Assembly (NCBI RefSeq): GCF_900163835.1
Contig: NZ_FUKR01000048.1
Coordinates: forward strand, 16,651-80,650
Length of the DNA stretch: 64,000 nucleotides
Direction of reading: 5' to 3'
From: Mycetocola reblochoni REB411
Lineage (GTDB): Bacteria; Actinomycetota; Actinomycetes; Actinomycetales; Microbacteriaceae
The notes under the pieces were generated by a model that did not search any database, had not been told where the DNA came from, and saw only the letters and a program-made list of their open reading frames with translations. Below are positions 1-64,000 of this stretch, in pieces. Made by a program: the position numbers and the translations under genes. Positions within the stretch are counted from its first letter, which is position 1; each line of letters begins with the position of its first letter.

Positions 1-1
1 C

Positions 2-880
2 GACGTGGTCCTCGGGCACGACGTGCCCGGCGCCTCCTTCACCGTCGGCCGGCTCCGCCTGCCCCGGACCGCGCTGGCCGTGCTCGCCGGGTTCAGCTTC
101 GGCCTGGCGGGGGTGTCCTTCCAGACGATGCTCCGCAACCCGCTGGCGAGCCCCGACATCATCGGCATCTCCTCGGGGGCCAGCGCGGCCGCGGCGTTCG
201 CGATCGTCACGCTTCACCTGTCGTCCGCAGCGGTCTCCGTGTTCGCCATCGTCTCCGGGCTCGCCGTGGCCCTGCTCGTGTACGCGCTCGCGCACCGTGG
301 CGGGGTCGCCGGCACGCGGCTCATCCTCATCGGGATCGGCGTCGCCGCCATGCTCGACAGCGCGACGGCGTACGTGCTCTCGCAGGCGGCCGAGTGGGAC
401 CTGCAGGCCGCGACCCGCTGGCTGACGGGCAGCCTGAACGGCGCGAGCTGGTCCGGCGTCGTGCCCGTGCTCGTCGCGACCGCCGTGCTCACACCCCTGC
501 TGCTGGCCCAGTCAGGCAACCTGACCACCACCCGGCTCGGCGACGACACCGCCGCCGCGCTCGGCGTCCGCGTCGACAGGACCCGGCTGATCGTCGTCGT
601 CTGCGCGGTCGGCCTGATCTCCTTCGCGACGGCCGCCGCAGGACCCATCGCCTTCGTCGCGTTCCTGTCCGGCCCGATCGCAGCCCGGATCGTCGGCCCG
701 CACGGCTCGCCGCTGCTGCCCGCCGCGCTGGTGGGCGCGCTGCTCGTGCTCGTCGCCGACTTCGCCGGGCAGTTCCTGCTCGGGACGCGCTTCCCCGTCG
801 GCGTGGTCACCGGCGTGCTCGGCGCCCCCTACCTGATCTACCTCATCATCCGCAGCAACCGCCAGGGAGGCTCACTGTGA
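2..880 (+). CDS. FecCD-family iron-siderophore ABC permease, 5' end cut by window
   Basis: Integral membrane permease of a ferric-siderophore or haem importer of the BtuCD/FecCD type. It would form the channel used by the ATPase encoded immediately downstream. The visible part is about 292 residues, almost entirely hydrophobic helices. It includes the family hallmark RLPRTALAVLAG followed by the segment around LRNPLASPDIIGISSGAS, which in this family lies near the second helix. Family members are about 330-350 residues, so roughly the first 50 are outside the window and the GTG at base 5 is not the real start. The stop overlaps the ATPase start by 4 bases (GTGA), which indicates translational coupling. 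The substrate cannot be read from the sequence. Confidence 0.93.
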   Translation, partial: DVVLGHDVPGASFTVGRLRLPRTALAVLAGFSFGLAGVSFQTMLRNPLASPDIIGISSGASAAAAFAIVTLHLSSAAVSVFAIVSGLAVALLVYALAHRGGVAGTRLILIGIGVAAMLDSATAYVLSQAAEWDLQAATRWLTGSLNGASWSGVVPVLVATAVLTPLLLAQSGNLTTTRLGDDTAAALGVRVDRTRLIVVVCAVGLISFATAAAGPIAFVAFLSGPIAARIVGPHGSPLLPAALVGALLVLVADFAGQFLLGTRFPVGVVTGVLGAPYLIYLIIRSNRQGGSL

Positions 881-1689
881 CCGAGAACCACACGCTCGCC
901 GCGGAGTCGCTCAGCCTCGGCTACGGAGCCAGGACCATCGTCGACGACCTGGACCTGACCGTCCCGCCCGGCCGCATCACCGTCATCGTCGGTGCGAACG
1001 CCTCGGGCAAGTCCACGCTGCTGCGCGCGCTCGCCCGGCTTCTGCGCCCCAGCGCAGGGCGTGTGCTGCTCGACGGCGCACCCATCCACTCGATGCAGGC
1101 GAAGGCCGTCGCCCGCACCCTCGGGCTCCTGCCCCAGTCGCCGATCGCTCCGGAGGGCATCACCGTCACCGACCTCGTCGGTCGGGGACGTCACCCTCAC
1201 CAGGGGCTGTTCACCCGCTGGAGCCCCGAGGACGACGCGATCGTCGCGGCGGCACTGGAGGCCACGGAGATCGCCGAGCTCGCCGACCGCCCCGTCGACG
1301 AGCTGTCCGGGGGTCAGCGTCAGCGCGTGTGGATCGCGATGGCGCTCGCGCAGCAGACCGAGGTCCTACTGCTCGACGAGCCCACGACCTTCCTGGACCT
1401 CAACCACCAGGTGGAGGTGCTCGATCTGCTCACCGAGCTCAACCGCTCGAGCGGGACGACGATCGTCATCGTGCTGCACGAGCTCAACCTGGCCGCCCGC
1501 TACGCCGACCACCTGATCGCGCTGCACGAGGGCGGCGTGCACGCAGCGGGGACACCGCACGAGGTCATCACCGAGGACACGGTCCGGCGCGTCTTCGGGC
1601 TGGACAGCCGCGTCATCGACGACCCCGTGTCGGGGATGACGCTCGTGCTGCCGATCGGACGCCATCACGTTCGCGGCGACGCCGGCTGA
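877..1689 (+). CDS. Iron-siderophore ABC transporter ATP-binding protein (FepC-like)
   Basis: Cytoplasmic ATPase that powers the FecCD-type permease. The protein has 270 residues from the GTG that overlaps the permease stop. It has Walker A GANASGKST (residues 39-47), Q-loop Gln87, signature LSGGQRQR (143-150), Walker B VLLLDEPT (163-170) and the H-loop His201. The line LLDEPTTFLDL followed by NHQVEVLDLL is typical of FepC/FhuC siderophore ATPases. The whole set is intact, so the protein should be active. The matching substrate-binding lipoprotein is not seen here and may lie left of the window. Confidence 0.94.
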   Translation: MTENHTLAAESLSLGYGARTIVDDLDLTVPPGRITVIVGANASGKSTLLRALARLLRPSAGRVLLDGAPIHSMQAKAVARTLGLLPQSPIAPEGITVTDLVGRGRHPHQGLFTRWSPEDDAIVAAALEATEIAELADRPVDELSGGQRQRVWIAMALAQQTEVLLLDEPTTFLDLNHQVEVLDLLTELNRSSGTTIVIVLHELNLAARYADHLIALHEGGVHAAGTPHEVITEDTVRRVFGLDSRVIDDPVSGMTLVLPIGRHHVRGDAG

Positions 1690-1713
1690 CCCTTCCCCTC
1701 GGGCAGGGTCCGT

Positions 1714-1719
1714 GCTATC
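1714..1719 (+). promoter_or_regulatory. Possible -10 (TATCGT) with a long leader before the 1891 gene
   Basis: TATCGT fits the TANNNT pattern seen before many genes in this window. If used, transcription would begin near 1726 and leave an unusually long leader of about 165 bases before the ATG at 1891. The leader is GC-rich. I did not recognise a known riboswitch in it. Confidence 0.3.
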
Positions 1720-1890
1720 GTCGTGAGGTTCGCTCACTCCGGAGCGACCGATGCGTACAGACCTCTCCCGTCCGTCCCGGTCCCCCGGCATTCCGCCCGA
1801 ACACCTGAACACTCCGGCACGAGGCACGCCCGTTGCCGGGACACGAGCCCGCGTGCGCCGACGACCGTCGTGCGCGGCGAAAGAAACGAC

Positions 1891-2202
1891 ATGATCATCA
1901 ACGCACGACCCACACTTCCCCTGTCCACCCCCGTCGTCCGCTGGCGCCAGTCCGCCGACGACGTCTACGCGGCGACCCTCCACGACGAGTTCGCCGGGTA
2001 CATCACCGTGACCGGCGCCGGCTACGAGCTGCGCGGCCCCACCGCCGAGGACCTCGGCACGCACCCGAGCCGCCAGGAAGCCGAGGAGGCCCTCGACGCC
2101 GCCCTGTCCCGGCCCGTCGCGACGACGGCCGTCCCCTCCCCCTCCACGACGCCGCGCAGCCGCCCGCGCCGGAGGACGCGGCGGAGCAGGGTGCGCTCCT
2201 GA
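1891..2202 (+). CDS. Small conserved-looking protein of unknown function
   Basis: A 103-residue protein I do not recognise. The first two thirds look like a folded domain: a hydrophobic start, then alternating strands around VYAATLHDEFAGYITVTGAG, then a helix rich in Glu/Ala (SRQEAEEALDAAL). It ends in a basic Ser/Arg/Pro tail. The central pattern resembles small single-domain proteins that repeat the core of a larger beta-sheet fold, but I cannot name a family. The ATG is preceded by the purine-rich GGCGAAAGAAACGAC. It ends 8 bases before the convergent acyl-CoA ligase stop. Nothing ties it to the iron transporter. Confidence 0.5.
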   Translation: MIINARPTLPLSTPVVRWRQSADDVYAATLHDEFAGYITVTGAGYELRGPTAEDLGTHPSRQEAEEALDAALSRPVATTAVPSPSTTPRSRPRRRTRRSRVRS

Positions 2203-2209
2203 CGCGCGC

Positions 2210-3919
2210 TCAGTCCGCGGCGACGCCGAGCAGGCGGGCTCGCACCTCGCGCCGCAGCACCTTGCCGATGAGCGAGCGGGGCAGCTCGTCGACGACCTCG
2301 ATGCGACGCGGAACCTTGTAGGCCGCGAGTCGGGTCCGGCAGAAGTCCCTCAGTGCGGCGGCCGTCGCGACGGCGCCGTCCTCAAGCACCACCGCGGCCG
2401 CGACCATCTCGCCGCCCTGCGGTCGGGGCAGCGCGACAACGGCCGCGTCGGCCACGTCCGGGTGGGTCCGCAGGACCTCCTCCACCTCGCTCGGCGCGAC
2501 GTTGAAGCCCCCGGTGATGATGAGCTCCTTGATCCGGTCGACGACCGTGACGAAGCCGTCGTCCGACACCGTCACGATGTCGCCCGTTCGCACCCAGCCG
2601 TCGGCGAGGAGCGTCTCCGCGGTCTCGTCCGGGCGGTGCCAGTAGCCGGCGAAAACCTGCGGTCCACGGATCAGCAGCTCGCCCTCCTCGCCGGGCGCCC
2701 TGTCCACGCTCGGGTCGTCCGGATCGACGACCCGGATGTCCGTCCCGGGGAACGGCACCCCCACCGTGCCCGGGCGCCGCGCCGGACCCATCGGGTTGCC
2801 GAGCGCGACCGGCGAGGTCTCGGTCATGCCGTAGCCCTCGACGAGGAGCCCCCCGCTGGCCTCCTCCCACCGGTTGATCGTCGCCGTGGTCAACGTCATC
2901 GCACCCGAGATCGCGAAACGGACGCCCCCGAGGTCGAGCCGGCCCTCGTGCGCGGCGCGGGCGAGGCGGTCGTACACCGGAGGCACCGCGGGCAGGAACG
3001 TCGGCGGGCTCTTCTTCGCCGCCGCCACGACCAGGTCGACGTCGACCGTGGGGAACAGCACCAGCTTGGCGCCGATGCTCATCGCGAAGGTGCCGCAGAG
3101 CGTCATGCCGTAGGCGTGGAACATCGGCAGCAGCCCGTAGAACGTCTCGTCGCCCTCGCGCAGCTCCGGAACCCACGCCCTCCCCTGCGCCGCGTTGGCC
3201 CTGAGGTTGCGGTGCGTGAGCACGGCGGCCTTCGGCGTGCCCGTCGTTCCGCTGGTGTAGAGCAACAGCGCGGGGTCGCCCACCGCGGGTCCCGCCACGC
3301 GGCGCGGCAGACGGCGCGCGCCGAGCAGCCGCTCCCACGCCTCCACGCCTCGACGGGTCGGAGCGGACGTCAGCTTCGCCCTCGCCTCCCTGGCACGCCG
3401 GATCGGCAGTCGGAGCGCCAGGCGCGTCCCCCTCGGCATCGCGCGGGTCATGTCGACCGCGATGATGTGCCCCGGCCGGATGTCGGCGGGGAACTCGGCG
3501 ACGACGTCGGCGACGGCGTCCCACACGATCGCGACCGACGCGCCGTGGTCTTCGAACTGGTGCCGCAGCTCGCGCGGCGTATAGAGCGGGTTGTGCTCGA
3601 CGACGATCGCGCCGAGGCGGATCGCGGCGTAGAAGGCGATGACGTGCTGGGGGCAGTTCGGCAGCACGAGAGCGACACGGTCGCCCCGGCGCACGCCGCG
3701 CGACCGCAGAGCGGACGCAACACGGGCGACCGCGTCGTCGAGCTCGCGATAGCTGGTCTGCGCCCCGAAGAACTCCAGCGCCGGGCGGCGTCCGAAGCGG
3801 CGCACGCTCGCCGCGAGCATCTCGGGAAGGGTCTCCGTCACCTCGTCGATGTCGTGAGGGACACCCTCGGGGTACGCGGCCAGCCAGGGGCGGTCGGCGA
3901 ACGGGTGGGCAGACGTCAT
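2210..3919 (-). CDS. Long-chain fatty acid--CoA ligase (AMP-forming acyl-CoA synthetase)
   Basis: Activates a carboxylic acid, probably a fatty acid, to its acyl-CoA through an acyl-adenylate. The protein has 569 residues. The P-loop-like motif YTSGTTGTPK is at residues 221-230. The A5 motif YGMTETSP lies near residue 350, the A7 region (WVRTGDIVTV) further on, and the C-terminal catalytic lysine in SLIGKVLRRE. All are typical of FadD-type class I adenylate-forming enzymes. I chose ATG 3919 because AGAGG lies 7 bases upstream; a GTG directly before it is an alternative. The gene follows the 2-oxoacid dehydrogenase genes on the same strand with a 90-base gap and its own -10, so it is probably transcribed separately. 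Confidence 0.92.
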   Translation of the reverse strand: MTSAHPFADRPWLAAYPEGVPHDIDEVTETLPEMLAASVRRFGRRPALEFFGAQTSYRELDDAVARVASALRSRGVRRGDRVALVLPNCPQHVIAFYAAIRLGAIVVEHNPLYTPRELRHQFEDHGASVAIVWDAVADVVAEFPADIRPGHIIAVDMTRAMPRGTRLALRLPIRRAREARAKLTSAPTRRGVEAWERLLGARRLPRRVAGPAVGDPALLLYTSGTTGTPKAAVLTHRNLRANAAQGRAWVPELREGDETFYGLLPMFHAYGMTLCGTFAMSIGAKLVLFPTVDVDLVVAAAKKSPPTFLPAVPPVYDRLARAAHEGRLDLGGVRFAISGAMTLTTATINRWEEASGGLLVEGYGMTETSPVALGNPMGPARRPGTVGVPFPGTDIRVVDPDDPSVDRAPGEEGELLIRGPQVFAGYWHRPDETAETLLADGWVRTGDIVTVSDDGFVTVVDRIKELIITGGFNVAPSEVEEVLRTHPDVADAAVVALPRPQGGEMVAAAVVLEDGAVATAAALRDFCRTRLAAYKVPRRIEVVDELPRSLIGKVLRREVRARLLGVAAD

Positions 3920-3952
3920 CACGTCACCTCTCGTCGAGATCGGGGAACCCCC

Positions 3953-3958
3953 ACGCTA
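3953..3958 (-). promoter_or_regulatory. -10 hexamer TAGCGT of the acyl-CoA ligase gene
   Basis: On the minus strand TAGCGT lies 33 bases upstream of the ATG at 3919, leaving room for a short leader that carries the AGAGG ribosome binding site. Confidence 0.45.
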
Positions 3959-4008
3959 CGCCCGCCACCATGCCGCGGGCTGAATGCAGGCCGGACGGAT
4001 CGGCCGGA

Positions 4009-5406
4009 TCAGTCGAGCAGCAGCGCCGGCTCCTCGAGGATGCTGGCCACGTCGGCGAGGAAGCGGCTGGCCACGTCCCCGTCGACGACACGGTGGTCGA
4101 AGGAGGCGCCGAGGGTCGTCACGAAGCGCGGCCGCACCTCGCCCTCGAACACCCACGGCTTCTGCTTGATCGTGCCCAGCGCGACGATGCCGACCTCGCC
4201 GGGGTTGAGGATCGGCGTGCCCGTGTCCATCCCGAACACACCGATGTTGGTGATCGTGATCGTCCCGCCCTGCATGTCCTGCGGCGGGGTCTTGCCGTCG
4301 CGGGCCGTCAGGGTCAGCCGCTCGAGCGCCTGCGCCAGCTCGAGCAGGGTCATCGACTGCGCCTCCTTGACGTTCGGCACGATGAGCCCGCGCGGGGTCG
4401 CGGCGGCGACGCCGAGGTTGACGAAGTGCCTGACGATGATCTCTTCGTCCGTCCACGCGGCGTTCACCATCGGGTTGCGGCGCACGGCCCAGATGATCGC
4501 CTTGGCCACGACCAGAAGCGGCGAAACCTTGACGCCGGCGAAGTCGGTCGAGGCCTTGAGCCGCTTGACGAACTCCATCGTGCGGGTGGCGTCGACGTCG
4601 ACGAACAGGCTCACGTGCGGTGCCTCGTACGCGGAACGGACCATGGCGCTCGCGGTCATCTTGCGCACGCCCTTCACCGGGATGCGCTCCTCGCGCTCGT
4701 CCTTCCACGCCGGCGTCTCGATGTTGCGGAAGACGCTGGCCTGGCTCGCCTCGCGGACGACGTCGTCGCGGGTGATCTCTCCGACGAGGCCCGTGCCGAC
4801 GACCGTGGTCAGGTCGACGCCGAGGTCCTTGGCCAGCTTCCGGATCGGGGGCTTGGCGATGACGGGGACGGCGGCGGCCGCCGGCACGGAGCGCGGCGCC
4901 GGACGCGAGGGCGCCGAACGCTGCACCGGAGCCGCAGCGGGGGCGGCGGCGCGCGCGGCCGGCTGGTCGCCGGACGCGCCGTCGCGACGCTCGGCGCGGG
5001 TGCGGCCCCTGCGCCGCGAGCCGGCCGTGCCCTCCGAGCCGTAACCGACGAGGACGGCGCCGGAGCCCGCATCCTCGTCGGGGTCGGTCTCGACGCCCGC
5101 GGTCACCTCGACCGGCTCGGTGACGAGCGAGTCGGAGACGGGGGCGCCGTCGCCGTCGTCGTCGCCCTCCCCGTCGATCCGGACGATCGCGGTGCCGACG
5201 TCGACCGTCGTGCCCTCCTCGACGAGGAGGGCGCCGACGACACCGGCGTAGGGGGACGGGAGCTCGACGAGCGACTTGGCGGTCTCGATCTCGACGATGA
5301 CCTGGTTGACCTCGACCGTGTCCCCCGCGGCGACCCTCCACGAGACGATCTCGGCCTCGGTCAGGCCCTCGCCGACGTCGGGGAGGGTGAAGAACTGTTC
5401 AGACAT
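4009..5406 (-). CDS. 2-oxoacid dehydrogenase E2, dihydrolipoyl acyltransferase
   Basis: Core acyltransferase of a 2-oxoacid dehydrogenase complex. It moves the acyl group from E1 to CoA through a swinging lipoyl arm. The protein has 465 residues. The N-terminal lipoyl domain has the lipoylated Lys44 in [10 protein letters not shown]. An Ala/Pro/Arg-rich linker follows, then a peripheral subunit-binding domain at about 190-225 ([12 protein letters not shown] and [11 protein letters not shown]). The C-terminal acyltransferase domain has the catalytic motif HRVVDG (His438). There is one lipoyl domain, as in branched-chain keto-acid E2. It is third after E1alpha and E1beta, with a 24-base gap and GCAGGAG before the ATG. 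Whether the substrate is pyruvate or branched-chain keto acids cannot be settled from sequence; the gene order favours the latter. Confidence 0.93.
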
Positions 5407-5430
5407 GAAGACTCCTGCGGGTGGGCCGAG

Positions 5431-6519
5431 CTAGTAGGCGAGGGAGCGGTCGATGGCCTCGAGGACCCTGTCCGCGTCGGGGACGAAGAACCCCTCCAGC
5501 TTCGCCGCGGGGAACGGGGCGTCGAAGCCGGAGACCCGCAGCACGGGCGCCTCCAGCGAGTAGAAGGCCTTCTCCGTGATCGTCGCGGCGATCTCCGAGC
5601 CGAGCGAGACGTTGCCGTTGGCCTCCTGCGCCAGGACGAGTCGGCCCGTCCGGCGAACGCTCTCCAGGATCGGCTCGAAGTCGACCGGTGACAGCGACCG
5701 CAGGTCGACCACCTCGGCGCTAATGCCCTCCGCGGCGGCGATCTCCGCCGCCTGCAGCAGGGTCGAGACCATCGCCCCGTGACCGAGCAGGGTGACGTCG
5801 TCGCCCCGGCGGACCACCCGTGCGCTGTGCAGTGGCGCCGCGGAACCGCCGAGGTCCACCTCGCCCTTCGGCCAGTACCGGCTCTTCGGCTCGAAGAACA
5901 GAACCGGGTCGGGCGAGGCGATGGCCTCCTGGATCATCCAGTAGGCGTCGTTCGGCGTCGAGGGGCTCACCAGCCGCAGGCCGGGCGTGTGAGCGAAGTA
6001 GGCCTCGGGGCTCTCCTGGTGGTGCTCGACCGCGCCGATCCTGCCGCCGTACGGCACCCGGATCACGACCGGCATGTCGATGGCACCGCGGTGCCGGGCG
6101 ATCATCCGCGACAGCTGCGTGGTGATCTGGTTGAAGGCGGGGAAGATGAAGCCGTCGAACTGGATCTCGCACACCGGACGGTAGCCGCGCATCGCCATCC
6201 CGATGGCCGTGCCGACGATGCCGGACTCGGCCAGGGGGGTGTCGCGGACGCGCTCGGCACCGAACTCCGCGTGCAGTCCCTCGGTCACACGGAAGACCCC
6301 GCCGAGCGGGCCGATGTCCTCGCCCATGAGCAGGACGCGCTCGTCGGCGAGCATCGCCTGGCGCAGTCCGGAGTTGATGGCCTTCGCCATCGTCAGCGTC
6401 GCCGTGCGGGGCTCGTCGACGGCACCGGAGGGGGTCTCGGGCGCCGACGGGACGGACGAGCCGCCCACCGCGTCGGACGCGGCCGGGACGGAGGGCTCGG
6501 TACGGGACGTGGTGCTCAT
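5431..6519 (-). CDS. 2-oxoacid dehydrogenase E1 beta subunit
   Basis: Beta subunit of a heterotetrameric ThDP-dependent 2-oxoacid decarboxylase (BkdA2/PdhB type). The protein has 362 residues from an ATG that overlaps the E1alpha stop by one base (TGATG). The first 45 residues are a Ser/Thr/Pro-rich extension. The conserved domain then starts at TATLTMAKAINSGLRQAM, with the ThDP-contacting GEDIG and RDTPLAESGI segments. The C-terminal transketolase domain ends LEGFFVPDADRVLEAID. The subunit pair is complete and adjacent, which supports a working complex. E3 (lipoamide dehydrogenase) is not in the window. Confidence 0.93.
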   Translation of the reverse strand: MSTTSRTEPSVPAASDAVGGSSVPSAPETPSGAVDEPRTATLTMAKAINSGLRQAMLADERVLLMGEDIGPLGGVFRVTEGLHAEFGAERVRDTPLAESGIVGTAIGMAMRGYRPVCEIQFDGFIFPAFNQITTQLSRMIARHRGAIDMPVVIRVPYGGRIGAVEHHQESPEAYFAHTPGLRLVSPSTPNDAYWMIQEAIASPDPVLFFEPKSRYWPKGEVDLGGSAAPLHSARVVRRGDDVTLLGHGAMVSTLLQAAEIAAAEGISAEVVDLRSLSPVDFEPILESVRRTGRLVLAQEANGNVSLGSEIAATITEKAFYSLEAPVLRVSGFDAPFPAAKLEGFFVPDADRVLEAIDRSLAY

Positions 6520-7652
6520 CACTCGGCCTCCATCTGGCGCTCGTAGTCGTCGAGCCACGCGCTCTGCTCGTCGATGCGGGGGTGGTCTTGCGCGTACACG
6601 TGGTCGAAGATCTCCTCCCTCCCCGGGGGCTGGAGGGCGAGGGCGCGGCGGCGGACGTCGGAGGCGAAGTCGGCCGCGTCGGCGTCGGCCCGGGCCAGCA
6701 GCGCCTCGTCCGCGCCCTTCGCGAGGAGGTAGGCGTCGAAGCGGGCGATCGGGTCCCTGGTGCTCCAGTAGTCGACCTCGTCGTTGAGCCGGTACTTGGT
6801 GGGGTCGTCACTGGTCGTGTGCGCGCCCATCCGGTAGGTCAGTGCCTCGATGTACGCCGGCCCGAGCCCGGAGCGGGCCTCGTCCAGGTGATGCGCGGTG
6901 ACCGCGTAGGAGGCGAGCACGTCGTTGCCGTCGATCTGCACACCGGGGATGCCGAAGCCGCCCGGCCGGTTGACCAGCGGCACCCGCGACTGCCGCTCGA
7001 CGGGCACCGAGATGGCCCAGTGGTTGTTCTGCAGGAAGAACACCTGGGGCGTCTGGTAGCTGGCGGCGAAGACGAGCGACTCGCTCGCGTCCCCCTCCGA
7101 GGTGGACCCGTCGCCGAAGTAGACGAGCACGGCCTCGTCGCGGTCGACGTCGCCCGTGGCGCACGCGCCGTCCAGACCGATCCCCATCGCGTAGCCGGTG
7201 GCGTGAAGCGTCTGCGCCGCGAGGACGAGGGTGTAGAGGTGCGTGTTGCCGTTGGACGGGTCGGTCGGGTCCCAGCCCCCGTTGCTCAGGCCCTTCATCA
7301 GCCGGACGATGTCGATCGGGTCGACGCCCCTGATCACCGGGACGATGTGCTCCCGGTACGACGGGAAGATGTGGTCCTGCGCCCTCGCGGCCCTGCCGGA
7401 GCCGACCTGTGCGCCCTCCTGGCCCCTGGACGGCGGCCAGAGCGCCATCTGGCCCTGCCGCTGCAGGTTGGTCGCCTCGGTGTCGAGGGCGCGGGAGAAG
7501 CGCATGTCGCGCAGGAAAGTCGTGTGGTCGTCGTCGCCGAGCGCGTCGAGGCGCTCCAGGTAGGGCTCCGCGCTCGCGGTGGGGGCGAAGCGACCGTTCT
7601 CGTCGAGGAAACGGACGGTGTCGGCGGCGATCTCGTGCGGTGCTGATGCCAT
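6519..7652 (-). CDS. 2-oxoacid dehydrogenase E1 alpha subunit
   Basis: Alpha subunit of the ThDP-dependent E1, which decarboxylates a 2-oxo acid (probably 2-oxoisovalerate or pyruvate). The protein has 377 residues. The ThDP/metal motif begins GDGS at 180-183 and closes with the NN pair at 209-210, the expected spacing. The phosphorylation-loop-like region YRMGAHTTSDDPTKY is also typical of branched-chain E1alpha. The start ATG lies 6 bases after a -10-like TAGCCT that contains the hisC stop codon. The E1alpha-E1beta-E2 set may therefore have its own leaderless promoter besides read-through from hisC. Confidence 0.93.
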   Translation of the reverse strand: MASAPHEIAADTVRFLDENGRFAPTASAEPYLERLDALGDDDHTTFLRDMRFSRALDTEATNLQRQGQMALWPPSRGQEGAQVGSGRAARAQDHIFPSYREHIVPVIRGVDPIDIVRLMKGLSNGGWDPTDPSNGNTHLYTLVLAAQTLHATGYAMGIGLDGACATGDVDRDEAVLVYFGDGSTSEGDASESLVFAASYQTPQVFFLQNNHWAISVPVERQSRVPLVNRPGGFGIPGVQIDGNDVLASYAVTAHHLDEARSGLGPAYIEALTYRMGAHTTSDDPTKYRLNDEVDYWSTRDPIARFDAYLLAKGADEALLARADADAADFASDVRRRALALQPPGREEIFDHVYAQDHPRIDEQSAWLDDYERQMEAE

Positions 7653-7658
7653 CGTCTT

Positions 7659-7664
7659 AGGCTA
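7659..7664 (-). promoter_or_regulatory. Leaderless -10 TAGCCT for the E1alpha-E1beta-E2 genes
   Basis: TAGCCT, whose first three bases are the stop codon of the upstream aminotransferase gene, is separated by 6 bases from the E1alpha ATG. There is no Shine-Dalgarno sequence. Confidence 0.5.
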
Positions 7665-8780
7665 ACCCTTCCGTGACGGGCCGCCCAGGAGCGGGTGTCC
7701 CGGCTCCAGGAGGGCGACGATCTCTGCGGCGGCGGCGGTCAGGCGCGCCGTCGCCTCCTGCTCCCCGATGCTGATGCGGACCCCGGAGCCGGGGAACGCC
7801 CGTCCGATGATCCCGTGCCGTTCGAGCACTCCGGCGACGGCCCCGGTCTGCTCCCCCGCGTCGAGCCAGAGGAAGTTGCCGTGCGGCTCGGGCACGCGCA
7901 GCCCCGCGGCGCGGACCGCGTCGAGCTGTTCGGACCGGCGCCCGACGAGCACGGAGACGCGCTCGAGCATCTCGTCGTCCCGCGCGAGCGACTCCAGGGC
8001 GGCGTTCTCGGCGAGACCGGTGACGGCGAGCGGGATCGCGGTCGACCTGGCGGCGTCGAGGAGGGCCCTGTCGCCGATCGCATAGCCGACGCGCAGACCC
8101 GCGAGGCCGTAGGCCTTGCTGAAGGTCCGCAGCAGGACGACGTTCGGGTGCTCCCTGACGATGCTCGCCCCGTCGGCGATGGACGGGTCGACGACGAACT
8201 CGCGATACGCCTCGTCGAGGATGACGAGCACGGACTCCGGGACACGGTCGAGGAACGAACGCAGCTCCGTCTCGGTGACGATCGACCCGGTCGGATTGTT
8301 GGGCGAGCAGACGATGACGGCCCTCGTGCGGTCACCGATGGCGTCGGCCATGGCGTCGAGGTCGTGCCGGTGGTCGGCGGTGAGGGGCACCTGGACGCTC
8401 GTCGCACCGGTCACGGTCACGAGCGAGGGGTACGCCTCGAAGGAGCGCCACGGGTAGACGACCTCGTCGCCCGCTCCTGCGACGGCGAGGAGGAGCTGGG
8501 CGATCAGCGAGACCGAGCCCGCTCCGACGTGCACCTCGTCGACGTCGACGTCGAAGCGGGCCGCGAGCGCGGCGCGAAGCCTGGCGGCCGTGGCGTCGGG
8601 GTAGCGGTTGATGGCTCCGTCCCCGACAGCGGCCTCGACCACGCCGGGAAGGGGCGGGAAGGGGTTCTCATTGCTCGACAGTTTGAGCGCGTCGCTCGCG
8701 GCCGGGCGGCCCTGCCGGTACGCGGGAAGCCCGGCGATCTCCGGCCGCAGCCGCACCTGGGTCCGAGTCGTTGATGTCAC
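7662..8780 (-). CDS. hisC: HisC-like pyridoxal-phosphate aminotransferase
   Basis: Class I/II aminotransferase of the histidinol-phosphate/aromatic family, 372 residues. The PLP lysine is Lys222 in TFSKAYGLAGLRVGY. Other visible family marks are SSNENPF near the N-terminus, SPNNPTGS (159-166) and ILDEAYREF (188-195). In actinobacteria this subfamily is often annotated as HisC or as phenylalanine/aromatic aminotransferase (Pat). No other histidine genes are near, so an aromatic or branched-chain role is as likely as histidine synthesis. It directly precedes the 2-oxoacid dehydrogenase genes, fitting a supply of 2-oxo acids. The GTG start lies 6 bases after TAGACT. Confidence 0.88.
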   Translation of the reverse strand: MTSTTRTQVRLRPEIAGLPAYRQGRPAASDALKLSSNENPFPPLPGVVEAAVGDGAINRYPDATAARLRAALAARFDVDVDEVHVGAGSVSLIAQLLLAVAGAGDEVVYPWRSFEAYPSLVTVTGATSVQVPLTADHRHDLDAMADAIGDRTRAVIVCSPNNPTGSIVTETELRSFLDRVPESVLVILDEAYREFVVDPSIADGASIVREHPNVVLLRTFSKAYGLAGLRVGYAIGDRALLDAARSTAIPLAVTGLAENAALESLARDDEMLERVSVLVGRRSEQLDAVRAAGLRVPEPHGNFLWLDAGEQTGAVAGVLERHGIIGRAFPGSGVRISIGEQEATARLTAAAAEIVALLEPGHPLLGGPSRKG

Positions 8781-8786
8781 CCGTCG

Positions 8787-8792
8787 AGTCTA
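8787..8792 (-). promoter_or_regulatory. Leaderless -10 TAGACT of the hisC-like gene
   Basis: TAGACT on the minus strand, then 6 bases, then the GTG start codon. There is no ribosome binding site, so the transcript probably starts at the start codon. Confidence 0.55.
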
Positions 8793-8843
8793 CGGCCGCC
8801 CGATTCGGCCCCGAGAATATTGCGGCCGTGTGAGTATGGCGTC

Positions 8844-9233
8844 ATGACCGGTTTCCTGCTCCGCATCGTCACCAACGCCGTCGCCATCTGGCTGACCACC
8901 CTGCTGCTCGCGGGCGTCAGCGTCCGCGCCTTCGCCGACGGTGTCGGGCCGGAGCTGCTCAGCTACGCGGTGGTCGCGCTCGTGTTCGCGGTGGTGAACG
9001 CCGTCATCGGCACGGTGATCCGGATCGTCGCCTTCCCCCTCTACGTGCTCACGCTCGGACTGATCTCGTTCCTCGTCAACGGGCTGCTCCTGCTGATCAC
9101 CGCGGGGGTGACGTCGTGGTTCGGCTTCGGCCTCGTCGTGGACGGATTCTGGTGGGGTGTCCTGGGGGCGCTCCTGATCTCGGTCTTCAACGCCCTCCTG
9201 AACTCGGTGCTCCGGACCGCCCGCGACGACTGA
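8844..9233 (+). CDS. Small four-helix membrane protein, phage holin family 4-like
   Basis: A 129-residue protein made of four predicted membrane helices. The third runs through FPLYVLTLGLISFLVNGLLL and the fourth through GFWWGVLGALLISVFNALLN. The pattern with AVVNAVIGTVIR and NALLNSVLR matches the widespread PF04020 (phage_holin_4_2/YvlD) membrane family, a bacterial housekeeping family despite its name. Its role is unknown; envelope stress has been suggested for homologues. The ATG lies 6 bases after GAGTAT with no Shine-Dalgarno, so it may be leaderless. Its last 47 bases overlap the convergent alpha/beta-hydrolase gene. Confidence 0.85.
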   Translation: MTGFLLRIVTNAVAIWLTTLLLAGVSVRAFADGVGPELLSYAVVALVFAVVNAVIGTVIRIVAFPLYVLTLGLISFLVNGLLLLITAGVTSWFGFGLVVDGFWWGVLGALLISVFNALLNSVLRTARDD

Positions 9234-10383
9234 GCTCCGTGTGCTCGGTGAGCCGGTATCCCCGGCTCTCGCCTACCGCTCCGGGCGGCACGATCGCGGA
9301 GACGTGGCCGACCACTCGCGGGTCGGCCGCCCGGTCGGCCGCCGAGGCGGTCCGCAGGTAGCGTTCCCGTGCGTGCCCCGCGGCGCCGACGGCGGCGGCC
9401 GCCCCGGCACCGCTCGGTGCCGTGACGACGACGCGGCCAGGGTCGTGGCCACTCGGCTCACCGCCGGACAGGACAGGCACGGGATCGTCCGAGTGGCGCA
9501 CGGTGAGAGCCGCCACACCCCGGCCGGGCACGATGCCGTCGCCGGGTGAGCCGAAGCCCGTGGTGGATTCGACGGGGAAACGCCCGTCCGCCGCGATGCG
9601 CGAGGCGATGAGCGCACCCTGGCTGTAGCCGACGAGGTGCACACGATCCCCCTCCGCGACCCCCGCGTCGGACAGCGCCTGCTCCACCGCCCGCTGCGAG
9701 GCGCCGACCCGGCCGGACACCCCCGCGAGGTTGCTCGAGAGGTCGAAGGGTTCGGACCCGTCGGGGTCGTCCCGTGTTCCGGAGATGTAGGCGACGACCG
9801 TGTCCGATCCCCCGCGGGAGCCCGGATACCTGTCGATGCGCAGCTGCGGGCCGCCGTCGGGGATGCGCTCCAGGTGGGCGGCCAACGTCGCCGGGGCCCT
9901 GACCGGCTCGGGATCCCCCGCCCGAGCGGAGACCGGCCCCTCCCCCGCCCCGGAGAGCCGCGCAGCAATAGCTGCATATCGCCGAGCGGAGCGGGGGTCG
10001 GCTCTGGCGCCCACGACTCGCTCGGTCGCCAGGACGACGAACGCGGCCGCTCCGACGGGCTCGGCATAGCCCGACGCGACCGGAGCGAAGCCTGGCCCGG
10101 CAGCGCTCAGTCCCGCGCTGATGGCGGTCTCGCCCTCCTCGCTGCGCTCGGCCGCCTGCCGGAGCGTCCGGGCCAGGCGCACGCAGTCCTCCACGAGCAC
10201 CGCGAGCGCTCCCCGCGCCTGGACGAAGCCCTCTCCGCCGAGACCGTCGTGCCGTCCGCAGTCGTCCAGGCAGGACTGCAGTTGCTCGGCACGATCCCAC
10301 ACGGCCGCGGCCGCGGTGAAGAGCCGGTCGGTGTCGACCGAGATGAAACCGCTCGTGACCACCGGACTCGGGTCCTCGCTCAC
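9187..10383 (-). CDS. Alpha/beta hydrolase-fold protein with helical N-terminal domain
   Basis: A 398-residue protein. The N-terminal ~90 residues are helical and Ala/Leu-rich (DTDRLFTAAAAVWDRAEQLQ), reminiscent of the helical hairpins of WXG100-like secretion substrates. The rest is an alpha/beta hydrolase with nucleophile elbow GYSQG at 252-256 (Ser254), then GFGSPGDGIVPG and TVRHSDDPVPVLSGG, which could supply the acid and histidine region. The layout resembles cutinase/PE-PPE-type hydrolases. No signal peptide is visible, so export is uncertain. I chose the GTG at 10383 because GGGGGAGG lies just upstream and the gene directly follows a small ORF 19 bases before. Substrate unknown. Confidence 0.72.
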   Translation of the reverse strand: MSEDPSPVVTSGFISVDTDRLFTAAAAVWDRAEQLQSCLDDCGRHDGLGGEGFVQARGALAVLVEDCVRLARTLRQAAERSEEGETAISAGLSAAGPGFAPVASGYAEPVGAAAFVVLATERVVGARADPRSARRYAAIAARLSGAGEGPVSARAGDPEPVRAPATLAAHLERIPDGGPQLRIDRYPGSRGGSDTVVAYISGTRDDPDGSEPFDLSSNLAGVSGRVGASQRAVEQALSDAGVAEGDRVHLVGYSQGALIASRIAADGRFPVESTTGFGSPGDGIVPGRGVAALTVRHSDDPVPVLSGGEPSGHDPGRVVVTAPSGAGAAAAVGAAGHARERYLRTASAADRAADPRVVGHVSAIVPPGAVGESRGYRLTEHTELSRRGRSGAPSSGGR

Positions 10384-10402
10384 TCGGACCTCCCCCGCGT
10401 CG

Positions 10403-10648
10403 TCAGCCCGCGACGAGAACCGCGGCGTCCAGCAGGGCGACGACGCGGCGATGACTGTCGCCGATCTCGACGAGACGCGCCGCACAGGCCGCCGCCGCCG
10501 GCGAGTGCCAGGGTGCGGCCAGATCGAGGATCCGCGGACCCAGATCGATCGAGCGGACGCGGTCGACCAGCTCCGTCGCCGCACCCCCGTCCGACACGGC
10601 CGACAGGAACGGCGCTCCCCCCGGCAGATCCCGACCCCAGTACTCCAC
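10403..10648 (-). CDS. Small helical protein upstream of the hydrolase
   Basis: An 81-residue protein of unknown function, rich in Ala, Leu and Asp/Glu. It starts at a GTG preceded by GCGGGGA and stops 19 bases before the hydrolase start, so the two are probably co-transcribed. The pattern around LVDRVRSIDLGPRILDLAAP and then AACAARLVEIGDSHRRVVA suggests two helices. Paired small helical proteins next to a larger helical-N-terminus protein are common in WXG100/ESX-like systems, but there is no WXG motif and no secretion ATPase nearby. I treat that link as speculation. Confidence 0.5.
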   Translation of the reverse strand: MEYWGRDLPGGAPFLSAVSDGGAATELVDRVRSIDLGPRILDLAAPWHSPAAAACAARLVEIGDSHRRVVALLDAAVLVAG

Positions 10649-10860
10649 TCCCCGCGTCCTTTCCCGCGCCGCTGTGTCCGCCGATCGTCCCCATCCCGTA
10701 CCCCCTCGTGCTGCCTGCCGTCGTCGCTGTCCACGCGTCGCAGACTGCACCCGACAGGGCGGTGCGGACGCCGTGCACGGCGCATTGTGCACGACGGGCC
10801 GCGTCTCCCCCTCGGGGAGGGTTTCGGCAGCACGGCGTGGCGCGGTCACGCCGCGTCCAT

Positions 10861-10866
10861 CACAAT
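10861..10866 (+). promoter_or_regulatory. Leaderless -10-like CACAAT of the phosphatase gene
   Basis: CACAAT lies 7 bases before the ATG at 10874. The ATG at 10865 would fall inside this hexamer, which is why the later ATG is preferred. Confidence 0.4.
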
Positions 10867-10873
10867 GGGTGGC

Positions 10874-11383
10874 ATGCTGCCCCCACGCCTGGCCCAGAAC
10901 GATCGCTTCGGCATCGCTTTTGTCTGCGCGGGGAACATCTGCCGCTCCCCCATGGCCGAGGCGATCTTCCAGCATCAGGTCAGCACGGCGGGGCTCCAGG
11001 ATCACGTCGCGGTCCGGTCGGCTGGCATCGGGGACTGGCACGTCGGAGAGCCTCCCGACCACCGCACGCTCGAGGCGCTGACCCGTCACGGGTACCCGCT
11101 CCTCGGGCGGCGCGCCCAGCAGTTCGATCCGGCCTGGTTCCCCGATCTCGACCTCGTCGTCGCGCTCGACAGCAGTCACGAGCGGGCGCTGCGCGACTGG
11201 GCGCCGAGCGAGTCGGACAGGAGCAAGGTCGCCACTCTGCTCAGTTTCGACCCTGCACAGGCCGCATCCCGCGACGTCCCCGACCCCTATTACCGCGACG
11301 ATGCGGCGTTCGAGCAGGTTTTGGGCATGATTGAGGAAGCGTCGGCGCAGCTGTTCCGCCAGATCAGGCCGGCGATCACCTGA
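10874..11383 (+). CDS. Low-molecular-weight protein-tyrosine phosphatase
   Basis: Cytosolic phosphatase of the arsenate reductase/LMW-PTP fold that removes phosphate from tyrosine residues. The protein has 169 residues. The P-loop CAGNICRS is at residues 18-25 with nucleophile Cys18 and Arg24. The general acid Asp137 lies in the DPYY motif. Both are intact, so the enzyme should be active. No tyrosine kinase or capsule genes adjoin it. An ATG 9 bases upstream at 10865 would add MGG; I prefer 10874 because it stands 7 bases after a -10-like hexamer, as in other leaderless genes here. Confidence 0.9.
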   Translation: MLPPRLAQNDRFGIAFVCAGNICRSPMAEAIFQHQVSTAGLQDHVAVRSAGIGDWHVGEPPDHRTLEALTRHGYPLLGRRAQQFDPAWFPDLDLVVALDSSHERALRDWAPSESDRSKVATLLSFDPAQAASRDVPDPYYRDDAAFEQVLGMIEEASAQLFRQIRPAIT

Positions 11384-11434
11384 TCACGCCGGCCGTTCGC
11401 TGACCACACCAGTCATCCACTAGGGAGCCAACCG

Positions 11435-12817
11435 ATGACCTCACTTCCTCCGCAGCCGCTGAGCCCGCTGGACGGCCGGTACCGCACCGCCGTCGGACCC
11501 CTCGGCGATTACCTGTCCGAGGCCGGCCTCAACAGGGCGAGGGTCCAGGTCGAGGTCGAGTGGATCATCTACCTCACCGAGCACTCCATGTTCGGATCGT
11601 CGCCGCTGACCGACGAGCAGCAGCACGCCCTGCGCGCGCTCTACGTCGACTTCGGCGAGTCGGAGATCGCCTGGCTGGCCGAGAAGGAGGCGGTCACCCG
11701 CCACGACGTCAAGGCGGTCGAGTACCTCGTCAGGGACCGTCTGGAGTCCCTCGACCTCGGTCACATCGCGGAGCTCACGCACATCACCTGCACGAGCGAG
11801 GACATCAACAACCTCTCGTACGCTCTCACCGTGTCCAGCGCGGTCCAGAGCGTCTGGCTGCCGGCGCTTCGCAGCGTGGTGAGCGCCCTCAGGGAGAGCG
11901 CGCACGAGTACCGGGGCGATGCGATGCTCTCGCGCACCCACGGGCAGCCGGCCACGCCGACGACGATGGGCCGCGAGCTCGCGGTCACCGCGTGGCGGCT
12001 GGAGCGCATCGCCGCCCAGGTCGACGGCACCGAGTACCTCGGCAAGTTCTCGGGTGCGACGGGGACGTTCGCGGCCCACCTGGTCGCGGACCCCGACGTC
12101 GACTGGACCGGGGTGTCCCGCGAGTTCGTCGAGTCCCTCGGTCTGGTGTGGAACCCGCTCACCACGCAGATCGAGTCACACGACTGGCAGGCCGAGCTCT
12201 ACAGCCGCATCTCGCACGCCAACCGGGTGCTGCACAACCTCGCCACCGACGCGTGGACGTACATCTCGCTCGGCTACTTCCGGCAGATCCCGCAGGCCGG
12301 GGCGACCGGTTCGTCGACGATGCCGCACAAGATCAACCCCATCCGCTTCGAGAACGCCGAGGCGAACCTCGAGCTGTCCAGCGCGCTCCTCGACTCGCTC
12401 GCGGCGACGCTGGTCACCAGTCGGCTGCAGCGTGATCTGACGGACTCGACGACGCAGCGGAACATCGGGGTCGCGCTGGGGCACTCACTGCTCGCCCTCG
12501 ACAACCTGCGTCGGGGCCTCGGCGAGATCGATCTCGACCGCGCGGTGCTCGCCGCCGACCTCGATTCCAACTGGGAGATCCTCGGCGAGGCGATCCAGAC
12601 CGTCATCAGGGCCGAGGTCGTCGCGGGTCGTTCCCAGATCAGCGATCCCTACGCGCTCCTCAAGGATCTGACACGGGGCAAGCGGATCGGCGCTGCCGAG
12701 CTCGCCGAGTTCGTGTCGGGGCTGGACATCGGTGACGCTGCGAAGGCGCGCCTACTCGCCCTCACCCCTGCCGGCTACGTCGGGCTGTCCGACTCGCTCG
12801 TCGACCTGCTCCCCTGA
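11435..12817 (+). CDS. purB: Adenylosuccinate lyase
   Basis: Catalyses two steps of purine synthesis: SAICAR to AICAR plus fumarate, and adenylosuccinate to AMP plus fumarate. The protein has 460 residues, the normal length for the long PurB form that starts LSPLDGRY. The fumarase/aspartase-superfamily signature SSTMPHKINPIRFENAE sits at about 293-309. The catalytic segments TSEDINNLSY and SRTHGQPATPTT are present. GGGAG precedes the ATG. It stands alone, followed 5 bases on by a strong hairpin terminator, so it is probably monocistronic. Confidence 0.97.
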   Translation: MTSLPPQPLSPLDGRYRTAVGPLGDYLSEAGLNRARVQVEVEWIIYLTEHSMFGSSPLTDEQQHALRALYVDFGESEIAWLAEKEAVTRHDVKAVEYLVRDRLESLDLGHIAELTHITCTSEDINNLSYALTVSSAVQSVWLPALRSVVSALRESAHEYRGDAMLSRTHGQPATPTTMGRELAVTAWRLERIAAQVDGTEYLGKFSGATGTFAAHLVADPDVDWTGVSREFVESLGLVWNPLTTQIESHDWQAELYSRISHANRVLHNLATDAWTYISLGYFRQIPQAGATGSSTMPHKINPIRFENAEANLELSSALLDSLAATLVTSRLQRDLTDSTTQRNIGVALGHSLLALDNLRRGLGEIDLDRAVLAADLDSNWEILGEAIQTVIRAEVVAGRSQISDPYALLKDLTRGKRIGAAELAEFVSGLDIGDAAKARLLALTPAGYVGLSDSLVDLLP

Positions 12818-12821
12818 GGAA

Positions 12822-12851
12822 TGCCCGGCGGGGCGCCGTCCCCGCCGGGCA
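12822..12851 (+). terminator. Hairpin terminator after purB
   Basis: A perfect 12-bp stem TGCCCGGCGGGG/CCCCGCCGGGCA with a 6-base loop begins 5 bases after the purB stop. There is no T tract, as is common in high-GC actinobacteria. Confidence 0.75.
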
Positions 12852-12948
12852 GCCGCTCCGCAGCGTGACGGTCACTGCACGGGGATCACGGCGCAGTTGC
12901 CGCAGATCGACGGCCACAGATCACGGGCCGTCGCTCAACGGCCACCGA

Positions 12949-13236
12949 TCAGTGTCCGCGGCCTCCGCCCGTTCCGGGCTTGTTGTCCTCGTCGCCGTCC
13001 TGCAGCCTGATGTCGTTGCGCTCGAGGTCATCGGGCTTGACCGAGAGCGCGAACATCGCGATCCCCACCAGCGACACGATGAAGGCGATGCCGAAGGCGA
13101 TCAGCGCGAAGATCACGTCGCGGGTCGACATGAGCGTGATCAGGCCAGTGAAAACGCCAAGGATGGCGGAGATCACGATCAGCTCGACCGGCTTGAGGAT
13201 CTCGCGGCGGCTGGGCTTGCGGGGCTCGGTGCTCAC
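12949..13236 (-). CDS. Small membrane protein with two helices
   Basis: A 95-residue protein of unknown function. A basic N-terminus (TEPRKPSRREILKPVE) is followed by two membrane helices (LIVISAILGVFTGLITLM, then VIFALIAFGIAFIVSLVGIAMFAL) and a charged Asp/Gly-rich tail. The GTG start overlaps the stop of the upstream membrane gene by 4 bases (GTGA). A perfect AGGAGG lies within that gene, so the two are co-translated. It probably works with, or is regulated with, the HdeD-like protein. Confidence 0.78.
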   Translation of the reverse strand: MSTEPRKPSRREILKPVELIVISAILGVFTGLITLMSTRDVIFALIAFGIAFIVSLVGIAMFALSVKPDDLERNDIRLQDGDEDNKPGTGGGRGH

Positions 13237-13877
13237 CGGGCGACCTCCTGATCGGCGGGGGCAGCGTCGCGCACGGTCGACTCGGTCCCCCACTTGTAGC
13301 TGAGTGCGGCGATGACGAGGTACACGCCGACGATCGCCGCGTACGCGCCGAAGGCGCCGAGCGTCAGCACCGAGGCGGTCTGCGCACCGGGCACGTTCTC
13401 CGTGCCGCCGTACTGCACGAAGAAGTCCGCCGGGACGAGAACGAAGACGACCGCGAGCACCATTGTCAGCACCGCGGTGAAGACCCACTCCTTGGAGAAC
13501 GGCTGGCGCCCGCGGGCTCGGAGCCCTCCGATGAGCTCGACGATGCCGCTGGCACCCGCCCAGACCGCGACGAGAAGCAGCCAAACGCGCACCTCCGACG
13601 ACACGAGCACCAGAGCCGCGATACCTGCCACCAGCGTGATTGCAGCCTGCACGATGCTGTAGACGCTCCACGGCCGTTCAAGCACCCGGGCGCTCCACGG
13701 GCCGACGGCGAGGGCGCTCACGATGGCGAAGACGCCAAAGATGAGCATGCCGCGGGACTCGGAGTGGTCCGTCGAGAACGTCACGGCCATGCCGGCTGCG
13801 AAGCTGAGCACGCCGCGGAGGGCGAGCGGGCCCCAGTACGGGAACGCTCCCGTCGTTGTGGACGTCGTGCCTGGCAC
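13233..13877 (-). CDS. HdeD/DUF308-like membrane protein
   Basis: A 214-residue integral membrane protein with six predicted helices arranged as repeated pairs, as in the HdeD (DUF308) family. The N-terminus GAFPYWGPLALRGVLSFAAG and the segment VWAGASGIVELIGGLRARG match the pattern of that family, in which an Arg/Gly turn follows every second helix. Enterobacterial HdeD is linked to acid resistance, but no function is known in actinobacteria. The downstream small membrane protein overlaps it by 4 bases. Confidence 0.7.
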   Translation of the reverse strand: MPGTTSTTTGAFPYWGPLALRGVLSFAAGMAVTFSTDHSESRGMLIFGVFAIVSALAVGPWSARVLERPWSVYSIVQAAITLVAGIAALVLVSSEVRVWLLLVAVWAGASGIVELIGGLRARGRQPFSKEWVFTAVLTMVLAVVFVLVPADFFVQYGGTENVPGAQTASVLTLGAFGAYAAIVGVYLVIAALSYKWGTESTVRDAAPADQEVAR

Positions 13878-13991
13878 AGTTGGCCCTCTCTCATCTGGTG
13901 CGGGGTCACCCCAGTCTACGTGCCGCGCACCGCACGCCCGACCGCACGGTCGCGACAGCGATCCGCCCGGGGCGGCCGAAACCCGACGGTG

Positions 13992-15356
<1,365 letters not shown>

Positions 15357-15626
15357 CGGACGCCTTCTTTCTGATCACGAACCGCCGGCCCGAAGGAAAC
15401 CGGGCCCAGTGGCCGGTCGGCCGTAACCCGCTAGCCGACACCCACTGGCCGACACGGGATTGGTCCGAACGTCCCAGTGGATGCCACGGCACTGAACGGT
15501 TTCAGTAGAGCAGCAGCCACCGACACTCGAACGTCGTCGAGCCGGAGGGCCGAGGTGCCGGACGGAACCGGTTCGGCACGGTCGATTCACCCTAGGGAGC
15601 CCCGGCGATCCAGGCCAAATCAGACC

Positions 15627-15769
15627 TGTGGACAATGCGGTGGAAAACGTGGGCGCAACGCCGTCGCCCTTGTGAACAACCAGGGAAAAAACCTGTGGAC
15701 AGCATGGGGAGTAACATTTCACTTTATTGATCTGACCAGGGATTTCCTTGCTCCACACCCTGTGGGGAA
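15627..15769 (-). promoter_or_regulatory. Cluster of DnaA-box-like 9-mers upstream of dnaB
   Basis: Read on the minus strand, the sites are TTGTCCACA (15635-15627, perfect actinobacterial consensus), TTTTCCACC (15648-15640), TTGTTCACA (15679-15671), CTGTCCACA (15702-15694) and TTCCCCACA (15769-15761). All five point the same way within 143 bases. An AT-richer stretch (ATTTCACTTTATTGATC, 15715-15731) sits between the fourth and fifth. Possible roles are DnaA-dependent control of dnaB, DnaA titration, or a relic of an origin. Confidence 0.5.
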
Positions 15770-16058
15770 AAACCGACCTCAAGTAAGGGTTGAAGCATCG
15801 GGCTTGACGTTGCGCTATGTGTACTTCTCTGGGGAAAACACCCCCCGAAACGGGGTGTCAGCCAGCCTCGCGCCATCCCCGTCGTGGCCCGTTCACCCGG
15901 CGCTCGGCATCGTCACATTCGCACGCGCGGACAGGACGGTGAGGCGGCGTGAACAGCCCTCAAGGCGGGCCGACCGCCGGCACGCGCCCGAGTCGGCTGC
16001 GCGCCCAGCCCGGACCGCTGCATTCGCCCGCGCACGCCCGCGGACGAGCGGCCACCGT

Positions 16059-16109
16059 GCACCAGCGGCGTCCGCGCACCAGCGGTGTCCGCGCACCAGC
16101 GGTGTCCGC
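16059..16109 (+). repeat. Three tandem 17-bp repeats
   Basis: The unit GCACCAGCGGYGTCCGC is repeated three times head to tail with one variable base (C in the first copy, T in the others). It is in non-coding DNA directly before the rplI terminator hairpin. Confidence 0.8.
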
Positions 16110-16116
16110 GCACGAC

Positions 16117-16146
16117 GAAGGGGGAGGGCCGAAGCCCTCCCCCTTC
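16117..16146 (-). terminator. Terminator of the rpsF-ssb-rpsR-rplI operon
   Basis: A perfect 13-bp inverted repeat GAAGGGGGAGGGC/GCCCTCCCCCTTC around the 4-base loop CGAA, 24 bases after the rplI stop on the minus strand. It separates the ribosomal operon from dnaB. Confidence 0.85.
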
Positions 16147-16170
16147 TGTCACCGCGAGACGCGGGTGGCG

Positions 16171-16623
16171 CTACTTGGCCGCGACGACCTGGAGCGTGAT
16201 GGTGGCGAGAACGTCCTCGTGCAGACGGACGGTCGCCTCGTGGCTGCCCACGACCTTGATCGGGTTGACGATCTGGACCTTGCGCTTGTCGATCTGGCCG
16301 AGGCCGGCCTCGGCGACCGCGTCAGCGATCTGCGCGGGCTTGACCGAGCCGAACAGACGACCCTCGTTGCCGGCCTTGACGGCGAGCTTGACCGCGGTGC
16401 CCTCGAGCGAGGCCTTGAACGCCTGAGCGTCCTCGAGCGAGGCCAGGGCACGAGCGCTGCGCGCGGCCTTGATCTGCTCGACCTGCTTCTGACCGCCACG
16501 CGACCAGACGACCGCGAAGCCCTGGGGGACCAGGTAGTTGCGGGCGTAACCGTTCTTGACCTCGACGACGTCGCCGGGGGTTCCGAGGCCATCGACCTCG
16601 TGCGTGAGAATGAGCTTCGACAT
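16171..16623 (-). CDS. rplI: 50S ribosomal protein L9
   Basis: Large-subunit protein that binds 23S rRNA near the L1 stalk and helps keep the reading frame. The protein has 150 residues, the standard length. The N-terminal rRNA-binding domain contains the signature [15 protein letters not shown] long connecting helix ([20 protein letters not shown]) leads to the C-terminal domain ([16 protein letters not shown]). It is last in the rpsF-ssb-rpsR-rplI operon, 13 bases after rpsR, and is followed by a strong hairpin. Confidence 0.97.
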
Positions 16624-16636
16624 GATTCGTTACTCC

Positions 16637-16894
16637 TTAGCGGCCGGAGCCGGCGTAGGGGAGGAGCGCCATCTCACGCGCGTTCTTGACGGCACGTGCG
16701 ATGAGACGCTGCTCCTGGACGGAGACGCCGGTGATGCGGCGCGCACGGATCTTGCCGCGCTCAGAGACGAACTTGCGGAGGGTCGCGACGTCCTTGTAGT
16801 CGATGACGCCGACGCGGATCGCCTTCGCGGGAGCGACGACCTTGGCGCCCTTCCCGCGGGGCTTGCGGCTCGTGCCGCTTGACTTTCCAGCCAT
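16637..16894 (-). CDS. rpsR: 30S ribosomal protein S18
   Basis: Small-subunit platform protein that pairs with S6. The protein has 85 residues. It has a basic N-terminal tail, then the S18 core [20 protein letters not shown], then the rRNA-binding [20 protein letters not shown]. There are no zinc-binding cysteines, so this is the zinc-independent form. It follows ssb in the usual order. Confidence 0.97.
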
Positions 16895-16946
16895 AGTTTT
16901 TCCTTATCGATAAGAAAGATGTGTGTCCCGGCATGCGGGACGGGAA

Positions 16947-17468
16947 TCAGAAGGGGGTGTCGTCGCCGAACGATCCCGGCGTGTTCCAGCCGCCAGCACC
17001 GCCGCCGGAGACGGCGGGACCGGACGCGGCCCACGGCTCGTCGTTCGACGGGTACTGCTGCTGCTGGACCTGCCCCTGACCGCGGTTTCCGCCGCCGCCC
17101 CCGCCACTGGTGCGGGTGACCTGCGCGGTCGCGTAGCGGAGGCTCGGGCCGATCTCGTCGACCTCGAGCTCGATGACGGTGCGCTTCTCGCCCTCCTTGG
17201 TGTCGTAGGAGCGCTGACGCAGACGACCCTGCGCGATCACGCGCTGGCCCTTCGTCAGCGAGCCGGCGACGTTCTCGGCGAACTCGCGCCACACACTGGC
17301 GCGCAGGAAGAGCGCCTCGCCGTCCTTCCACTCGTTCGACTGACGGTCGAAGGTGCGAGGGGTCGAGGCGATGGTGAAGTTCGCCACGGCCAGTCCGGAC
17401 TGCGTGTAGCGCAGCTCAGGGTCGGCCGTGAGGTTCCCCACGACGGTGATGACGGTTTCGCCGGCCAT
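16947..17468 (-). CDS. ssb: Single-stranded DNA-binding protein
   Basis: Tetrameric OB-fold protein that coats single-stranded DNA during replication and repair. The protein has 173 residues. The OB fold spans about 1-110 ([34 protein letters not shown]). A Gly/Gln-rich flexible linker follows, and the protein ends in the acidic tip DDTPF, which docks SSB partners. It sits 5 bases after rpsF, in the operon that ties replication and ribosomal protein genes together. Confidence 0.97.
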
Positions 17469-17473
17469 CGGGA

Positions 17474-17845
17474 CTAGGCGTCCTTCTTGACGGAGGCAGC
17501 CTTGCGGGCTGCCTTGGCGTCCTGACGCTTGGCCTCGGCCTCGACCTGGGCGATCGCCTCTTCGGCACGCAGCACCTTCGTGCGCATGACGGCCTCGGAC
17601 AGCTTCAGCTGACGGTCGAGCTCGTTCGTCGCCTCGCTGGTCGCGGTGAAGTCGACGACGGCGTAGATGCCCTCGCTCTTCTTGTTGATCTCGTAGGCGA
17701 GACGGCGGCGGCCCCAGATGTCGACGTTGTCGATCGTGCCACCGTCGTTGCGGATGACGTTGAGGAACTTGTCGAGACTGGGAGCAACGGTGCGCTCGTC
17801 AATCTCGGGGTCCAGAATCACCATGAGTTCGTACTGATGCGTCAC
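17474..17845 (-). CDS. rpsF: 30S ribosomal protein S6
   Basis: Small-subunit platform protein, partner of S18. The protein has 123 residues. It starts at a GTG ([18 protein letters not shown] follows) with a strong GGAGGTG 6 bases upstream. The core [20 protein letters not shown] is typical. The C-terminal extension is Lys/Ala/Glu-rich and helical. It is the first gene of the operon, with a leader of about 95 bases that can fold. Confidence 0.96.
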
Positions 17846-17870
17846 TAACCCACCTCCTTCGGACTTAACG

Positions 17871-17889
17871 GCTGCAGGATTTCTGCAGC
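17871..17889 (-). promoter_or_regulatory. Hairpin in the rpsF leader
   Basis: GCTGCAG/CTGCAGC forms a 7-bp stem with a 5-base loop, 26 bases before the rpsF start. Further upstream the leader also holds GGGTTG pairing with CAACCC around a GTGCA/TGCAC hairpin, next to ACCGGCGA. S6:S18 autoregulatory leaders carry a CCG-containing element, so control by S6:S18 is possible, but I could not match the consensus fully. Confidence 0.4.
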
Positions 17890-17943
17890 AGGAGGGTTGT
17901 TGCATCGTCGCCGGTGTGCAGGATGCACGGGGGCAACCCTGCA

Positions 17944-17949
17944 ACCCTA
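17944..17949 (-). promoter_or_regulatory. -10 hexamer TAGGGT of the rpsF operon
   Basis: TAGGGT on the minus strand, about 95 bases upstream of the rpsF GTG, predicts a leader containing the hairpins described. Confidence 0.45.
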
Positions 17950-18028
17950 TCGGAGGCCACAGCCTTAAGCGAGCCATGGGCCGATCGGCGTGCAGAAAAC
18001 GCCAGGCACGTATGCCTGTGAGTTCCCT

Positions 18029-18034
18029 TAGACT
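18029..18034 (+). promoter_or_regulatory. -10 hexamer TAGACT of the DUF4190 gene
   Basis: TAGACT lies 41 bases before the ATG at 18076; the leader has AAGGGA upstream of the start. Confidence 0.45.
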
Positions 18035-18075
18035 TCTGGACTGTCACCACTGACACGACGCAAGGGACCATCTCC

Positions 18076-18732
18076 ATGTCCGACCAGACACCCACGCCTC
18101 CCACCGACGGACCCGCCGTCCCGCCCGTGCCGCCGGCGCCGCCCGTGGCACCGCAGGGACCGTCCGCCCCTCAGGGCCAGGGGAATGGCCTCGCGATCAC
18201 CGCCCTCGTCCTCGGAATCCTCTCCGTCGTGCTGTGCTGGTTCCCGCTGCTGGCCGCACCGCTCGGGATCGTGGCGCTCGTCCTCGGAATCGTCGCGCTC
18301 CGCAAGCGCCAGGCGAAGGGCATGTCGCTGACCGGCATCATCACCGGTGGCGTCGGCGTGCTGATCTCGATCATCGTGATCATCATCTCCGCGATCGTCT
18401 TCGCAACCGCGATCTCCACCGCCAACAACTACACAGACGAGTACACCGAGCAGTCGGAGGCCGTGTACGAGCTCGAGTTCCGCGCCTCGGTCAACTCGGG
18501 CGACGCGAGCGTCAGCTACAGCACCGGGGGCAGCAGCTCGTCCACCGACATCACCGCGGAGGAGTGGTCCGAGACCGCCACCCTCGAGGGCTACGACGCC
18601 GCCTCCCTCGTCGTCACGGGCGACTACGAGACCAGTGACCAGGAGGTCACCTGCGAGCTCATCCTCGACGGCGAGGTCGTCGACAGCCAGAGCGGCACCA
18701 CGAGCGTCAGCTGCTCGGCAAGCACCTTCTGA
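18076..18732 (+). CDS. DUF4190 domain membrane protein
   Basis: A 218-residue protein. The N-terminus is Pro-rich and cytoplasmic (about 35 residues). Two close helices follow (GLAITALVLGILSVVLCWFP and APLGIVALVLGIVALRKRQ), the hallmark of DUF4190, with a third helix at LISIIVIIISAIVFATAIS. The remaining ~110 residues are acidic and Ser/Thr-rich and probably extracytoplasmic, with one cysteine pair near the end (EVTCELILD and SVSCSAS). The function is unknown. The extracellular part resembles small sheet domains on many actinobacterial surface proteins. It diverges from the rpsF operon. Confidence 0.85.
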   Translation: MSDQTPTPPTDGPAVPPVPPAPPVAPQGPSAPQGQGNGLAITALVLGILSVVLCWFPLLAAPLGIVALVLGIVALRKRQAKGMSLTGIITGGVGVLISIIVIIISAIVFATAISTANNYTDEYTEQSEAVYELEFRASVNSGDASVSYSTGGSSSSTDITAEEWSETATLEGYDAASLVVTGDYETSDQEVTCELILDGEVVDSQSGTTSVSCSASTF

Positions 18733-18762
18733 CCCGGCAGCGCCGAGCACAGAACCCCGAGT

Positions 18763-18787
18763 GCCCCGACCGGATGACGGTCGGGGC
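18763..18787. terminator. Hairpin between convergent DUF4190 and GNAT genes
   Basis: A perfect 10-bp stem GCCCCGACCG/CGGTCGGGGC with loop GATGA, 30 bases after one stop and 46 before the other. It may serve both strands. Confidence 0.7.
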
Positions 18788-18833
18788 CCTCGTCGTCCAC
18801 CGGCGCGGCTCCGTGTGCCGCGGTCAGCGACGC

Positions 18834-19349
18834 CTACCCCGCAGAGCCCTGGACCGGGGGCGGGGCGGCGATACTGGGCTCAGCGGGGGAGAGCACACGC
18901 TCGAAGCAGATCGAGTGCGGGTCGTCCGCGTAGGCGCCGAAGCGCTCGATCCGCCGGTAGCCCTCCCGCTCGTACAGCCGGATCGCCTCCGGCTGCCTGT
19001 CGCCGGCCTCGAGCAGCATCCGCGTCGCCCCCTCCGCCCGTGCGGCCGATTCGAGCGCCCTGAGCACGGCGACGGCGACGCCCCTGCCGCGGGACTCGGG
19101 CACCACGTACATCCGCTTGAGCTCGACCACCCCGTCGCCGAGCGGTCGCAGCCCACCGCAGCCGAGCGCTGAGCCGTCCGCCGCGCGGGCGACGAGGAAG
19201 ACGCTGACCGAGTCGGCCGTCGGGGCCGCGCCGTACTCGTGGTCGTCGTTGCCGTAGCGGGAGTCGAGCTCGGCCCGCTGGGCGGCGCGCAGCGATGTCG
19301 CGTCCGGGTCATCCCAGGCGACGCTGTCGATGCGGAGTGGGGTCGTCAT
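18834..19349 (-). CDS. GNAT-family N-acetyltransferase
   Basis: Transfers acetyl from acetyl-CoA to an unknown amine. The protein has 171 residues. The acetyl-CoA binding motif is ELKRMYVVPESRGRGVAVAV, containing the Q/RxxGxG/A loop as RGRGVA. The C-terminal LYEREGYRRIERFG is also typical. The gene diverges from a TetR regulator across a 160-base region with two 14-bp palindromes close to this gene, so it is probably controlled by that regulator. A resistance or detoxification role is possible but unproven. Confidence 0.9.
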   Translation of the reverse strand: MTTPLRIDSVAWDDPDATSLRAAQRAELDSRYGNDDHEYGAAPTADSVSVFLVARAADGSALGCGGLRPLGDGVVELKRMYVVPESRGRGVAVAVLRALESAARAEGATRMLLEAGDRQPEAIRLYEREGYRRIERFGAYADDPHSICFERVLSPAEPSIAAPPPVQGSAG

Positions 19350-19367
19350 GAATCGGGTCCTCTCGTC

Positions 19368-19381
19368 GTAACAAACGTTAC
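19368..19381. promoter_or_regulatory. TetR operator, copy 1
   Basis: GTAACAAACGTTAC, an inverted repeat GTAAC-N4-GTTAC between the divergent GNAT and TetR genes, 18 bases from the GNAT start. Confidence 0.7.
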
Positions 19382-19382
19382 G

Positions 19383-19396
19383 GTAACACTTGTTAC
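19383..19396. promoter_or_regulatory. TetR operator, copy 2
   Basis: GTAACACTTGTTAC, the same half-sites as copy 1 with a different spacer, starting one base after it. Centres are 15 bp apart. This is the expected form of a tandem operator bound by two regulator dimers. Confidence 0.7.
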
Positions 19397-19509
19397 GCTG
19401 TGCTCAGACCCCGGACACGGCGACCAGCACAGCACCCCCGAGAGCCGCGTGCGGGAACCAGCCCCGCGGGCCTCCGTTCCCGCCGACCCCCAGAGAGGAG
19501 CCCGGCAGC

Positions 19510-20118
19510 ATGACCCGCACGAGAGACGACGACCGGCGCGAACGCCTGTCCGCCGCCACCTGGACCGTCCTGGCCAGGGACGGGGTCTCCGGGCTCACGC
19601 TGCGCGCCGTCGCCGCCGAGGCCGGATGCACCACCGGCCTCGTCCTGCACGCCTTCGCCGACAAGCGTGCCCTGCTCCTGCACGCGCGCGAACTGCTGCA
19701 CAGCCGTGGCACGAGCCACGCGGACGCCCTCGACGACGGAACGCGCGGGCCCGCGGACGTGCTGCGGCTGTTCCTGCTGCGCAGCGTCGACGCCGGACCG
19801 GGGGAGGACGACGGAACCGACCGCAACGAGGACGCCAGGGTGTGGCTCGGGTTCCTGGCCGCCTCGCTGTCCGACCCCGTGCTCGCCGAACGGCACAGGC
19901 AGGGCAACCACGCGTTCCTCGGCCGGTGCGCCGCCCTCATCGGCCGGGCGCTCCCCGAGCTGGGGGAGCGGGAGTGCGAGGAGAGGGCGCTCGCGCTGTC
20001 CGCCACCGTCGAGGGCCTGAACACACTGAGCACCGCCGATCCCGATCGCTACGACCGCCGCGTCAGGCGCTCCGCGGTCGACGGCGCGATCCGCACCGCC
20101 CTGGCCCCGAGACCGTAG
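19510..20118 (+). CDS. TetR-family transcriptional regulator
   Basis: A 202-residue repressor. The N-terminal helix-turn-helix spans about 10-55 (GVSGLTLRAVAAEAGCTTGL, then HAFADKRALLLHA). The C-terminal ligand-binding domain resembles the TetR_C_6/BetI-like group (RVWLGFLAASLSDPVLAERH). GAGAGGAG precedes the ATG. Two tandem GTAAC-N4-GTTAC palindromes lie upstream, so it probably represses both itself and the GNAT gene. The ligand is unknown. Confidence 0.92.
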   Translation: MTRTRDDDRRERLSAATWTVLARDGVSGLTLRAVAAEAGCTTGLVLHAFADKRALLLHARELLHSRGTSHADALDDGTRGPADVLRLFLLRSVDAGPGEDDGTDRNEDARVWLGFLAASLSDPVLAERHRQGNHAFLGRCAALIGRALPELGERECEERALALSATVEGLNTLSTADPDRYDRRVRRSAVDGAIRTALAPRP

Positions 20119-20160
20119 GCTGTAATCCCGTTCCGTCCGTCGTTCCCGAGAGGAACCCCC

Positions 20161-20583
20161 ATGGCCCGACGACCCGCGCGCGGCCCCGCCGCCGTCCTCG
20201 TTCTCCTCGGCGTGCTCGGCACGAGCGCCTGCGCACCGGGCGGAGCGGAGGAGTGCGCGAGCTGGCCGGAGCTCTCCAGCGAGCAGCAGCGCACCGACGC
20301 CTCCCAGCTCGTCGTCATCGGCACCGTCGACGAGCGCGACGGCGACGAGCGGATGCTCGGGGTCGATGCCGCGGCCTGGACCGTCACCGTCGACGAGACG
20401 CTCAAGGGCGACGCCGAGGCCGGCAGCCGGATCCGCGTCGTCTCCACGCCCGAGACGTGCGGCAGCGGCGACTGGAGCGACCCGCTCGACACCGACACCC
20501 CGCTCGTGCTCTACCTCGTCGGCGACGACCAGGGCAACTGGGCGACCGTGACGCCGTTCGACGGGACCGCTCCGGCCGTCTGA
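20161..20583 (+). CDS. Putative secreted lipoprotein
   Basis: A 140-residue protein with an N-terminal signal (RRPARGPAAVLVLLGVLG) ending in TSAC, an imperfect lipobox. The mature part is a single compact beta-rich domain with three further cysteines. GAGAGGAACCCCC precedes the ATG. It follows the TetR gene by 42 bases but the products look unrelated. No family recognised; similar small domains (VGTVDERDG, WTVTVDETLKG) occur in exported proteins of unknown role. Confidence 0.65.
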   Translation: MARRPARGPAAVLVLLGVLGTSACAPGGAEECASWPELSSEQQRTDASQLVVIGTVDERDGDERMLGVDAAAWTVTVDETLKGDAEAGSRIRVVSTPETCGSGDWSDPLDTDTPLVLYLVGDDQGNWATVTPFDGTAPAV

Positions 20584-20617
20584 TCAGCGCCGGCCCCGCG
20601 GGGAGCCCGCGCCCGAC

Positions 20618-21958
20618 TCAGCCGTCGGTGACCGCGACGTTCGCGAGGTCCTGCGCCTGGGTCAGCGCCTCGCCGACCTCGCGATCACCCTCGAACATCT
20701 GGTCGAAGATGGGCTCGAACACGGCCGCGCCGTCCTCGTAGTGCGAGCTGGAGGGTGCGGGGATCGGGGTCGCACCGTTCACCGAGTCGAAGAACGGCGT
20801 GACGTCGACGTCCTCGCCGGACCAGTACGAGGTGAAGGCGTCCTCCGCCGCGGTGACGGCGGGAACCGCGCTGCCGGACGTGCCGAGGTAGGCGTTGCCC
20901 TCCTCGCTGCCCATCCAGCTCAGCACGCGCTTGATCTGGTCCTGCTTCTCGCTCTGGGCGTTGCCCGCGGCGACGATGCCGTTGGTGACCGAGACGCGGC
21001 CTTTCGGGCCGGAGGCCATCGGCACGACGCCCCAGTCGAAGTCGGCGCCGTCGGCGACGTTCTTCAGGTTGTAGACGCCCGACTGGAACAGGGCGAGCTT
21101 GCCGTCGATGAAGGCGTCGCGGCTGAAGTCGCCGTCCGCGTTCGTCTCCGCACCCGGGGGCGCGACGTGCGCGTCGTTGACCGCGTCGACGAGGTACTGG
21201 AACGCCTGGGCGGAGGCGGGCTCGGCGAAGGAGAACTGCTCGCCGTCCTCGAAGGAGCCGCCGTTCGAGCCGATGTAGGGCAGCAGGATCGCCTGCAGGT
21301 CGTTGCCGATGTTGGTGCCGTACTGCGCCAGCTTGTCGCCGGAGAAGCCCTTCTCGTCGCCGCGCGTGCCCGACTCGTCGACGGTGAGCTTCTTGGCCAC
21401 GTCGAGGAAGGTGTCGTCGTCCTCGTCGGGGCTCCAGACCAGGGAGCCGAGGGACTCCGGGTCCACGCCGGCCTCCTCGAGGAGGTCGGCGTTGTAGTAC
21501 GTCGCAATGCCGGCGTCGTACACCTGCGGGACACCCCAGAGGACGTCGTCCCTGGTGAACTGATCGACGACGCTGGACTCCCAGGCGCCGCGCGCGTTCG
21601 ACCCGAGCGCCTCGTCGATGTTGACGAGGTTGTTGCTGTCCGCGTAGCCCGCGTAGCTGGACGAGTTCACCCAGAACACGTCCGCCGCGGTGGACCCGGC
21701 CACGTCGGTGCGCAGCTGCGTCCAGTACTCGTCCCACGGGACGACGGAGACCTCGACGTCGATGTCGCTGTTGGCCTTCTCGAACGCGGCGAACGACTCC
21801 TCGTAGGAGGCCGCGACCGTCTCGTCCCACAGCCGGACGGTCACCGTCGTGGTGCCGTCGGGGTTCTGGGTGCTGCTCGGCGCGGGGGAGGAGCACCCGG
21901 CGAGGGCGAGGGCGCCGACGGCGACGACGGCGGTGATGACGAGGGGGCGAGTACGCAT
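20618..21958 (-). CDS. ABC-transporter sugar-binding lipoprotein (family 1 solute-binding)
   Basis: Extracellular solute-binding protein of a carbohydrate importer, 446 residues. The signal peptide ends with the lipobox LALAGC (Cys at about 22), so it should be lipid-anchored. The mature protein starts with a Ser/Pro spacer, then TVTVRLWDETVAASYEESF and DIDVEVSVVPWDEYW, typical of family 1 binding proteins (MalE/UgpB type). SGVYNLKNVADGADFDWGVV and the WMGSEEGNAYLG region are also characteristic. GGAAG precedes the ATG. No permease or ATPase genes adjoin it, so it must work with partners elsewhere. Confidence 0.93.
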   Translation of the reverse strand: MRTRPLVITAVVAVGALALAGCSSPAPSSTQNPDGTTTVTVRLWDETVAASYEESFAAFEKANSDIDVEVSVVPWDEYWTQLRTDVAGSTAADVFWVNSSSYAGYADSNNLVNIDEALGSNARGAWESSVVDQFTRDDVLWGVPQVYDAGIATYYNADLLEEAGVDPESLGSLVWSPDEDDDTFLDVAKKLTVDESGTRGDEKGFSGDKLAQYGTNIGNDLQAILLPYIGSNGGSFEDGEQFSFAEPASAQAFQYLVDAVNDAHVAPPGAETNADGDFSRDAFIDGKLALFQSGVYNLKNVADGADFDWGVVPMASGPKGRVSVTNGIVAAGNAQSEKQDQIKRVLSWMGSEEGNAYLGTSGSAVPAVTAAEDAFTSYWSGEDVDVTPFFDSVNGATPIPAPSSSHYEDGAAVFEPIFDQMFEGDREVGEALTQAQDLANVAVTDG

Positions 21959-22179
21959 GCTGCTCTTCCTGGGCCGACGCAGCCCGGTCGGGTGTCCGGG
22001 GTGCTCCGCGGCCCGAGACGGGGTTCGGACCCCCACGATGCTAGACCACGCCACTGCAAACATCGAACGGGCGTCCGGCCGGGCCGACGCGGGCCGAGGT
22101 GTTCTGCCCGCGCTCGGGAGCGGGGGAGTGCACAGCGACGGCCTCACGGAGCGGTCTACCGCGAGCCGCGGTCGAGGAC

Positions 22180-22185
22180 CAGGAT
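22180..22185 (+). promoter_or_regulatory. Leaderless -10-like CAGGAT of the amidohydrolase gene
   Basis: CAGGAT lies 6 bases before the ATG at 22192. Confidence 0.4.
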
Positions 22186-22191
22186 GGGGCC

Positions 22192-23430
22192 ATGACGCCC
22201 GCAACCGAGCTCCCGCCCCTCACCGACCTCTACACGGACCTGCACGCGCACCCCGAGCTCAGCCTCGCCGAGACGCGCACGGCCGGCATCGTCGCCGAGC
22301 GGCTGCGCGCAGTGGGCTGCACCGTGGACACGGGCGTCGGAGGGACGGGGGTCGTCGGGGTCCTCGACCGCGGAGACGGACCGACCGTGCTGCTCCGCGC
22401 CGACATGGACGCGCTCCCGGTGGCCGAGCAGACCGGGCTGCCCTACCGGAGCACGGTGACGACGGTCACGCCCGACGGCCGTGAGGTGCCCGTCATGCAT
22501 GCCTGCGGCCACGACATGCACACCGCCGCCCTGCTCGGCGCCGTCGCCGAGCTCGCCGCCGACACCGCTTGGAGCGGCAGGGCGCTCGCCGTCTTCCAGC
22601 CGGCCGAGGAGCTCGGCACCGGTGCCGCCGCAATGGTCGCCGACGGGCTGTTCGAGCGCTTCGGCACCCCCGACGTTGTCCTCGGCCAGCACGTCGCCCC
22701 ACTGCCGGCCGGCGTGCTCGGCGTGCAGCCGGGACCGGCGTTCGCCGGCTCCGACGCCCTGACCATCCGGCTGTACGGCAGGGGAGGCCACGGATCACGC
22801 CCGGAGACGACGATCGATCCGGTCGTCCTCGCCGCCGCGGTGATCCTCCGGCTGCAGACGATCGTCTCGCGAGAGGTCGCCGGAGCAGAGACCGCCGTGC
22901 TCACCGTCGGCTCCGTCCACGCAGGGACGGCACCCAACATCATCCCCGACACGGCCGAGCTCACCGTCGGCATCCGGACGTTCACGCCGCAGGTGCGCGA
23001 CCGCATCCTCACGGCGATCGAGCGCATCGTCCGCGCCGAGTGCGCCGCATCGGGGGCCGAGCGCGAGCCGGAGTTCACCTCGACCCACTCCTTCCCCCCT
23101 CTGGTCAACGACGGGGAGGGGGCCAGGGCGACCGCGGCCGCCCTCGCCGCGGGCGTGCCCGGCATCAGGGTCATCGAGCCGGGGCCGGTCACCGGGAGCG
23201 AAGACGTCGGCGGCTTCGCCACGGCGTCAGGCGCCCCACTGGTCTACTGGATCCTCGGCGGGGCCGACCCCTCGCTGTTCGCCGGGGCGAGGGACGAGGA
23301 GGACATCGCCCGCATCGTGGCCGAGCAGCCGTCCAACCACTCGCCGTTCTTCGCGCCGGTCATCGAGCCCACGCTCGGCATCGGCGTCGCGGCGCTGCGA
23401 ACCGCGGCGCTGCACTGGCTCGCCCGCTGA
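22192..23430 (+). CDS. M20-family amidohydrolase
   Basis: Metal-dependent hydrolase that cleaves an N-acyl or amide bond. It resembles IAA-amino-acid hydrolases and hippuricases. The protein has 412 residues. Metal ligands are seen in HACGHDMHTA (His/Asp), in QPAEELGTGA (Glu) and near the C-terminus in NHSPFF. The dimerisation domain lies in the middle (GRGGHGSRPETTIDPV). All ligands are present, so it should be active. The actual substrate is not predictable. It diverges from the sugar-binding lipoprotein gene. Confidence 0.92.
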   Translation: MTPATELPPLTDLYTDLHAHPELSLAETRTAGIVAERLRAVGCTVDTGVGGTGVVGVLDRGDGPTVLLRADMDALPVAEQTGLPYRSTVTTVTPDGREVPVMHACGHDMHTAALLGAVAELAADTAWSGRALAVFQPAEELGTGAAAMVADGLFERFGTPDVVLGQHVAPLPAGVLGVQPGPAFAGSDALTIRLYGRGGHGSRPETTIDPVVLAAAVILRLQTIVSREVAGAETAVLTVGSVHAGTAPNIIPDTAELTVGIRTFTPQVRDRILTAIERIVRAECAASGAEREPEFTSTHSFPPLVNDGEGARATAAALAAGVPGIRVIEPGPVTGSEDVGGFATASGAPLVYWILGGADPSLFAGARDEEDIARIVAEQPSNHSPFFAPVIEPTLGIGVAALRTAALHWLAR

Positions 23431-23465
23431 GGCGACGGGAACGCCGCCCCAGCGGACGCCACGGC

Positions 23466-24527
23466 TCAGGCGTCCGCCGACACCGCCCAGAAGTTCACGC
23501 CCGCGTCGCCGGCGAACTCGTCGATCGCCGTCAGCTCCTCCTGGCTGAACTCGAGGTTGTCGAGCGCCGCGAGGTTCTCCTTCAGCTGCGTGACCGACGA
23601 GACCCCGATGAGCGTCGACACGACGGCGGGGTTGTGCAGCACCCAGGCCAGCGCCATCTGCGCCAGCGACTGCCCCCGGCCCGCGGCGATGACGGCCAGT
23701 CCGCGCAGCCGGCGACGCAGCTCCTCGTCGACGTGACGCGACCGCGGCGAACCGGCCGACTCCGCGGGGGCGTCTCCGAGATAGCGGTCGGTCAGCAGGC
23801 CCTGCGCGAGCGCTGTGAACGCGATCGCCCCGCGGCCGCGACGGACGAGCACCTCGTCCAGTCCGCCCTCGATCCAGCGGTTCAGCAGCGAGTACGCCGG
23901 CTGGTGGATGACCAGGGGGGTGCCCAGCCTGTCCGCGATGTCGAGCGCCTGCTCGGTGCGCTCCGCCGAGTAGGACGAGATCCCGACGTAGCGGGTCTTG
24001 CCCTGCCGGACGGCCGTGTCGAGAGCCCCGATCGTCTCCTCCAGCGGGGTGTCCTCGTCGAAGCGGTGCGAGTAGAAGATGTCGACGTGGTCGAGGCCGA
24101 GCCGCTGCAGCGAGGCGTCCAGGCTGGAGAGCAGGTACCCGCGCGAGCCGAGCTGTCCGAACGGCCCCGGCCACATGTCCCAGCCGGCCTTCGTCGTGAT
24201 CGTGAGCTCGTCGCGGTACGGCGCGAAGTCCTTGCGCAGGTGCCGGCCGAGGTTCTCCTCCGCCGAGCCGTACGGCGGACCGTAGTTGTTGGCCAGGTCC
24301 CAGTGGTTGACCCCGTGGTCGAAGGCGTAGCGGAGGATCTCGCGCTGGGTCTGGAAGGGGCGGTCGTCGCCGAAGTTGTACCAGAAGCCGAGCGAGAGCG
24401 GCGGCAGCAGCAGCCCGCTGTCGCCGAGGCGGCGGTACTCGGTGCCGGTGTAGCGATCGGCTGCGGCGCGGTAGGGCGCGTGGGTGTCGGGGACCCCCTG
24501 GTCGAAGCGGACACGCGACTGCGTCAT
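23466..24527 (-). CDS. Aldo/keto reductase (YghZ/Gpr-like)
   Basis: NADPH-dependent carbonyl reductase of the AKR superfamily, 353 residues. It belongs to the YghZ (L-glyceraldehyde 3-phosphate reductase) subgroup, recognised by the N-terminal RRLGDSGLLLPPLSLGFWYN, the catalytic Tyr in NYGPPYGSAEENLG, and the Asp in HWDLANNYGP. Later motifs HVDIFYSHRFDEDTPLEETI and QPAYSLLNRWIE are also typical. The role may be detoxification of methylglyoxal or similar carbonyls. It stands alone, convergent with the amidohydrolase gene. Confidence 0.93.
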   Translation of the reverse strand: MTQSRVRFDQGVPDTHAPYRAAADRYTGTEYRRLGDSGLLLPPLSLGFWYNFGDDRPFQTQREILRYAFDHGVNHWDLANNYGPPYGSAEENLGRHLRKDFAPYRDELTITTKAGWDMWPGPFGQLGSRGYLLSSLDASLQRLGLDHVDIFYSHRFDEDTPLEETIGALDTAVRQGKTRYVGISSYSAERTEQALDIADRLGTPLVIHQPAYSLLNRWIEGGLDEVLVRRGRGAIAFTALAQGLLTDRYLGDAPAESAGSPRSRHVDEELRRRLRGLAVIAAGRGQSLAQMALAWVLHNPAVVSTLIGVSSVTQLKENLAALDNLEFSQEELTAIDEFAGDAGVNFWAVSADA

Positions 24528-24658
24528 GGCACGGACTCCCTTGTTGCCGGTAGACGCCGCCGTCCGGCGACGCCATCGTCAGCCTAAACGGGATCGGGGC
24601 GCGCGGACCAGCGACCGCGTCACACGCCGACGGGTATCGTCCGCCACGCCGGACGGGC

Positions 24659-24664
24659 TAACCT
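24659..24664 (+). promoter_or_regulatory. Leaderless -10 TAACCT of the AI-2E family transporter gene
   Basis: TAACCT, 6 bases, then the ATG at 24671. No Shine-Dalgarno sequence. Confidence 0.55.
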
Positions 24665-24670
24665 TCACCC

Positions 24671-25843
24671 ATGGCGACACCGGCACAGACACCCTCGACC
24701 GGCCGCGGCCGGCTCACCGCGCTCCTCACCGACCAGCTGGGCTGGCTGGCGATGCGGAGCCTGCAGATCCTGGTGGTGATCGGTCTGGCCGCCCTGCTGG
24801 TGGTCGCGCTCGTCCAGCTGAAGGTCGTGGTCATCCCCGTCCTCATCGCACTCATCCTCTCCGCCGCAATCTCGCCGGTGGTCCGCTGGCTCGCGGCCAA
24901 GAAGGTGCCGAAGATGCTCGCAACCTGGATCACCCTGATCGCCGGTGCGCTCATCTTCGGCGGCGTCGTCTGGCTGATCTCCTCGACCGTCTCGAACCAG
25001 TGGGACGACCTGGTCGAGTCGGCGAGCAACGGCGTCGCGCAGATCAACGACGCGCTCCAGCACCTGCCGTTCTCCATCAGCAACGACCAACTGGAGAGCA
25101 TGAAGAGCGCCGTCGGGGACTTCCTCACCAGCAGCCAGTTCGGCTCGGGGGCCATCGCGGGCGTGTCCGCCGTCGCGAGCGTGATCACCGGCTTCCTGCT
25201 GACCCTGGTCATCCTGTTCTACTTCCTCAAGGACGGCGACCGGATCTGGGCGTTCATCCTCACCCCGTTCAGCGGCGAGCGCTACGCCCGCGGCGTCCGG
25301 GTGGGCCAGACCACGCAGCGCGTGCTCGGCGGTTACGTCAGGGGGACGGCGACGATCGCCCTCGTCGACGCGATCGGCATCGGCGCGGTGCTGCTGATCA
25401 TGCAGGTGCCGCTCGCGATCCCGCTCACCGTGGTCGTCTTCGTCGGCGCGTTCATCCCGATCGTCGGGGCGACGCTGGCCGGAACGCTCGCGGCGCTCGT
25501 CGCGCTCGTCGACCAGGGGCTCGTCGTCGCACTGATCGTCGTGGCCGCGGTCGTCGCCGTCAACCAGCTGGAGGGGAACCTGCTTCAGCCCGTGGTCATG
25601 GCCCAGTCGCTGAAGCTGCACCCGCTCGTCGTCCTCGTCGCGCTGACCGGCGGCACCGTGCTGGCAGGGATCATCGGTGCGGTGCTGGCGGTCCCGATCG
25701 TCGCCGCGGCGTGGGCGATCATCAAGACCTGGAACGTCCCCGCAGACCCGGAGGTGCTCGCCAGCGACGCGGCGGCGGAGCCGGCGCGGCCGCGACCGCC
25801 ACGCGGACGGCTCGCCCGATTCATCCTCGGCGCGCGCGGCTGA
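24671..25843 (+). CDS. AI-2E family (TqsA/YdiK-like) membrane transporter
   Basis: A 390-residue membrane protein with about eight helices, matching the family annotated as AI-2E transporters (PF01594). The pattern includes a helix pair at the N-terminus (LQILVVIGLAALLVVALVQL, VVVIPVLIALILSAAISPV) and the conserved FYFLKDGDRIW. The later GGYVRGTATIALVDAIGIG and FIPIVGATLAGTLAALVAL are also conserved. Substrates vary in this family and include autoinducer-2, sodium/proton exchange and unknown cargo, so the name is not proof of AI-2 export. The C-terminus is basic. Confidence 0.9.
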   Translation: MATPAQTPSTGRGRLTALLTDQLGWLAMRSLQILVVIGLAALLVVALVQLKVVVIPVLIALILSAAISPVVRWLAAKKVPKMLATWITLIAGALIFGGVVWLISSTVSNQWDDLVESASNGVAQINDALQHLPFSISNDQLESMKSAVGDFLTSSQFGSGAIAGVSAVASVITGFLLTLVILFYFLKDGDRIWAFILTPFSGERYARGVRVGQTTQRVLGGYVRGTATIALVDAIGIGAVLLIMQVPLAIPLTVVVFVGAFIPIVGATLAGTLAALVALVDQGLVVALIVVAAVVAVNQLEGNLLQPVVMAQSLKLHPLVVLVALTGGTVLAGIIGAVLAVPIVAAAWAIIKTWNVPADPEVLASDAAAEPARPRPPRGRLARFILGARG

Positions 25844-25901
25844 TCCTCCGGGCTTCCGATTAACCCCCGCCCTGGCCGGGGGTGTCGGCGGTCACAGCGT
25901 C

Positions 25902-25907
25902 TACTCT
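25902..25907 (+). promoter_or_regulatory. Leaderless -10 TACTCT of the G6PDH-like gene
   Basis: TACTCT, 7 bases, then the ATG at 25915. No Shine-Dalgarno sequence. Confidence 0.55.
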
Positions 25908-25914
25908 TGACGCT

Positions 25915-27243
25915 ATGGCGACGCCGCTGACCACCCTCGCGCTGCTCGGCGTACCGAGCCCCTCCGCCCCGCTGCTGACCGGCGCGGCCGAGCTGCTCTC
26001 CGCCGACCCGGGGCGGTCGATCCGCATCATCGGGGTCGGCCCCGACCTCATCGACGACGCGCGCTGGCAGGCGGAGCTGCGCTCCGCACTCGAGGCGGCC
26101 GGCTACAGCAGGTCGGTGACCCGGAGGACGACGACGGGGGCCCGCTGGGTGGTCGCCGACCCGCGGACGGCCGCCGGCGTGCGGACCATGCTCGCCGCGA
26201 CGGGCGGACGGGTCGCCCTGCACCTGGACACCCCGCACGCCGACACCCTGGCCGTGCTCGCCGCGCTCCGCGAGCACGGCGTCCCCTCGGGTCTCACCCT
26301 CTCCCTGTCGGGTCCGTTCGGGACGACGCTGCGCACGGCGCGCGCCCTGAACCGCGCGCTCCAGACCACCCTGCCCGACAGCAGGACCCACCGGATCGAC
26401 CCGGGACTGAGCACGGACATGCTGACGAGCCTGCTCGGCCTGCGCTTCGGGAACCGCCTGTTCGAGCCCCTGCTCGGCGCGGGCAACATCGCCCGGATCG
26501 AGATCGTCCGCGAGGAGCCGCGCGCCCAGTCGCCGGACGAGTGCGGGCCGCTCGCCGGTGTCGTCCAGACGGAGCTGCTCCACCTGCTCGGCGTCCTGCT
26601 CATGGAGCCGCCGTCGAGCCTCGGTGCCGACGAGCTCCGCGGCGGCCTGCTGCAGGTGCTCCGCGCGACGAGCGTCGCCGGCGACGGGCCGGGCGCGTCG
26701 CGACGGGCGCGCTACCTCGGCGGCACGATCGACAAGGTGCCGTTCCCGGCGTTCACCGCCTCGGGGGCCGCGGACACCGAGACGCTGGCCGAGGTGAACG
26801 TCCAGGTCGACACCTGGCGCTGGGCCGGCGTCCCCATCGTTCTGCGCGCCGGGCGGGCGCTGAGCGCCAGGCACGAGATCCTCATCACGCTGAAGGACCC
26901 GCCCCGCGTGCCGCGTGGGCTCAACCCGGCGCGGACGCCGTCGACCGTGCGGATCGGGCTGGACCCCGCCGAGGTCCAGATCACGCTCGGCATGTCCGGT
27001 GGCCCCGATCCGTACACGCTGGAGGCCCGATCGTTCGCGACGGCCCCGCTCAGAGGTTCGGGCAGCGCGGCGGCGCAGTTGCTGGAGGGCGTGCTCTCCG
27101 GCGACACGACGCTCAGCCTGGGGGCGCACGCGGTCGAGGAGGGCTGGCGGATCGTGACGCCTGTCCTGAACGCCTGGCAGCGCGGCGACGTGCCCATGGA
27201 CCAGTACCGGCCGGGCGGGACGGGCCCGAGCGCCTGGCGCTGA
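25915..27243 (+). CDS. Glucose-6-phosphate dehydrogenase homologue lacking active-site residues
   Basis: A 442-residue protein that aligns along most of its length with G6PDH (Zwf, about 500 residues). The shared parts include LGLRFGNRLFEPLL, VDTWRWAGVPIVLRAGRAL and the C-terminal VEEGWRIVTPVLNAW. Every catalytic landmark is changed. The NADP fingerprint GASGDLA is replaced by GVPSPSA near residue 12. The Lys of EKPFG is lost (SGPFG, 132-136). The substrate motif RIDHYLGKE reads RIDPGLSTD (160-168). The base His of QNHL is Glu220 (QTEL). I infer a pseudoenzyme, perhaps a partner or regulator of the true Zwf. The gene is intact, with normal codon use, so it is maintained. Confidence 0.8.
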   Translation: MATPLTTLALLGVPSPSAPLLTGAAELLSADPGRSIRIIGVGPDLIDDARWQAELRSALEAAGYSRSVTRRTTTGARWVVADPRTAAGVRTMLAATGGRVALHLDTPHADTLAVLAALREHGVPSGLTLSLSGPFGTTLRTARALNRALQTTLPDSRTHRIDPGLSTDMLTSLLGLRFGNRLFEPLLGAGNIARIEIVREEPRAQSPDECGPLAGVVQTELLHLLGVLLMEPPSSLGADELRGGLLQVLRATSVAGDGPGASRRARYLGGTIDKVPFPAFTASGAADTETLAEVNVQVDTWRWAGVPIVLRAGRALSARHEILITLKDPPRVPRGLNPARTPSTVRIGLDPAEVQITLGMSGGPDPYTLEARSFATAPLRGSGSAAAQLLEGVLSGDTTLSLGAHAVEEGWRIVTPVLNAWQRGDVPMDQYRPGGTGPSAWR

Positions 27244-27256
27244 CGAGGGAGCGACG

Positions 27257-27541
27257 ATGACGGACGGCAGCGGCGGCGGCGCGTGGGGACGAGCCCACCT
27301 CACCTTCGGCTGGGCCGAGGCTCGGCTGCGGCGGATGCGGCGGCGCGAGGAACCCGACCACCGGGGGGACGAGCCGGGGAACGACGGTGGGGCGGACGAT
27401 GCGGCCGCGACGGACCGTTCCTCCGGTGCCACCGATCCCGCTGCCCATCGGGACGGTCCCTACGTGCACCCGCGCACGCGGGAACGTCACGGTGAGCGCG
27501 GTCGTGGCGCCGCGTCGGACGGGGACGCCGACTCCCTCTAG
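27257..27541 (+). CDS. Small hydrophilic protein downstream of the G6PDH homologue
   Basis: A 94-residue protein of unknown function, very hydrophilic (Asp, Arg, Gly, Glu-rich), probably disordered after a short helix (AHLTFGWAEARLRRMRRREE). GAGGGAG precedes the ATG by 5 bases and it starts 13 bases after the G6PDH-like stop, so the two are probably one operon. No similarity recognised. Low-complexity composition makes prediction of the product less certain than for its neighbours. Confidence 0.45.
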   Translation: MTDGSGGGAWGRAHLTFGWAEARLRRMRRREEPDHRGDEPGNDGGADDAAATDRSSGATDPAAHRDGPYVHPRTRERHGERGRGAASDGDADSL

Positions 27542-27607
27542 GGGCCATGGTGACCGGGCGGCCGCGGCGGACCCGCCACGGCGACAGTACCCGGACCGGT
27601 GAGGGCC

Positions 27608-29092
27608 TCAGCCCTGCCCGTCGCCCCCGGACGGAACGTCCGAGCGTGCGGCGCGCTCCGCCCACCAGGCGCGCAGACGGCGCTCCGCCTCCTCCTCGCC
27701 GAGCGGGCCCTCGTCGAGCCGGAGCTCGAGCAGCCAACGGTACGCCTCGCCCACCTCACGGCCGGGCCGAAGACCGAGCACCTCCTGGATGCGGTTGCCG
27801 TCGAGGTCGGGGCGGACGGCGTTGAGCTCCTCCTCCTCGGCGAGCACGGCGATGCGGTGCTCGAGGTCGTCGTAGGCGAAACCGAGCCGATCGGCCTTCC
27901 GCCTGTTGCGCGTGGTGACGTCGGCGCGCACGAGGATGTGCAGACGCTCGAGCTCGTCACCGGCGTCGCGCACGTAGCGGCGGACCGCGGAGTCGCTCCA
28001 GACGGCATCGGTGTAGCCGAAGAACCGCAGGTGCAGCTCGATCAGCCGGTACACGCTGGCGATGGTCTGCCGGTCGTACTTGAGCGCGAGCAGGCGCTTC
28101 TTCGCCAGTTTCGCCCCCACGACGTCGTGGTGGTAGAACGTCACCGCGCCGCCGGGCTCCAGGCGCCGCGTCGCCGGCTTGCCGATGTCGTGCAGCAGGG
28201 CGGCCAGGCGCAGGACGAGGTCGGGCTCCGCGCCGGGGTGGCGCGAGTGCTCGTAGTCGATCGCCTGGTCGAGGACCGTCAGGGAGTGCTCGTAGACGTC
28301 CTTGTGGTGGTGGTGCTCGTCGACCTCGAGGCGCAGCGCGGGGATCTCGGGGAGCACGAGGGCCGCGAGACCCGTGTCGACCATGAGGCGCAGCCCGCGA
28401 CGCGGTGAGTCGGTGCGCAGCAGCTTGTTCAGCTCGTCCTGCACGCGCTCGGCGCTGACGATCTCGAGACTGCCCGCCCGCTCGGCGATGGCGTCGAGGG
28501 TGGCGCCCTCGACCTCGAAGCCGAGCTGCGAGGCGAAACGGACCGCGCGCATCATCCGCAGCGGATCGTCGCCGAAGCTGTGCTCCGGCTCGACGGGCGT
28601 GCGCAGCACTCCCGCGAGCAGGTCCTCGATGCCGCCGGCCGGGTCGACGAGCTCGACCTCGGGCACGCGCAGCGCCATGGCGTTCACGGTGAAGTCCCTG
28701 CGCCGCAGGTCGCCCTTCAGGCTGTCCCCGAAGGCCACGACCGGCTTGCGGGTCACGCCGTCGTAGCTGTCCGCGCGGTAGGTCGTCACCTCGACGGTGT
28801 CGACGAGGTCGCCGACGCGCACCCGGGCACCGATGGTGCCGAACTCGCGGCCGATGTCCCAGTGCGCGGCGCTGATCGGCTCGAGGACGGCGAGGATCTG
28901 GTCGGGGCGGGCGTCGGTCGTGAAGTCGAGGTCGTGCACGCTGCGTCCGAGGATGGCGTCCCGCACCGGCCCGCCGACGAGCGCGAGCTCGTGCCCCGCC
29001 TCCGCGAAGGCCGCCGCCACGCGGGCCACGATCGGGGACTCGGCGAGCGCCTGCACACGACCGAGGGCGTCGGCCATCCTCACTTCTTGCAT
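27608..29092 (-). CDS. CCA-adding tRNA nucleotidyltransferase
   Basis: Adds or repairs the CCA end of tRNA without a template. The protein has 494 residues. The class II nucleotidyltransferase head has GGPVRDAILGR (40-50) and the metal ligands of DLDFTTD (54-60), followed by RRRDFTVNAMA. An HD phosphohydrolase domain lies in the C-terminal half (LLHDIGKPATRR), as in the actinobacterial PcnA/CCA group (Rv3907c). The ATG at 29092 stands 7 bases after a TACGAT -10. ATG 29077 or 29101 are alternatives. It diverges from glutathione peroxidase. Confidence 0.94.
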   Translation of the reverse strand: MQEVRMADALGRVQALAESPIVARVAAAFAEAGHELALVGGPVRDAILGRSVHDLDFTTDARPDQILAVLEPISAAHWDIGREFGTIGARVRVGDLVDTVEVTTYRADSYDGVTRKPVVAFGDSLKGDLRRRDFTVNAMALRVPEVELVDPAGGIEDLLAGVLRTPVEPEHSFGDDPLRMMRAVRFASQLGFEVEGATLDAIAERAGSLEIVSAERVQDELNKLLRTDSPRRGLRLMVDTGLAALVLPEIPALRLEVDEHHHHKDVYEHSLTVLDQAIDYEHSRHPGAEPDLVLRLAALLHDIGKPATRRLEPGGAVTFYHHDVVGAKLAKKRLLALKYDRQTIASVYRLIELHLRFFGYTDAVWSDSAVRRYVRDAGDELERLHILVRADVTTRNRRKADRLGFAYDDLEHRIAVLAEEEELNAVRPDLDGNRIQEVLGLRPGREVGEAYRWLLELRLDEGPLGEEEAERRLRAWWAERAARSDVPSGGDGQG

Positions 29093-29099
29093 GGGGACC

Positions 29100-29105
29100 A
29101 TCGTA
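29100..29105 (-). promoter_or_regulatory. Leaderless -10 TACGAT of the CCA-adding enzyme gene
   Basis: TACGAT on the minus strand, 7 bases, then ATG at 29092. It supports this start over the two nearby ATGs. Confidence 0.5.
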
Positions 29106-29163
29106 TCGATCGGGCGGGGCGCGCCTGCCGGATCCCGCCCGCCGCGGGCGGCGCCCGCGCGCG

Positions 29164-29169
29164 TAGACT
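29164..29169 (+). promoter_or_regulatory. Leaderless -10 TAGACT of the glutathione peroxidase gene
   Basis: TAGACT, 7 bases, then the GTG at 29177. Confidence 0.55.
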
Positions 29170-29176
29170 GCCGCGT

Positions 29177-29683
29177 GTGAGCGTCTTCGACATCCCCCTG
29201 ATCACCATCGACGGCCGTGCGACGACCCTCGGCGAGTTGTCCGACGGACCCGTGCTCGTCGTCAACGTCGCCTCGCGCTGCGGCCTCACCCCGCAGTACG
29301 GCAAGCTCGAGCAGCTGCAGCGCGACTACGCCGACCGCGGCCTCACCGTCGTCGGCTTCCCCTGCAACCAGTTCGCCGGCCAGGAGCCCGGCTCGGCGGA
29401 GAAGATCCAGGAGTTCTGCTCGACGAGCTACGGCGTCACCTTTCCCCTCATGGAGAAGACGAAGGTGAACGGGCGCTCCCGGCACCCGCTCTACGCGGAG
29501 CTGACCACGACCCCCGACGGGAACGGCAAGGCCGGGCGCGTGAGCTGGAACTTCGAGAAGTTCGTCGTCGACCGCGACGGCGGGGTCCGCCGCTTCCGCC
29601 CGAAGACCCAGCCAGACGACCCCGAGGTGATCGCGGCGATCGACGCCGCCGTCGCCGTCGGACACGGCACGGGGACCGCCTGA
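29177..29683 (+). CDS. Glutathione/thioredoxin peroxidase (Cys type)
   Basis: Reduces hydroperoxides. In bacteria that lack glutathione the reductant is usually thioredoxin. The protein has 168 residues. The peroxidatic Cys35 is in ASRCGLTPQY. The signature FPCNQFAGQEPG (61-72) and the active-site Trp in WNFEKF are present. Cys81 in EFCSTSYGVTFP is placed as the resolving cysteine of the thioredoxin-dependent group. It overlaps the following HAD phosphatase start by one base (TGATG). Confidence 0.94.
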   Translation: MSVFDIPLITIDGRATTLGELSDGPVLVVNVASRCGLTPQYGKLEQLQRDYADRGLTVVGFPCNQFAGQEPGSAEKIQEFCSTSYGVTFPLMEKTKVNGRSRHPLYAELTTTPDGNGKAGRVSWNFEKFVVDRDGGVRRFRPKTQPDDPEVIAAIDAAVAVGHGTGTA

Positions 29684-30318
29684 TGCGCGCCCGCGCGCTG
29701 CTGTTCGACATGGACGGCACCGTGCTCGACTCCACCCCCGTCGTCGAGCGACTCTGGAAGGACCTCTGCCGGGCGGAGGGGATCGACGCGGACACCGTCC
29801 TTCCGCACATCCACGGTGTGCGCGCGATCGACTCGATCCGGCGCTTCTTCCCCCCGGCGGCCGACCACGAGGCGCTGGCAGCCGGACTGGCCGAGCGGGA
29901 GACCACGGAGCTCGACGGCGTCGTCGCGCTTCCCGGCGCAGGGGAGGTCCTCGCGATGCTGCCCCCCGGCTCGGTGGCGCTGGTCACGAGTGCGACGGAA
30001 CCGCTCATGCGCGCCCGGATGCGCGCCGCGGGGCTGCCCGTCCCCGACGTCGTCGTCACGGCAGAGCAGGTGGCGGAGGGCAAGCCCGACCCGGAGGGGT
30101 ACCTGCGCGCCGCCCGCCTGCTCGGGGTCGACCCGGAGGACGCGATCGTGTTCGAGGACGCCCCCGCCGGCCTGGCCGCGGCCCGCTCCGCGGGGATGCG
30201 GGCCGTCGCGATCGGTGACGGGGGAGGGCCCGAGGCCGACGGACTGCCCCGACTGGAGAACTACCGTGACCTCGACGTCCACGTCGCCTCCGACGGGACT
30301 ATCAGCCTAAGATTCTGA
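29683..30318 (+). CDS. HAD-superfamily sugar-phosphatase-like hydrolase
   Basis: Phosphatase of the HAD subfamily IA, 211 residues. Motif I is DMDGTVLDS (nucleophile Asp9, Asp11), motif II LVTSATEPLM, motif III GKPDPEGYLRAARLLG, and motif IV FEDAPAGLAAARSAGM. The set matches enzymes that remove phosphate from sugar phosphates (YfbT/GPP-like). Translation is coupled to the peroxidase gene by the TGATG overlap. The substrate cannot be told from sequence. Confidence 0.9.
   Translation: MRARALLFDMDGTVLDSTPVVERLWKDLCRAEGIDADTVLPHIHGVRAIDSIRRFFPPAADHEALAAGLAERETTELDGVVALPGAGEVLAMLPPGSVALVTSATEPLMRARMRAAGLPVPDVVVTAEQVAEGKPDPEGYLRAARLLGVDPEDAIVFEDAPAGLAAARSAGMRAVAIGDGGGPEADGLPRLENYRDLDVHVASDGTISLRF
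30308..30313 (+). promoter_or_regulatory. -10 hexamer TAAGAT of the LytR-CpsA-Psr gene
   Basis: TAAGAT lies just before the end of the HAD gene and 50 bases before the ATG at 30364, which has GGGAGAG upstream. Confidence 0.45.
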
Positions 30319-30363
30319 GCGTCGGCAGATTCCACGATCAGGCGATTCCCACGGGAGAGCAGC

Positions 30364-31863
30364 ATGATCGTCCGGGTTGTCCCGCCCCGGTGCCGCCCCC
30401 ACCCGATGAAAGTGAGACCCGTGCCTCGAACCCAACGCCACTCCGGCGGTGCCCGGCACGCCCGCAAACGGCGGCTCTGGCCGCGGATCGTGGCCTGGAC
30501 GGCCGGGGGGCTCGTGGTCGCGCTCGGCATCGGAGTCGGCTCGGTCGCGCTCAAGCTCCAGGGAAACCTGCAGACCGCGCCCCTCACGGCGGGCACCGCG
30601 CTGCCGAAGGAGGCGGACGAGAAGCAGTCCCATGACGCGCTCGACATCCTCGTCATCGGCTCGGACAGCCGCGACGCGGACAACGCCGCCTACGGTGACG
30701 ACGACGGCGGACGCCGCAGCGACGCCCTGATGCTCGTTCACATCGCCAAGGACGACGCCAGGATCGACGTGCTGCAGATCCCCAGGGACACGCTGACCCA
30801 ACTCCCCGCCTGCGAGGACACCGGCTCGGGCGCGTACGCCGGCGGCTACGGCATGATCAACTCGGCGCTCATGTACGGCGAGAGCTGCTCGGTCGCGGCC
30901 GTGCAGGACCTCACCGGCGTCAACATCGAGCACTTCATCTCGATCGACTTCGTCGGGTTCAAGACGATGGTGCAGGCCATCGACGGCCTGCCGATCTGCC
31001 TGCCCGAGGCCATGCAGGACAGCTACGCGGGGCTCGACCTGCCCGCGGGTGAGCAGGTCCTCGACGGCGAGCAGGCGCTGTCCCTCGCCCGGACCCGTCA
31101 CGCGGTCGGCGACGGAAGCGACCTGGCCCGGCTCGGCAACCAGCAGAAGGTCATGGCGGCGCTCATGCAGAAGATCACCAGCGCCGAGGTGCTCACGCGC
31201 CCCGACCGGCTGGTCAACCTGCTCGACGCGATCACGAAGTCCCTCACCGTCGACAGCGGGCTCGGCTCGATCGGCAACCTGAGCTCGCTCGCGGCGCGGG
31301 TCGCCTCCGTGAAGAACTCGGACATCACCTTCGTCGCGATGCCGGCGGCCGCCGCCCCCACCGACCCGAACCGCGTCGTCCCCACGGAGGCGGCGCAGGC
31401 GATCTTCACCAACATCGCCGCCGACGCCCCGCTGAAGATCGAGGGCGAGGAGGGGGCGGACGACTCCGCGACCGCGGACCCGAGCGCCTCCGCAACGCCG
31501 AGCGATGAGCCGAGCGTCGCGACCACGACGCCGGTCCTCGTGCTCAACGGGACGATGACCCAGGGTCTGGCCACGTCCACCTCGACCGAGCTGACCGAGG
31601 CCGGCTTCGTCTCCGGCGGGGTCGGTGACGCGGCGGTCAGCGAGAAGACCCAGCTGCTCATCACCGACACTGCGGAGGCGCGTGCGACGGCAGAAGCACT
31701 GGTGAAGAAGATGGGCTACGACCTGGAGCCCGTCGTCGACGCGAACGCCAGCGGTGTCACGCTCGTCATCGGCGACGACATCGACGAGATCACCACGCCG
31801 GTCGCCTCGGAGGAGGCCGTCGAGGCGGAGGCGAGCACCGCCGACGCGAACCTCTGCGGCTGA
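30364..31863 (+). CDS. LytR-CpsA-Psr (LCP) family protein with LytR_C domain
   Basis: Membrane-anchored enzyme that attaches glycopolymers such as arabinogalactan or teichoic-acid-like polymers to peptidoglycan. The protein has 499 residues. A basic cytoplasmic N-terminus and one helix (RIVAWTAGGLVVALGIGVGS) precede the LCP domain, with DILVIGSDSRD, RRSDALMLVHI, QIPRDT and ALSLARTRHAVGDGSDLAR. A Ser/Thr/Asp-rich linker leads to a LytR_C domain at about 390-480 (TPVLVLNGTMTQGLA). GGGAGAG precedes the ATG at 30364. A strong hairpin follows the gene. The key Arg and Asp residues are present, so it should be active. Confidence 0.93.
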   Translation: MIVRVVPPRCRPHPMKVRPVPRTQRHSGGARHARKRRLWPRIVAWTAGGLVVALGIGVGSVALKLQGNLQTAPLTAGTALPKEADEKQSHDALDILVIGSDSRDADNAAYGDDDGGRRSDALMLVHIAKDDARIDVLQIPRDTLTQLPACEDTGSGAYAGGYGMINSALMYGESCSVAAVQDLTGVNIEHFISIDFVGFKTMVQAIDGLPICLPEAMQDSYAGLDLPAGEQVLDGEQALSLARTRHAVGDGSDLARLGNQQKVMAALMQKITSAEVLTRPDRLVNLLDAITKSLTVDSGLGSIGNLSSLAARVASVKNSDITFVAMPAAAAPTDPNRVVPTEAAQAIFTNIAADAPLKIEGEEGADDSATADPSASATPSDEPSVATTTPVLVLNGTMTQGLATSTSTELTEAGFVSGGVGDAAVSEKTQLLITDTAEARATAEALVKKMGYDLEPVVDANASGVTLVIGDDIDEITTPVASEEAVEAEASTADANLCG

Positions 31864-31900
31864 GCGGACGGTCGGAGGGCTCGGCCGCCCACTGACCACG

Positions 31901-31932
31901 ATGCCCCGGCGACCGAGCGGTCGCCGGGGCAT
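31901..31932. terminator. Strong hairpin between the LCP gene and the M18 aminopeptidase
   Basis: A perfect 14-bp stem ATGCCCCGGCGACC/GGTCGCCGGGGCAT with loop GAGC, 37 bases after the LCP stop. It is shared by the convergent gene. Confidence 0.85.
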
Positions 31933-32022
31933 GTCTGGTCGCCCAGGCGTGTCTGGTCGCCGAGGAGTGTCCTCCTGCGGCGGGGCTCCGGCGCGTGACC
32001 CTCCGGGCGTGACGCCGAGGCC

Positions 32023-33324
32023 TCAGGCGCGGGCGGCCTCGTGCTCCGCCCCGGCGAAGAAGACCGCGACGGCGGCGGACAGCGCGGCGGGGTCGTCGAC
32101 GTGGCAGAGCTCGCGCGCGGAGTGCATCGACAGCAGCGGGATACCGACGTCGACCGTCCTGATCCCCAGGCGGGTGGCGGTCAGCGGCCCGATCGTTGAA
32201 CCGCAGGGCACGGTGTTGTTGGAGACGAAGTCCTGTCCGGTGATCCCGGCGCCGCGGCACAGTGCCGCCCAGAGTGCGGCGCCGTGCGCGTCGCTGGCGT
32301 AGCGCTGGTTGCCGTTGATCTTGAGCAGGGGGCCGCCGCCGAGCATCGGCCTGACCTCGGGGTCGTGGCGCTCCGGGTAGTTGGGGTGGACGCCGTGCCC
32401 GGCGTCGGCGGAGAGGCACCAGGAACCGGCGATCGCGCGCGCCGCGTCGTCGGCCGTCCCGCCGAGCCCCGCGGTGATCCGGGCCAGGATGTCGGAGAGG
32501 AACGGGCCCGACGCCCCCGACCTGCTGGCGGAGCCGAGCTCCTCGTGATCGAACGCGGCGAGGACGCTGACGTGCTCCGCGCTCGCGGGGGCGGCGAGCA
32601 GCGCGGTCACGGCGGCGTGGACGGAGGCGAGGTTGTCGAGGCGGCCGGAGGCGAAGAGCTGGCCGTCGGCTCCGAAGCGCCGCGCCGGCTGCGTGTCGGC
32701 GACGAGCACGTCGTGGCCGGCGACGTCCGTCGCGGCGAGCCCTGCGCTCGCGGCGAGCAGTGCGAGCAGGTCGCCCGCGTCGCCCAGTCCGAACACCGGC
32801 GCGGTGTGGCGCTGCCGGTCGAGCGTGAGGCCGGAGTTGACCTCGCGGTCCAGGTGGATGGCGAGCTGGGGGATGCGCAGCAGGGGCCCGGTGCGCACGA
32901 GGTGCTCGCTGCCGTCCACCGCGACGACACGTCCGGCGAGTTCGAGCTCGCGGTCGAGCCAGGAGTTCAGCAGCGGGCCGCCGTAGACCTCCACCCCGGC
33001 CTGCGCCCAGCCGGAGCGCTCGAGGGTGGGCTGGGGCTTGAGCTTGAACCCGGGGGAGTCGGTGTGCGCCCCGAGGATGCGGAACGGGATGCCCGCGTCC
33101 GCGCCGGCCGGCTGCCGCCAGGCGATGATCGCGCCGTCCCTGATGACGTAGTGGTCACCGCTGGTGTCGCCCCAGGGCTCGCGCTCGTCGAGGCGGGTGT
33201 ATCCGGCTTCGTCAAGCCGACGGGCGGTCTCGGCGGCGGCGTGGTACGAGCTGGGGGACGCCGCGACGAATCGGGAGAGATCGTCGATGTGCTGTTCGGG
33301 GTCGGGGCGACGAGCTGAGGTCAT
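32023..33324 (-). CDS. M18 family aminopeptidase
   Basis: Zinc aminopeptidase that prefers acidic N-terminal residues (aspartyl aminopeptidase family), 433 residues. Metal and catalytic motifs are GAHTDSPGFKLKP, FDHEELGSASRSGA, ADAGHGVHPNYPERHDP and MHSARELCHVDD. Homologues form large tetrahedral complexes. The ATG at 33324 lies 7 bases after TTGGAT, which suits a leaderless start; ATG 33333 is the alternative. It is convergent with the LCP gene. Confidence 0.93.
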   Translation of the reverse strand: MTSARRPDPEQHIDDLSRFVAASPSSYHAAAETARRLDEAGYTRLDEREPWGDTSGDHYVIRDGAIIAWRQPAGADAGIPFRILGAHTDSPGFKLKPQPTLERSGWAQAGVEVYGGPLLNSWLDRELELAGRVVAVDGSEHLVRTGPLLRIPQLAIHLDREVNSGLTLDRQRHTAPVFGLGDAGDLLALLAASAGLAATDVAGHDVLVADTQPARRFGADGQLFASGRLDNLASVHAAVTALLAAPASAEHVSVLAAFDHEELGSASRSGASGPFLSDILARITAGLGGTADDAARAIAGSWCLSADAGHGVHPNYPERHDPEVRPMLGGGPLLKINGNQRYASDAHGAALWAALCRGAGITGQDFVSNNTVPCGSTIGPLTATRLGIRTVDVGIPLLSMHSARELCHVDDPAALSAAVAVFFAGAEHEAARA

Positions 33325-33331
33325 GGTCTCC

Positions 33332-33337
33332 ATCCAA
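33332..33337 (-). promoter_or_regulatory. Leaderless -10-like TTGGAT of the M18 aminopeptidase gene
   Basis: TTGGAT on the minus strand, 7 bases before ATG 33324. Confidence 0.4.
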
Positions 33338-33379
33338 CCACCGGTTCCGCGTCCGTGCGGACTCCCGCTCGTGCCCCGA

Positions 33380-34990
33380 TCAGTCGGACGCGTCGGCCGC
33401 CGACGGCCGCCGCCGGGCGAGAACACCCGCGAGGACCGCGCCGGTCGCCAGGAGTCCGCCGCCGAGCAGGGCCAGCGGCGGTCGGTCGTCCGCCCCCGTC
33501 CGCGCGAGTGCTGGCACCTCCGCGGAGCCGCTGTCGCCGGCAGCGGCAGCGGCAGCGGCAGCGGCAGCGGCAGCCTCACCGTCGCCAAGGGCCGTTTCGC
33601 CCCGCATCGGCGTGGAGGCGGGGGAGACGGAGCCGGCGGACGAGCCGGCGGTGTGGCCGGCGGTGTGGCCGGCGGTGTGGCCGGCGGTGTGGCCGGCGGC
33701 GGAAAGGTCGGGCATCCGCTCGGCCGGCACCGCCGCGGCCACGACGGACGCGGAGGACGACGGGGACGCTGCGGCTGGTGCCGGCGTCGCCGGTGAGGCC
33801 GACGCCGGCGACGGGGCTGGCGAGGGTGTGGCCGGTGCACCCGGCGTCGACGGCGTGGGCACCGCCGACGCCTCGGACGGCGCTGAGGACGCGGGCGGCG
33901 CAGGCGACTCTGACGGCGTCGCCGGCGCAGCCGAGCCGTCACCGCCCGGGGGCGGGGTCACGGTGAACGAGTACGTCGGCGGAGCGGTGGGCGTCGGCGT
34001 CGACGGCAGCGGGATGAAGCGGCCCGACCCGTGCCCCTCCATCTCCGGCTGGCGCGGCAGCTCCGCCTCGAGGTCCACGCCGTCGAGGAGGACGCGACTG
34101 TTGTCGGCGACGACGGTGGTGCCCAGCGGCGTGAGGTGGCTGTCGACGAGGCTGAGGCGCGCGCAGTCGGGCAGGGCGGGTGTCCGGACCCGGTTCCCGT
34201 CCGCCTCGACGCCCGCGATCAGCTCCTCTCCGTCGCAGCTGACCGACCGGCTCACGGGCTCGGAACCGGAGGGGAATCGGATCTCGTGGCTGGTCGAGGG
34301 GTCGGGGATCGTGGTGGTCCAGGTGGTGGTGCCGTCGGCGTTGGCCACCGCGGTGCGCATCGGCGTCTCCGTGAGTGCGCCGGCGGCCCCCGGATCGCCG
34401 ACGCCCCCTCCCGGCCACGGCGTCGCGACGCGCTCGCCCGCGATCGTCCACTCGAGCGCCGCCGAGGTCTCGTCCATGCCGGCAGGGGCGGCGGGGTCGA
34501 GTTGCACGTCGAGGGTCATCGTGCCGGACACCGCGCGGTGCTGGTCGAGGTAGCTGCGGAACACGCAGTCGATCACCGCCGGCTCGTCCTCCGCCCGCTC
34601 GCAGGCGGCGAGGACCGCGCCGTTGTCGTCGCCGATGGGGAAGCCCCCGCCGAACGCCCGCAGCGGCTCGGGTACGCGGATCCGCAGCGTGTCGTCCGAG
34701 GCGACCGCGTCGTCTGCGCTCCAGTCGAACCCGAGACGCAGCAGCCCTCCCGGCAGGACACGACCGGCCTCGTCGACGGCGGCGTCCGGCGCGGCCGCGA
34801 GGGTCACCCCGCGGACATCGATGCCCGTGTCCGTCGCCGCGACGGCCGGTGCCGTGATCACGGGGACCAGGGAGACGCCGATCATGCCGACGAGCACGGC
34901 GACAAGAACCCGCGCGACGGTGCGAGCGGCGCGACGTCGCCCGCGGGGGGAACGGTGAGCGGGCATCAGGAACGGACGGGGTGCGGGCAT
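33380..34990 (-). CDS. LAXTG-anchored surface protein with Ig-like adhesin domain
   Basis: Secreted cell-wall protein, 536 residues. A signal peptide (RTVARVLVAVLVGMIGVS, then APAVAA) is followed by an N-terminal domain (GVTLAAAPDAAVDEAG, LGFDWSADDAVASDDTLRIR) resembling the SdrG/collagen-adhesin Ig-like fold. A Ser/Thr/Pro/Ala-rich stalk of about 150 residues follows, with four AGHT repeats and a run of 12 alanines. The C-terminus carries LARTG (495-499), a hydrophobic helix and RRR: a class E sortase (LAXTG) signal. GGAGG precedes the ATG. No sortase gene is near. The stalk DNA consists of short repeats, so length is likely to vary between strains. Confidence 0.88.
   Translation of the reverse strand: MPAPRPFLMPAHRSPRGRRRAARTVARVLVAVLVGMIGVSLVPVITAPAVAATDTGIDVRGVTLAAAPDAAVDEAGRVLPGGLLRLGFDWSADDAVASDDTLRIRVPEPLRAFGGGFPIGDDNGAVLAACERAEDEPAVIDCVFRSYLDQHRAVSGTMTLDVQLDPAAPAGMDETSAALEWTIAGERVATPWPGGGVGDPGAAGALTETPMRTAVANADGTTTWTTTIPDPSTSHEIRFPSGSEPVSRSVSCDGEELIAGVEADGNRVRTPALPDCARLSLVDSHLTPLGTTVVADNSRVLLDGVDLEAELPRQPEMEGHGSGRFIPLPSTPTPTAPPTYSFTVTPPPGGDGSAAPATPSESPAPPASSAPSEASAVPTPSTPGAPATPSPAPSPASASPATPAPAAASPSSSASVVAAAVPAERMPDLSAAGHTAGHTAGHTAGHTAGSSAGSVSPASTPMRGETALGDGEAAAAAAAAAAAAGDSGSAEVPALARTGADDRPPLALLGGGLLATGAVLAGVLARRRPSAADASD
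33537..33575 (-). repeat. (GGCAGC)n repeat coding poly-alanine
   Basis: About six copies of a GGCAGC-type hexamer on the plus strand; read on the minus strand they code the run of alanines in the surface protein stalk. Confidence 0.8.
33644..33691 (-). repeat. Four tandem 12-bp repeats coding AGHT
   Basis: GCCGGCGGTGTG repeated four times exactly on the plus strand, then a partial copy. On the minus strand it encodes the AGHT units in the surface protein. Perfect identity implies recent slippage expansion. Confidence 0.9.
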
Positions 34991-35141
34991 GGGTCCTCCA
35001 GGGACGGCGCCGCACGGGGACCAGACGCGCCGGAAGTCGAGTACGGGGACGGGTGGACGGTGAAACCGCCGCTCGGAACGAGCGGTCACCCCATCATCGG
35101 GATCCCGCCGTCCGACGTGGCGACGCTCCACATGGGGCGCG

Positions 35142-35654
35142 CTACCCGTCGCCGGCCGGACGCGACTCGACCCCGGCCGGGCGCAGGCCGTTCTGCTTGA
35201 GTGCGTTCATCGTCAGGTGGGAGTCGATCCGGGTGATCGCCGACAGGCGCGACAGCCGGTCGGTGAGGAAGCGGTCGTAGGCCTCGCCGTCCGCCACCGC
35301 GACCCGGATGTAGTAGTCGGGACGGCCGAACATGCGCCGCATCTCGATGACCTCGTCCATCTCGACGACCGAGCGCTCGAAGTCCTCCATCGTGGCGCGG
35401 TCGTTCATCCCGATGTCGACCGCGACCATCACCTCGAAGCCTCGCCCCGCCGCCGCCCAGTCGACGGTCGCCGTGTACCCGGCGATGATCCCCGCCCGCT
35501 CCAGGCGGCGCACCCGGCGCAGGCACGGCGGCGGCGTCAGGCCGACACGACGGGCCAGCTCGACGTTGGACATGCGGCCGTCCTCGGCCAGAAGCAACAA
35601 AATGCTGTGATCGATGGCGTCGAGTGGAACAACAGTGCGCGATACGCCGGTCAT
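35142..35654 (-). CDS. Lrp/AsnC-family transcriptional regulator
   Basis: A 170-residue feast/famine regulator. The N-terminal helix-turn-helix covers about 10-60 (DHSILLLLAEDGRMSNVELA, GLTPPPCLRRVRRLERAG). The C-terminal RAM ligand domain has AVDIGMNDRATMEDFE and GRPDYYIRVAVADGEAYDRF. It diverges from azlCD across a 51-base gap, the usual place for the regulator of this branched-chain amino-acid exporter. A branched-chain amino acid is the likely effector. Confidence 0.93.
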   Translation of the reverse strand: MTGVSRTVVPLDAIDHSILLLLAEDGRMSNVELARRVGLTPPPCLRRVRRLERAGIIAGYTATVDWAAAGRGFEVMVAVDIGMNDRATMEDFERSVVEMDEVIEMRRMFGRPDYYIRVAVADGEAYDRFLTDRLSRLSAITRIDSHLTMNALKQNGLRPAGVESRPAGDG

Positions 35655-35693
35655 GGGCCCCGAGAATGTCACCACATTGCTCCGATCTTTTCC

Positions 35694-35699
35694 TAGCAT
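35694..35699 (+). promoter_or_regulatory. Leaderless -10 TAGCAT of azlC
   Basis: TAGCAT, 6 bases, then the azlC ATG at 35706. The promoter lies inside the short divergent region where the Lrp regulator would bind. Confidence 0.55.
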
Positions 35700-35705
35700 T
35701 TCACC

Positions 35706-36461
35706 ATGCCACCCGAACCGCCCGCAACGGCGCCTCTCACCCTGCCGACGGGCGTCCCGCTGGCCGCGGAGACGACGGGCAGCCCCTTCCGCGACGCCGT
35801 CGTCGACGCCAGGGGAGCGGGGCTGGCGATGCTGCCGATCGGCCTGGCCTTCGGCGTCCTGGTGACCCAGAGCGGTCTGGACTGGTGGTGGGCCACCGTG
35901 TTCGCGAGCGTCGTGTACGCCGGCTCGCTCGAGTTCCTGCTCGTCGGCCTCGTCGCCGTCGCGGCGCCGCTGTCGCAGATCGCCGTGACCGCACTGCTGG
36001 TCAACTCCCGGCACGTGTTCTACGCGCTCTCCTTCCCCCTCCACGAGGTGAGGGGAACGCCGGCGCGCGTCTACAGCACCTTCGCGCTCACCGACGAGGC
36101 CTACGCGATCACCGCCGGTGCGGCACCGCGCCGGCTCGGAACGGCGCGGATCATCTGGATCCAGGTCATCCTCCACGTGCTCTGGGTCGCGGGGGCCACC
36201 GCGGGGGCTCTGGCCGGTGCCGCGCTCCCCGTCCAGCTGCCCGGCGTCGGCTTCGCCCTGACCGCACTGTTCACCGTCCTGTCCATCGAGGCGTTCCGGG
36301 CCAGGCACGACATCCCGACGCCCGTACTCGCGATCGTCTGCGGCGCCGTCGCGATGCTGCTCACGCCGGACAACATGCTGCTTGTCGGCACGAGCCTGTT
36401 CGCCGCCGCGACGATCGCACGCCTGCTGCTGCGGCGGCGCCGGGGAGGGAGCTCATCGTGA
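35706..36461 (+). CDS. azlC: AzlC family branched-chain amino-acid exporter, large subunit
   Basis: Large subunit of a two-component exporter of branched-chain amino acids (homologous to BrnF). The protein has 251 residues with about seven helices. Conserved family features are GLAMLPIGLAFGVLVTQSG, YAGSLEFLLVGL and LLVNSRHVFYALSFP. Its stop overlaps the azlD start by 4 bases. The divergent Lrp gene is the probable regulator. Confidence 0.94.
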   Translation: MPPEPPATAPLTLPTGVPLAAETTGSPFRDAVVDARGAGLAMLPIGLAFGVLVTQSGLDWWWATVFASVVYAGSLEFLLVGLVAVAAPLSQIAVTALLVNSRHVFYALSFPLHEVRGTPARVYSTFALTDEAYAITAGAAPRRLGTARIIWIQVILHVLWVAGATAGALAGAALPVQLPGVGFALTALFTVLSIEAFRARHDIPTPVLAIVCGAVAMLLTPDNMLLVGTSLFAAATIARLLLRRRRGGSSS

Positions 36462-36784
36462 CCGATCCGTGGTACCTCGTCTCTGCGGTCGCGATCTCGG
36501 CCGCGATCACCTGGACGCTGCGGGCGGCGCCGTTCCTCGTTGTCGGGCAGCTCCGTCGCGCCGCGCTGGTCAGGGAGCTGTCCGAGCAGCTCCCGCTTGG
36601 CATCATGATCATCCTGGTCATGTACAGCGTCGGCGGCCTCGGGATCTCCTCGCTCAGCGAGGGCGCCGTCACGGCCGCCTCGCTCTGCGTCACCGTCGCC
36701 CTGCAGCTGTGGCGACGCAACGCCGCGCTGAGCATCCTGGCCGGGACGGCGGTTCAGGTGACGCTGCTGTCCTCGCTCGGCTAG
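36458..36784 (+). CDS. azlD: AzlD family branched-chain amino-acid exporter, small subunit
   Basis: Small subunit of the exporter, 108 residues with four helices. TWTLRAAPFLVVGQLRRAAL and LPLGIMIILVMYSVG match AzlD/BrnE. The GTG start overlaps the azlC stop (GTGA). It ends at a CTAG shared with the stop of the convergent zinc-peptidase gene. Confidence 0.93.
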   Translation: MTDPWYLVSAVAISAAITWTLRAAPFLVVGQLRRAALVRELSEQLPLGIMIILVMYSVGGLGISSLSEGAVTAASLCVTVALQLWRRNAALSILAGTAVQVTLLSSLG

Positions 36785-37689
36785 GGGCTGGCGACCGCGA
36801 AGGTGTCGCAGGCGATCACGCCGCCCTCGAGCCCCGCGGTGAACCAGCTCTGCCGCTGCTGGCTGGAACCGTGCGTCCAGCTGTCCTGGTCGATCCCCCC
36901 GGACGCCTGCTGGATGTGGTCGTCCCCGACGGCGGCGGCCGCGTCGAGCGCCGAGGCGATCTGCGCGCGGCTCGGCGGCTCCAGCAGGGCACCGCCGCTC
37001 GCGTCCGAGGTCTGTGCCGCGCCGCCCACCCAGGCGCCCGCGAAGCAGTCCGCCTGCAGTTCGAGCCGGACCGAGTCGGAGGAGGGGCCCGTGCCGGAGC
37101 GGTCGGCGCGGTCGAAGGTGCCGGCCAGGTGCTGGATGTGGTGACCCCACTCGTGCGCGGCGATGTACAGCTCGGCCAGGGGACCGCCCTCCGCCCCGAG
37201 CTGGGAGCTGAGCTGGCCGAAGAAGGCGGTGTCGATGTAGATCGCCTCGTCACCGGGGCAGTAGAACGGCCCGACCGCGCTGGAGGCGTACCCGCAGGCG
37301 GTCGAGGTGCCGTCGGAGAAGAGCAGGAAGTCGGGGGAGTGGTACGCGCCGTCGCCGACCTCGGCGTAGGCGCGCGACCAGAAGTCGTCCAGCGAGACGT
37401 ACGCGGCGCTCATACGGCAGTCCGCGCTGTCGTTGGCGTCCTGACCGGTGCGGCACTCGCTGCCGAGGTCCTGCTCGCTGATGGTGCCCGTCCGCCCCTC
37501 GATCGACGACCCCAGCCCCGAGGAGGCGCCGAGCAGGGCGCTGAGGTCGATGCCGAACGCCTGACCGACGAGCACGAGGACGATGACGCCCAGGACGCCC
37601 CCGCCCGCGGCGATGCCTCCCGTCCGTGCACCGCTGCGGCGGCGCCTGACCTTCGACGAGCTGATGTCGGCATCGGGCGTGAACGTCAC
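36781..37689 (-). CDS. Neutral zinc metallopeptidase (YpfJ family)
   Basis: Membrane-tethered zinc peptidase-like protein, 302 residues. The cytoplasmic N-terminus has TFTPDADISSSKVRRRR, then one helix (GVLGVIVLVLVGQAFGID), then an extracellular domain. The zinc motif HEWGHH is followed by a distal ELQADCFAGAW segment, as in YpfJ (PF04228). I chose the GTG at 37689 because GAGGAAGGGA lies before it and TAGCAT is further upstream. The ORF could start 8 codons earlier. Substrates are unknown. Its last 4 bases overlap azlD. Confidence 0.92.
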   Translation of the reverse strand: MTFTPDADISSSKVRRRRSGARTGGIAAGGGVLGVIVLVLVGQAFGIDLSALLGASSGLGSSIEGRTGTISEQDLGSECRTGQDANDSADCRMSAAYVSLDDFWSRAYAEVGDGAYHSPDFLLFSDGTSTACGYASSAVGPFYCPGDEAIYIDTAFFGQLSSQLGAEGGPLAELYIAAHEWGHHIQHLAGTFDRADRSGTGPSSDSVRLELQADCFAGAWVGGAAQTSDASGGALLEPPSRAQIASALDAAAAVGDDHIQQASGGIDQDSWTHGSSQQRQSWFTAGLEGGVIACDTFAVASP

Positions 37690-37713
37690 GGGCGGTCCCT
37701 TCCTCGTGACCAC

Positions 37714-37719
37714 ATGCTA
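37714..37719 (-). promoter_or_regulatory. -10 hexamer TAGCAT of the zinc-peptidase gene
   Basis: TAGCAT on the minus strand, 24 bases before GTG 37689. A transcript from here would start after the upstream in-frame GTG, supporting the shorter protein. Confidence 0.5.
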
Positions 37720-37756
37720 ACGGCAGCGGGCACTGGTCGGGCCGCGTCAGGGGCGG

Positions 37757-37762
37757 CAAGAT
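37757..37762 (+). promoter_or_regulatory. Leaderless -10-like CAAGAT of the DNA glycosylase gene
   Basis: CAAGAT, 6 bases, then the ATG at 37769. Confidence 0.4.
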
Positions 37763-37768
37763 GGGGGG

Positions 37769-38470
37769 ATGCCCACCGCCGCCGAGCTCGTCCAGCTCCC
37801 CGCCCTCGACTGCGCGCCGCAGCTGCTCGGGGCCGTGATCACGCGGCACGACGACCGGCTCGGCGACGTCAGCCTCCGCGTGACCGAGGTGGAGGCGTAC
37901 CACGGCAAGGGCATGCCGGGACCGGTTGACGCCTGCTCACACTCCCGCATGGGGATGACCGCCCGGAACGCGAGCATGTGGGGTCCTCCGGGGCACTGGT
38001 ACGTGTACCTCAACTACGGCATCCATCACGCGCTCAACCTGGTCTGCTCGCCCGAGGGCAGCGCGAGCGGTGTGCTCATCCGCTCGGCGGCCGTCGTCTC
38101 CGGCCTGGAGGCCGTGCGGCTCCGGCGCGGCGACTCCTCGACCGAGGTCAACCTGGCCAGGGGTCCGGGCAACCTCGCCCAGGCTCTCGGCATCGCGTCC
38201 CGCGAGCTCGACGGAACGCCGGCGCTCGGCGGCGCCCGGCTGACGATCGCCCTCGATCCGGAGGGACCGGCCGGCCGCGGGCTGAGCGTCCTCCGCGGTC
38301 CGCGCGTCGGTGTGAACCCCGAGGCGGAGGGTGCGGACTACCCCTGGCGCTTCTGGCTGGCCGACGAGCCCAGCGTGTCGGCCTACCGCGCCGGCGGCAC
38401 GCCCAGCTCGCGGAGGTCACGCTCGACCGGGGCGGCGAAGAAGTCGCGCTCGAGCGCCGTGGAGCGGTAG
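37769..38470 (+). CDS. DNA-3-methyladenine glycosylase (AAG/MPG family)
   Basis: Removes alkylated purines from DNA in base excision repair. The protein has 233 residues. Family features are the N-terminal APQLLGAVITRHD, the catalytic Glu in RVTEVEAYHG, the aromatic lever YVYLNYGIHHALNLVC, and LARGPGNLAQALGI. The last ~30 residues (Ser/Arg/Lys-rich) run past the usual end and overlap the convergent thiD/tenA gene by 88 bases. The gene is intact; the extension may be dispensable. Confidence 0.93.
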   Translation: MPTAAELVQLPALDCAPQLLGAVITRHDDRLGDVSLRVTEVEAYHGKGMPGPVDACSHSRMGMTARNASMWGPPGHWYVYLNYGIHHALNLVCSPEGSASGVLIRSAAVVSGLEAVRLRRGDSSTEVNLARGPGNLAQALGIASRELDGTPALGGARLTIALDPEGPAGRGLSVLRGPRVGVNPEAEGADYPWRFWLADEPSVSAYRAGGTPSSRRSRSTGAAKKSRSSAVER

Positions 38471-39915
38471 AAGGCGGAACCCGCCGCGGGCACCCCGTCC
38501 GGGTCGGCCGCCGCGGCGCGCTCGGCGTAGCCGATGGCCCGCTCCGTCGCCTCGTCGAACCCGGCGTCCCCGTACGTGGCCAGCCAGTCGTCGTAGGGGT
38601 GAGCCGGATGCCTCGCCTCGTGCAGCAGCAGCCCGATGTCGCGGTACACCCAGTAGCACGGCAGCACGGCGGCGCTGACGCGGAGGTGGCTTCCCGTGGC
38701 GACGGCGGTGCGCAGGTGGTCGAGGTAGGCGACCGTGGTCGGCCACGGCCGCGCCGCGGCCCGGCCGGACAGCCGGGAGAGGTGGAGCTGCATCTCGGCG
38801 TCACGGCACTGCACGGCGGCGTCAGCCCAGAATGCCCGCTCCTGATCGTCGGGGGCCGTCAGCGCCGCGGCGGCGAGGACGTCCGCGTAGCCGTCGAGGT
38901 AGATCGCGTCCTGCGCCAGGTAGGCGTCGAAGCGCTCGGGGGCCAGGGAGCCGTCGGCGAGGGCGCGGACGAACGCACCCCGCTCGGTCTGACGCCGCAC
39001 CGTCTCGGTGTCCCGCCACCACGAGGACGTGACCGGCTCGCGCACACCGCCCCCGGCCCGCAGCCGTGCGGCGGGCGAGAGGGTGCCGAGCGAGCCAGCG
39101 AAGTGGTTGACCGGACCGCGACCCCGCCCGACGTCGAGCTCCTCCGAACGGCGCAGCGCCTCCGAGAGCCACTCCTTGGCCAGGGCCGCGGCGACGGCGA
39201 CGGTCTCGCCGGACGCGATGAGCGTGGCGAGCGCACTCGAGAGCGAGCAGCCGGTGCCGTGGCTGTTCCGGGTGCGGACGCGCTCGGCCGGCAGCTCGAC
39301 GACGTCGACCCCGTCCGGGGCGTCCGCGCGCACGGAGACGAGCGCGTCCGGACTCGACCCGGACTCGAGGTGCCCTCCCTTGACGAGCACGGTCACGCCG
39401 TGAGCCCGTGCCACGCGTCCGGCCTGAGCGAGCGCGGACGGCCAGTCCGCGGCGGGCGGCTCCGCGGCGAGGATGCCGAGCTCGGGCAGGTTCGGCGTGA
39501 CAACGGTCGCCAGGGTGAGCAGCGCCCTCACCGCGGACTCGGCGTCGGCCTCGAGCAGACGGTCGCCGCTCGTGGCCACCATCACCGGGTCGAGCACGAC
39601 GGGGACGCCGACCGCGGACGTGCGCAGCCAGTCGGCGACCTCGGCGACGACGGACGCGGTGCCGAGCATTCCGATCTTGACGGCGTCGAGGCGCACATCG
39701 TCGGACACGGCGTCGAGCTGGGCGCGAAGAAAGTCGACCGGGGGGAGGTGGACCTCGCGCACGCCAGTGGTGTTCTGCGCGACGAGGGCGGTGACGACGG
39801 CCATCCCGTACCCGCCGTGGGCCGCGATGCTCTTCAGGTCCGCCTGGATCCCCGCCCCGCCGCTCGGGTCGGTTCCGGCGATGGACAGGACGGCGGAGAC
39901 CCCCGGCGCGCTCAT
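38383..39915 (-). CDS. thiD: ThiD-TenA fusion: HMP(-P) kinase with thiaminase II domain
   Basis: Bifunctional thiamine salvage enzyme, 510 residues. Residues 1-270 are ThiD (hydroxymethylpyrimidine kinase/HMP-P kinase), with SIAGTDPSGGAGIQADLK and SHGTGCSLSSALA. Residues ~290-510 are TenA, which hydrolyses degraded thiamine to recover HMP. The TenA nucleophile Cys lies in LPCYWVYRDIG and the acid in FYRSTALERDFF. The ATG overlaps the thiE stop by 4 bases. The domain pair recycles and phosphorylates HMP in one polypeptide. Confidence 0.95.
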   Translation of the reverse strand: MSAPGVSAVLSIAGTDPSGGAGIQADLKSIAAHGGYGMAVVTALVAQNTTGVREVHLPPVDFLRAQLDAVSDDVRLDAVKIGMLGTASVVAEVADWLRTSAVGVPVVLDPVMVATSGDRLLEADAESAVRALLTLATVVTPNLPELGILAAEPPAADWPSALAQAGRVARAHGVTVLVKGGHLESGSSPDALVSVRADAPDGVDVVELPAERVRTRNSHGTGCSLSSALATLIASGETVAVAAALAKEWLSEALRRSEELDVGRGRGPVNHFAGSLGTLSPAARLRAGGGVREPVTSSWWRDTETVRRQTERGAFVRALADGSLAPERFDAYLAQDAIYLDGYADVLAAAALTAPDDQERAFWADAAVQCRDAEMQLHLSRLSGRAAARPWPTTVAYLDHLRTAVATGSHLRVSAAVLPCYWVYRDIGLLLHEARHPAHPYDDWLATYGDAGFDEATERAIGYAERAAAADPDGVPAAGSAFYRSTALERDFFAAPVERDLRELGVPPAR

Positions 39916-40598
39916 CGGCCGCGCCCGGCGGCGTCGGGGCGGGAGCCGACCACTGCCCTGGCGACGCGCGCCGGGTCCTCGGCGGCGCAGATGAGTGAGA
40001 CGACGGCCACACCGGCCGCGCCCGCGGCTCGCAGGGGCGCGACGTCATCCAGCCCGATCCCCCCGATCGCGACGGAGGGGTGGGTGCTCGCGGCGGCGAG
40101 GCGGGCGAAGCCGTCGATGCCGAGCGGTGTGGGATGGTCGGGCTTCGTCGTCGTCGCGCGGATCGCGCCGATACCCAGGTAGTCGACCTCCGGAATGCTC
40201 GCGGTAGCGACCTGGTCAGGGGTGGCCGCGCTGATGCCGAGCACGGCGTCCGGTCCGATGAGGGCGCGGGCGGCGAGCGCCGGAAGGTCGTCCTGGCCGA
40301 GGTGGACGCCGTCGACGCGGGCGCCGGCGGCGCGCGCGGCGAGGAACAGGTCGACCCTGTCGTCGACGAGCAGGACCGCCCGCCCGGCGACCACCTCGGC
40401 GAGCCGGAGGAGCAGGGCGTAGGCCTCACGCGCCGAGGCGGTCTTCTCCCGCAGCTGCACCGTGCCGATGCCCCCCTCGACGGCGAGCGCCACCGTGTCG
40501 ACCACGCCCCGTGCACCGCACAGGCCGGTATCGGTGACGAGGTAGCCGGCGAGCGCCGCCGGGTCGATGCGCGCGGGAGGGCCCGAGCGCCGCGTCAT
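39912..40598 (-). CDS. thiE: Thiamine-phosphate synthase
   Basis: Joins HMP-PP with THZ-P to give thiamine phosphate. The protein has 228 residues. TIM-barrel motifs are [50 protein letters not shown] and [13 protein letters not shown]. The ATG overlaps the thiM stop by 4 bases (ATGA), and the thiD/tenA start overlaps its own stop the same way, so the three genes are translationally coupled. Confidence 0.95.
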
Positions 40599-41407
40599 CG
40601 GATGATCGCCTTCTGCTCGACGAGACCGGCGGTGACGGCGTCGAGGCTGTCCAGGAGCGCGACGGAGAAGCTTCCGGGGCGCGGCGCCAGCGCCGCGGCG
40701 CGCTCGGCGGCGAGGCCGTACACCACGGTGGCCGCGATGACGGCCTCGAACGGGTCGCCCCCTCCGGCGGTGAACGCGGCCATCACCGCGCCGAGCACGC
40801 AGCCGCCGCCGGTGACCCTCGTCAACAGGATGTGGCCGTTGTGGACGCGCGCGGTGCGGGTGCCGTCGGTGATCAGGTCGACCGCTCCGGACACGGCGAC
40901 GACGCCCCCGGTCCGGACGGCGAGTTCCCGTGCGGCGTCCTCCGCGTCGGCGACGGTCGCCGTGCTGTCCGTGCCGCGTCCGCCTGAGCCGGCCCCGGCG
41001 ACGGCGATGATCTCCGAGGCGTTGCCCCTCACGACGGTCGGCCGCGCGGCGACGAGTAGCCCGGCCGCCGTGGTGCGGAGCGGGAGCGCTCCGACGGCGA
41101 CGGGGTCGAGCACCCACGGCGTCCCCGCCCGGCCCGCCGACTCGGCGGCTTCGTGCATCGCCGCGACCGTGTTCTCCTGCGGCGTGCCGAGGTTGATCAG
41201 GAGGGCGTCGGCGATCGGGGCGAAGGCTCCTGCCTCGCCCGGGGCGTCGACCATGGCGGGGGAGGCGCCGAGTGCGAGCAGCGAGTTCGCCGTGACGGTC
41301 GACACGACCGTGTTGGTGATCGCCTGGACGAGCGGGGCGCTCGCCCTCAGCTCGTCGAGGCGCCTCCCGGCGAGGGCGGGCAGGGTGGACGGGGTACGAC
41401 TGTTCAT
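40595..41407 (-). CDS. thiM: Hydroxyethylthiazole kinase
   Basis: Salvages thiazole by phosphorylation to THZ-P. The protein has 270 residues. Family motifs are [41 protein letters not shown] and the catalytic Cys loop [15 protein letters not shown]. It is the first gene of the operon. Its Shine-Dalgarno GGAGG lies inside the 3' end of a TPP riboswitch. Confidence 0.95.
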
Positions 41408-41411
41408 CGCG

Positions 41412-41486
41412 ACATTCCTCCGCTCGTGCTAACGAGATCAGGTTCTCGGGTGTGTTCTCAGCCCCCGGCGGGGCACCCCGTGTCTT
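41412..41486 (-). promoter_or_regulatory. TPP riboswitch (THI element) upstream of thiM
   Basis: On the minus strand the order of conserved parts is ACACGGGGTGCC, GGGCTGAGA, ACACCCG, GAACCTGATCT and GCGGAGGAA, the hallmark of the TPP riboswitch. GGAGG in the last part is 9 bases before the thiM ATG, so binding of TPP can hide the ribosome binding site. Translational control fits the lack of a terminator between it and thiM. Confidence 0.95.
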
Positions 41487-41494
41487 TCGCGGTC

Positions 41495-41524
41495 AGCCTA
41501 GCGGTCGCCCGCGCACCGTGTCGA
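41495..41524 (-). promoter_or_regulatory. Promoter of the thiMED operon
   Basis: -35-like TCGACA (41524-41519), an 18-base spacer and -10 TAGGCT (41500-41495) on the minus strand. Transcription would begin at the first base of the riboswitch. Confidence 0.6.
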
Positions 41525-41601
41525 CCATCGGACGCCGCGCGGCACGGCCACGCCGCGCGGGCGCACCGCCGTCGCGGCGAACGCATGCCTGACGTGGAAT
41601 G

Positions 41602-42225
41602 TCAGCCGAGGCCCAGCGCCCTGGCGATCTTCGCCACGGACGAGGACGGCCGCGCACCCGCGGCGAGCAGCTCCGTCTGCACCGCGTCGAGCAGCCCGCC
41701 ATCCGCGTCGGCACCCTCGGGGGCGGCGTCGAGCAGCTCGACCTCCCACTCGCGCCAGCTGCGCTCCTCGCCGGTGGCGTCCTCGACGGCGGTGACCCGG
41801 TCGTCGGCGACCTCGGCGACGGCTCCGCCCTCCGCGTCGAGCAGGATCAGTGTCGTCCGCGTCGTCACGAGTCTCGCAAGCGGCACGAGCGGTGCGGCCG
41901 GCTCACGCAGCCGGGTCGCGATGCGCGCGCGCAGCTCCTCCGGCTCCCTGTCGGCGTCGCCGAGGGGCCACTGCTGCTCGTGCCTGACGTCGCCCTCGGC
42001 CGACTTGATGTGCCATCCGGCGTCGTGTCCGCCGACGCGGCGGCGCACGACGACGCGCTGCGGGAGCAGCTCGCGTCCCTCCGTGTCGAGATAGATCGCG
42101 TCGAGCAGCGCCGTCCCCCCGTCGCGGACGGAGGCGACCCCCGCCACCCCGGTGAGGGAGGGAACGACCGCGTCCTCGCCGACATCGTACTTGCGTTCGA
42201 TCTCGATGCCGTCGTGAGCGCTCAT
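41602..42225 (-). CDS. CYTH-domain protein
   Basis: A 207-residue triphosphate tunnel metalloenzyme-like protein. The family signature EIERKYDV begins near residue 8. The acidic/basic strand pattern continues (LDAIYLDTEGRELLPQRVVV, EVADDRVTAVED). Homologues often have a CHAD domain after CYTH; here there is none. It may hydrolyse tripolyphosphate or act on a related triphosphate. GGAGGGC precedes the ATG at 42225. Confidence 0.85.
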   Translation of the reverse strand: MSAHDGIEIERKYDVGEDAVVPSLTGVAGVASVRDGGTALLDAIYLDTEGRELLPQRVVVRRRVGGHDAGWHIKSAEGDVRHEQQWPLGDADREPEELRARIATRLREPAAPLVPLARLVTTRTTLILLDAEGGAVAEVADDRVTAVEDATGEERSWREWEVELLDAAPEGADADGGLLDAVQTELLAAGARPSSSVAKIARALGLG

Positions 42226-42273
42226 GCCCTCCGTTCTACCGGCTGCCGCGCCGGCGCGCAGCACGGCGCGCGG

Positions 42274-43248
42274 CTAGAGCAGGCGCAGACCGTTCTGGAG
42301 TCGGGTGCGGACGTCGAAGGCGTCCTCGATGCTCAGCCGCTCGCCCGGGCGGACGCCGTTGCGCAGAACCATGGGCAGCGCGGAGGAGCGCAGCACACCG
42401 GAGCCGGCGCCCCGCCCGCGCGCGATCAGGTCGAGCGGCAGCTCCAGCGCGTCGTCGGGAACGACGATGAGCGAGCCGGTGAAGCGGACGCCGACGCTCC
42501 GGCCGAGCGCCCTGCTCGCCCTGGTGAGGGTGCGCAGGGGCTTCTCGTCGCCGACGGCGTCGCCGACGAGCTCGCCGCGTGACAGGCTCACTCCCGCGCC
42601 GAAGTCCTGCGAGTTGAGCGCGAACAGTCCGGCGGGGCCGAGCACGACGTGGTCGATCTTCTCCAGCTCCCTGTCGACGGCCACGTCGTTCCAGACGGTG
42701 AAGCCGATGCCGAGTCCGCTGACGATCCGGGCCGTCGACTCCTCGGCCAGCGCCTCGGCGAGCAGCCGCCGGACGGCGGGGGGAGCGCTGTGCACGAGCG
42801 CGGGGTCGTAGGGGTCGGGGATGGGGTCGCCGAGTCCGACCCACTCGCGCAGGGCCGCGAGGTACCGCTCGCGGGAGAGGCCGCCGGGGTGTCCGTAGGA
42901 CCGTGCCCTCACCGACCCGGAGCGACCGGACGCGCCCGCCCCCGTGCCCCCCGCGGCGGGACCGTAGCCACCGGGGGCCGCGGTCGCCCCCGCCTCGGTC
43001 CCCGTGAAGCGCGCCGTGCCACTCGGTGACGCCTGGCCCGTGCCACCGTCGTAGCGGCGGCGCAGCTCCGGGTCCCCGATGACCGCCCAGGCCCGCTGGA
43101 CGGCGGTGAACTGGGCATCGCTGCCCCCGGTGTCCGGGTGGCTGCGACGCAGGGCGCGACGGTAGGCGGACTTGAGCGCGTCGTCGTCGACGTCGCGGGG
43201 AACGCCGAGAACCTCGTAGGGGGTCGGGTCGGCCGGGCTGGGGCTCAC
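42274..43248 (-). CDS. J-domain protein with NERD-like C-terminal domain
   Basis: A 324-residue protein. An N-terminal DnaJ J-domain (about 8-65) has the HPD triad in RRSHPDTGG, so it can stimulate an Hsp70. A Gly/Ala/Ser-rich linker follows. The C-terminal part resembles the NERD nuclease-related domain: GFTVWNDVAVDRELEKIDHV and GPAGLFALNSQDFG. In active NERD proteins the last stretch reads like FVIETK; here Glu and Lys are replaced by Asn and Gln (LNSQ), so nuclease activity is unlikely. The GTG start is without a well-spaced ribosome site; CCAGGAG lies about 14 bases upstream. Confidence 0.75.
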   Translation of the reverse strand: MSPSPADPTPYEVLGVPRDVDDDALKSAYRRALRRSHPDTGGSDAQFTAVQRAWAVIGDPELRRRYDGGTGQASPSGTARFTGTEAGATAAPGGYGPAAGGTGAGASGRSGSVRARSYGHPGGLSRERYLAALREWVGLGDPIPDPYDPALVHSAPPAVRRLLAEALAEESTARIVSGLGIGFTVWNDVAVDRELEKIDHVVLGPAGLFALNSQDFGAGVSLSRGELVGDAVGDEKPLRTLTRASRALGRSVGVRFTGSLIVVPDDALELPLDLIARGRGAGSGVLRSSALPMVLRNGVRPGERLSIEDAFDVRTRLQNGLRLL

Positions 43249-43320
43249 GGGGTCGGCATGCTCCTGGTCGGGGGTGGCGGAACTCTCACGATACCGGCCG
43301 CGCCGCCGCTTTCTCCCAGG

Positions 43321-43602
43321 ATGTCCCGCCAGCATGGGGGAGTGCGCCCCCCGACCTCCTCCCTCCTCGACCCCGATTGGCCGATCACGCCGATCCTCGC
43401 CACGGTGGGCGAGTACGCCGCGGGCATCGGTCTCATCGCCGTCGTCGTCCTCGTCCTCTCCGCCGTGGCCGCCATCGTCCTCGGCCCTCGCCGTCCGCGC
43501 TGGCTCGGCCGCGTGCTGCGGGTCTCCGCCGTGATCGCGGCGGTCGGCATCGGCCTGTGGATCCTCATCCTGCTGGCAAGCACGGTCGGCGGCTCCGCCT
43601 AG
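43321..43602 (+). CDS. Small membrane protein with two helices
   Basis: A 93-residue protein of unknown function. A hydrophilic N-terminus (PPTSSLLDPDWPITPILA) is followed by two helices (GIGLIAVVVLVLSAVAAIVLG and VLRVSAVIAAVGIGLWILIL) separated by a basic loop (PRRPRWLGR). It ends 10 bases before the RecQ gene start. The last codon overlaps the -10 box of RecQ, which argues for separate transcription. No clear ribosome binding site. Confidence 0.65.
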   Translation: MSRQHGGVRPPTSSLLDPDWPITPILATVGEYAAGIGLIAVVVLVLSAVAAIVLGPRRPRWLGRVLRVSAVIAAVGIGLWILILLASTVGGSA

Positions 43603-43605
43603 GCT
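43600..43605 (+). promoter_or_regulatory. Leaderless -10 TAGGCT of the RecQ-PRTase gene
   Basis: TAGGCT begins with the stop codon of the preceding small gene; 7 bases separate it from ATG 43613. Confidence 0.55.
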
Positions 43606-43612
43606 CGAGAGC

Positions 43613-45778
43613 ATGAACGAGCACCCCGCCCCGACCGTCGACGATCAGGAGGGCGGGCTCCGCGCCGAGGCGCTCGCGGTGCTGCGTGAGCTGACGGCCA
43701 CGGGGAGCGCCGGCTTCCACCCCGGCCAGTTCGAGGCGATCGAGGCGCTCGTCGCCCGTCGCGAGCGTGCGCTCGTGGTCCAGCGCACCGGATGGGGCAA
43801 GTCGGCGGTGTACTTCGTCGCCACGCGCCTGCTGCGGAGCAGGGGCGCCGGTCCGACGCTGCTCATCTCGCCGCTGCTCGCTCTCATGCGCGACCAGGTC
43901 CAGGCGGCGGCGCGGGCCGGTGTGCGGGCCGCCGCCATCAACTCGGCGACGGCGCACGAGTGGGCCGACATCAGCGCCCAGCTGGCCGCCGACGAGGTCG
44001 ACGTGCTGCTCGTCTCGCCGGAACGGCTCAACAACCCGCGATTCCGCGACGAGCAGCTGCCCGAGCTGGTCGCGCGCATGGGCATGCTCGTCGTCGACGA
44101 GGCGCACTGCATCTCCGACTGGGGCCACGACTTCCGCCCGGACTACCGGCGCATCCGTGAGCTCATCGAGCGGCTCCCCTCCGGCGTCCCCGTCCTCGCG
44201 ACGACCGCGACGGCGAACGGCCGTGTCGTCGACGACGTCGCCGAGCAGCTCTCCGGCGGGGGAGCGGTGACGACGATCCGCGGCTCGCTGGCCCGCGACT
44301 CGCTGCGGCTCGGCGTGCTCACCCTGCCGGATGCCGAGCGCCGCCTCGGCTGGCTCGTCCAGCACATCGGCTCGCTGGGGGGAAGCGGCATCATCTACAC
44401 CCTGACCGTGTCGGCGGCGGAGGACACGGCGGCGGCGCTGCGCGCGGCCGGTCACCACGTCGAGGCCTACACGGGACGCACCGACCCGGATGACCGGGTG
44501 CGCCTCGAGGACGAGCTCAAGCAGAACAGGGTGCGGGCGCTCGTGGCGACGAGTGCGCTCGGCATGGGCTTCGACAAGCCGGACCTCGGCTTCGTGATCC
44601 ACCTGGGGTCGCCCTCCTCTCCCGTGTCGTACTACCAGCAGGTGGGCCGTGCGGGCAGGGGCGGCGGCACCGCCGACGTGCTGCTGCTGCCCGGGCGGGA
44701 GGACCCCGAGATCTGGCACTACTTCGCCACGGCCTCGATGCCGGACGAGCAGCGCACCACGCGCGTGCTCGACGCCCTCGGCGACGAGCCGCTGTCCGTG
44801 GTGGCACTCGAGTCGCGCTCCTCGCTGAAGCGCAGCGCGCTGACGATGCTGCTCAAGGTGCTCGACGTCGAGGGCGCGGTCGACCGGGTCGGCTCCGGCT
44901 GGGTCCGCACGGATCGGCCGTGGAGCTACGACGCCGAGCGCTACGGACGCATCGCCAGGGAGCGCGTCGCCGAGCAGGAGGCGATGCTGGAGTACCAGCG
45001 CGGGACGATGTGCCGCATGGAGTTCTTGCAGCGCCAGCTCGACGACCCCACCGCCGCGGCGTGCGGGCGCTGCGACGTCTGCGCCGGGGCCTGGTACCCC
45101 CGCGAGGTGAGCGCCGAGGCCGACGGGGCCGCCCGGTCGAGCCTCGACAGGGTCGGCGTCGAGATCGCTCCGCGCGCCCAGTGGGCGAACGGCGTCGACC
45201 GGCTCGGCGTCCGCGACGAGTCGGGTGCGCCGCTCGGCAGCCGCATCGCCGAGGGCGAGCGGGCGGAGCCGGGCAGGGCGCTGGCCAGGCTCACCGACCT
45301 GGGCTGGGGAGGCCCGCTGCGGGAGCTGTTCGCGGCCGACGCCGCCGACGGCCCGGTGCCGCCGCGGATCGCCCAGGCCTGCGTTCGCGTCCTCGCCGAG
45401 TGGGACTGGTCGCGGCGGCCGGCGGCCGTGGTCTCGGTCCCCTCGCTGCGTCGGCCCCTGCTCGTGCGGTCGCTCGCCGAGCAGCTCGCCGGCATCGGCC
45501 GGCTGCCCGTCCTCGGCGAGCTCGACCGGAGCGGTGCCCCCGGCGTCGAGCCGGGCGGCAATAGCGTCTTCCGGCTGGCGGCCGTGTGGGGCACACTGCG
45601 GGTCGGGCGGGAGCTCGCCGCCCGGCTGGAGGCCCTGGCGGCGGAGCAGCCGGGCGCTCCGGTGCTGCTCGTCGACGACCTGGTCGACAGCAGGTGGACG
45701 ATGACCGTCGCCGCGCGGGAGCTGCGCCGCGCGGGGGCCGCGGGGGTCCTGCCCTTCGCGCTCGCCGCTCAGGGCTAG
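43613..45778 (+). CDS. RecQ-like helicase fused to a phosphoribosyltransferase domain
   Basis: A 721-residue protein. The RecQ part has Walker A TGWGKS (59-64, GWGKS instead of the usual GGGKS), the DEAH box DEAHCISDWGHDF (from 162), the helicase C motif QQVGRAGRGGG and a zinc-cluster-like CGRCDVC. The C-terminal ~200 residues hold a PRTase-type motif VLLVDDLVDSRWTMT (Asp688, Asp689), as in ComF and other phosphoribosyltransferases. Actinobacterial RecQ-PRTase fusions are known, but what the PRTase does is not. A link between DNA repair and nucleotide or PRPP sensing is a guess. Confidence 0.9.
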   Translation: MNEHPAPTVDDQEGGLRAEALAVLRELTATGSAGFHPGQFEAIEALVARRERALVVQRTGWGKSAVYFVATRLLRSRGAGPTLLISPLLALMRDQVQAAARAGVRAAAINSATAHEWADISAQLAADEVDVLLVSPERLNNPRFRDEQLPELVARMGMLVVDEAHCISDWGHDFRPDYRRIRELIERLPSGVPVLATTATANGRVVDDVAEQLSGGGAVTTIRGSLARDSLRLGVLTLPDAERRLGWLVQHIGSLGGSGIIYTLTVSAAEDTAAALRAAGHHVEAYTGRTDPDDRVRLEDELKQNRVRALVATSALGMGFDKPDLGFVIHLGSPSSPVSYYQQVGRAGRGGGTADVLLLPGREDPEIWHYFATASMPDEQRTTRVLDALGDEPLSVVALESRSSLKRSALTMLLKVLDVEGAVDRVGSGWVRTDRPWSYDAERYGRIARERVAEQEAMLEYQRGTMCRMEFLQRQLDDPTAAACGRCDVCAGAWYPREVSAEADGAARSSLDRVGVEIAPRAQWANGVDRLGVRDESGAPLGSRIAEGERAEPGRALARLTDLGWGGPLRELFAADAADGPVPPRIAQACVRVLAEWDWSRRPAAVVSVPSLRRPLLVRSLAEQLAGIGRLPVLGELDRSGAPGVEPGGNSVFRLAAVWGTLRVGRELAARLEALAAEQPGAPVLLVDDLVDSRWTMTVAARELRRAGAAGVLPFALAAQG

Positions 45779-45862
45779 GGACTGTTGGACATGTCATTGC
45801 TGACGCTGCCTGCGCCTCAGGCTCGTGACTCCCAAACACCGGGTGTGGATTTCAGCGACCGC

Positions 45863-45893
45863 TTGACTCTGTCGTGACGTCAACCGACAGTGT
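45863..45893 (+). promoter_or_regulatory. MerR-type promoter with 19-bp spacer and inverted repeat
   Basis: TTGACT (45863-45868), a 19-base spacer, then the -10-like CAGTGT (45888-45893). CTGTCG-N10-CGACAG is placed inside this interval (45869-45890). Over-long spacers with a dyad between -35 and -10 are the mark of MerR-activated promoters. The downstream MerR/TipAS gene probably acts here. The ATG at 45901 follows the -10 by 7 bases, so the transcript may be leaderless. Confidence 0.7.
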
Positions 45894-45900
45894 GATGTTC

Positions 45901-46395
45901 ATGACTGAGAACGACGGGCCGGCGATTGACCGATCGATCTATGTGATGCCGATGTTCGTGAACGTCGTGGTCAGTGACCTCCCGGCGTCGGAGGCACTCT
46001 ACGCCGCGGCAGGGTTCGTCACTCTTGCGACCATCCCGGGGCCGAGCGGTGTGCCGTCGCTCGTGCATCTGCGTAGGGAAAGGCATCAGGACATCCTCAT
46101 GACGCAGGGCGTCGCGGTGCGCGGATCCGTTTCCGCATCGTTTGCGGCGGGCAACGTCGACCTCGGGGACGTCGCTGATCGCCTCCGGTCGGCGGGCGCG
46201 GAGGTTGCGGGGCCGACGGACACTCCGTGGTTCACGAGCGATGTCACGTTCACGGACACGGATGGGAACACGGTCACTCTGACCGCTCCTCGTGTCGCGG
46301 ATGACGCTGCTGCGCGGGCCTGGGCGAGCGATCAGATCACGGGTCACTTCGAGCTGCCCGAGGGAACAGCCGCCCCAACGTGCAACGAGGACTGA
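45901..46395 (+). CDS. VOC-family (glyoxalase/bleomycin-resistance fold) protein
   Basis: A 164-residue protein with the paired beta-alpha-beta-beta-beta modules of the VOC superfamily (MPMFVNVVVSDLPASEALYA, VTFTDTDGNTVTLT). The C-terminus has an unusual acidic tail (ELPEGTAAPTCNED). VOC proteins bind metals or sequester drugs; the conserved metal ligands are incomplete, so sequestering of a ligand is as likely as catalysis. It is followed 10 bases on by a MerR/TipAS regulator, so the pair looks like a drug-induced protection unit. GC is lower than its flanks. Confidence 0.87.
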   Translation: MTENDGPAIDRSIYVMPMFVNVVVSDLPASEALYAAAGFVTLATIPGPSGVPSLVHLRRERHQDILMTQGVAVRGSVSASFAAGNVDLGDVADRLRSAGAEVAGPTDTPWFTSDVTFTDTDGNTVTLTAPRVADDAAARAWASDQITGHFELPEGTAAPTCNED

Positions 46396-46405
46396 GGAAC
46401 GCGCC

Positions 46406-47155
46406 GTGACCGAGTGGCCGATCAGAGACCTTGCGAAGGCGACAGGGCTCACCAGCCGAACGCTCCGGCACTACGAGCAGATTGGCCTTCTCCTCCCCTC
46501 GCGGGTCGCGAGCAACGGATACCGCTTCTACGGGGACGCGGAGATCTCGCGGCTCTACCGAATACTGTCGCTGCGCGCGCTCGACCTCCCTCTCGCAACC
46601 ATTCACGGTGCGCTCGATGAGAAGACCTCTCTCGCTGACGCGATCGAAACACATCTCGGGCTGCTTGAGGATCGTCGAGACCGAACCATCGAACAGATCA
46701 CCCTCGTCCGGAACACCCTCGACGCGGTGAAGGAGGGCAGTTCCCTGTCTATCGAGGACGTCTTCGCAGGCACCGACCAGAGTCAGTTCGAGTCCGAAGT
46801 ACGCGCCCGCTGGGGTGACGAAGCGTGGGAACGCAGCACTGTGCGCCTCGCCGGCATGACTGACGAACAACGCGAATCCGACAGCCAGAGGAGCCGCGAC
46901 GTCAACGCAGCGTTGCGGGCCGCGGCCGAGGACGGCGAGGACCCACGAAGCTCGCGATTCCAACGATTGGTCGCGGACCATCATCAGTGGGTTGCCGAGT
47001 TTTGGGGAGGCAGAGAACCCGACCGTGAGGGGTATACGGGTCTCTCCGAGTTGTACGTGGCCGATCCCCGGTTCGCGGCGAACTACGGCGGCGAGAACAA
47101 CGCCGAGGTCGTTCGAGAGGCAATGCAGGTCTGGGTGAGAGCCAATCTCGAATGA
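46406..47155 (+). CDS. MerR-family regulator with TipAS drug-sensing domain
   Basis: A 249-residue activator. The N-terminal winged helix-turn-helix has IRDLAKATGLTSRTLRHYEQ, followed by a coiled coil (LEDRRDRTIEQITLVRNTL). The C-terminal ~110 residues match the TipAS antibiotic-recognition domain (WGDEAWERST, ADHHQWVAEFWGG). GAGGAA precedes the GTG. It is co-transcribed with the VOC gene under a promoter of MerR type. TipAL homologues respond to thiopeptides and related compounds, so a drug signal is likely. Confidence 0.92.
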   Translation: MTEWPIRDLAKATGLTSRTLRHYEQIGLLLPSRVASNGYRFYGDAEISRLYRILSLRALDLPLATIHGALDEKTSLADAIETHLGLLEDRRDRTIEQITLVRNTLDAVKEGSSLSIEDVFAGTDQSQFESEVRARWGDEAWERSTVRLAGMTDEQRESDSQRSRDVNAALRAAAEDGEDPRSSRFQRLVADHHQWVAEFWGGREPDREGYTGLSELYVADPRFAANYGGENNAEVVREAMQVWVRANLE

Positions 47156-47237
47156 CAGATGGGTGGTGTTTCACCGAAGCAGTCCGGTCAACTACCCCGT
47201 CCCGCGGGCGGCCGGACACGGCGGGCGTGACGGACCG

Positions 47238-48842
47238 TCAGGCGATCACGAGGATCGCGTCCGCCATGAGCTCGCGCACACGGGGCAGCAGCGAGCCCTC
47301 GAGCGCTGCCGCGTCGGCGTCGAGCAGCTCGGCGAGCGCGTCCACGATCACGCCGACCGCGAGCTCGCCGTCGCAGGCGCCGACGAACGCGGCCAGTCCG
47401 GTGTCCAGCGGCACCGCGCGGCCGAAGCCGGCGCCCTGGCGGAGCGCCATGACGGTGGGGTCCTCCGCGCCGGGCCAGTAGTGGCGCTCCTCCGTCACGT
47501 CGGGGGCGACGCGGAGCCGGGTGGCACGGAGGGCGTCGTCGTCGAGCGTGTTCTGCGCGTCCCAGCCGGCGAGCGCGTCGGACAGGTGCGACCCGAGGCC
47601 GGCGGGCACGCTCGTCAGCGCGGTGTGCAGCCGCTCGGTCCGGCGCAGGGGGACCCGTCGGTTCGGCCCGTCGTCGCTCGGCCGGCGCAGCAGCACGTAG
47701 CCCAGGCCGATCCGGCGCACGCCCCTGCGCTCGAAGTCGTCGAGCCACGCGTCGTAGAGGCCGTCGAACGCGCGGGTGCCCTCGTGCGTGCCGCCGTCCC
47801 TGATCCAGGTCTCGGCGTACTCGGCCGGGTCCTGCAGCTCCCGTTCGATGACCCAGTGCTCCACCCCGACCGCCCAGGACGCGAGACGGTCCATGCCGGC
47901 CTCCGCCGCGGTGTACTCCCAGTTGCCGAGCATCTGCAGCATGCCGCCCGGCGCCAGGTGCTCGACCGCGCCGCGCACGACCAGCTCGACGATCCCGTCG
48001 CCGACGAGGCCGCCGTCCCGGTACTCGTACGCGGGGACGTCGGCCGTCCGCGGGGTGATCACGAACGGCGGGTTGGTGACGATCAGGTCGAAGCGCTCGC
48101 CGGCGACCGGCTCGTACATGCTGCCATGCCGGAACTCGATGCCGTCGATGCCGTTGAGGGCGGCGTTGAACCGCGCGAAGCGGAGCGCCCGCTCGGAGAT
48201 GTCCGTCGCGACGACCACGTCGGCCAGGCGCGAGGCGTGCATGGCCTGCACACCGCAGCCGGTGCCGATGTCGAGCGCCCTGCCGACGGGGCGGGGGAGC
48301 ATGAGGCCGATGAGCGTCGTCGTCGCGCCGCCGATCCCGAGCACGTGGTCCTCGTCGAGCGCCCGGCCGAGCACCATCTCGCCGAGGTCGGAGGCGATCC
48401 ACCAGCTTCCGGCGCCCCTGGCGTCGATGAAGCTGTACGGCCGCAGGTCGATGAGCGCGCGCACGCCGTCACGCAGGTCCACGTCGCCATCGCCGGGCGA
48501 ATCGGTGCCGAGTTGAGCACTGCCGAGTTGAGCGCTGCCGAGGAGGCCCGAGCGCTCCAGCGCGTCCAGCCCGCTCGCGGGGAACGCCGCCTCTGCCGCC
48601 TCCCGCGCCACCGTCTCGCCCAGCACGAAGAGCCGGGCGAGCGTGACCAGCGGCGTCGACGGAGCACCGCGCAGGCGACGAACGGCGGAGAGCCGCTGCG
48701 AGCGGTGCAGGGCGGCCTCCGCCTCCTCGCCCCAGAGCTCGGCCACCGCGGGGACGGTGTACCCGGCCCGGTCGAGGTCGTGGCGGATGCGGTCGATGAG
48801 CTCTGCGGGAACGGTCGTGTGCACCCGACCATTCAACTGCAT
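47238..48842 (-). CDS. Class I SAM-dependent methyltransferase with NPPF motif
   Basis: A 534-residue protein. The N-terminal ~170 residues carry a winged-helix-like region (RAGYTVPAVAELWGEEAEAA). The methyltransferase core has LDIGTGCGVQAMHAS (SAM binding) and NPPF in DLIVTNPPFVITP, as in adenine- or glutamine-modifying enzymes of the HemK/RlmG type. A C-terminal domain of about 200 residues follows. This is a conserved actinobacterial family without assigned substrate. The first third contains the in-frame repeat GSAQLGSAQLG, made by a 15-bp duplication. Confidence 0.85.
   Translation of the reverse strand: MQLNGRVHTTVPAELIDRIRHDLDRAGYTVPAVAELWGEEAEAALHRSQRLSAVRRLRGAPSTPLVTLARLFVLGETVAREAAEAAFPASGLDALERSGLLGSAQLGSAQLGTDSPGDGDVDLRDGVRALIDLRPYSFIDARGAGSWWIASDLGEMVLGRALDEDHVLGIGGATTTLIGLMLPRPVGRALDIGTGCGVQAMHASRLADVVVATDISERALRFARFNAALNGIDGIEFRHGSMYEPVAGERFDLIVTNPPFVITPRTADVPAYEYRDGGLVGDGIVELVVRGAVEHLAPGGMLQMLGNWEYTAAEAGMDRLASWAVGVEHWVIERELQDPAEYAETWIRDGGTHEGTRAFDGLYDAWLDDFERRGVRRIGLGYVLLRRPSDDGPNRRVPLRRTERLHTALTSVPAGLGSHLSDALAGWDAQNTLDDDALRATRLRVAPDVTEERHYWPGAEDPTVMALRQGAGFGRAVPLDTGLAAFVGACDGELAVGVIVDALAELLDADAAALEGSLLPRVRELMADAILVIA
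48506..48535 (-). repeat. Tandem 15-bp duplication within the methyltransferase gene
   Basis: TGCCGAGTTGAGCAC then TGCCGAGTTGAGCGC on the plus strand (one difference), followed by the start of a third copy. It encodes a repeated SAQLG. Confidence 0.8.
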
Positions 48843-48895
48843 GGCCGTATCGGCGACGGGCCGACCCCGGCCTCGCCAGCCCCCGCGACGTGACG

Positions 48896-48901
48896 TACCC
48901 T
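48896..48901 (+). promoter_or_regulatory. Leaderless -10 TACCCT
   Basis: TACCCT, 6 bases, then the ATG of the small gene at 48908. Confidence 0.55.
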
Positions 48902-48907
48902 GGGGTG

Positions 48908-49258
48908 ATGCCGCAGATCCGGACCCTGTCAGCCCGTAGGGCCGACGCACGCCTGGAGCTCTCGGCCATCGTCGAGCACCGCGCCCGCGACGGCGAGGAC
49001 CCGGCGGAGTTCCTTCCCGAGCTGCCCGGCATCGACGAGATCGTCGTCAGGGCGCTCGTCGACGAGCAGCTGCACTCCCGCGGCCTCGCGGCCGAGTTCG
49101 CCCTGGCGCGTCTGGCCGCCGCCTCGCACATCGAGGACGCGGAGGAGCACCGCGCCACCGTCGACCGGATCGAGCTGTCGGTTCTGCGTGACATCGCCGA
49201 GCTGCACCCCGACCTGACGCGAGCGGTCTGGTCGATGATCGGCCGCATCGGTCTCTGA
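48908..49258 (+). CDS. Small helical protein of unknown function
   Basis: A 116-residue all-helical protein, acidic, with no cysteine or membrane segment. The stretch LSARRADARLELSAIVEHRA and the central EEHRATVDRIELSVLRDI suggest a compact three- to four-helix bundle. No family recognised. The ATG is placed by the leaderless promoter. It diverges from the methyltransferase gene, sharing a 65-base region. Confidence 0.65.
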   Translation: MPQIRTLSARRADARLELSAIVEHRARDGEDPAEFLPELPGIDEIVVRALVDEQLHSRGLAAEFALARLAAASHIEDAEEHRATVDRIELSVLRDIAELHPDLTRAVWSMIGRIGL

Positions 49259-49383
49259 GCCCTCCGCCGACGAGGCGCACGGCCGCACCGTCTGCGGCCC
49301 GCCGAGCCGGAGGCGAGCGCCGCGGACGGACAGGGATCGCAGCCACTCCGGCCGGGACGGGGTCCTGTCACAGCGATGAGCCA

Positions 49384-49389
49384 TACAAT
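49384..49389 (+). promoter_or_regulatory. -10 hexamer TACAAT of the DUF6049-murJ unit
   Basis: TACAAT, near-consensus, 36 bases before the ATG at 49426. Confidence 0.5.
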
Positions 49390-49425
49390 CGGGGGACGCC
49401 GGTCCGAGCCCGGCCTCCCACCCCT

Positions 49426-51756
49426 ATGACTGATCACCGTTCCCCTGGCTTCGCGCGGACCGCTGCGGCGGCAGCGCTCTCGCTGGTGACGCTGCTCGGC
49501 GCCGGAACGGCCGCGCTGCCGGCTGCCGCGGCGCCGGCCACGGGTGCCCTGTCCGCGACCAGGAGTGCCGGGACGTCGGTCGAGGTGACCGCCGTCCCCG
49601 CCGACCGGGGCGTCGTCGGGCCGGACGAGGCGGTCCCCGTCCGCATCACCGTCGAGAACACCGGGACGACGACCGTCCCCGCGGGCACGGTGTCACTCAG
49701 CTACAGCTCGCGCCAGCTGCAGGACCGCGCGCAGCTGGACGACTGGCTCACCGGCGCGGACGAGTCGTCCACCCCGAAGTGGCTCGGCCAGACCACCGCC
49801 GAGGAGCTGCGCCCGGGGGAGCGGGAGACGATCACGACGGTCTCCATCGACCCGGAGGCGCTGCAGCTGGCCCAGACGCTCCCCGCAGCGGGAAGCTACC
49901 GGATGACCGTGCACTACGCGGCAGACGACGTCTCCGTCTTCGAGCGCTCCAGCTTCGTCTGGCGCCCAGACGAGGACGCCGCGCAACCGGAGCAGCGCGT
50001 CGTCGTCGCCGCCCCCGTCACCGTCCCCGCGGACGGAGTGGGCACGATCCCCGCCGACGACCTCGCACGATACACCGCGGTGAACGGCACGCTGAGCCGA
50101 CAGCTGGACGCCCTCGAGAACAGGGATGTGGCGATCGGCATCGACCCGCGCATCATCGTCTCTATCCGCGTGCTCGGCAGCACGGCGCCCGACGCGGCGG
50201 TCGACTGGCTCGAGCGCCTCGCCGACATCGACAACGAGGTGTTCCCCCTGCAGTACGGGGACGCCGACGCCGCCCTGACCGTCGCCGCGGCGGCCGAGAA
50301 CGGCAGCGCCCTGGAGTCGCTCCCTGAGCCGGGCTCCTTCGAGTACGCGATCGACCCGGCCAACTTCGTCGACGCCGACCCCGGCCTCATCCCCACCCTC
50401 GACCCCAGCCCCGCAGGGCGGGCGGCGGGGGAGTCCTCCGCCACGCCGAGCGCAACGCCGAGCGAGGAGCCGGCCCCCGAGCCGGACGCCGAGGACCTGC
50501 CCAGCCGCGAGCAGCTGCTCGACTGGGACTACGCGACGAGCTCCGTGGTCTGGCCGAGCTCCGGCACGGTGACGGCGTCGGGGCTGTCCGTGTTCTCCGG
50601 ACCCGAGGGCGACGTCGACACGATCGTGTCCTCGGCCCAGATCTCCCCCGCCGAGGGCGCGTCGGCGTCGGCCGCCGCCCGGGTCGGCGACGCCGGGACG
50701 CTGGTGTCGGACGCGGCGCTGTCCGCTCACCTCATGGCCGCCGCCGCGGCGCCCAGCGCCCAGGCGAGGGACGAGGCGGTCAACGAGCTTTCCCAGGTGC
50801 TCGGCGTCATCGCCTCCGCGCCGGCCGACCCCTCCGCGGAACCGGCACCCCTCCTGCTCACGGCGGAGCGCTCCTGGGTCGACAACACGAGCGCCTTCGG
50901 CGACGCGGTCGACGAGCTCGCCGGCACCGACGGCGTGACCCTCGAGGGCATCACCTCCCTCGCCGAGGACGAGCGGGCCGCGGCCACGCTGACCGAGGGC
51001 TCGTTCGATGCGGACGTGGTCGCTCCGGCGGCGGAGCTCCTGGCCGGCCAGGACCGGCTCACCGCCTTCTCCAGCGCGCTCGACCCCGCCGACGCCGACG
51101 AGATGCTCGGCCGCGAACGCGCCCAGCTGCTCGCACTGCTCGCCGACGGCTGGCGCGACGACCCCGAGGGCTGGGCCGCGGCGGTTGCGGCGCACGAGAC
51201 CCAGACGAAGGACACCCTCGGCGCGGTCACACTCGTCACGGTGAGCCAGATCAACGTCATCTCCGGTCAGGCGTCCCTGCCGTTCACCGTGCGCAACGAC
51301 CTCGCCTACCCGGTGACCATCACCCTCAGTGCGACGCCGGACAACCCCCGGCTCACGGTCGACCCGGAGACGACGACGACGATCGCGGCGGGAGCGCACA
51401 GCTCGCTGCCCCTGGGCGTGAAGGCACGGCTCGGAAACGGCGACGTGGTCCTCTCCGTCCAGCTGTCGACCGAGTCGGGCGTCGCGGTCGGCGAGCCGAC
51501 GGAGGTCATGTTGAACGTCCGCGCGGACTGGGAGGGGATCGGTATCCTCGTCCTCGGCTCGCTCGTCGGTCTGCTGTTCGTCGGCGGGCTGATCCGCACG
51601 GTGCGCCGCCGTCGTGCGGCGCGGCCCGTCGCCGCCGCGGCGCAGGCCCCCGGGGACGACGCCAGCACGGACGAGACCACAATCAGCACCGGCACCGGCA
51701 CCGGCACCGACGAGACCAGCACCGACAGCACCCCCGGAGAGACCCCACGTGGCTAA
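49426..51756 (+). CDS. DUF6049 family membrane-anchored extracytoplasmic protein
   Basis: A 776-residue protein with an N-terminal signal (RTAAAAALSLVTLLGAGTAA), a large extracytoplasmic part and one C-terminal helix (GIGILVLGSLVGLLFVGGLI) followed by a basic/acidic cytoplasmic tail. The middle includes a Ser/Pro/Glu-rich linker. The final extracellular domain is immunoglobulin-like (LAYPVTITLSATPDNPRLTV). Directly before murJ this is the place of Rv3909 in mycobacteria, so a role with the lipid II flippase in cell-wall synthesis is likely. Its stop overlaps the murJ start by 8 bases. Confidence 0.88.
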   Translation: MTDHRSPGFARTAAAAALSLVTLLGAGTAALPAAAAPATGALSATRSAGTSVEVTAVPADRGVVGPDEAVPVRITVENTGTTTVPAGTVSLSYSSRQLQDRAQLDDWLTGADESSTPKWLGQTTAEELRPGERETITTVSIDPEALQLAQTLPAAGSYRMTVHYAADDVSVFERSSFVWRPDEDAAQPEQRVVVAAPVTVPADGVGTIPADDLARYTAVNGTLSRQLDALENRDVAIGIDPRIIVSIRVLGSTAPDAAVDWLERLADIDNEVFPLQYGDADAALTVAAAAENGSALESLPEPGSFEYAIDPANFVDADPGLIPTLDPSPAGRAAGESSATPSATPSEEPAPEPDAEDLPSREQLLDWDYATSSVVWPSSGTVTASGLSVFSGPEGDVDTIVSSAQISPAEGASASAAARVGDAGTLVSDAALSAHLMAAAAAPSAQARDEAVNELSQVLGVIASAPADPSAEPAPLLLTAERSWVDNTSAFGDAVDELAGTDGVTLEGITSLAEDERAAATLTEGSFDADVVAPAAELLAGQDRLTAFSSALDPADADEMLGRERAQLLALLADGWRDDPEGWAAAVAAHETQTKDTLGAVTLVTVSQINVISGQASLPFTVRNDLAYPVTITLSATPDNPRLTVDPETTTTIAAGAHSSLPLGVKARLGNGDVVLSVQLSTESGVAVGEPTEVMLNVRADWEGIGILVLGSLVGLLFVGGLIRTVRRRRAARPVAAAAQAPGDDASTDETTISTGTGTGTDETSTDSTPGETPRG

Positions 51757-53377
51757 AGAACCCGGAAACCCGTCGATCGGGCGCGCCAGCGCCTTCCTCG
51801 CCTCGGGAACCATCGCGTCGAGGCTGCTCGGCTTCCTCAAGGCGATCCTGCTCACCCAGGCCATCGGCGTCACCAGCTTCGGCGGCAACGCCTTCGCCGT
51901 CGCCAACCAGCTGCCCAACACGCTGTACACGATCATCGCCGGCGGGGTCATCAGCGCCATCCTCGTGCCGCAGATCGTGCGCGCCCTCGTCCAGGCGGAC
52001 CGCGGGCAGGCGTACATCAACAAGCTCCTCACCATCGCCTTCGTGGTTCTCGGTGCGGCCACGGCCGTCGCAATGGTTCTCGCCCCGGTGCTGACGACGC
52101 TCTACGGGGCGAGCATGCCGCCCGCCCAGCGGGGCCTGGCCATCACGATGGCGTACTGGTGCATCCCTCAGCTGCTGTTCTACGGCCTCTACACCGTGAT
52201 CGGTGAGATCCTCAACGCCCACAAGCTGTTCGGCCCGTTCACCTGGGCGCCGGTCATCAACAACGTCATCGCGATCGCGGGCCTCGGCGTGTTCATGCTC
52301 GTGTTCGGTGCCGACGCCGCGGGCACGTGGCAGCTGCACGAGTGGACCACCCCGATGATCGCCGTCCTCGCCGGAAGCGCCACCCTCGGCGTCGTCGCCC
52401 AGGCACTCGTGCTCCTGCTGTTCTGGCGTCGCGTCGGGCTGAGGTTCCGCTTCGACTTCGGCTGGCGCGGCGTAGGGTTCCGCGAGACGGGCAAGCTCGC
52501 CGGCTGGTCGTTCCTCATGATCCTGGTCACCACCCTCGGCGGGCTCGTCCAGTCGATCGTCGCCAGCAGCGTGCCGAGCACCTACCCCGGCGTGTTCGCC
52601 CTGCAGAACGCCTGGCTGGTGTTCATGCTGCCGCACTCGGTCATCACGCTCTCGGTCGCGACCGCGTACTTCACGCGCATGGCCGAGCACGTGCGGGAGC
52701 AGCGGACGGAGGAGCTGAAGCTCGACGTGTCGCGCGCGATCCGGCAGATCGTGCTGCTGGTGATGGTCGCGACGGCGTTCTTCCTCGTCGTGGCGCCGCC
52801 GTTCGCCCGCGTGTTCACCGACAGCGACTACGGCAGCGTGCTGAACATGGCGAGCCTCATCGTGCTGTACCTGCTCAGCCTCGTGCCGTTCTGCGTGCTG
52901 TTCATCTTCCAGCGCACCTTCTACGCGCTCGGCGACACGAGGACGCCGTTCCTGTTCACGGTCGGACAGACGGCCCTGTTCGTGCTGCTCGCGGTGGGCT
53001 GCTTCGCCCTCCCCGAGGAGTTCCGTGGCGCGGGGCTCGCCCTGTCGATGTCCGTGTCGATCCTCTTCCAGACGCTCCTGGCTGGTGCCCTGCTGCGCCG
53101 CAGGCTGCACGGTCTCGACCTCAACCGCGTCGTGCAGACCCTCGTCGTCTTCACGATCGCCGTCCTGCCCGCGGTGTTCGTGGGAGGGGGAGCGGTCGCC
53201 GTCCTCGGCGGCTACTTCCCCGGGGGCTTCGGGCTGTCGAGCATCCCCTCCGCGGTGGTCACGATGACGGTGGCGGGGATCGTCATGGTGCCGACCTACA
53301 TCCTCGGGCTCAAGCTGATGCGGGTGCCCGAGCTGTCCTCCGCCATCCAGCTGGTCAGGCGTCGCCTCGGACGCTGA
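51749..53377 (+). CDS. murJ: Lipid II flippase MurJ
   Basis: Flips lipid II across the membrane for peptidoglycan synthesis. The protein has 542 residues with about 14 helices. The MviN family pattern is seen in FLASGTIASRLLGFLKAILL, FGGNAFAVANQLPNTLYTI and FYALGDTRTPFLFTVG. The GTG lies inside the end of the DUF6049 gene after GGAGAGA. This is the core form without the mycobacterial pseudokinase extension. The key Arg residues of the first helix bundle are present. Confidence 0.95.
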   Translation: MAKEPGNPSIGRASAFLASGTIASRLLGFLKAILLTQAIGVTSFGGNAFAVANQLPNTLYTIIAGGVISAILVPQIVRALVQADRGQAYINKLLTIAFVVLGAATAVAMVLAPVLTTLYGASMPPAQRGLAITMAYWCIPQLLFYGLYTVIGEILNAHKLFGPFTWAPVINNVIAIAGLGVFMLVFGADAAGTWQLHEWTTPMIAVLAGSATLGVVAQALVLLLFWRRVGLRFRFDFGWRGVGFRETGKLAGWSFLMILVTTLGGLVQSIVASSVPSTYPGVFALQNAWLVFMLPHSVITLSVATAYFTRMAEHVREQRTEELKLDVSRAIRQIVLLVMVATAFFLVVAPPFARVFTDSDYGSVLNMASLIVLYLLSLVPFCVLFIFQRTFYALGDTRTPFLFTVGQTALFVLLAVGCFALPEEFRGAGLALSMSVSILFQTLLAGALLRRRLHGLDLNRVVQTLVVFTIAVLPAVFVGGGAVAVLGGYFPGGFGLSSIPSAVVTMTVAGIVMVPTYILGLKLMRVPELSSAIQLVRRRLGR

Positions 53378-53447
53378 GGAGGGGCGAGGCATCCTCGCGG
53401 AGGAATACACCGCGGACGGCGCGGGTTTCCCCACCACGGAGGTGCCC

Positions 53448-54734
53448 ATGGAGCGGACTGCACCAACCGCGGACGTGCTCGTGATCGGCGCGGGGCAGGC
53501 CGGTCTCGCCGCCGCCGCGCGGCTGTCGAGCGCGGGGTACCGGCCCGTGTCGCTTTTCGGTGCGAGGAACGACGCGACGGACCGGCCCGCCCCCTCGGCG
53601 GGTGCCGTCGGGTCGGGAACCGCGGAACCAAGCTTCGCCGTCGTCGATGCCAATGACGCCGCGGGCGGCGCCTGGCAGCACCGCTGGGAGTCACTGACGA
53701 TGGGCACCGTCAACGGCATCTTCGCACTGCCGGGCATGCCCGTCCCCGCGTCGTCACCCGACGAGCCCAGTCGCATCGCCGTTCCGGCATACTTCCGCGA
53801 CTTCGAGCGGGAGCTCGGCGTCCCGATCGGCCGGCCGGTGCGGGTGCTCGCCGTCGAGAGGGTCGACACGGCCGCCGATGGCCTGCTCCGCGTGCGCACA
53901 GACCGGGGCGCCGCGGTCGTGCGCGCCGTCATCAACGCCACGGGGACGTGGAATGCACCGGTGGTCCCCGTCGTCCCCGGGCAGGACCTGTTCCGCGGCA
54001 CCGTGCTGCATGCCAGGGACTACGTGTCCGCGACCGCCTTCGCCGGGCGACGGGTCGGGATCGTGGGCGGAGGGATCACCGCCGTGCAGCTGCTCGACGA
54101 GGTCTCCCGCGTCGCGACGACGCGCTGGTACACCCGCCGCCCGCCCGTGTTCCGCGAGGGCCCGTTCCTGCCAGAGGTCGCCGGGGTCGATGTGACCCGA
54201 CGCGTCGCGGCCGACGTCGAGGCGGGTCGGCCGTCGCGCAGCATCGTCTCGTACACGGGGCTGCTGTGGTCCGATGCGGCCCGGTCGGCGCAGGCACGGG
54301 GTGCGCTCGATCGTCGCCCCCTGTTCACCTCTTTTACCCCGACCGGAGTGGTCGAGCAGGACGGCTCGTCGACGAGCCTCGACGTCGTGATCTGGGCGAC
54401 CGGGTTCCGGCCCGACCTCGCGCACCTCGCCCCGCTCGCGCTGCGCTCCGATGAGGGGGGTATCCCGGTCGTCGGGACGCGGGTCGCCGCCGAGCCGCGC
54501 ATCCATCTGGTCGGCTTCGGGCCGTCTCAGTCAACGGTCGGCGCCAATCGGGCGGGGACCGCTGCCGTCCGCGAGCTCACCCGCATGCTCGACGGCCGGG
54601 CCTCAGCCGACGAGGCTCGGCAGCCCCGCTCCGCCGGAGAGACGCGGCAGCCGCCGAACGCCAGCGGCGCAACCGCGACGGGGGGACGCCAGCAGCGGGC
54701 CGGCGCTCCGGGCGACGGAATAGCCGGCGGCTAG
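53448..54734 (+). CDS. FAD-dependent oxidoreductase (flavin-monooxygenase-like)
   Basis: A 428-residue protein with two Rossmann motifs. The FAD site is VLVIGAGQAGLAAAARL (6-22) and the NADPH site is VGIVGGGITAVQLLDEV in the middle. ATGFRPDLAHLAPL near the C-terminus is also typical of this group (FMO/CzcO-like). The last 50 residues are low complexity. GGAGG precedes the ATG. It sits between murJ and trxB, where mycobacteria have sigM. The gene's end overlaps the trxB SigR-type promoter. Substrate unknown. Confidence 0.88.
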   Translation: MERTAPTADVLVIGAGQAGLAAAARLSSAGYRPVSLFGARNDATDRPAPSAGAVGSGTAEPSFAVVDANDAAGGAWQHRWESLTMGTVNGIFALPGMPVPASSPDEPSRIAVPAYFRDFERELGVPIGRPVRVLAVERVDTAADGLLRVRTDRGAAVVRAVINATGTWNAPVVPVVPGQDLFRGTVLHARDYVSATAFAGRRVGIVGGGITAVQLLDEVSRVATTRWYTRRPPVFREGPFLPEVAGVDVTRRVAADVEAGRPSRSIVSYTGLLWSDAARSAQARGALDRRPLFTSFTPTGVVEQDGSSTSLDVVIWATGFRPDLAHLAPLALRSDEGGIPVVGTRVAAEPRIHLVGFGPSQSTVGANRAGTAAVRELTRMLDGRASADEARQPRSAGETRQPPNASGATATGGRQQRAGAPGDGIAGG

Positions 54735-54742
54735 GATGGGTT
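54717..54742 (+). promoter_or_regulatory. SigR/SigH-type promoter of trxB-trxA
   Basis: GGAAT (54717-54721), an 18-base spacer, GTT (54740-54742). GGAAT-N18-GTT is the consensus of promoters used by the disulfide-stress sigma factor SigR (Streptomyces) or SigH (mycobacteria). trxB-trxA are classic members of that regulon. A housekeeping -10 (TAGGAT, 54732-54737) lies inside the same stretch. Confidence 0.75.
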
Positions 54743-54777
54743 CCACTTCCCAGACCCCAGTTCCGAAGGAGCACAAC

Positions 54778-55734
54778 GTGCGCAATCTGGTCATCATCGG
54801 CTCAGGACCGGCCGGCTACACCGCTGCGATCTACGCGGCGCGCGCCAATCTGGAGCCCGTGCTGATCGCCTCCAGCGTCGAGGCGGGCGGCGAGCTGATG
54901 AACACGACCGAGGTCGAGAACTTCCCCGGCTTCCCCGAGGGCGTGCAGGGTCCCGAGCTCATGATGAAGCTCGAGGAGCAGGCCAGGCGTTTCGGCACCG
55001 AGATCATCCTCGATGACGTGACCGAGGTGAGCCTCGACGGGGACGTGAAGACCGTGAAGACCTCGTACTCGGGCGACTACGAGGCGGCGACCGTCATCGT
55101 CGCCACGGGCTCCGCCTACCGCAAGATCGGCATCGAGGACGAGGAGCGCCTGTCCGGCCGCGGCGTGAGCTGGTGCGCGACCTGCGACGGCTTCTTCTTC
55201 AAGGGGAAGACCATCGCAGTCGTCGGCGGCGGCGACTCCGCAATGGAGGAGGCCACCTTCCTCACCCGCTTCGCAGAGAAGGTCTATGTCGTGCACCGCA
55301 GGGACAGCCTGCGCGCCTCGAAGATCATGCAGGACCGCGCGTTCGACAACGACAAGATCGAGTTCGTCTGGAACAACGAGGTGGTCGGCATCACCGGCGA
55401 GTCCGCGGTCGAGGCCCTCACTCTCCGTTCCACTGTCGACGGCACCGAGAGCGAGCTCGCCGTGGGCGGCCTGTTCGTCGCCATCGGCAACGACCCGAGG
55501 ACGCACCTCGTTCACGGTCAGCTCGAGTTGACGAGCGACGGCACGATCGCCGTCGACGGCCGATCCTCCCGCACCAACCTCGCCGGCGTGTTCGGCGCGG
55601 GCGACGTCATCGATCCCCAGTACCGGCAGGCAGTGACCGCTGCCGCGAGCGGGACCGTCGCCGCCCTCGATGCGGAGCACTACCTGGCTGAGCGGGCGGG
55701 CGAGGACTCGCGCCTCCTCCGTGCCCAGTCCTGA
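54778..55734 (+). CDS. trxB: Thioredoxin reductase
   Basis: Transfers electrons from NADPH through FAD to thioredoxin. The protein has 318 residues. The FAD motif is IIGSGPAGYTAAIYAAR (6-22), the redox pair WCATCDG has Cys133 and Cys136, and the NADPH site is VVGGGDSAMEEA. The GTG at 54778 is preceded by AAGGAG; the in-frame ATG at 54736 lies before the predicted transcription start. It is followed by trxA after 32 bases. Expression is probably induced by disulfide stress. Confidence 0.96.
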   Translation: MRNLVIIGSGPAGYTAAIYAARANLEPVLIASSVEAGGELMNTTEVENFPGFPEGVQGPELMMKLEEQARRFGTEIILDDVTEVSLDGDVKTVKTSYSGDYEAATVIVATGSAYRKIGIEDEERLSGRGVSWCATCDGFFFKGKTIAVVGGGDSAMEEATFLTRFAEKVYVVHRRDSLRASKIMQDRAFDNDKIEFVWNNEVVGITGESAVEALTLRSTVDGTESELAVGGLFVAIGNDPRTHLVHGQLELTSDGTIAVDGRSSRTNLAGVFGAGDVIDPQYRQAVTAAASGTVAALDAEHYLAERAGEDSRLLRAQS

Positions 55735-55766
55735 CCCCACCGTCTTCACCCAGTAAAGGAGTTCCC

Positions 55767-56090
55767 ATGTCCACTCGCGATGTCACGACACAGACCTTCC
55801 AGTCCGACGTCCTCGAGGCGAGCAAGCCCGTCGTCGTCGATTTCTGGGCCGCCTGGTGCGGCCCGTGCCGCATGGTCTCGCCGATCCTCGACCAGATCGC
55901 CGACGAGCACGGTGACAAGCTCGAGGTCGTGAAGGTCAACGTCGACGAGAACCCGCAGCTCGCCGCGCAGTACCAGATCACCTCGATCCCCGCGCTCAAG
56001 GTGTTCCAGGGGGGAGAGGTCGTCCAGTCGATCATCGGCGCCAAGCCGAAGGCCGCACTCGAGGCCGACCTCGCCGCCTTCATCGGCTGA
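55767..56090 (+). CDS. trxA: Thioredoxin
   Basis: Small dithiol protein that reduces protein disulfides. The protein has 107 residues. The active site WCGPC has Cys31 and Cys34, and the cis-proline lies in ITSIPALKVF. AAAGGAG precedes the ATG. It is the second gene of the trxB-trxA operon. The gene is followed within a few bases by a parS-like sequence and a strong terminator. Confidence 0.97.
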   Translation: MSTRDVTTQTFQSDVLEASKPVVVDFWAAWCGPCRMVSPILDQIADEHGDKLEVVKVNVDENPQLAAQYQITSIPALKVFQGGEVVQSIIGAKPKAALEADLAAFIG

Positions 56091-56094
56091 CGAT

Positions 56095-56108
56095 GTTTCA
56101 CGTGGAAC
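56095..56108. promoter_or_regulatory. parS-like site with one mismatch
   Basis: GTTTCACGTGGAAC differs from the palindrome GTTTCACGTGAAAC by one base. It overlaps the first bases of the trxA terminator. ParB binding may be weaker here. Confidence 0.6.
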
Positions 56109-56134
56109 GGGCCGCCCTTCGGGGCGGCCCGTTC
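56105..56134 (+). terminator. trxA terminator with UUCG tetraloop
   Basis: A perfect 13-bp stem GAACGGGCCGCCC/GGGCGGCCCGTTC around TTCG, 15 bases after the trxA stop. Confidence 0.9.
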
Positions 56135-56214
56135 TCGTCTGTCTCGCGTGCGGCGCGGCCCCACCGCTCCTCGCGGCCCGGACTGCCACGGTTGGGCGGC
56201 CCCTCCCAGGTGAG

Positions 56215-56220
56215 TAGCAT
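56215..56220 (+). promoter_or_regulatory. -10 hexamer TAGCAT of the aminotransferase gene
   Basis: TAGCAT lies 29 bases before GTG 56249 and overlaps the ATG at 56219, which disfavours that start. Confidence 0.5.
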
Positions 56221-56248
56221 GGAGAAACGACGCAAGAACGGTGGAACA

Positions 56249-57571
56249 GTGACAGATCAGGGATCACAGGCGTCCACGGGAAACAATCTCGACCCGTGGT
56301 ACTTCAACTACGCAGAGCGCACATCGGGACTGGCCGCCAGTGAGGTCCGAGCGCTGTTCGCCGTCGCAAGCCGACCGGAAGTGGTCTCGCTCGCCGGCGG
56401 CATGCCCTACGTCTCCGCCCTCCCACAGGACATCCTCAACGGCACGCTCGAGAAGGTCATGCGCGAGCGCGGTCCCGTCGCGCTCCAGTACGGGTCCGGT
56501 CAGGGACATGAGCGACTGCGTGAGCAGATCATGGAGGTCATGGCGCTGGAAGGCATCTCCGGCAGCCCCGGCGACGTGGTCATCACCACCGGCTCTCAGC
56601 ACGCGCTCGAGCTCTTCTCCAAGCTGTTCATCGACCCGGGCGACGTCGTGCTGTCCGAAGGCCCCAGCTACGTCACCGCGATGGTGATCTTCAAGAGCTA
56701 CCAGGCGCAGGTCGAGCATGTTCCCATGGACGAGCACGGGCTGATCCCCGAGGCGCTGAGCGAGCACATCGCGCGTCTGAAGGCGGCGGGCAAGCGGATC
56801 AAGTTCCTGTACACGATCCCCACCTTCCACAACCCCGCCGGAGTGACGCTCTCCGAGGAGCGCCGCCCCGAGATCCTGCGGATCGCGAGGGAGAACAACA
56901 TCCTCGTCCTCGAGGACAACCCCTACGGCCTGCTCTACTTCGGCAAGAAGGGCCCGGACGCCCTCCGCGCCCAGGAGGAGGAGGGCGTCGTCTACCTCGG
57001 CACGTTCTCCAAGACCCTCGCCCCCGGGTTCCGTGTCGGCTGGGCGCTCGCGCCCCACGCGATCAGGGAGAAGCTGATCCTCGCCAATGAGGCGGCGGTT
57101 CTCAGCCCGAGCTCCTTCAGCCAGCTGGTGATCTCCGAGTATCTGGAGCAGGCGGACTGGCGCGGCCAGATCGACACCTTCCGCGGGGTGTACCGCGAGC
57201 GCAAGGAGACGATGCTCAGTGCCCTCGCCGAGTACCTCCCCGAGCTCAGCTGGACGGACCCGGCGGGTGGCTTCTACGTGTGGCTGACCCTGCCCGAGGG
57301 CCTCGACTCGAAGGCCATGTTGCCGCGTGCCGTTCGCGAGCTCGTGGCCTATACGCCCGGCACGGCCTTCTACGCGGACGGCCAGGGCGGGCGCAACATG
57401 CGCCTGTCTTTCTGCTATCCCACGCCCGAGCAGATCCGCGTCGGCATCCGCCGGCTGAGCACCGTCATCAACGGCGAGCAGGACCTGCTCGACACCTTCG
57501 CCGGGACCGGGCCGCTCGATCACCCGTCGTCACGCCGCGACTACAGCGCACCCCCGCCGGACATCAACTGA
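56249..57571 (+). CDS. PLP-dependent aminotransferase (2-aminoadipate/AlaT-like)
   Basis: Class I aminotransferase of the MocR/2-aminoadipate type without a regulator domain, 440 residues. The PLP lysine is in LGTFSKTLAPGFRVGW. Other marks are LAGGMPYVSALP, YTIPTFHNPAGVTLS and EDNPYGLLYF. GTG 56249 is chosen because GGTGGA precedes it and a -10 lies at 56215; ATG 56219 would add 10 residues. This gene between trxA and the Ddl-like gene is conserved in related actinobacteria. Substrate not determined. Confidence 0.92.
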   Translation: MTDQGSQASTGNNLDPWYFNYAERTSGLAASEVRALFAVASRPEVVSLAGGMPYVSALPQDILNGTLEKVMRERGPVALQYGSGQGHERLREQIMEVMALEGISGSPGDVVITTGSQHALELFSKLFIDPGDVVLSEGPSYVTAMVIFKSYQAQVEHVPMDEHGLIPEALSEHIARLKAAGKRIKFLYTIPTFHNPAGVTLSEERRPEILRIARENNILVLEDNPYGLLYFGKKGPDALRAQEEEGVVYLGTFSKTLAPGFRVGWALAPHAIREKLILANEAAVLSPSSFSQLVISEYLEQADWRGQIDTFRGVYRERKETMLSALAEYLPELSWTDPAGGFYVWLTLPEGLDSKAMLPRAVRELVAYTPGTAFYADGQGGRNMRLSFCYPTPEQIRVGIRRLSTVINGEQDLLDTFAGTGPLDHPSSRRDYSAPPPDIN

Positions 57572-57593
57572 CTCTCGAAAGCAGCAGGACACC

Positions 57594-58655
57594 ATGACGA
57601 GCACGACTTCCCCCGGCGACAGGACCGAGAACTCCGTCGTCACGCCCGACCCCGTTTCCGCGACGCCCGCGACGGATGCCGCCTCCGATCCTGACGCCGC
57701 CTCGACGGAGCGCCCGCTTACCGTGGTCGTCCTCGCGGGCGGTATCTCGCACGAACGCGACGTGTCCCTCCGCAGCGGGCGACGCGTCACCGAGCTTCTG
57801 CAGCGCGCCGGCCACTCCGCGCGCCTCGAGGAGCCGAGCGGTGAGCTGCTGACCGCCTCGCCCGATCAGCGACCTGACGTCTACTGGGTCTCGCTGCACG
57901 GCGCCAGCGGGGAGGACGGCACCCTCCAGGCGCTCCTCGACCTCAGTGGCGTGTCCTACGTCGGGACCCCGGCCGGCGCCGCGGCGCTGGCATGGTCGAA
58001 GCCGACGGCGAAGGCGATCGTCGCTCGCGCGGGCCTGGCGACACCGGAGTGGGTGACCCTGTCCCGCGCGTCGTTCCGTGAGCTCGGCGCCAATCAGGTC
58101 CTGGCGGCCGTGGGAAGCGGCTTCGGCGTTCCGGCTGTGGTCAAGCCCGAGCATGGCGGCTCAGCCCAGGGGATCACGATCGTCACGGACGAGGCGTTCC
58201 TTCCCCGGGCGATGGTCGACGCGTACACCTATTCGGACAATGCCCTCATCGAACGGCACATCAGCGGGACGGAGCTTGCGATCACCGTCGTCGACACGGG
58301 CGATGGGCCGGTGGCGTTGCCCCCGGTCGAGGTGGCTCCGGTGACCGGTCTGTACAGTTTCGAGGCACGCTACAACGCGGGGGAGACCGTCTTCTACACA
58401 CCCGCCCGCTGCGACGACGACGTCCTCGACCGTGCCGCAGACGCGGCGGTACGGATCCACGATCTCCTGGGCATGCGCGAGCTGTCGCGCATCGACATGA
58501 TCGTCGACGACGCCGGTACTCCCTGGTTCCTGGAGGCGAACATGCTTCCCGGGACCACAGAGACCTCCCTCATGCCTCTCGCCATCCGCGCGGCGGGGAT
58601 CGCCGAGGCCGATCTCTACGCCGACCTCGCTCGGGCCGCGCTCCGCCGCGGCTGA
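57594..58655 (+). CDS. D-alanine--D-alanine ligase family protein
   Basis: ATP-grasp enzyme joining two D-alanines for peptidoglycan, 353 residues. About 40 residues at the N-terminus are a Thr/Ala/Asp-rich extension. Then come VVVLAGGISHERDVSLRSGR, VVKPEHGGSAQGI (ATP lysine), IDMIVDDAGTPWFLEANMLP (metal ligands) and PGTTETSLMP. All key residues are kept. Whether it is the main Ddl or a second copy with another substrate cannot be told here. Confidence 0.9.
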   Translation: MTSTTSPGDRTENSVVTPDPVSATPATDAASDPDAASTERPLTVVVLAGGISHERDVSLRSGRRVTELLQRAGHSARLEEPSGELLTASPDQRPDVYWVSLHGASGEDGTLQALLDLSGVSYVGTPAGAAALAWSKPTAKAIVARAGLATPEWVTLSRASFRELGANQVLAAVGSGFGVPAVVKPEHGGSAQGITIVTDEAFLPRAMVDAYTYSDNALIERHISGTELAITVVDTGDGPVALPPVEVAPVTGLYSFEARYNAGETVFYTPARCDDDVLDRAADAAVRIHDLLGMRELSRIDMIVDDAGTPWFLEANMLPGTTETSLMPLAIRAAGIAEADLYADLARAALRRG

Positions 58656-59030
<375 letters not shown>

Positions 59031-60026
59031 CTACTCTCCGAACCCGCTCTCTCCGAGCTCCTTGAGGATGCGATTCAAGTCGCCGATCGTGGCGAAATCG
59101 ATCTTGATCTGCCCTTTTCGCGCCGTCAGCGCAACCTTCACCTGTGTGTCCAGTCGATCGCCGAGCCGAGTGGCGAGTTGGTCGAGCTGCTCGTGACGCG
59201 CGCCGGACACCGGCCGGAGTGGCTTCTTCGCGCCCTGCGCGGCTGCGCTGATGACGGCCGCGGCCGCCTCGGCCGCCCGAACGGAGAGGTCCTCGTTGAC
59301 GATCTTGTCTGCGAGGCGTTGCATCTCGCTCTCGTCACGCAACGACAGGATCGCTCGGGCGTGGCCCGCCGACAACACGCCGGCGGCGACGCGACGCTGA
59401 ATGGTCTCCGGCAGCCTCAACAGACGGAGCGTGTTCGAGATCTGCGGACGCGACCGCCCGATCCGTGTGGCGAGCTGCTCCTGTGTGATGCCGAAGTCAC
59501 TGAGAAGCTGCTGATAGGCGCTCGCCTCCTCGAGCGGATTGAGGTCCGCACGGTGGAGGTTTTCGAGAAGAGCGTCGCGAAGCATGTCCTCATCGGCAGT
59601 GTTCTTCACGATCGCCGGGATGCTGTCCCGTCCGGCGAGCTTAGAGGCACGGAATCGCCGCTCACCCATGATCAGCTCGTACTTACCGCTCGAATCACGC
59701 AGCGGACGAACGACGATCGGTTGCAGGACGCCGAACTCGCTGATCGAGTGCACCAGCTCGGACAACGCGGCCTCGTCAAAGGTGTGGCGGGGTTGCACAG
59801 CGTTTGGAACGACGTCAGCGAGCGGAATCTCCCTCAGGAGAGCACCCGGAATTGCCAAAAGATCAGCGTTTTCATCTTTTGGCCGCGCTGAGGCTGCTTC
59901 CACGCCCGAAATGGCCGTGCTGTCGGGGAAGAACACGTCGACTGGCCGCGAGGAATCGTCCCCGGATGACTGAGTCGGGATCAGGGCACCGATCCCACGC
60001 CCGAGACCCGTTCGCTTGCTTGCCAT
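59031..60026 (-). CDS. parB: Chromosome-partitioning protein ParB
   Basis: CTP-dependent DNA clamp that loads at parS and spreads. The protein has 331 residues. The N-terminal tail SKRTGLGRGIGALIP binds ParA. The CTPase box GERRFRA is in IMGERRFRASKLAG. The helix-turn-helix has GITQEQLATRIGRSRPQISN. The C-terminal dimer domain ends ILKELGESGF. ATG 60026 overlaps the parA stop by one base; an adjacent GTG could add one Met. Confidence 0.97.
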   Translation of the reverse strand: MASKRTGLGRGIGALIPTQSSGDDSSRPVDVFFPDSTAISGVEAASARPKDENADLLAIPGALLREIPLADVVPNAVQPRHTFDEAALSELVHSISEFGVLQPIVVRPLRDSSGKYELIMGERRFRASKLAGRDSIPAIVKNTADEDMLRDALLENLHRADLNPLEEASAYQQLLSDFGITQEQLATRIGRSRPQISNTLRLLRLPETIQRRVAAGVLSAGHARAILSLRDESEMQRLADKIVNEDLSVRAAEAAAAVISAAAQGAKKPLRPVSGARHEQLDQLATRLGDRLDTQVKVALTARKGQIKIDFATIGDLNRILKELGESGFGE

Positions 60027-60982
60027 CACAGACCTGCGCTTTCGTGTTCATTCGACCCACCGGGGGTTGTGAGTGCTCGACGAGCGATCTCGCCGGCTGC
60101 TTCGAGGTAGGAGACCGCGCCGGAGGAGCTCGGATCATGGGTGATGACCGTCTGCCCGAAGCTCGGAGCTTCGGATATTCGAACAGCCCGGGGGATCACC
60201 GTCTCGAGAACATGATCGGCGAAGTGTTGGCGTACATCTGCGGCAACCTGCTGCGCGAGGTTGGTTCGGCCGTCGTACATCGTCAACAAGATCGTCGTCA
60301 GACGCAGCCTCGGGTTGAGGTGCTTCTGGATAAGGCTGATCGAGTTGAGCAGCTGGCTGAGGCCCTCGAGCGCGTAGTACTCGGCCTGAATCGGAATGAA
60401 GACCTCGTTCGCCGCGACAAAGGCGTTGATCGTCAACAGCCCGAGCGACGGCGGGCAGTCGATGAACACGTAGTTGTACGGCTCCGCGATCGAGTCGAGA
60501 TAGTCCTGCAGCGCTGTGCGCAATCGGTGTTCACGTGCAACTTGGGAGACGAGCTCGATCTCGGCGCCCGCGAGGTGCAGCGTCGACGGTGCGCAGTAGA
60601 GAGTGTCGCCTTCGGGACTCTTTTGAACGACATCGGCGAGCGGGAAGTCGTCGATCAGCACATCGTAGATGCTGGGCGTCTCAGAGTGGTGCTCAACCCC
60701 CATCGCCGTCGAGGCATTGCCCTGCGGATCCAGGTCGATGACCAGAACCTTGAGCCCGTAATGCGCGAGAGCGGCAGCAACATTGACCGTCGTGGTCGTC
60801 TTCCCGACTCCGCCCTTCTGATTGGACACGGTGAGGACGCGGGTCTTCTCTGGTCGCGGAACGTCCTGGGATGCGACGAACGCGCGCCGACTGGTCAGGT
60901 CGGCGATCTCTCGAGCCAGGGGAGTGGAGCTATCGAATGCGGAACTAGACACGTGCCGCGCCACCGCGTCCGTGTGTTTCAC
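60026..60982 (-). CDS. parA: Chromosome-partitioning ATPase ParA
   Basis: Deviant Walker ATPase that moves ParB-parS complexes. The protein has 318 residues. The P-loop NQKGGVGKTTTT covers 54-65 with the signature Lys56. DPQGNAS, FIDCPPSLGLLT and IPIQAEYYALEGLSQL are present. The GTG start lies inside a perfect parS site. GAGAG upstream may be the ribosome binding site. It overlaps parB by one to three bases. Confidence 0.97.
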   Translation of the reverse strand: MKHTDAVARHVSSSAFDSSTPLAREIADLTSRRAFVASQDVPRPEKTRVLTVSNQKGGVGKTTTTVNVAAALAHYGLKVLVIDLDPQGNASTAMGVEHHSETPSIYDVLIDDFPLADVVQKSPEGDTLYCAPSTLHLAGAEIELVSQVAREHRLRTALQDYLDSIAEPYNYVFIDCPPSLGLLTINAFVAANEVFIPIQAEYYALEGLSQLLNSISLIQKHLNPRLRLTTILLTMYDGRTNLAQQVAADVRQHFADHVLETVIPRAVRISEAPSFGQTVITHDPSSSGAVSYLEAAGEIARRALTTPGGSNEHESAGL

Positions 60983-60989
60983 GTGAAAC
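60976..60989. promoter_or_regulatory. parS site overlapping the parA start codon
   Basis: GTTTCACGTGAAAC, a perfect palindrome. The parA start GTG is the central part of it on the minus strand. ParB bound here could repress its own operon. Confidence 0.93.
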
Positions 60990-61013
60990 TCTCGTTGATT
61001 CCGTCACACCACA

Positions 61014-61019
61014 ACCGTA
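61014..61019 (-). promoter_or_regulatory. -10 hexamer TACGGT of parA-parB
   Basis: TACGGT on the minus strand, 31 bases before the parA GTG. Confidence 0.45.
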
Positions 61020-62346
61020 CCCGATCAGCTTTGCGACACCCCGCGATCACGGTTCATTGGGTCCCGTTCCCCAACGGTGCATCGTTGTGAAGAACTGGTC
61101 GTCGGCGACCGGACGCGCCGTCATCGTCGTATCGATCAGGCCGACTGCGCGGTCGCCTCAGTCGACGCCGCGCCGCGGGAAGAACCAGGTACGCGGCTCG
61201 CGTTTACGCGCTCATATCGCTGACAGGAGCAGCAGGGCTCGCCCCGGACCGCACCACCGTCAGCCGAAGATAGCTGCCCCACACGATCAGGGTCTGGACT
61301 CTGTTGCCCAAGGTTGCGGGGGATGGGGGTGTTCGCACTGGCTCCTCTGTCCGTCGGTTGTCGCGACGCCGCACCCTGAAGATCCGGAACGGAGTCGCCG
61401 GGATGGGCATCGGCAACGACCTCAGCCGCGAGCCTTAACTCATCGCTCGGCTCCAGATTCAGGTCAATGCCTCGACCGCGCATCAACCCGGCCGAGGTGG
61501 CCCAGTTCGCTGCGCGTCTCGTTCACGTCCGGAGCAACTTCTCACCCACCGCGAACTGCTCGTCTCCGCCGAACACTCGCGTGTGTCAGGTCCCGCGACC
61601 AGCGACGCTGGCGGTACCGGAGTGACATGACGCACACCACGTCCACTCAGGGCACGATGTGGCACGCCTCGTCATGATCCACTTGCGGGTCACGACCGCG
61701 GGCAGTCTCCTCGCGAGCACGCATGGGATTGCGTGGAGCACGGGGCAGTCAGCCGTTCAGCGTCGACGCCACGGCGCAGCAGCGAGGACCTCCCCAAATC
61801 ACGGCACAGGATCCCAACGAGCAGAACGGGCGTCGATACGAGTGCCCTTGAGCACCCAGAAATACGGTCCCACGAGACCCGGGCTCCATCACCCCGTGAT
61901 ATCCATGACGGACGCCACTTGTGCACTCCGGCCCGGCCCGGCCCGGCGAGCGTCCCCCGATGATCCAGTTGCACCTAGCAACCCCTGTGTAGCTGCACTC
62001 GTGGTGCACTATCGGGCCAACTGCCGGACAACTTCTTCGCAGTGATCGAGCACATGATCCGCTGAGCCAGGACGTCGGAATGCCGGAACGCCGGACGCTC
62101 GCCGGTCCATCACGTGTTCACTCGACCGATAGCCACGTCTATGGCGCCGACCCATGTAGCTTCGTCGCGCTCTCCGCTTGGCTCACCGGCGCGCAGGGGA
62201 GAGGGAGAGGGAAAGGGTCCGCCGGTCGCAACGCCCGCTACCGCCAAATCACTGCACAAAGAGCCCGCCGGCACCGGCGCGGCACCGACCGCACGGACCC
62301 CATAGCCGCCTCATTGACCGCGCCGCGCTGCTGGGCGTAACTCGTG

Positions 62347-62360
62347 GTTTCACGTGAAAC
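62347..62360. promoter_or_regulatory. parS site
   Basis: GTTTCACGTGAAAC, perfect palindrome in non-coding DNA. Confidence 0.95.
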
Positions 62361-62895
62361 GTCGACTCCGCCAAGAAGTCGACGCGCAGCACGTCCGCAC
62401 ACGGCGACCGTCAACCGGCAGCAGGCGGAGCGTCCGTCGGTCCCTGAACTTCACACCGCGGCAAGCGTGAGCATCCCTGCCGCCGACGTGGCACATACGA
62501 CACAGGCACGTGGAAGCGTTGTCGCCCTGGGTTCCAGCCGAGCCTCGCCCGTTGAGATGATGCCGTCGAGGAACCCACACGTGACACGTTCACACAGTTC
62601 TGGATGTGCACGTGGGAGCTCCACCAAAGCGCGGCGTCAGACGAATCAACCGACACGGCGACGCCAAGCGCGAAGAGAGGCGACTCAATCAATGCCATAT
62701 CAACGGGGAGGAGAAGCGAAACACCCCCAGACAGCCCGCGAACCAGTCTGCTCGCTCGTTGGTCAGCTAACCGCGCCATCGCGGCACCACAGAGTTCCCA
62801 CCCCTGCCGCGCTCCGATCGACTCGGGCTCGCGGGGCGCCATAACGATAGCCAAGAGGAGCGGGTCGACGACGGGTCAGTAACACCGACTCTCGC

Positions 62896-62909
62896 GTTTC
62901 ACGTGAAAC
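62896..62909. promoter_or_regulatory. parS site
   Basis: GTTTCACGTGAAAC, perfect palindrome 18 bases after the rsmG stop. Flanking bases extend the symmetry (CGCGTTTC...GAAACGCG). Confidence 0.95.
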
Positions 62910-62926
62910 GCGAACCGCCGATCTTC

Positions 62927-63568
62927 CTATGCGGAGCGAACGCACCCACGCACGACGCGAGTGGTCTCTTCGACGACTCCCTCGCCCAGCACCTCAACGC
63001 GCAAATCAGTGACCTTTAGCTTGCGAGCGACTTTCTCCGCGGCGACGATCTCCTTCGCCGCATTCGCACCCTTCATGAGCACGAGTTCGCCGCCATCACG
63101 GAGCAACGGAGCGGTCAATGGGAGCAACTTCGACAAGGCGCTGACGGCACGAGCCGTCACCTGATCAAGATCGTCGATACCGTCCATGTCCTCAGCACGA
63201 CCGCGCAGAACAGTGACGTTGTCCAATCCAAGAAGACGTTGCTGAGAAAGCAACCAGTCAACCCGTCGCTCCATCGGCTCGATCAAGAAAAACTCGACGT
63301 CTGGCCTGGCGATAGCAAGAACCAATCCCGGAAGACCGGCACCCGTTCCCACATCACCGACACGGGCACCGGTGACCAAAAGAGGAGCCACAAGCACTGA
63401 ATTAAGAATGTGCCGCGTCCACAGGCGAGGGAGCTCCAACGGACCGATGAGCCCCAGCTCCTCGCCATGCTGTGCCAACTGATGAGTGAATGTGCGTGCC
63501 GGCTCGATCTGCTCAGCAAAGAGCGATTCCGCGATTGCAGGCTCGGTTTCCAGGGAGTCGAGAGACAT
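62927..63568 (-). CDS. rsmG: 16S rRNA (guanine-N7) methyltransferase RsmG (GidB)
   Basis: Methylates G527 of 16S rRNA; loss gives low-level streptomycin resistance in many bacteria. The protein has 213 residues. The SAM site is GDVGTGAGLPGL (71-82). RLWTRHILNS, FFLIEPMERRVDWL and TARAVSALSKLLP are typical. The start ATG lacks a clear ribosome binding site. GC is lower than in the left part of the window. It is followed downstream by a parS site rather than directly by parA. Confidence 0.95.
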   Translation of the reverse strand: MSLDSLETEPAIAESLFAEQIEPARTFTHQLAQHGEELGLIGPLELPRLWTRHILNSVLVAPLLVTGARVGDVGTGAGLPGLVLAIARPDVEFFLIEPMERRVDWLLSQQRLLGLDNVTVLRGRAEDMDGIDDLDQVTARAVSALSKLLPLTAPLLRDGGELVLMKGANAAKEIVAAEKVARKLKVTDLRVEVLGEGVVEETTRVVRGCVRSA

Positions 63569-64000
63569 ACATCAATCATCCCAGGTCTCAACCCGAGATC
63601 TGAACCGAACCGTCGCGCGATCCGTGGCCAGGGAGGACCTGGCAGCATCGATCGGGCCCTGTCCGACCACCAGCACGGTGCATCTCACCCATCACAACGA
63701 AGCACAGCGGCAAAAAGCAGAAAAAGCCCAGATCATCGATCTATTACCTACGTGCCCACAACCCAGGAGATGCCGTTGCGAGCCCCGTACCCCATCAGCG
63801 TCGCGAGCTCGGGCCCGCCGGTTCGATGGCGGGCGTTCCAGACGCCACTGGGCACACGGGCAGGGACGTCGCATCCGACGCCAAGCGTCGCCGGGAGAAG
63901 CATTGCGGTTGGCGCGACACAGCATCGTCCATCACCCGCGGCGCCCGGTGACGTCCCGTGGAGTGGTGGAGATTCCGATCGGGTTGTCTGCGTCGTAGAC
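63569..64000. other. Region upstream of rsmG without a recognised gene
   Basis: The usual neighbour here is the R3H/KH protein (jag), but no frame matches it. On the minus strand a frame is open from the window edge to a stop at 63932 (last 22 residues, ending PRDVTGRRG); it could be the tail of a gene outside the window. Nothing else is supported. Confidence 0.5.

What the first reader, a model, noticed from the sequence alone, without database searches (positions are those of the whole stretch)
25915..27243. Full-length G6PDH homologue that has lost every catalytic landmark
The protein keeps the G6PDH framework (LRFGNRLFEPLL, VDTWRWAGVPIVLRAGRAL and VEEGWRIVTPVLNAW all align). The residues needed for catalysis are changed at four sites. 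The NADP fingerprint near residue 12 is gone. The Lys of EKPFG is lost (SGPFG). The substrate motif RIDHYLGKE became RIDPGLSTD (His to Pro, Lys to Thr). The base His of QNHL became Glu220. The gene is undamaged and has its own leaderless promoter. Known G6PDH chemistry makes activity unlikely, so I infer a pseudoenzyme that may bind glucose-6-phosphate, or bind and modulate the real Zwf.
Basis: partly seen in the sequence, partly recalled or inferred. Interest (0 to 1): 0.7.

Follow-up and report, generated by a model that had tools for sequence, protein, structure and literature searches.

The report
Lineage-specific dead relative of G6PDH
An actinobacterium of the Microbacteriaceae carries an undamaged gene for a protein that is predicted to fold like glucose-6-phosphate dehydrogenase although most of its catalytic residues are replaced; it is likely a non-working copy kept by selection for a binding or regulatory job, which would be the first such case in bacteria that our limited paper searches know of.

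Summary

The gene is a degenerate member of a second actinobacterial G6PDH family ("Zwf2"). The genome has a normal zwf beside opcA and no other G6PDH. Two metagenomic proteins (83% and 47% identical) join it in one clade (100/100), also with active-site columns removed. Substitutions between the 83% pair are far more conservative than neutral, so recent decay is unlikely. In the clade, constraint has moved from the active site to residues 27-78 and the C-terminal tail.

Best reading: a retained pseudoenzyme that acts by binding. Glucose-6-phosphate binding is unlikely, as most recalled ligands are gone. Zwf/OpcA as partner is a guess. Plants have a precedent (G6PD4); four paper searches on dead G6PDHs listed no bacterial one. 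Interest about 0.45.

The parts
25915..27243 (+). Zwf2-type G6PDH homologue without most catalytic residues, 442 aa
25948..25965 (+). residues 12-17 GVPSPS in place of the NADP fingerprint GxxGDL
26308..26322 (+). residues 132-136 SGPFG in place of EKPFG
26392..26418 (+). residues 160-168 RIDPGLSTD in place of R(I/V)DHFLGKS; dyad Asp162 is kept
26557..26580 (+). residues 215-222 GVVQTELL in place of DMIQSHLL; Glu220 at the catalytic base
26842..26865 (+). residues 310-317 LRAGRALS; the Lys of RxGKxL is Arg314
25993..26148 (+). residues 27-78, more constrained within the clade than in nearly all intact pairs of like identity
27163..27240 (+). residues 417-442, C-terminal tail, 85% identical to P0003 against 47.5% overall; 0 of 3239 matched intact pairs reach this
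25902..25907 (+). TACTCT, possible -10 box of a leaderless promoter
   Evidence: consensus match only
25851..25893 (+). hairpin between the AI-2E gene and this gene, possible terminator without T-run
   Evidence: prediction only
24671..25843 (+). upstream AI-2E family transporter gene; in 24 loci with homologues (1.5 kb flanks) a G6PDH match lies near in 2

Best explanation
The gene encodes a full-length relative of the second actinobacterial G6PDH family (Zwf2) in which most catalytic and coenzyme-binding residues are replaced, and it is likely a dead enzyme that selection has kept and that would act by binding other proteins, not by chemistry. Shown: the replacements, their sharing with P0002 and largely with P0003, the single clade, the normal zwf beside opcA elsewhere in the genome, and the shift of constraint. 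Predicted: the intact G6PDH fold. Inferred: absence of activity (PDB entry 2dpg, a His240-to-Asn change in the Leuconostoc enzyme, is titled an inactive mutant; His240 corresponds to Glu220 by motif and by counting) and purifying selection (from a neutral simulation). Guessed: the partner. The most specific candidate is the cell's own Zwf-OpcA complex, through mixed oligomers or competition for OpcA, with residues 27-78 and the C-terminal tail as contact surface; I give that partner about 0.25.
Against: No partner is identified. The direct neighbours (AI-2E transporter, a polyA-polymerase-head protein that is likely the CCA-adding enzyme) give no link to sugar metabolism. The clade has three proteins only, two of them known from short metagenome contigs, so its age and spread are poorly known. 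Dyad Asp162 and Arg160 are kept. P0003 still has the base His and passes the NCBIfam cut-off for G6PDH (435 against 428 bits). Absence of a stop is not itself telling (10-28% of simulations have none). A true dN/dS could not be computed, since no DNA of P0002 was at hand. Former active-site segments are about as conserved between P0001 and P0002 as the rest (87% against 82%), so they are not simply free there. The model was built on an alignment of 65 intact and 3 degenerate proteins, which favours the parental fold.
Confidence: 0.65

Rival explanations
1. The protein is a new enzyme: the old G6PDH pocket now serves a different reaction or ligand, with residues such as Glu220 in the former base position.
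For: Pocket letters are mostly the same in P0001 and P0002 (32 changed columns 84% identical, former active-site segments 87%); Asp162 and Arg160 are kept.
Against: Between P0001 and P0003 the pocket segments are far less conserved than in intact pairs of like identity (183-208: 0.20 against a median of 0.58, 0 of 3258 pairs as low; 209-234: 0.42 against 0.65, 1 of 3258), so no shared new active site; the coenzyme fingerprint is lost.
Confidence: 0.15
2. The gene is a decaying remnant with no function, caught before its first frameshift.
For: Long stem branch (1.05) and many losses; narrow distribution: of 398 Microbacteriaceae genomes only the window's own scores as a member (863 bits, next 463).
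Against: Same losses in an 83% identical relative with no frameshift; substitutions far more conservative than neutral, 0 of 2000 simulations; GC3 like the neighbours'; fold predicted intact.
Confidence: 0.1
3. It is still a working G6PDH that uses other residues.
For: Asp of the dyad is kept; the Lys of HYLGK is missing in other Zwf2 proteins with otherwise intact motifs; P0003 keeps the base His.
Against: Base His, substrate His, EKP Lys, Lys of RxGKxL and NADP fingerprint are all replaced; an H240N mutant of the Leuconostoc enzyme is titled inactive (2dpg).
Confidence: 0.04

Closest known systems
Zwf2-type G6PDH of actinobacteria (NCBIfam NF009492, PRK12853)
   Same: Ancestry, length, predicted fold, most scaffold residues (63 of 98 near-invariant columns kept)
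   Different: Most catalytic, substrate and NADP residues replaced; 331 bits against a cut-off of 428; not next to a GH15-type gene as 8 of 20 intact loci are
Arabidopsis G6PD4 (P0 class), a catalytically inactive G6PDH
   Same: Dead G6PDH homologue kept beside active ones; passages of PMC12125578 say it interacts with G6PD1
   Different: Plant protein, redox-driven through two conserved cysteines and tied to peroxisome import; the bacterial protein has a single Cys, C210, and arose within Zwf2
OpcA, partner of G6PDH
   Same: Non-catalytic partner of G6PDH, shown for cyanobacteria in passages of PMC13071761, recalled for actinobacteria; proposed analogous role only
   Different: Other family (PF10128, PF20171), no such match in the window protein; the genome has its own opcA beside zwf
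Trypanosoma AdoMetDC prozyme (start of abstract of PMC5201418)
   Same: Catalytically dead paralogue that regulates its live partner
   Different: Other enzyme and pathway; partner here unknown

Membership tests
Glucose-6-phosphate dehydrogenase (EC 1.1.1.49) | G6PD_C domain (PF02781) | tested here: met
   118.4 bits, cut-off 27
Glucose-6-phosphate dehydrogenase (EC 1.1.1.49) | G6PD_N NAD-binding domain (PF00479) | tested here: inconclusive
   20.5 bits under cut-off 22.1; 23 in six-frame search
Glucose-6-phosphate dehydrogenase (EC 1.1.1.49) | Overall G6PDH fold | tested here: met
Glucose-6-phosphate dehydrogenase (EC 1.1.1.49) | Active-site motif D-H-[YF]-L-G (recalled) | tested here: not met
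   DPGLS
Glucose-6-phosphate dehydrogenase (EC 1.1.1.49) | Catalytic base His of Q-[NS]-H-L | tested here: not met
   Glu220; His in 115 of 117 homologues
Glucose-6-phosphate dehydrogenase (EC 1.1.1.49) | Lys of E-K-P-F-G | tested here: not met
   Gly133; Lys in 114 of 117
Glucose-6-phosphate dehydrogenase (EC 1.1.1.49) | NADP fingerprint GxxGDL | tested here: not met
   GVPSPS
Glucose-6-phosphate dehydrogenase (EC 1.1.1.49) | Oxidation of glucose-6-phosphate | not testable with these tools
   needs purified protein
Zwf2 branch (NF009492) by descent | Falls inside or beside Zwf2 in a tree | tested here: met
   among Microbacteriaceae Zwf2; exact place weakly supported, 89/70, and long-branch warning given
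Zwf2 branch (NF009492) by descent | Score over the curated cut-off | tested here: not met
   331 against 428 bits; P0002 346, P0003 435
Pseudoenzyme | Enzyme fold kept, catalytic residues lost across a clade | tested here: met
   fold is a prediction
Pseudoenzyme | Purifying selection after the loss | tested here: inconclusive
Pseudoenzyme | No catalytic activity | not testable with these tools
   needs an assay
Plant G6PD4 / P0 class | Two regulatory cysteines forming a disulphide | tested here: not met
   one Cys in P0001 and P0002, none in P0003

The most novel reading that the evidence does not exclude
A bacterial counterpart of plant G6PD4: a Zwf2 enzyme was stripped of catalysis and turned into a protein that controls entry into the pentose phosphate pathway by joining or competing for the live Zwf-OpcA complex, with its contact surface on residues 27-78 and the C-terminal tail.
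Probability: 0.2. Interest if true: 0.75.

Novelty: new variant of a known kind. Interest (0 to 1): 0.45.

Why it matters
G6PDH sets NADPH supply, and the only dead member I met in print is a plant protein (G6PD4). A bacterial one, with three sequences that show partly different stages of loss, would let one watch how an enzyme becomes something else. It also shows an annotation trap: P0003 lacks the EKP Lys and the substrate His yet passes NCBI's own cut-off for an active G6PDH.

Tried and rejected
Recent decay, seen only in this strain: rejected as main reading because P0002 shares the losses and substitutions are conservative.

Copy of the canonical Zwf: rejected; own Zwf is only 33% identical over residues 128-439 and the tree puts the protein in Zwf2.

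Long-branch artefact joining P0003 to the pair: tested without own Zwf, P0108 and 108 positions around the active site; the clade stays at 100/100 (48 of the 68 rows of alignment A2).

Synteny as a guide to function: of 12 other proteins of the window region, none was found beside intact Zwf2 in 22 loci except one weak aldo-keto reductase match (which repeats: there and I had translated the CCA gene in a wrong frame). Near AI-2E homologues a G6PDH match lay in 2 of 24 loci, L077 (opposite strand, cut by the locus end) and L094, both with intact motifs where readable. No conclusion on function.

dN/dS was not possible without DNA of P0002. More degenerate members were sought with the three-sequence profile: 120 of 710 hits were listed; the 27 new ones among them were checked and are intact; the other 590 were not seen. 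The scan of named genomes found 2 loci, both intact.

Literature: eight searches, of which 30, 31, 54 and 62 bear on dead G6PDHs; no bacterial one appears in the titles and abstract openings listed. I read only passages of PMC12125578 and PMC13071761; the rest are listings and abstract openings.

Motif names, the roles of the residues (phosphate ligands, base, dyad) and the leaderless box pattern are recalled; the papers were not opened.

Full report
What is there. The + strand of the window holds an open frame from ATG 25915 to the stop ending at 27243, 442 aa. It lies 71 nt after an AI-2E transporter gene (24671-25843) and before a convergent gene that is likely the CCA-adding enzyme. The genome is 2.9 Mb. 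No second genome of its genus is held.

The losses are real. In an alignment of 117 homologues over 400 aa, Lys of EKPFG is present in 114, His of DHF in 114, the base His in 115 and dyad Asp in 117. The window protein has Gly133, Pro163, Glu220 and keeps Asp162. Of 147 proteins fetched, 144 are over 400 aa; the three degenerate ones (P0001 = this protein, P0002, P0003) are the only ones to depart at more than one of five key positions; ten others depart only at the Lys of HYLGK. The same positions were read in genome loci: 31, 11, 40. After removing repeats I count 78 distinct Microbacteriaceae genes and all keep K133, D162, H163 and H220 (the fingerprint of one, L121, could not be read). These 78 are only part of the hits, where 378 of 398 genomes matched at some level, canonical Zwf included.

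How much is lost compared with chance. Among 65 intact proteins 98 columns are at least 95% conserved. P0001 and P0002 each change 35, P0003 changes 28, and 20 changed columns are common to P0001 and P0003. Leaving out each intact protein in turn gives a median of 1 change and a maximum of 19.

Descent. NCBIfam puts the protein nearest to NF009492 (331 bits, cut-off 428), a second G6PDH family that I call Zwf2. The tree of 57 rows joins P0001, P0002 and P0003 with 100/100 support on a long stem (1.05 changes per column) among Microbacteriaceae Zwf2; their exact place is weakly supported (89/70) and the tool warned of long branches. A second tree of 48 rows with 108 positions around the old active site removed gives the same clade, 100/100, with no long end branches flagged. 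Among 398 family genomes searched with the three-sequence profile, the window's genome scores 863 bits and the next 463. So in what I could search the degenerate form is known from this species and two metagenome proteins.

Selection. P0001 and P0002 differ at 76 of 442 aligned sites, with one internal gap of one residue and a four-residue C-terminal extension in P0002. The differences are conservative (mean BLOSUM62 +0.36, 43% positive). Under neutral nucleotide change to the same protein distance the mean is -0.71 to -0.74, and none of 2000 runs under four settings reaches the observed value. Lack of stop codons alone is not telling (10-28% of runs). This is a stand-in for dN/dS, which needs DNA of P0002.

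Where constraint went. P0001 against P0003 (47.5% identical) was compared with 3340 intact pairs of like identity, in 17 blocks of 26 residues (exact counts, where 3239-3340 pairs could be scored per block). Residues 183-208 and 209-234 (substrate and base segments) are far less conserved: 0.20 and 0.42 against medians 0.58 and 0.65, with 0 and 1 of 3258 pairs as low. Residues 365-390 are also low (45 of 3258). Residues 27-52, 53-78 and above all 417-442 are more conserved: 0.50, 0.46 and 0.85 against 0.27, 0.19 and 0.56; 35 of 3277, 24 of 3277 and 0 of 3239 pairs reach this. Residues 235-260 lean the same way (86 of 3258). P0002 against P0003 gives a like picture (0 and 0 of 4442; 78 and 36 of 4393; 1 of 4393), with 261-286 low as well (79 of 4442). 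The pairs are not independent and both comparisons share P0003. I read it as function moving from the pocket to other parts. It speaks against a new active site shared by the clade.

Context in the cell. The genome encodes a canonical Zwf with all motifs on contig 67, opcA beside it, two 6-phosphogluconate dehydrogenase-type genes, and no further G6PD_N match. The oxidative pentose phosphate route therefore does not need this protein as an enzyme. Intact Zwf2 genes lie next to a divergently read gene of one cluster in 8 of 20 loci; the one member scanned is GH15 with a trehalase-like N-terminus. The genome's one GH15 match is on another contig.

Function. A dead enzyme kept by selection is the best reading (0.65). 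Binding of glucose-6-phosphate is unlikely because most of its recalled ligands are replaced. Zwf-OpcA as partner rests on precedent only: Arabidopsis G6PD4 interacts with G6PD1 (passages of PMC12125578), and OpcA binds G6PDH tetramers in cyanobacteria (passages of PMC13071761). The protein has one cysteine, so a disulphide switch within it as in G6PD4 is excluded.

Noticed in passing
P0003 (metagenome protein): Passes the NCBIfam G6PDH equivalog cut-off (435 against 428 bits) although it lacks the EKP Lys, the substrate His and the Lys of RxGKxL, so it would be named an active G6PDH.
   Followed up: partly
Zwf2 family, e.g. P0085, P0101, P0116, L116, L142: The Lys of HYLGK is replaced by Thr, Asn, Met, His, Gln or others in otherwise intact Zwf2 proteins; substrate use of this family may differ from classic G6PDH.
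   Followed up: no
L036-L055: Intact Zwf2 stands divergently beside a gene of one cluster in 8 of 20 loci; the member scanned, in L036, is GH15 with a trehalase-like N-terminus.
   Followed up: partly
window 22205-27607; L097, L099, L103: In 3 of 11 relatives' loci a homologue of the sugar-binding-type protein at 20618-22204 lies right beside the CCA-adding gene; in the window about 5.4 kb with the amidohydrolase-like, aldo-keto reductase, AI-2E and G6PDH-like genes lie between them, as if inserted.
   Followed up: partly
window 27257-27541: 94-aa ORF right after the gene, preceded by GAGGGAG, no Pfam match, GC3 0.82 against 0.92-0.97 for neighbours; may not be a gene.
   Followed up: partly
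L094 (G415) 347-1363 and 1474-2520: In a genome of another family of the same order an intact G6PDH gene directly precedes an AI-2E transporter gene; perhaps chance.
   Followed up: no
P0001 residues 365-390: The least conserved part of the protein, 38% identical between P0001 and P0002 while the whole is 83%.
   Followed up: no
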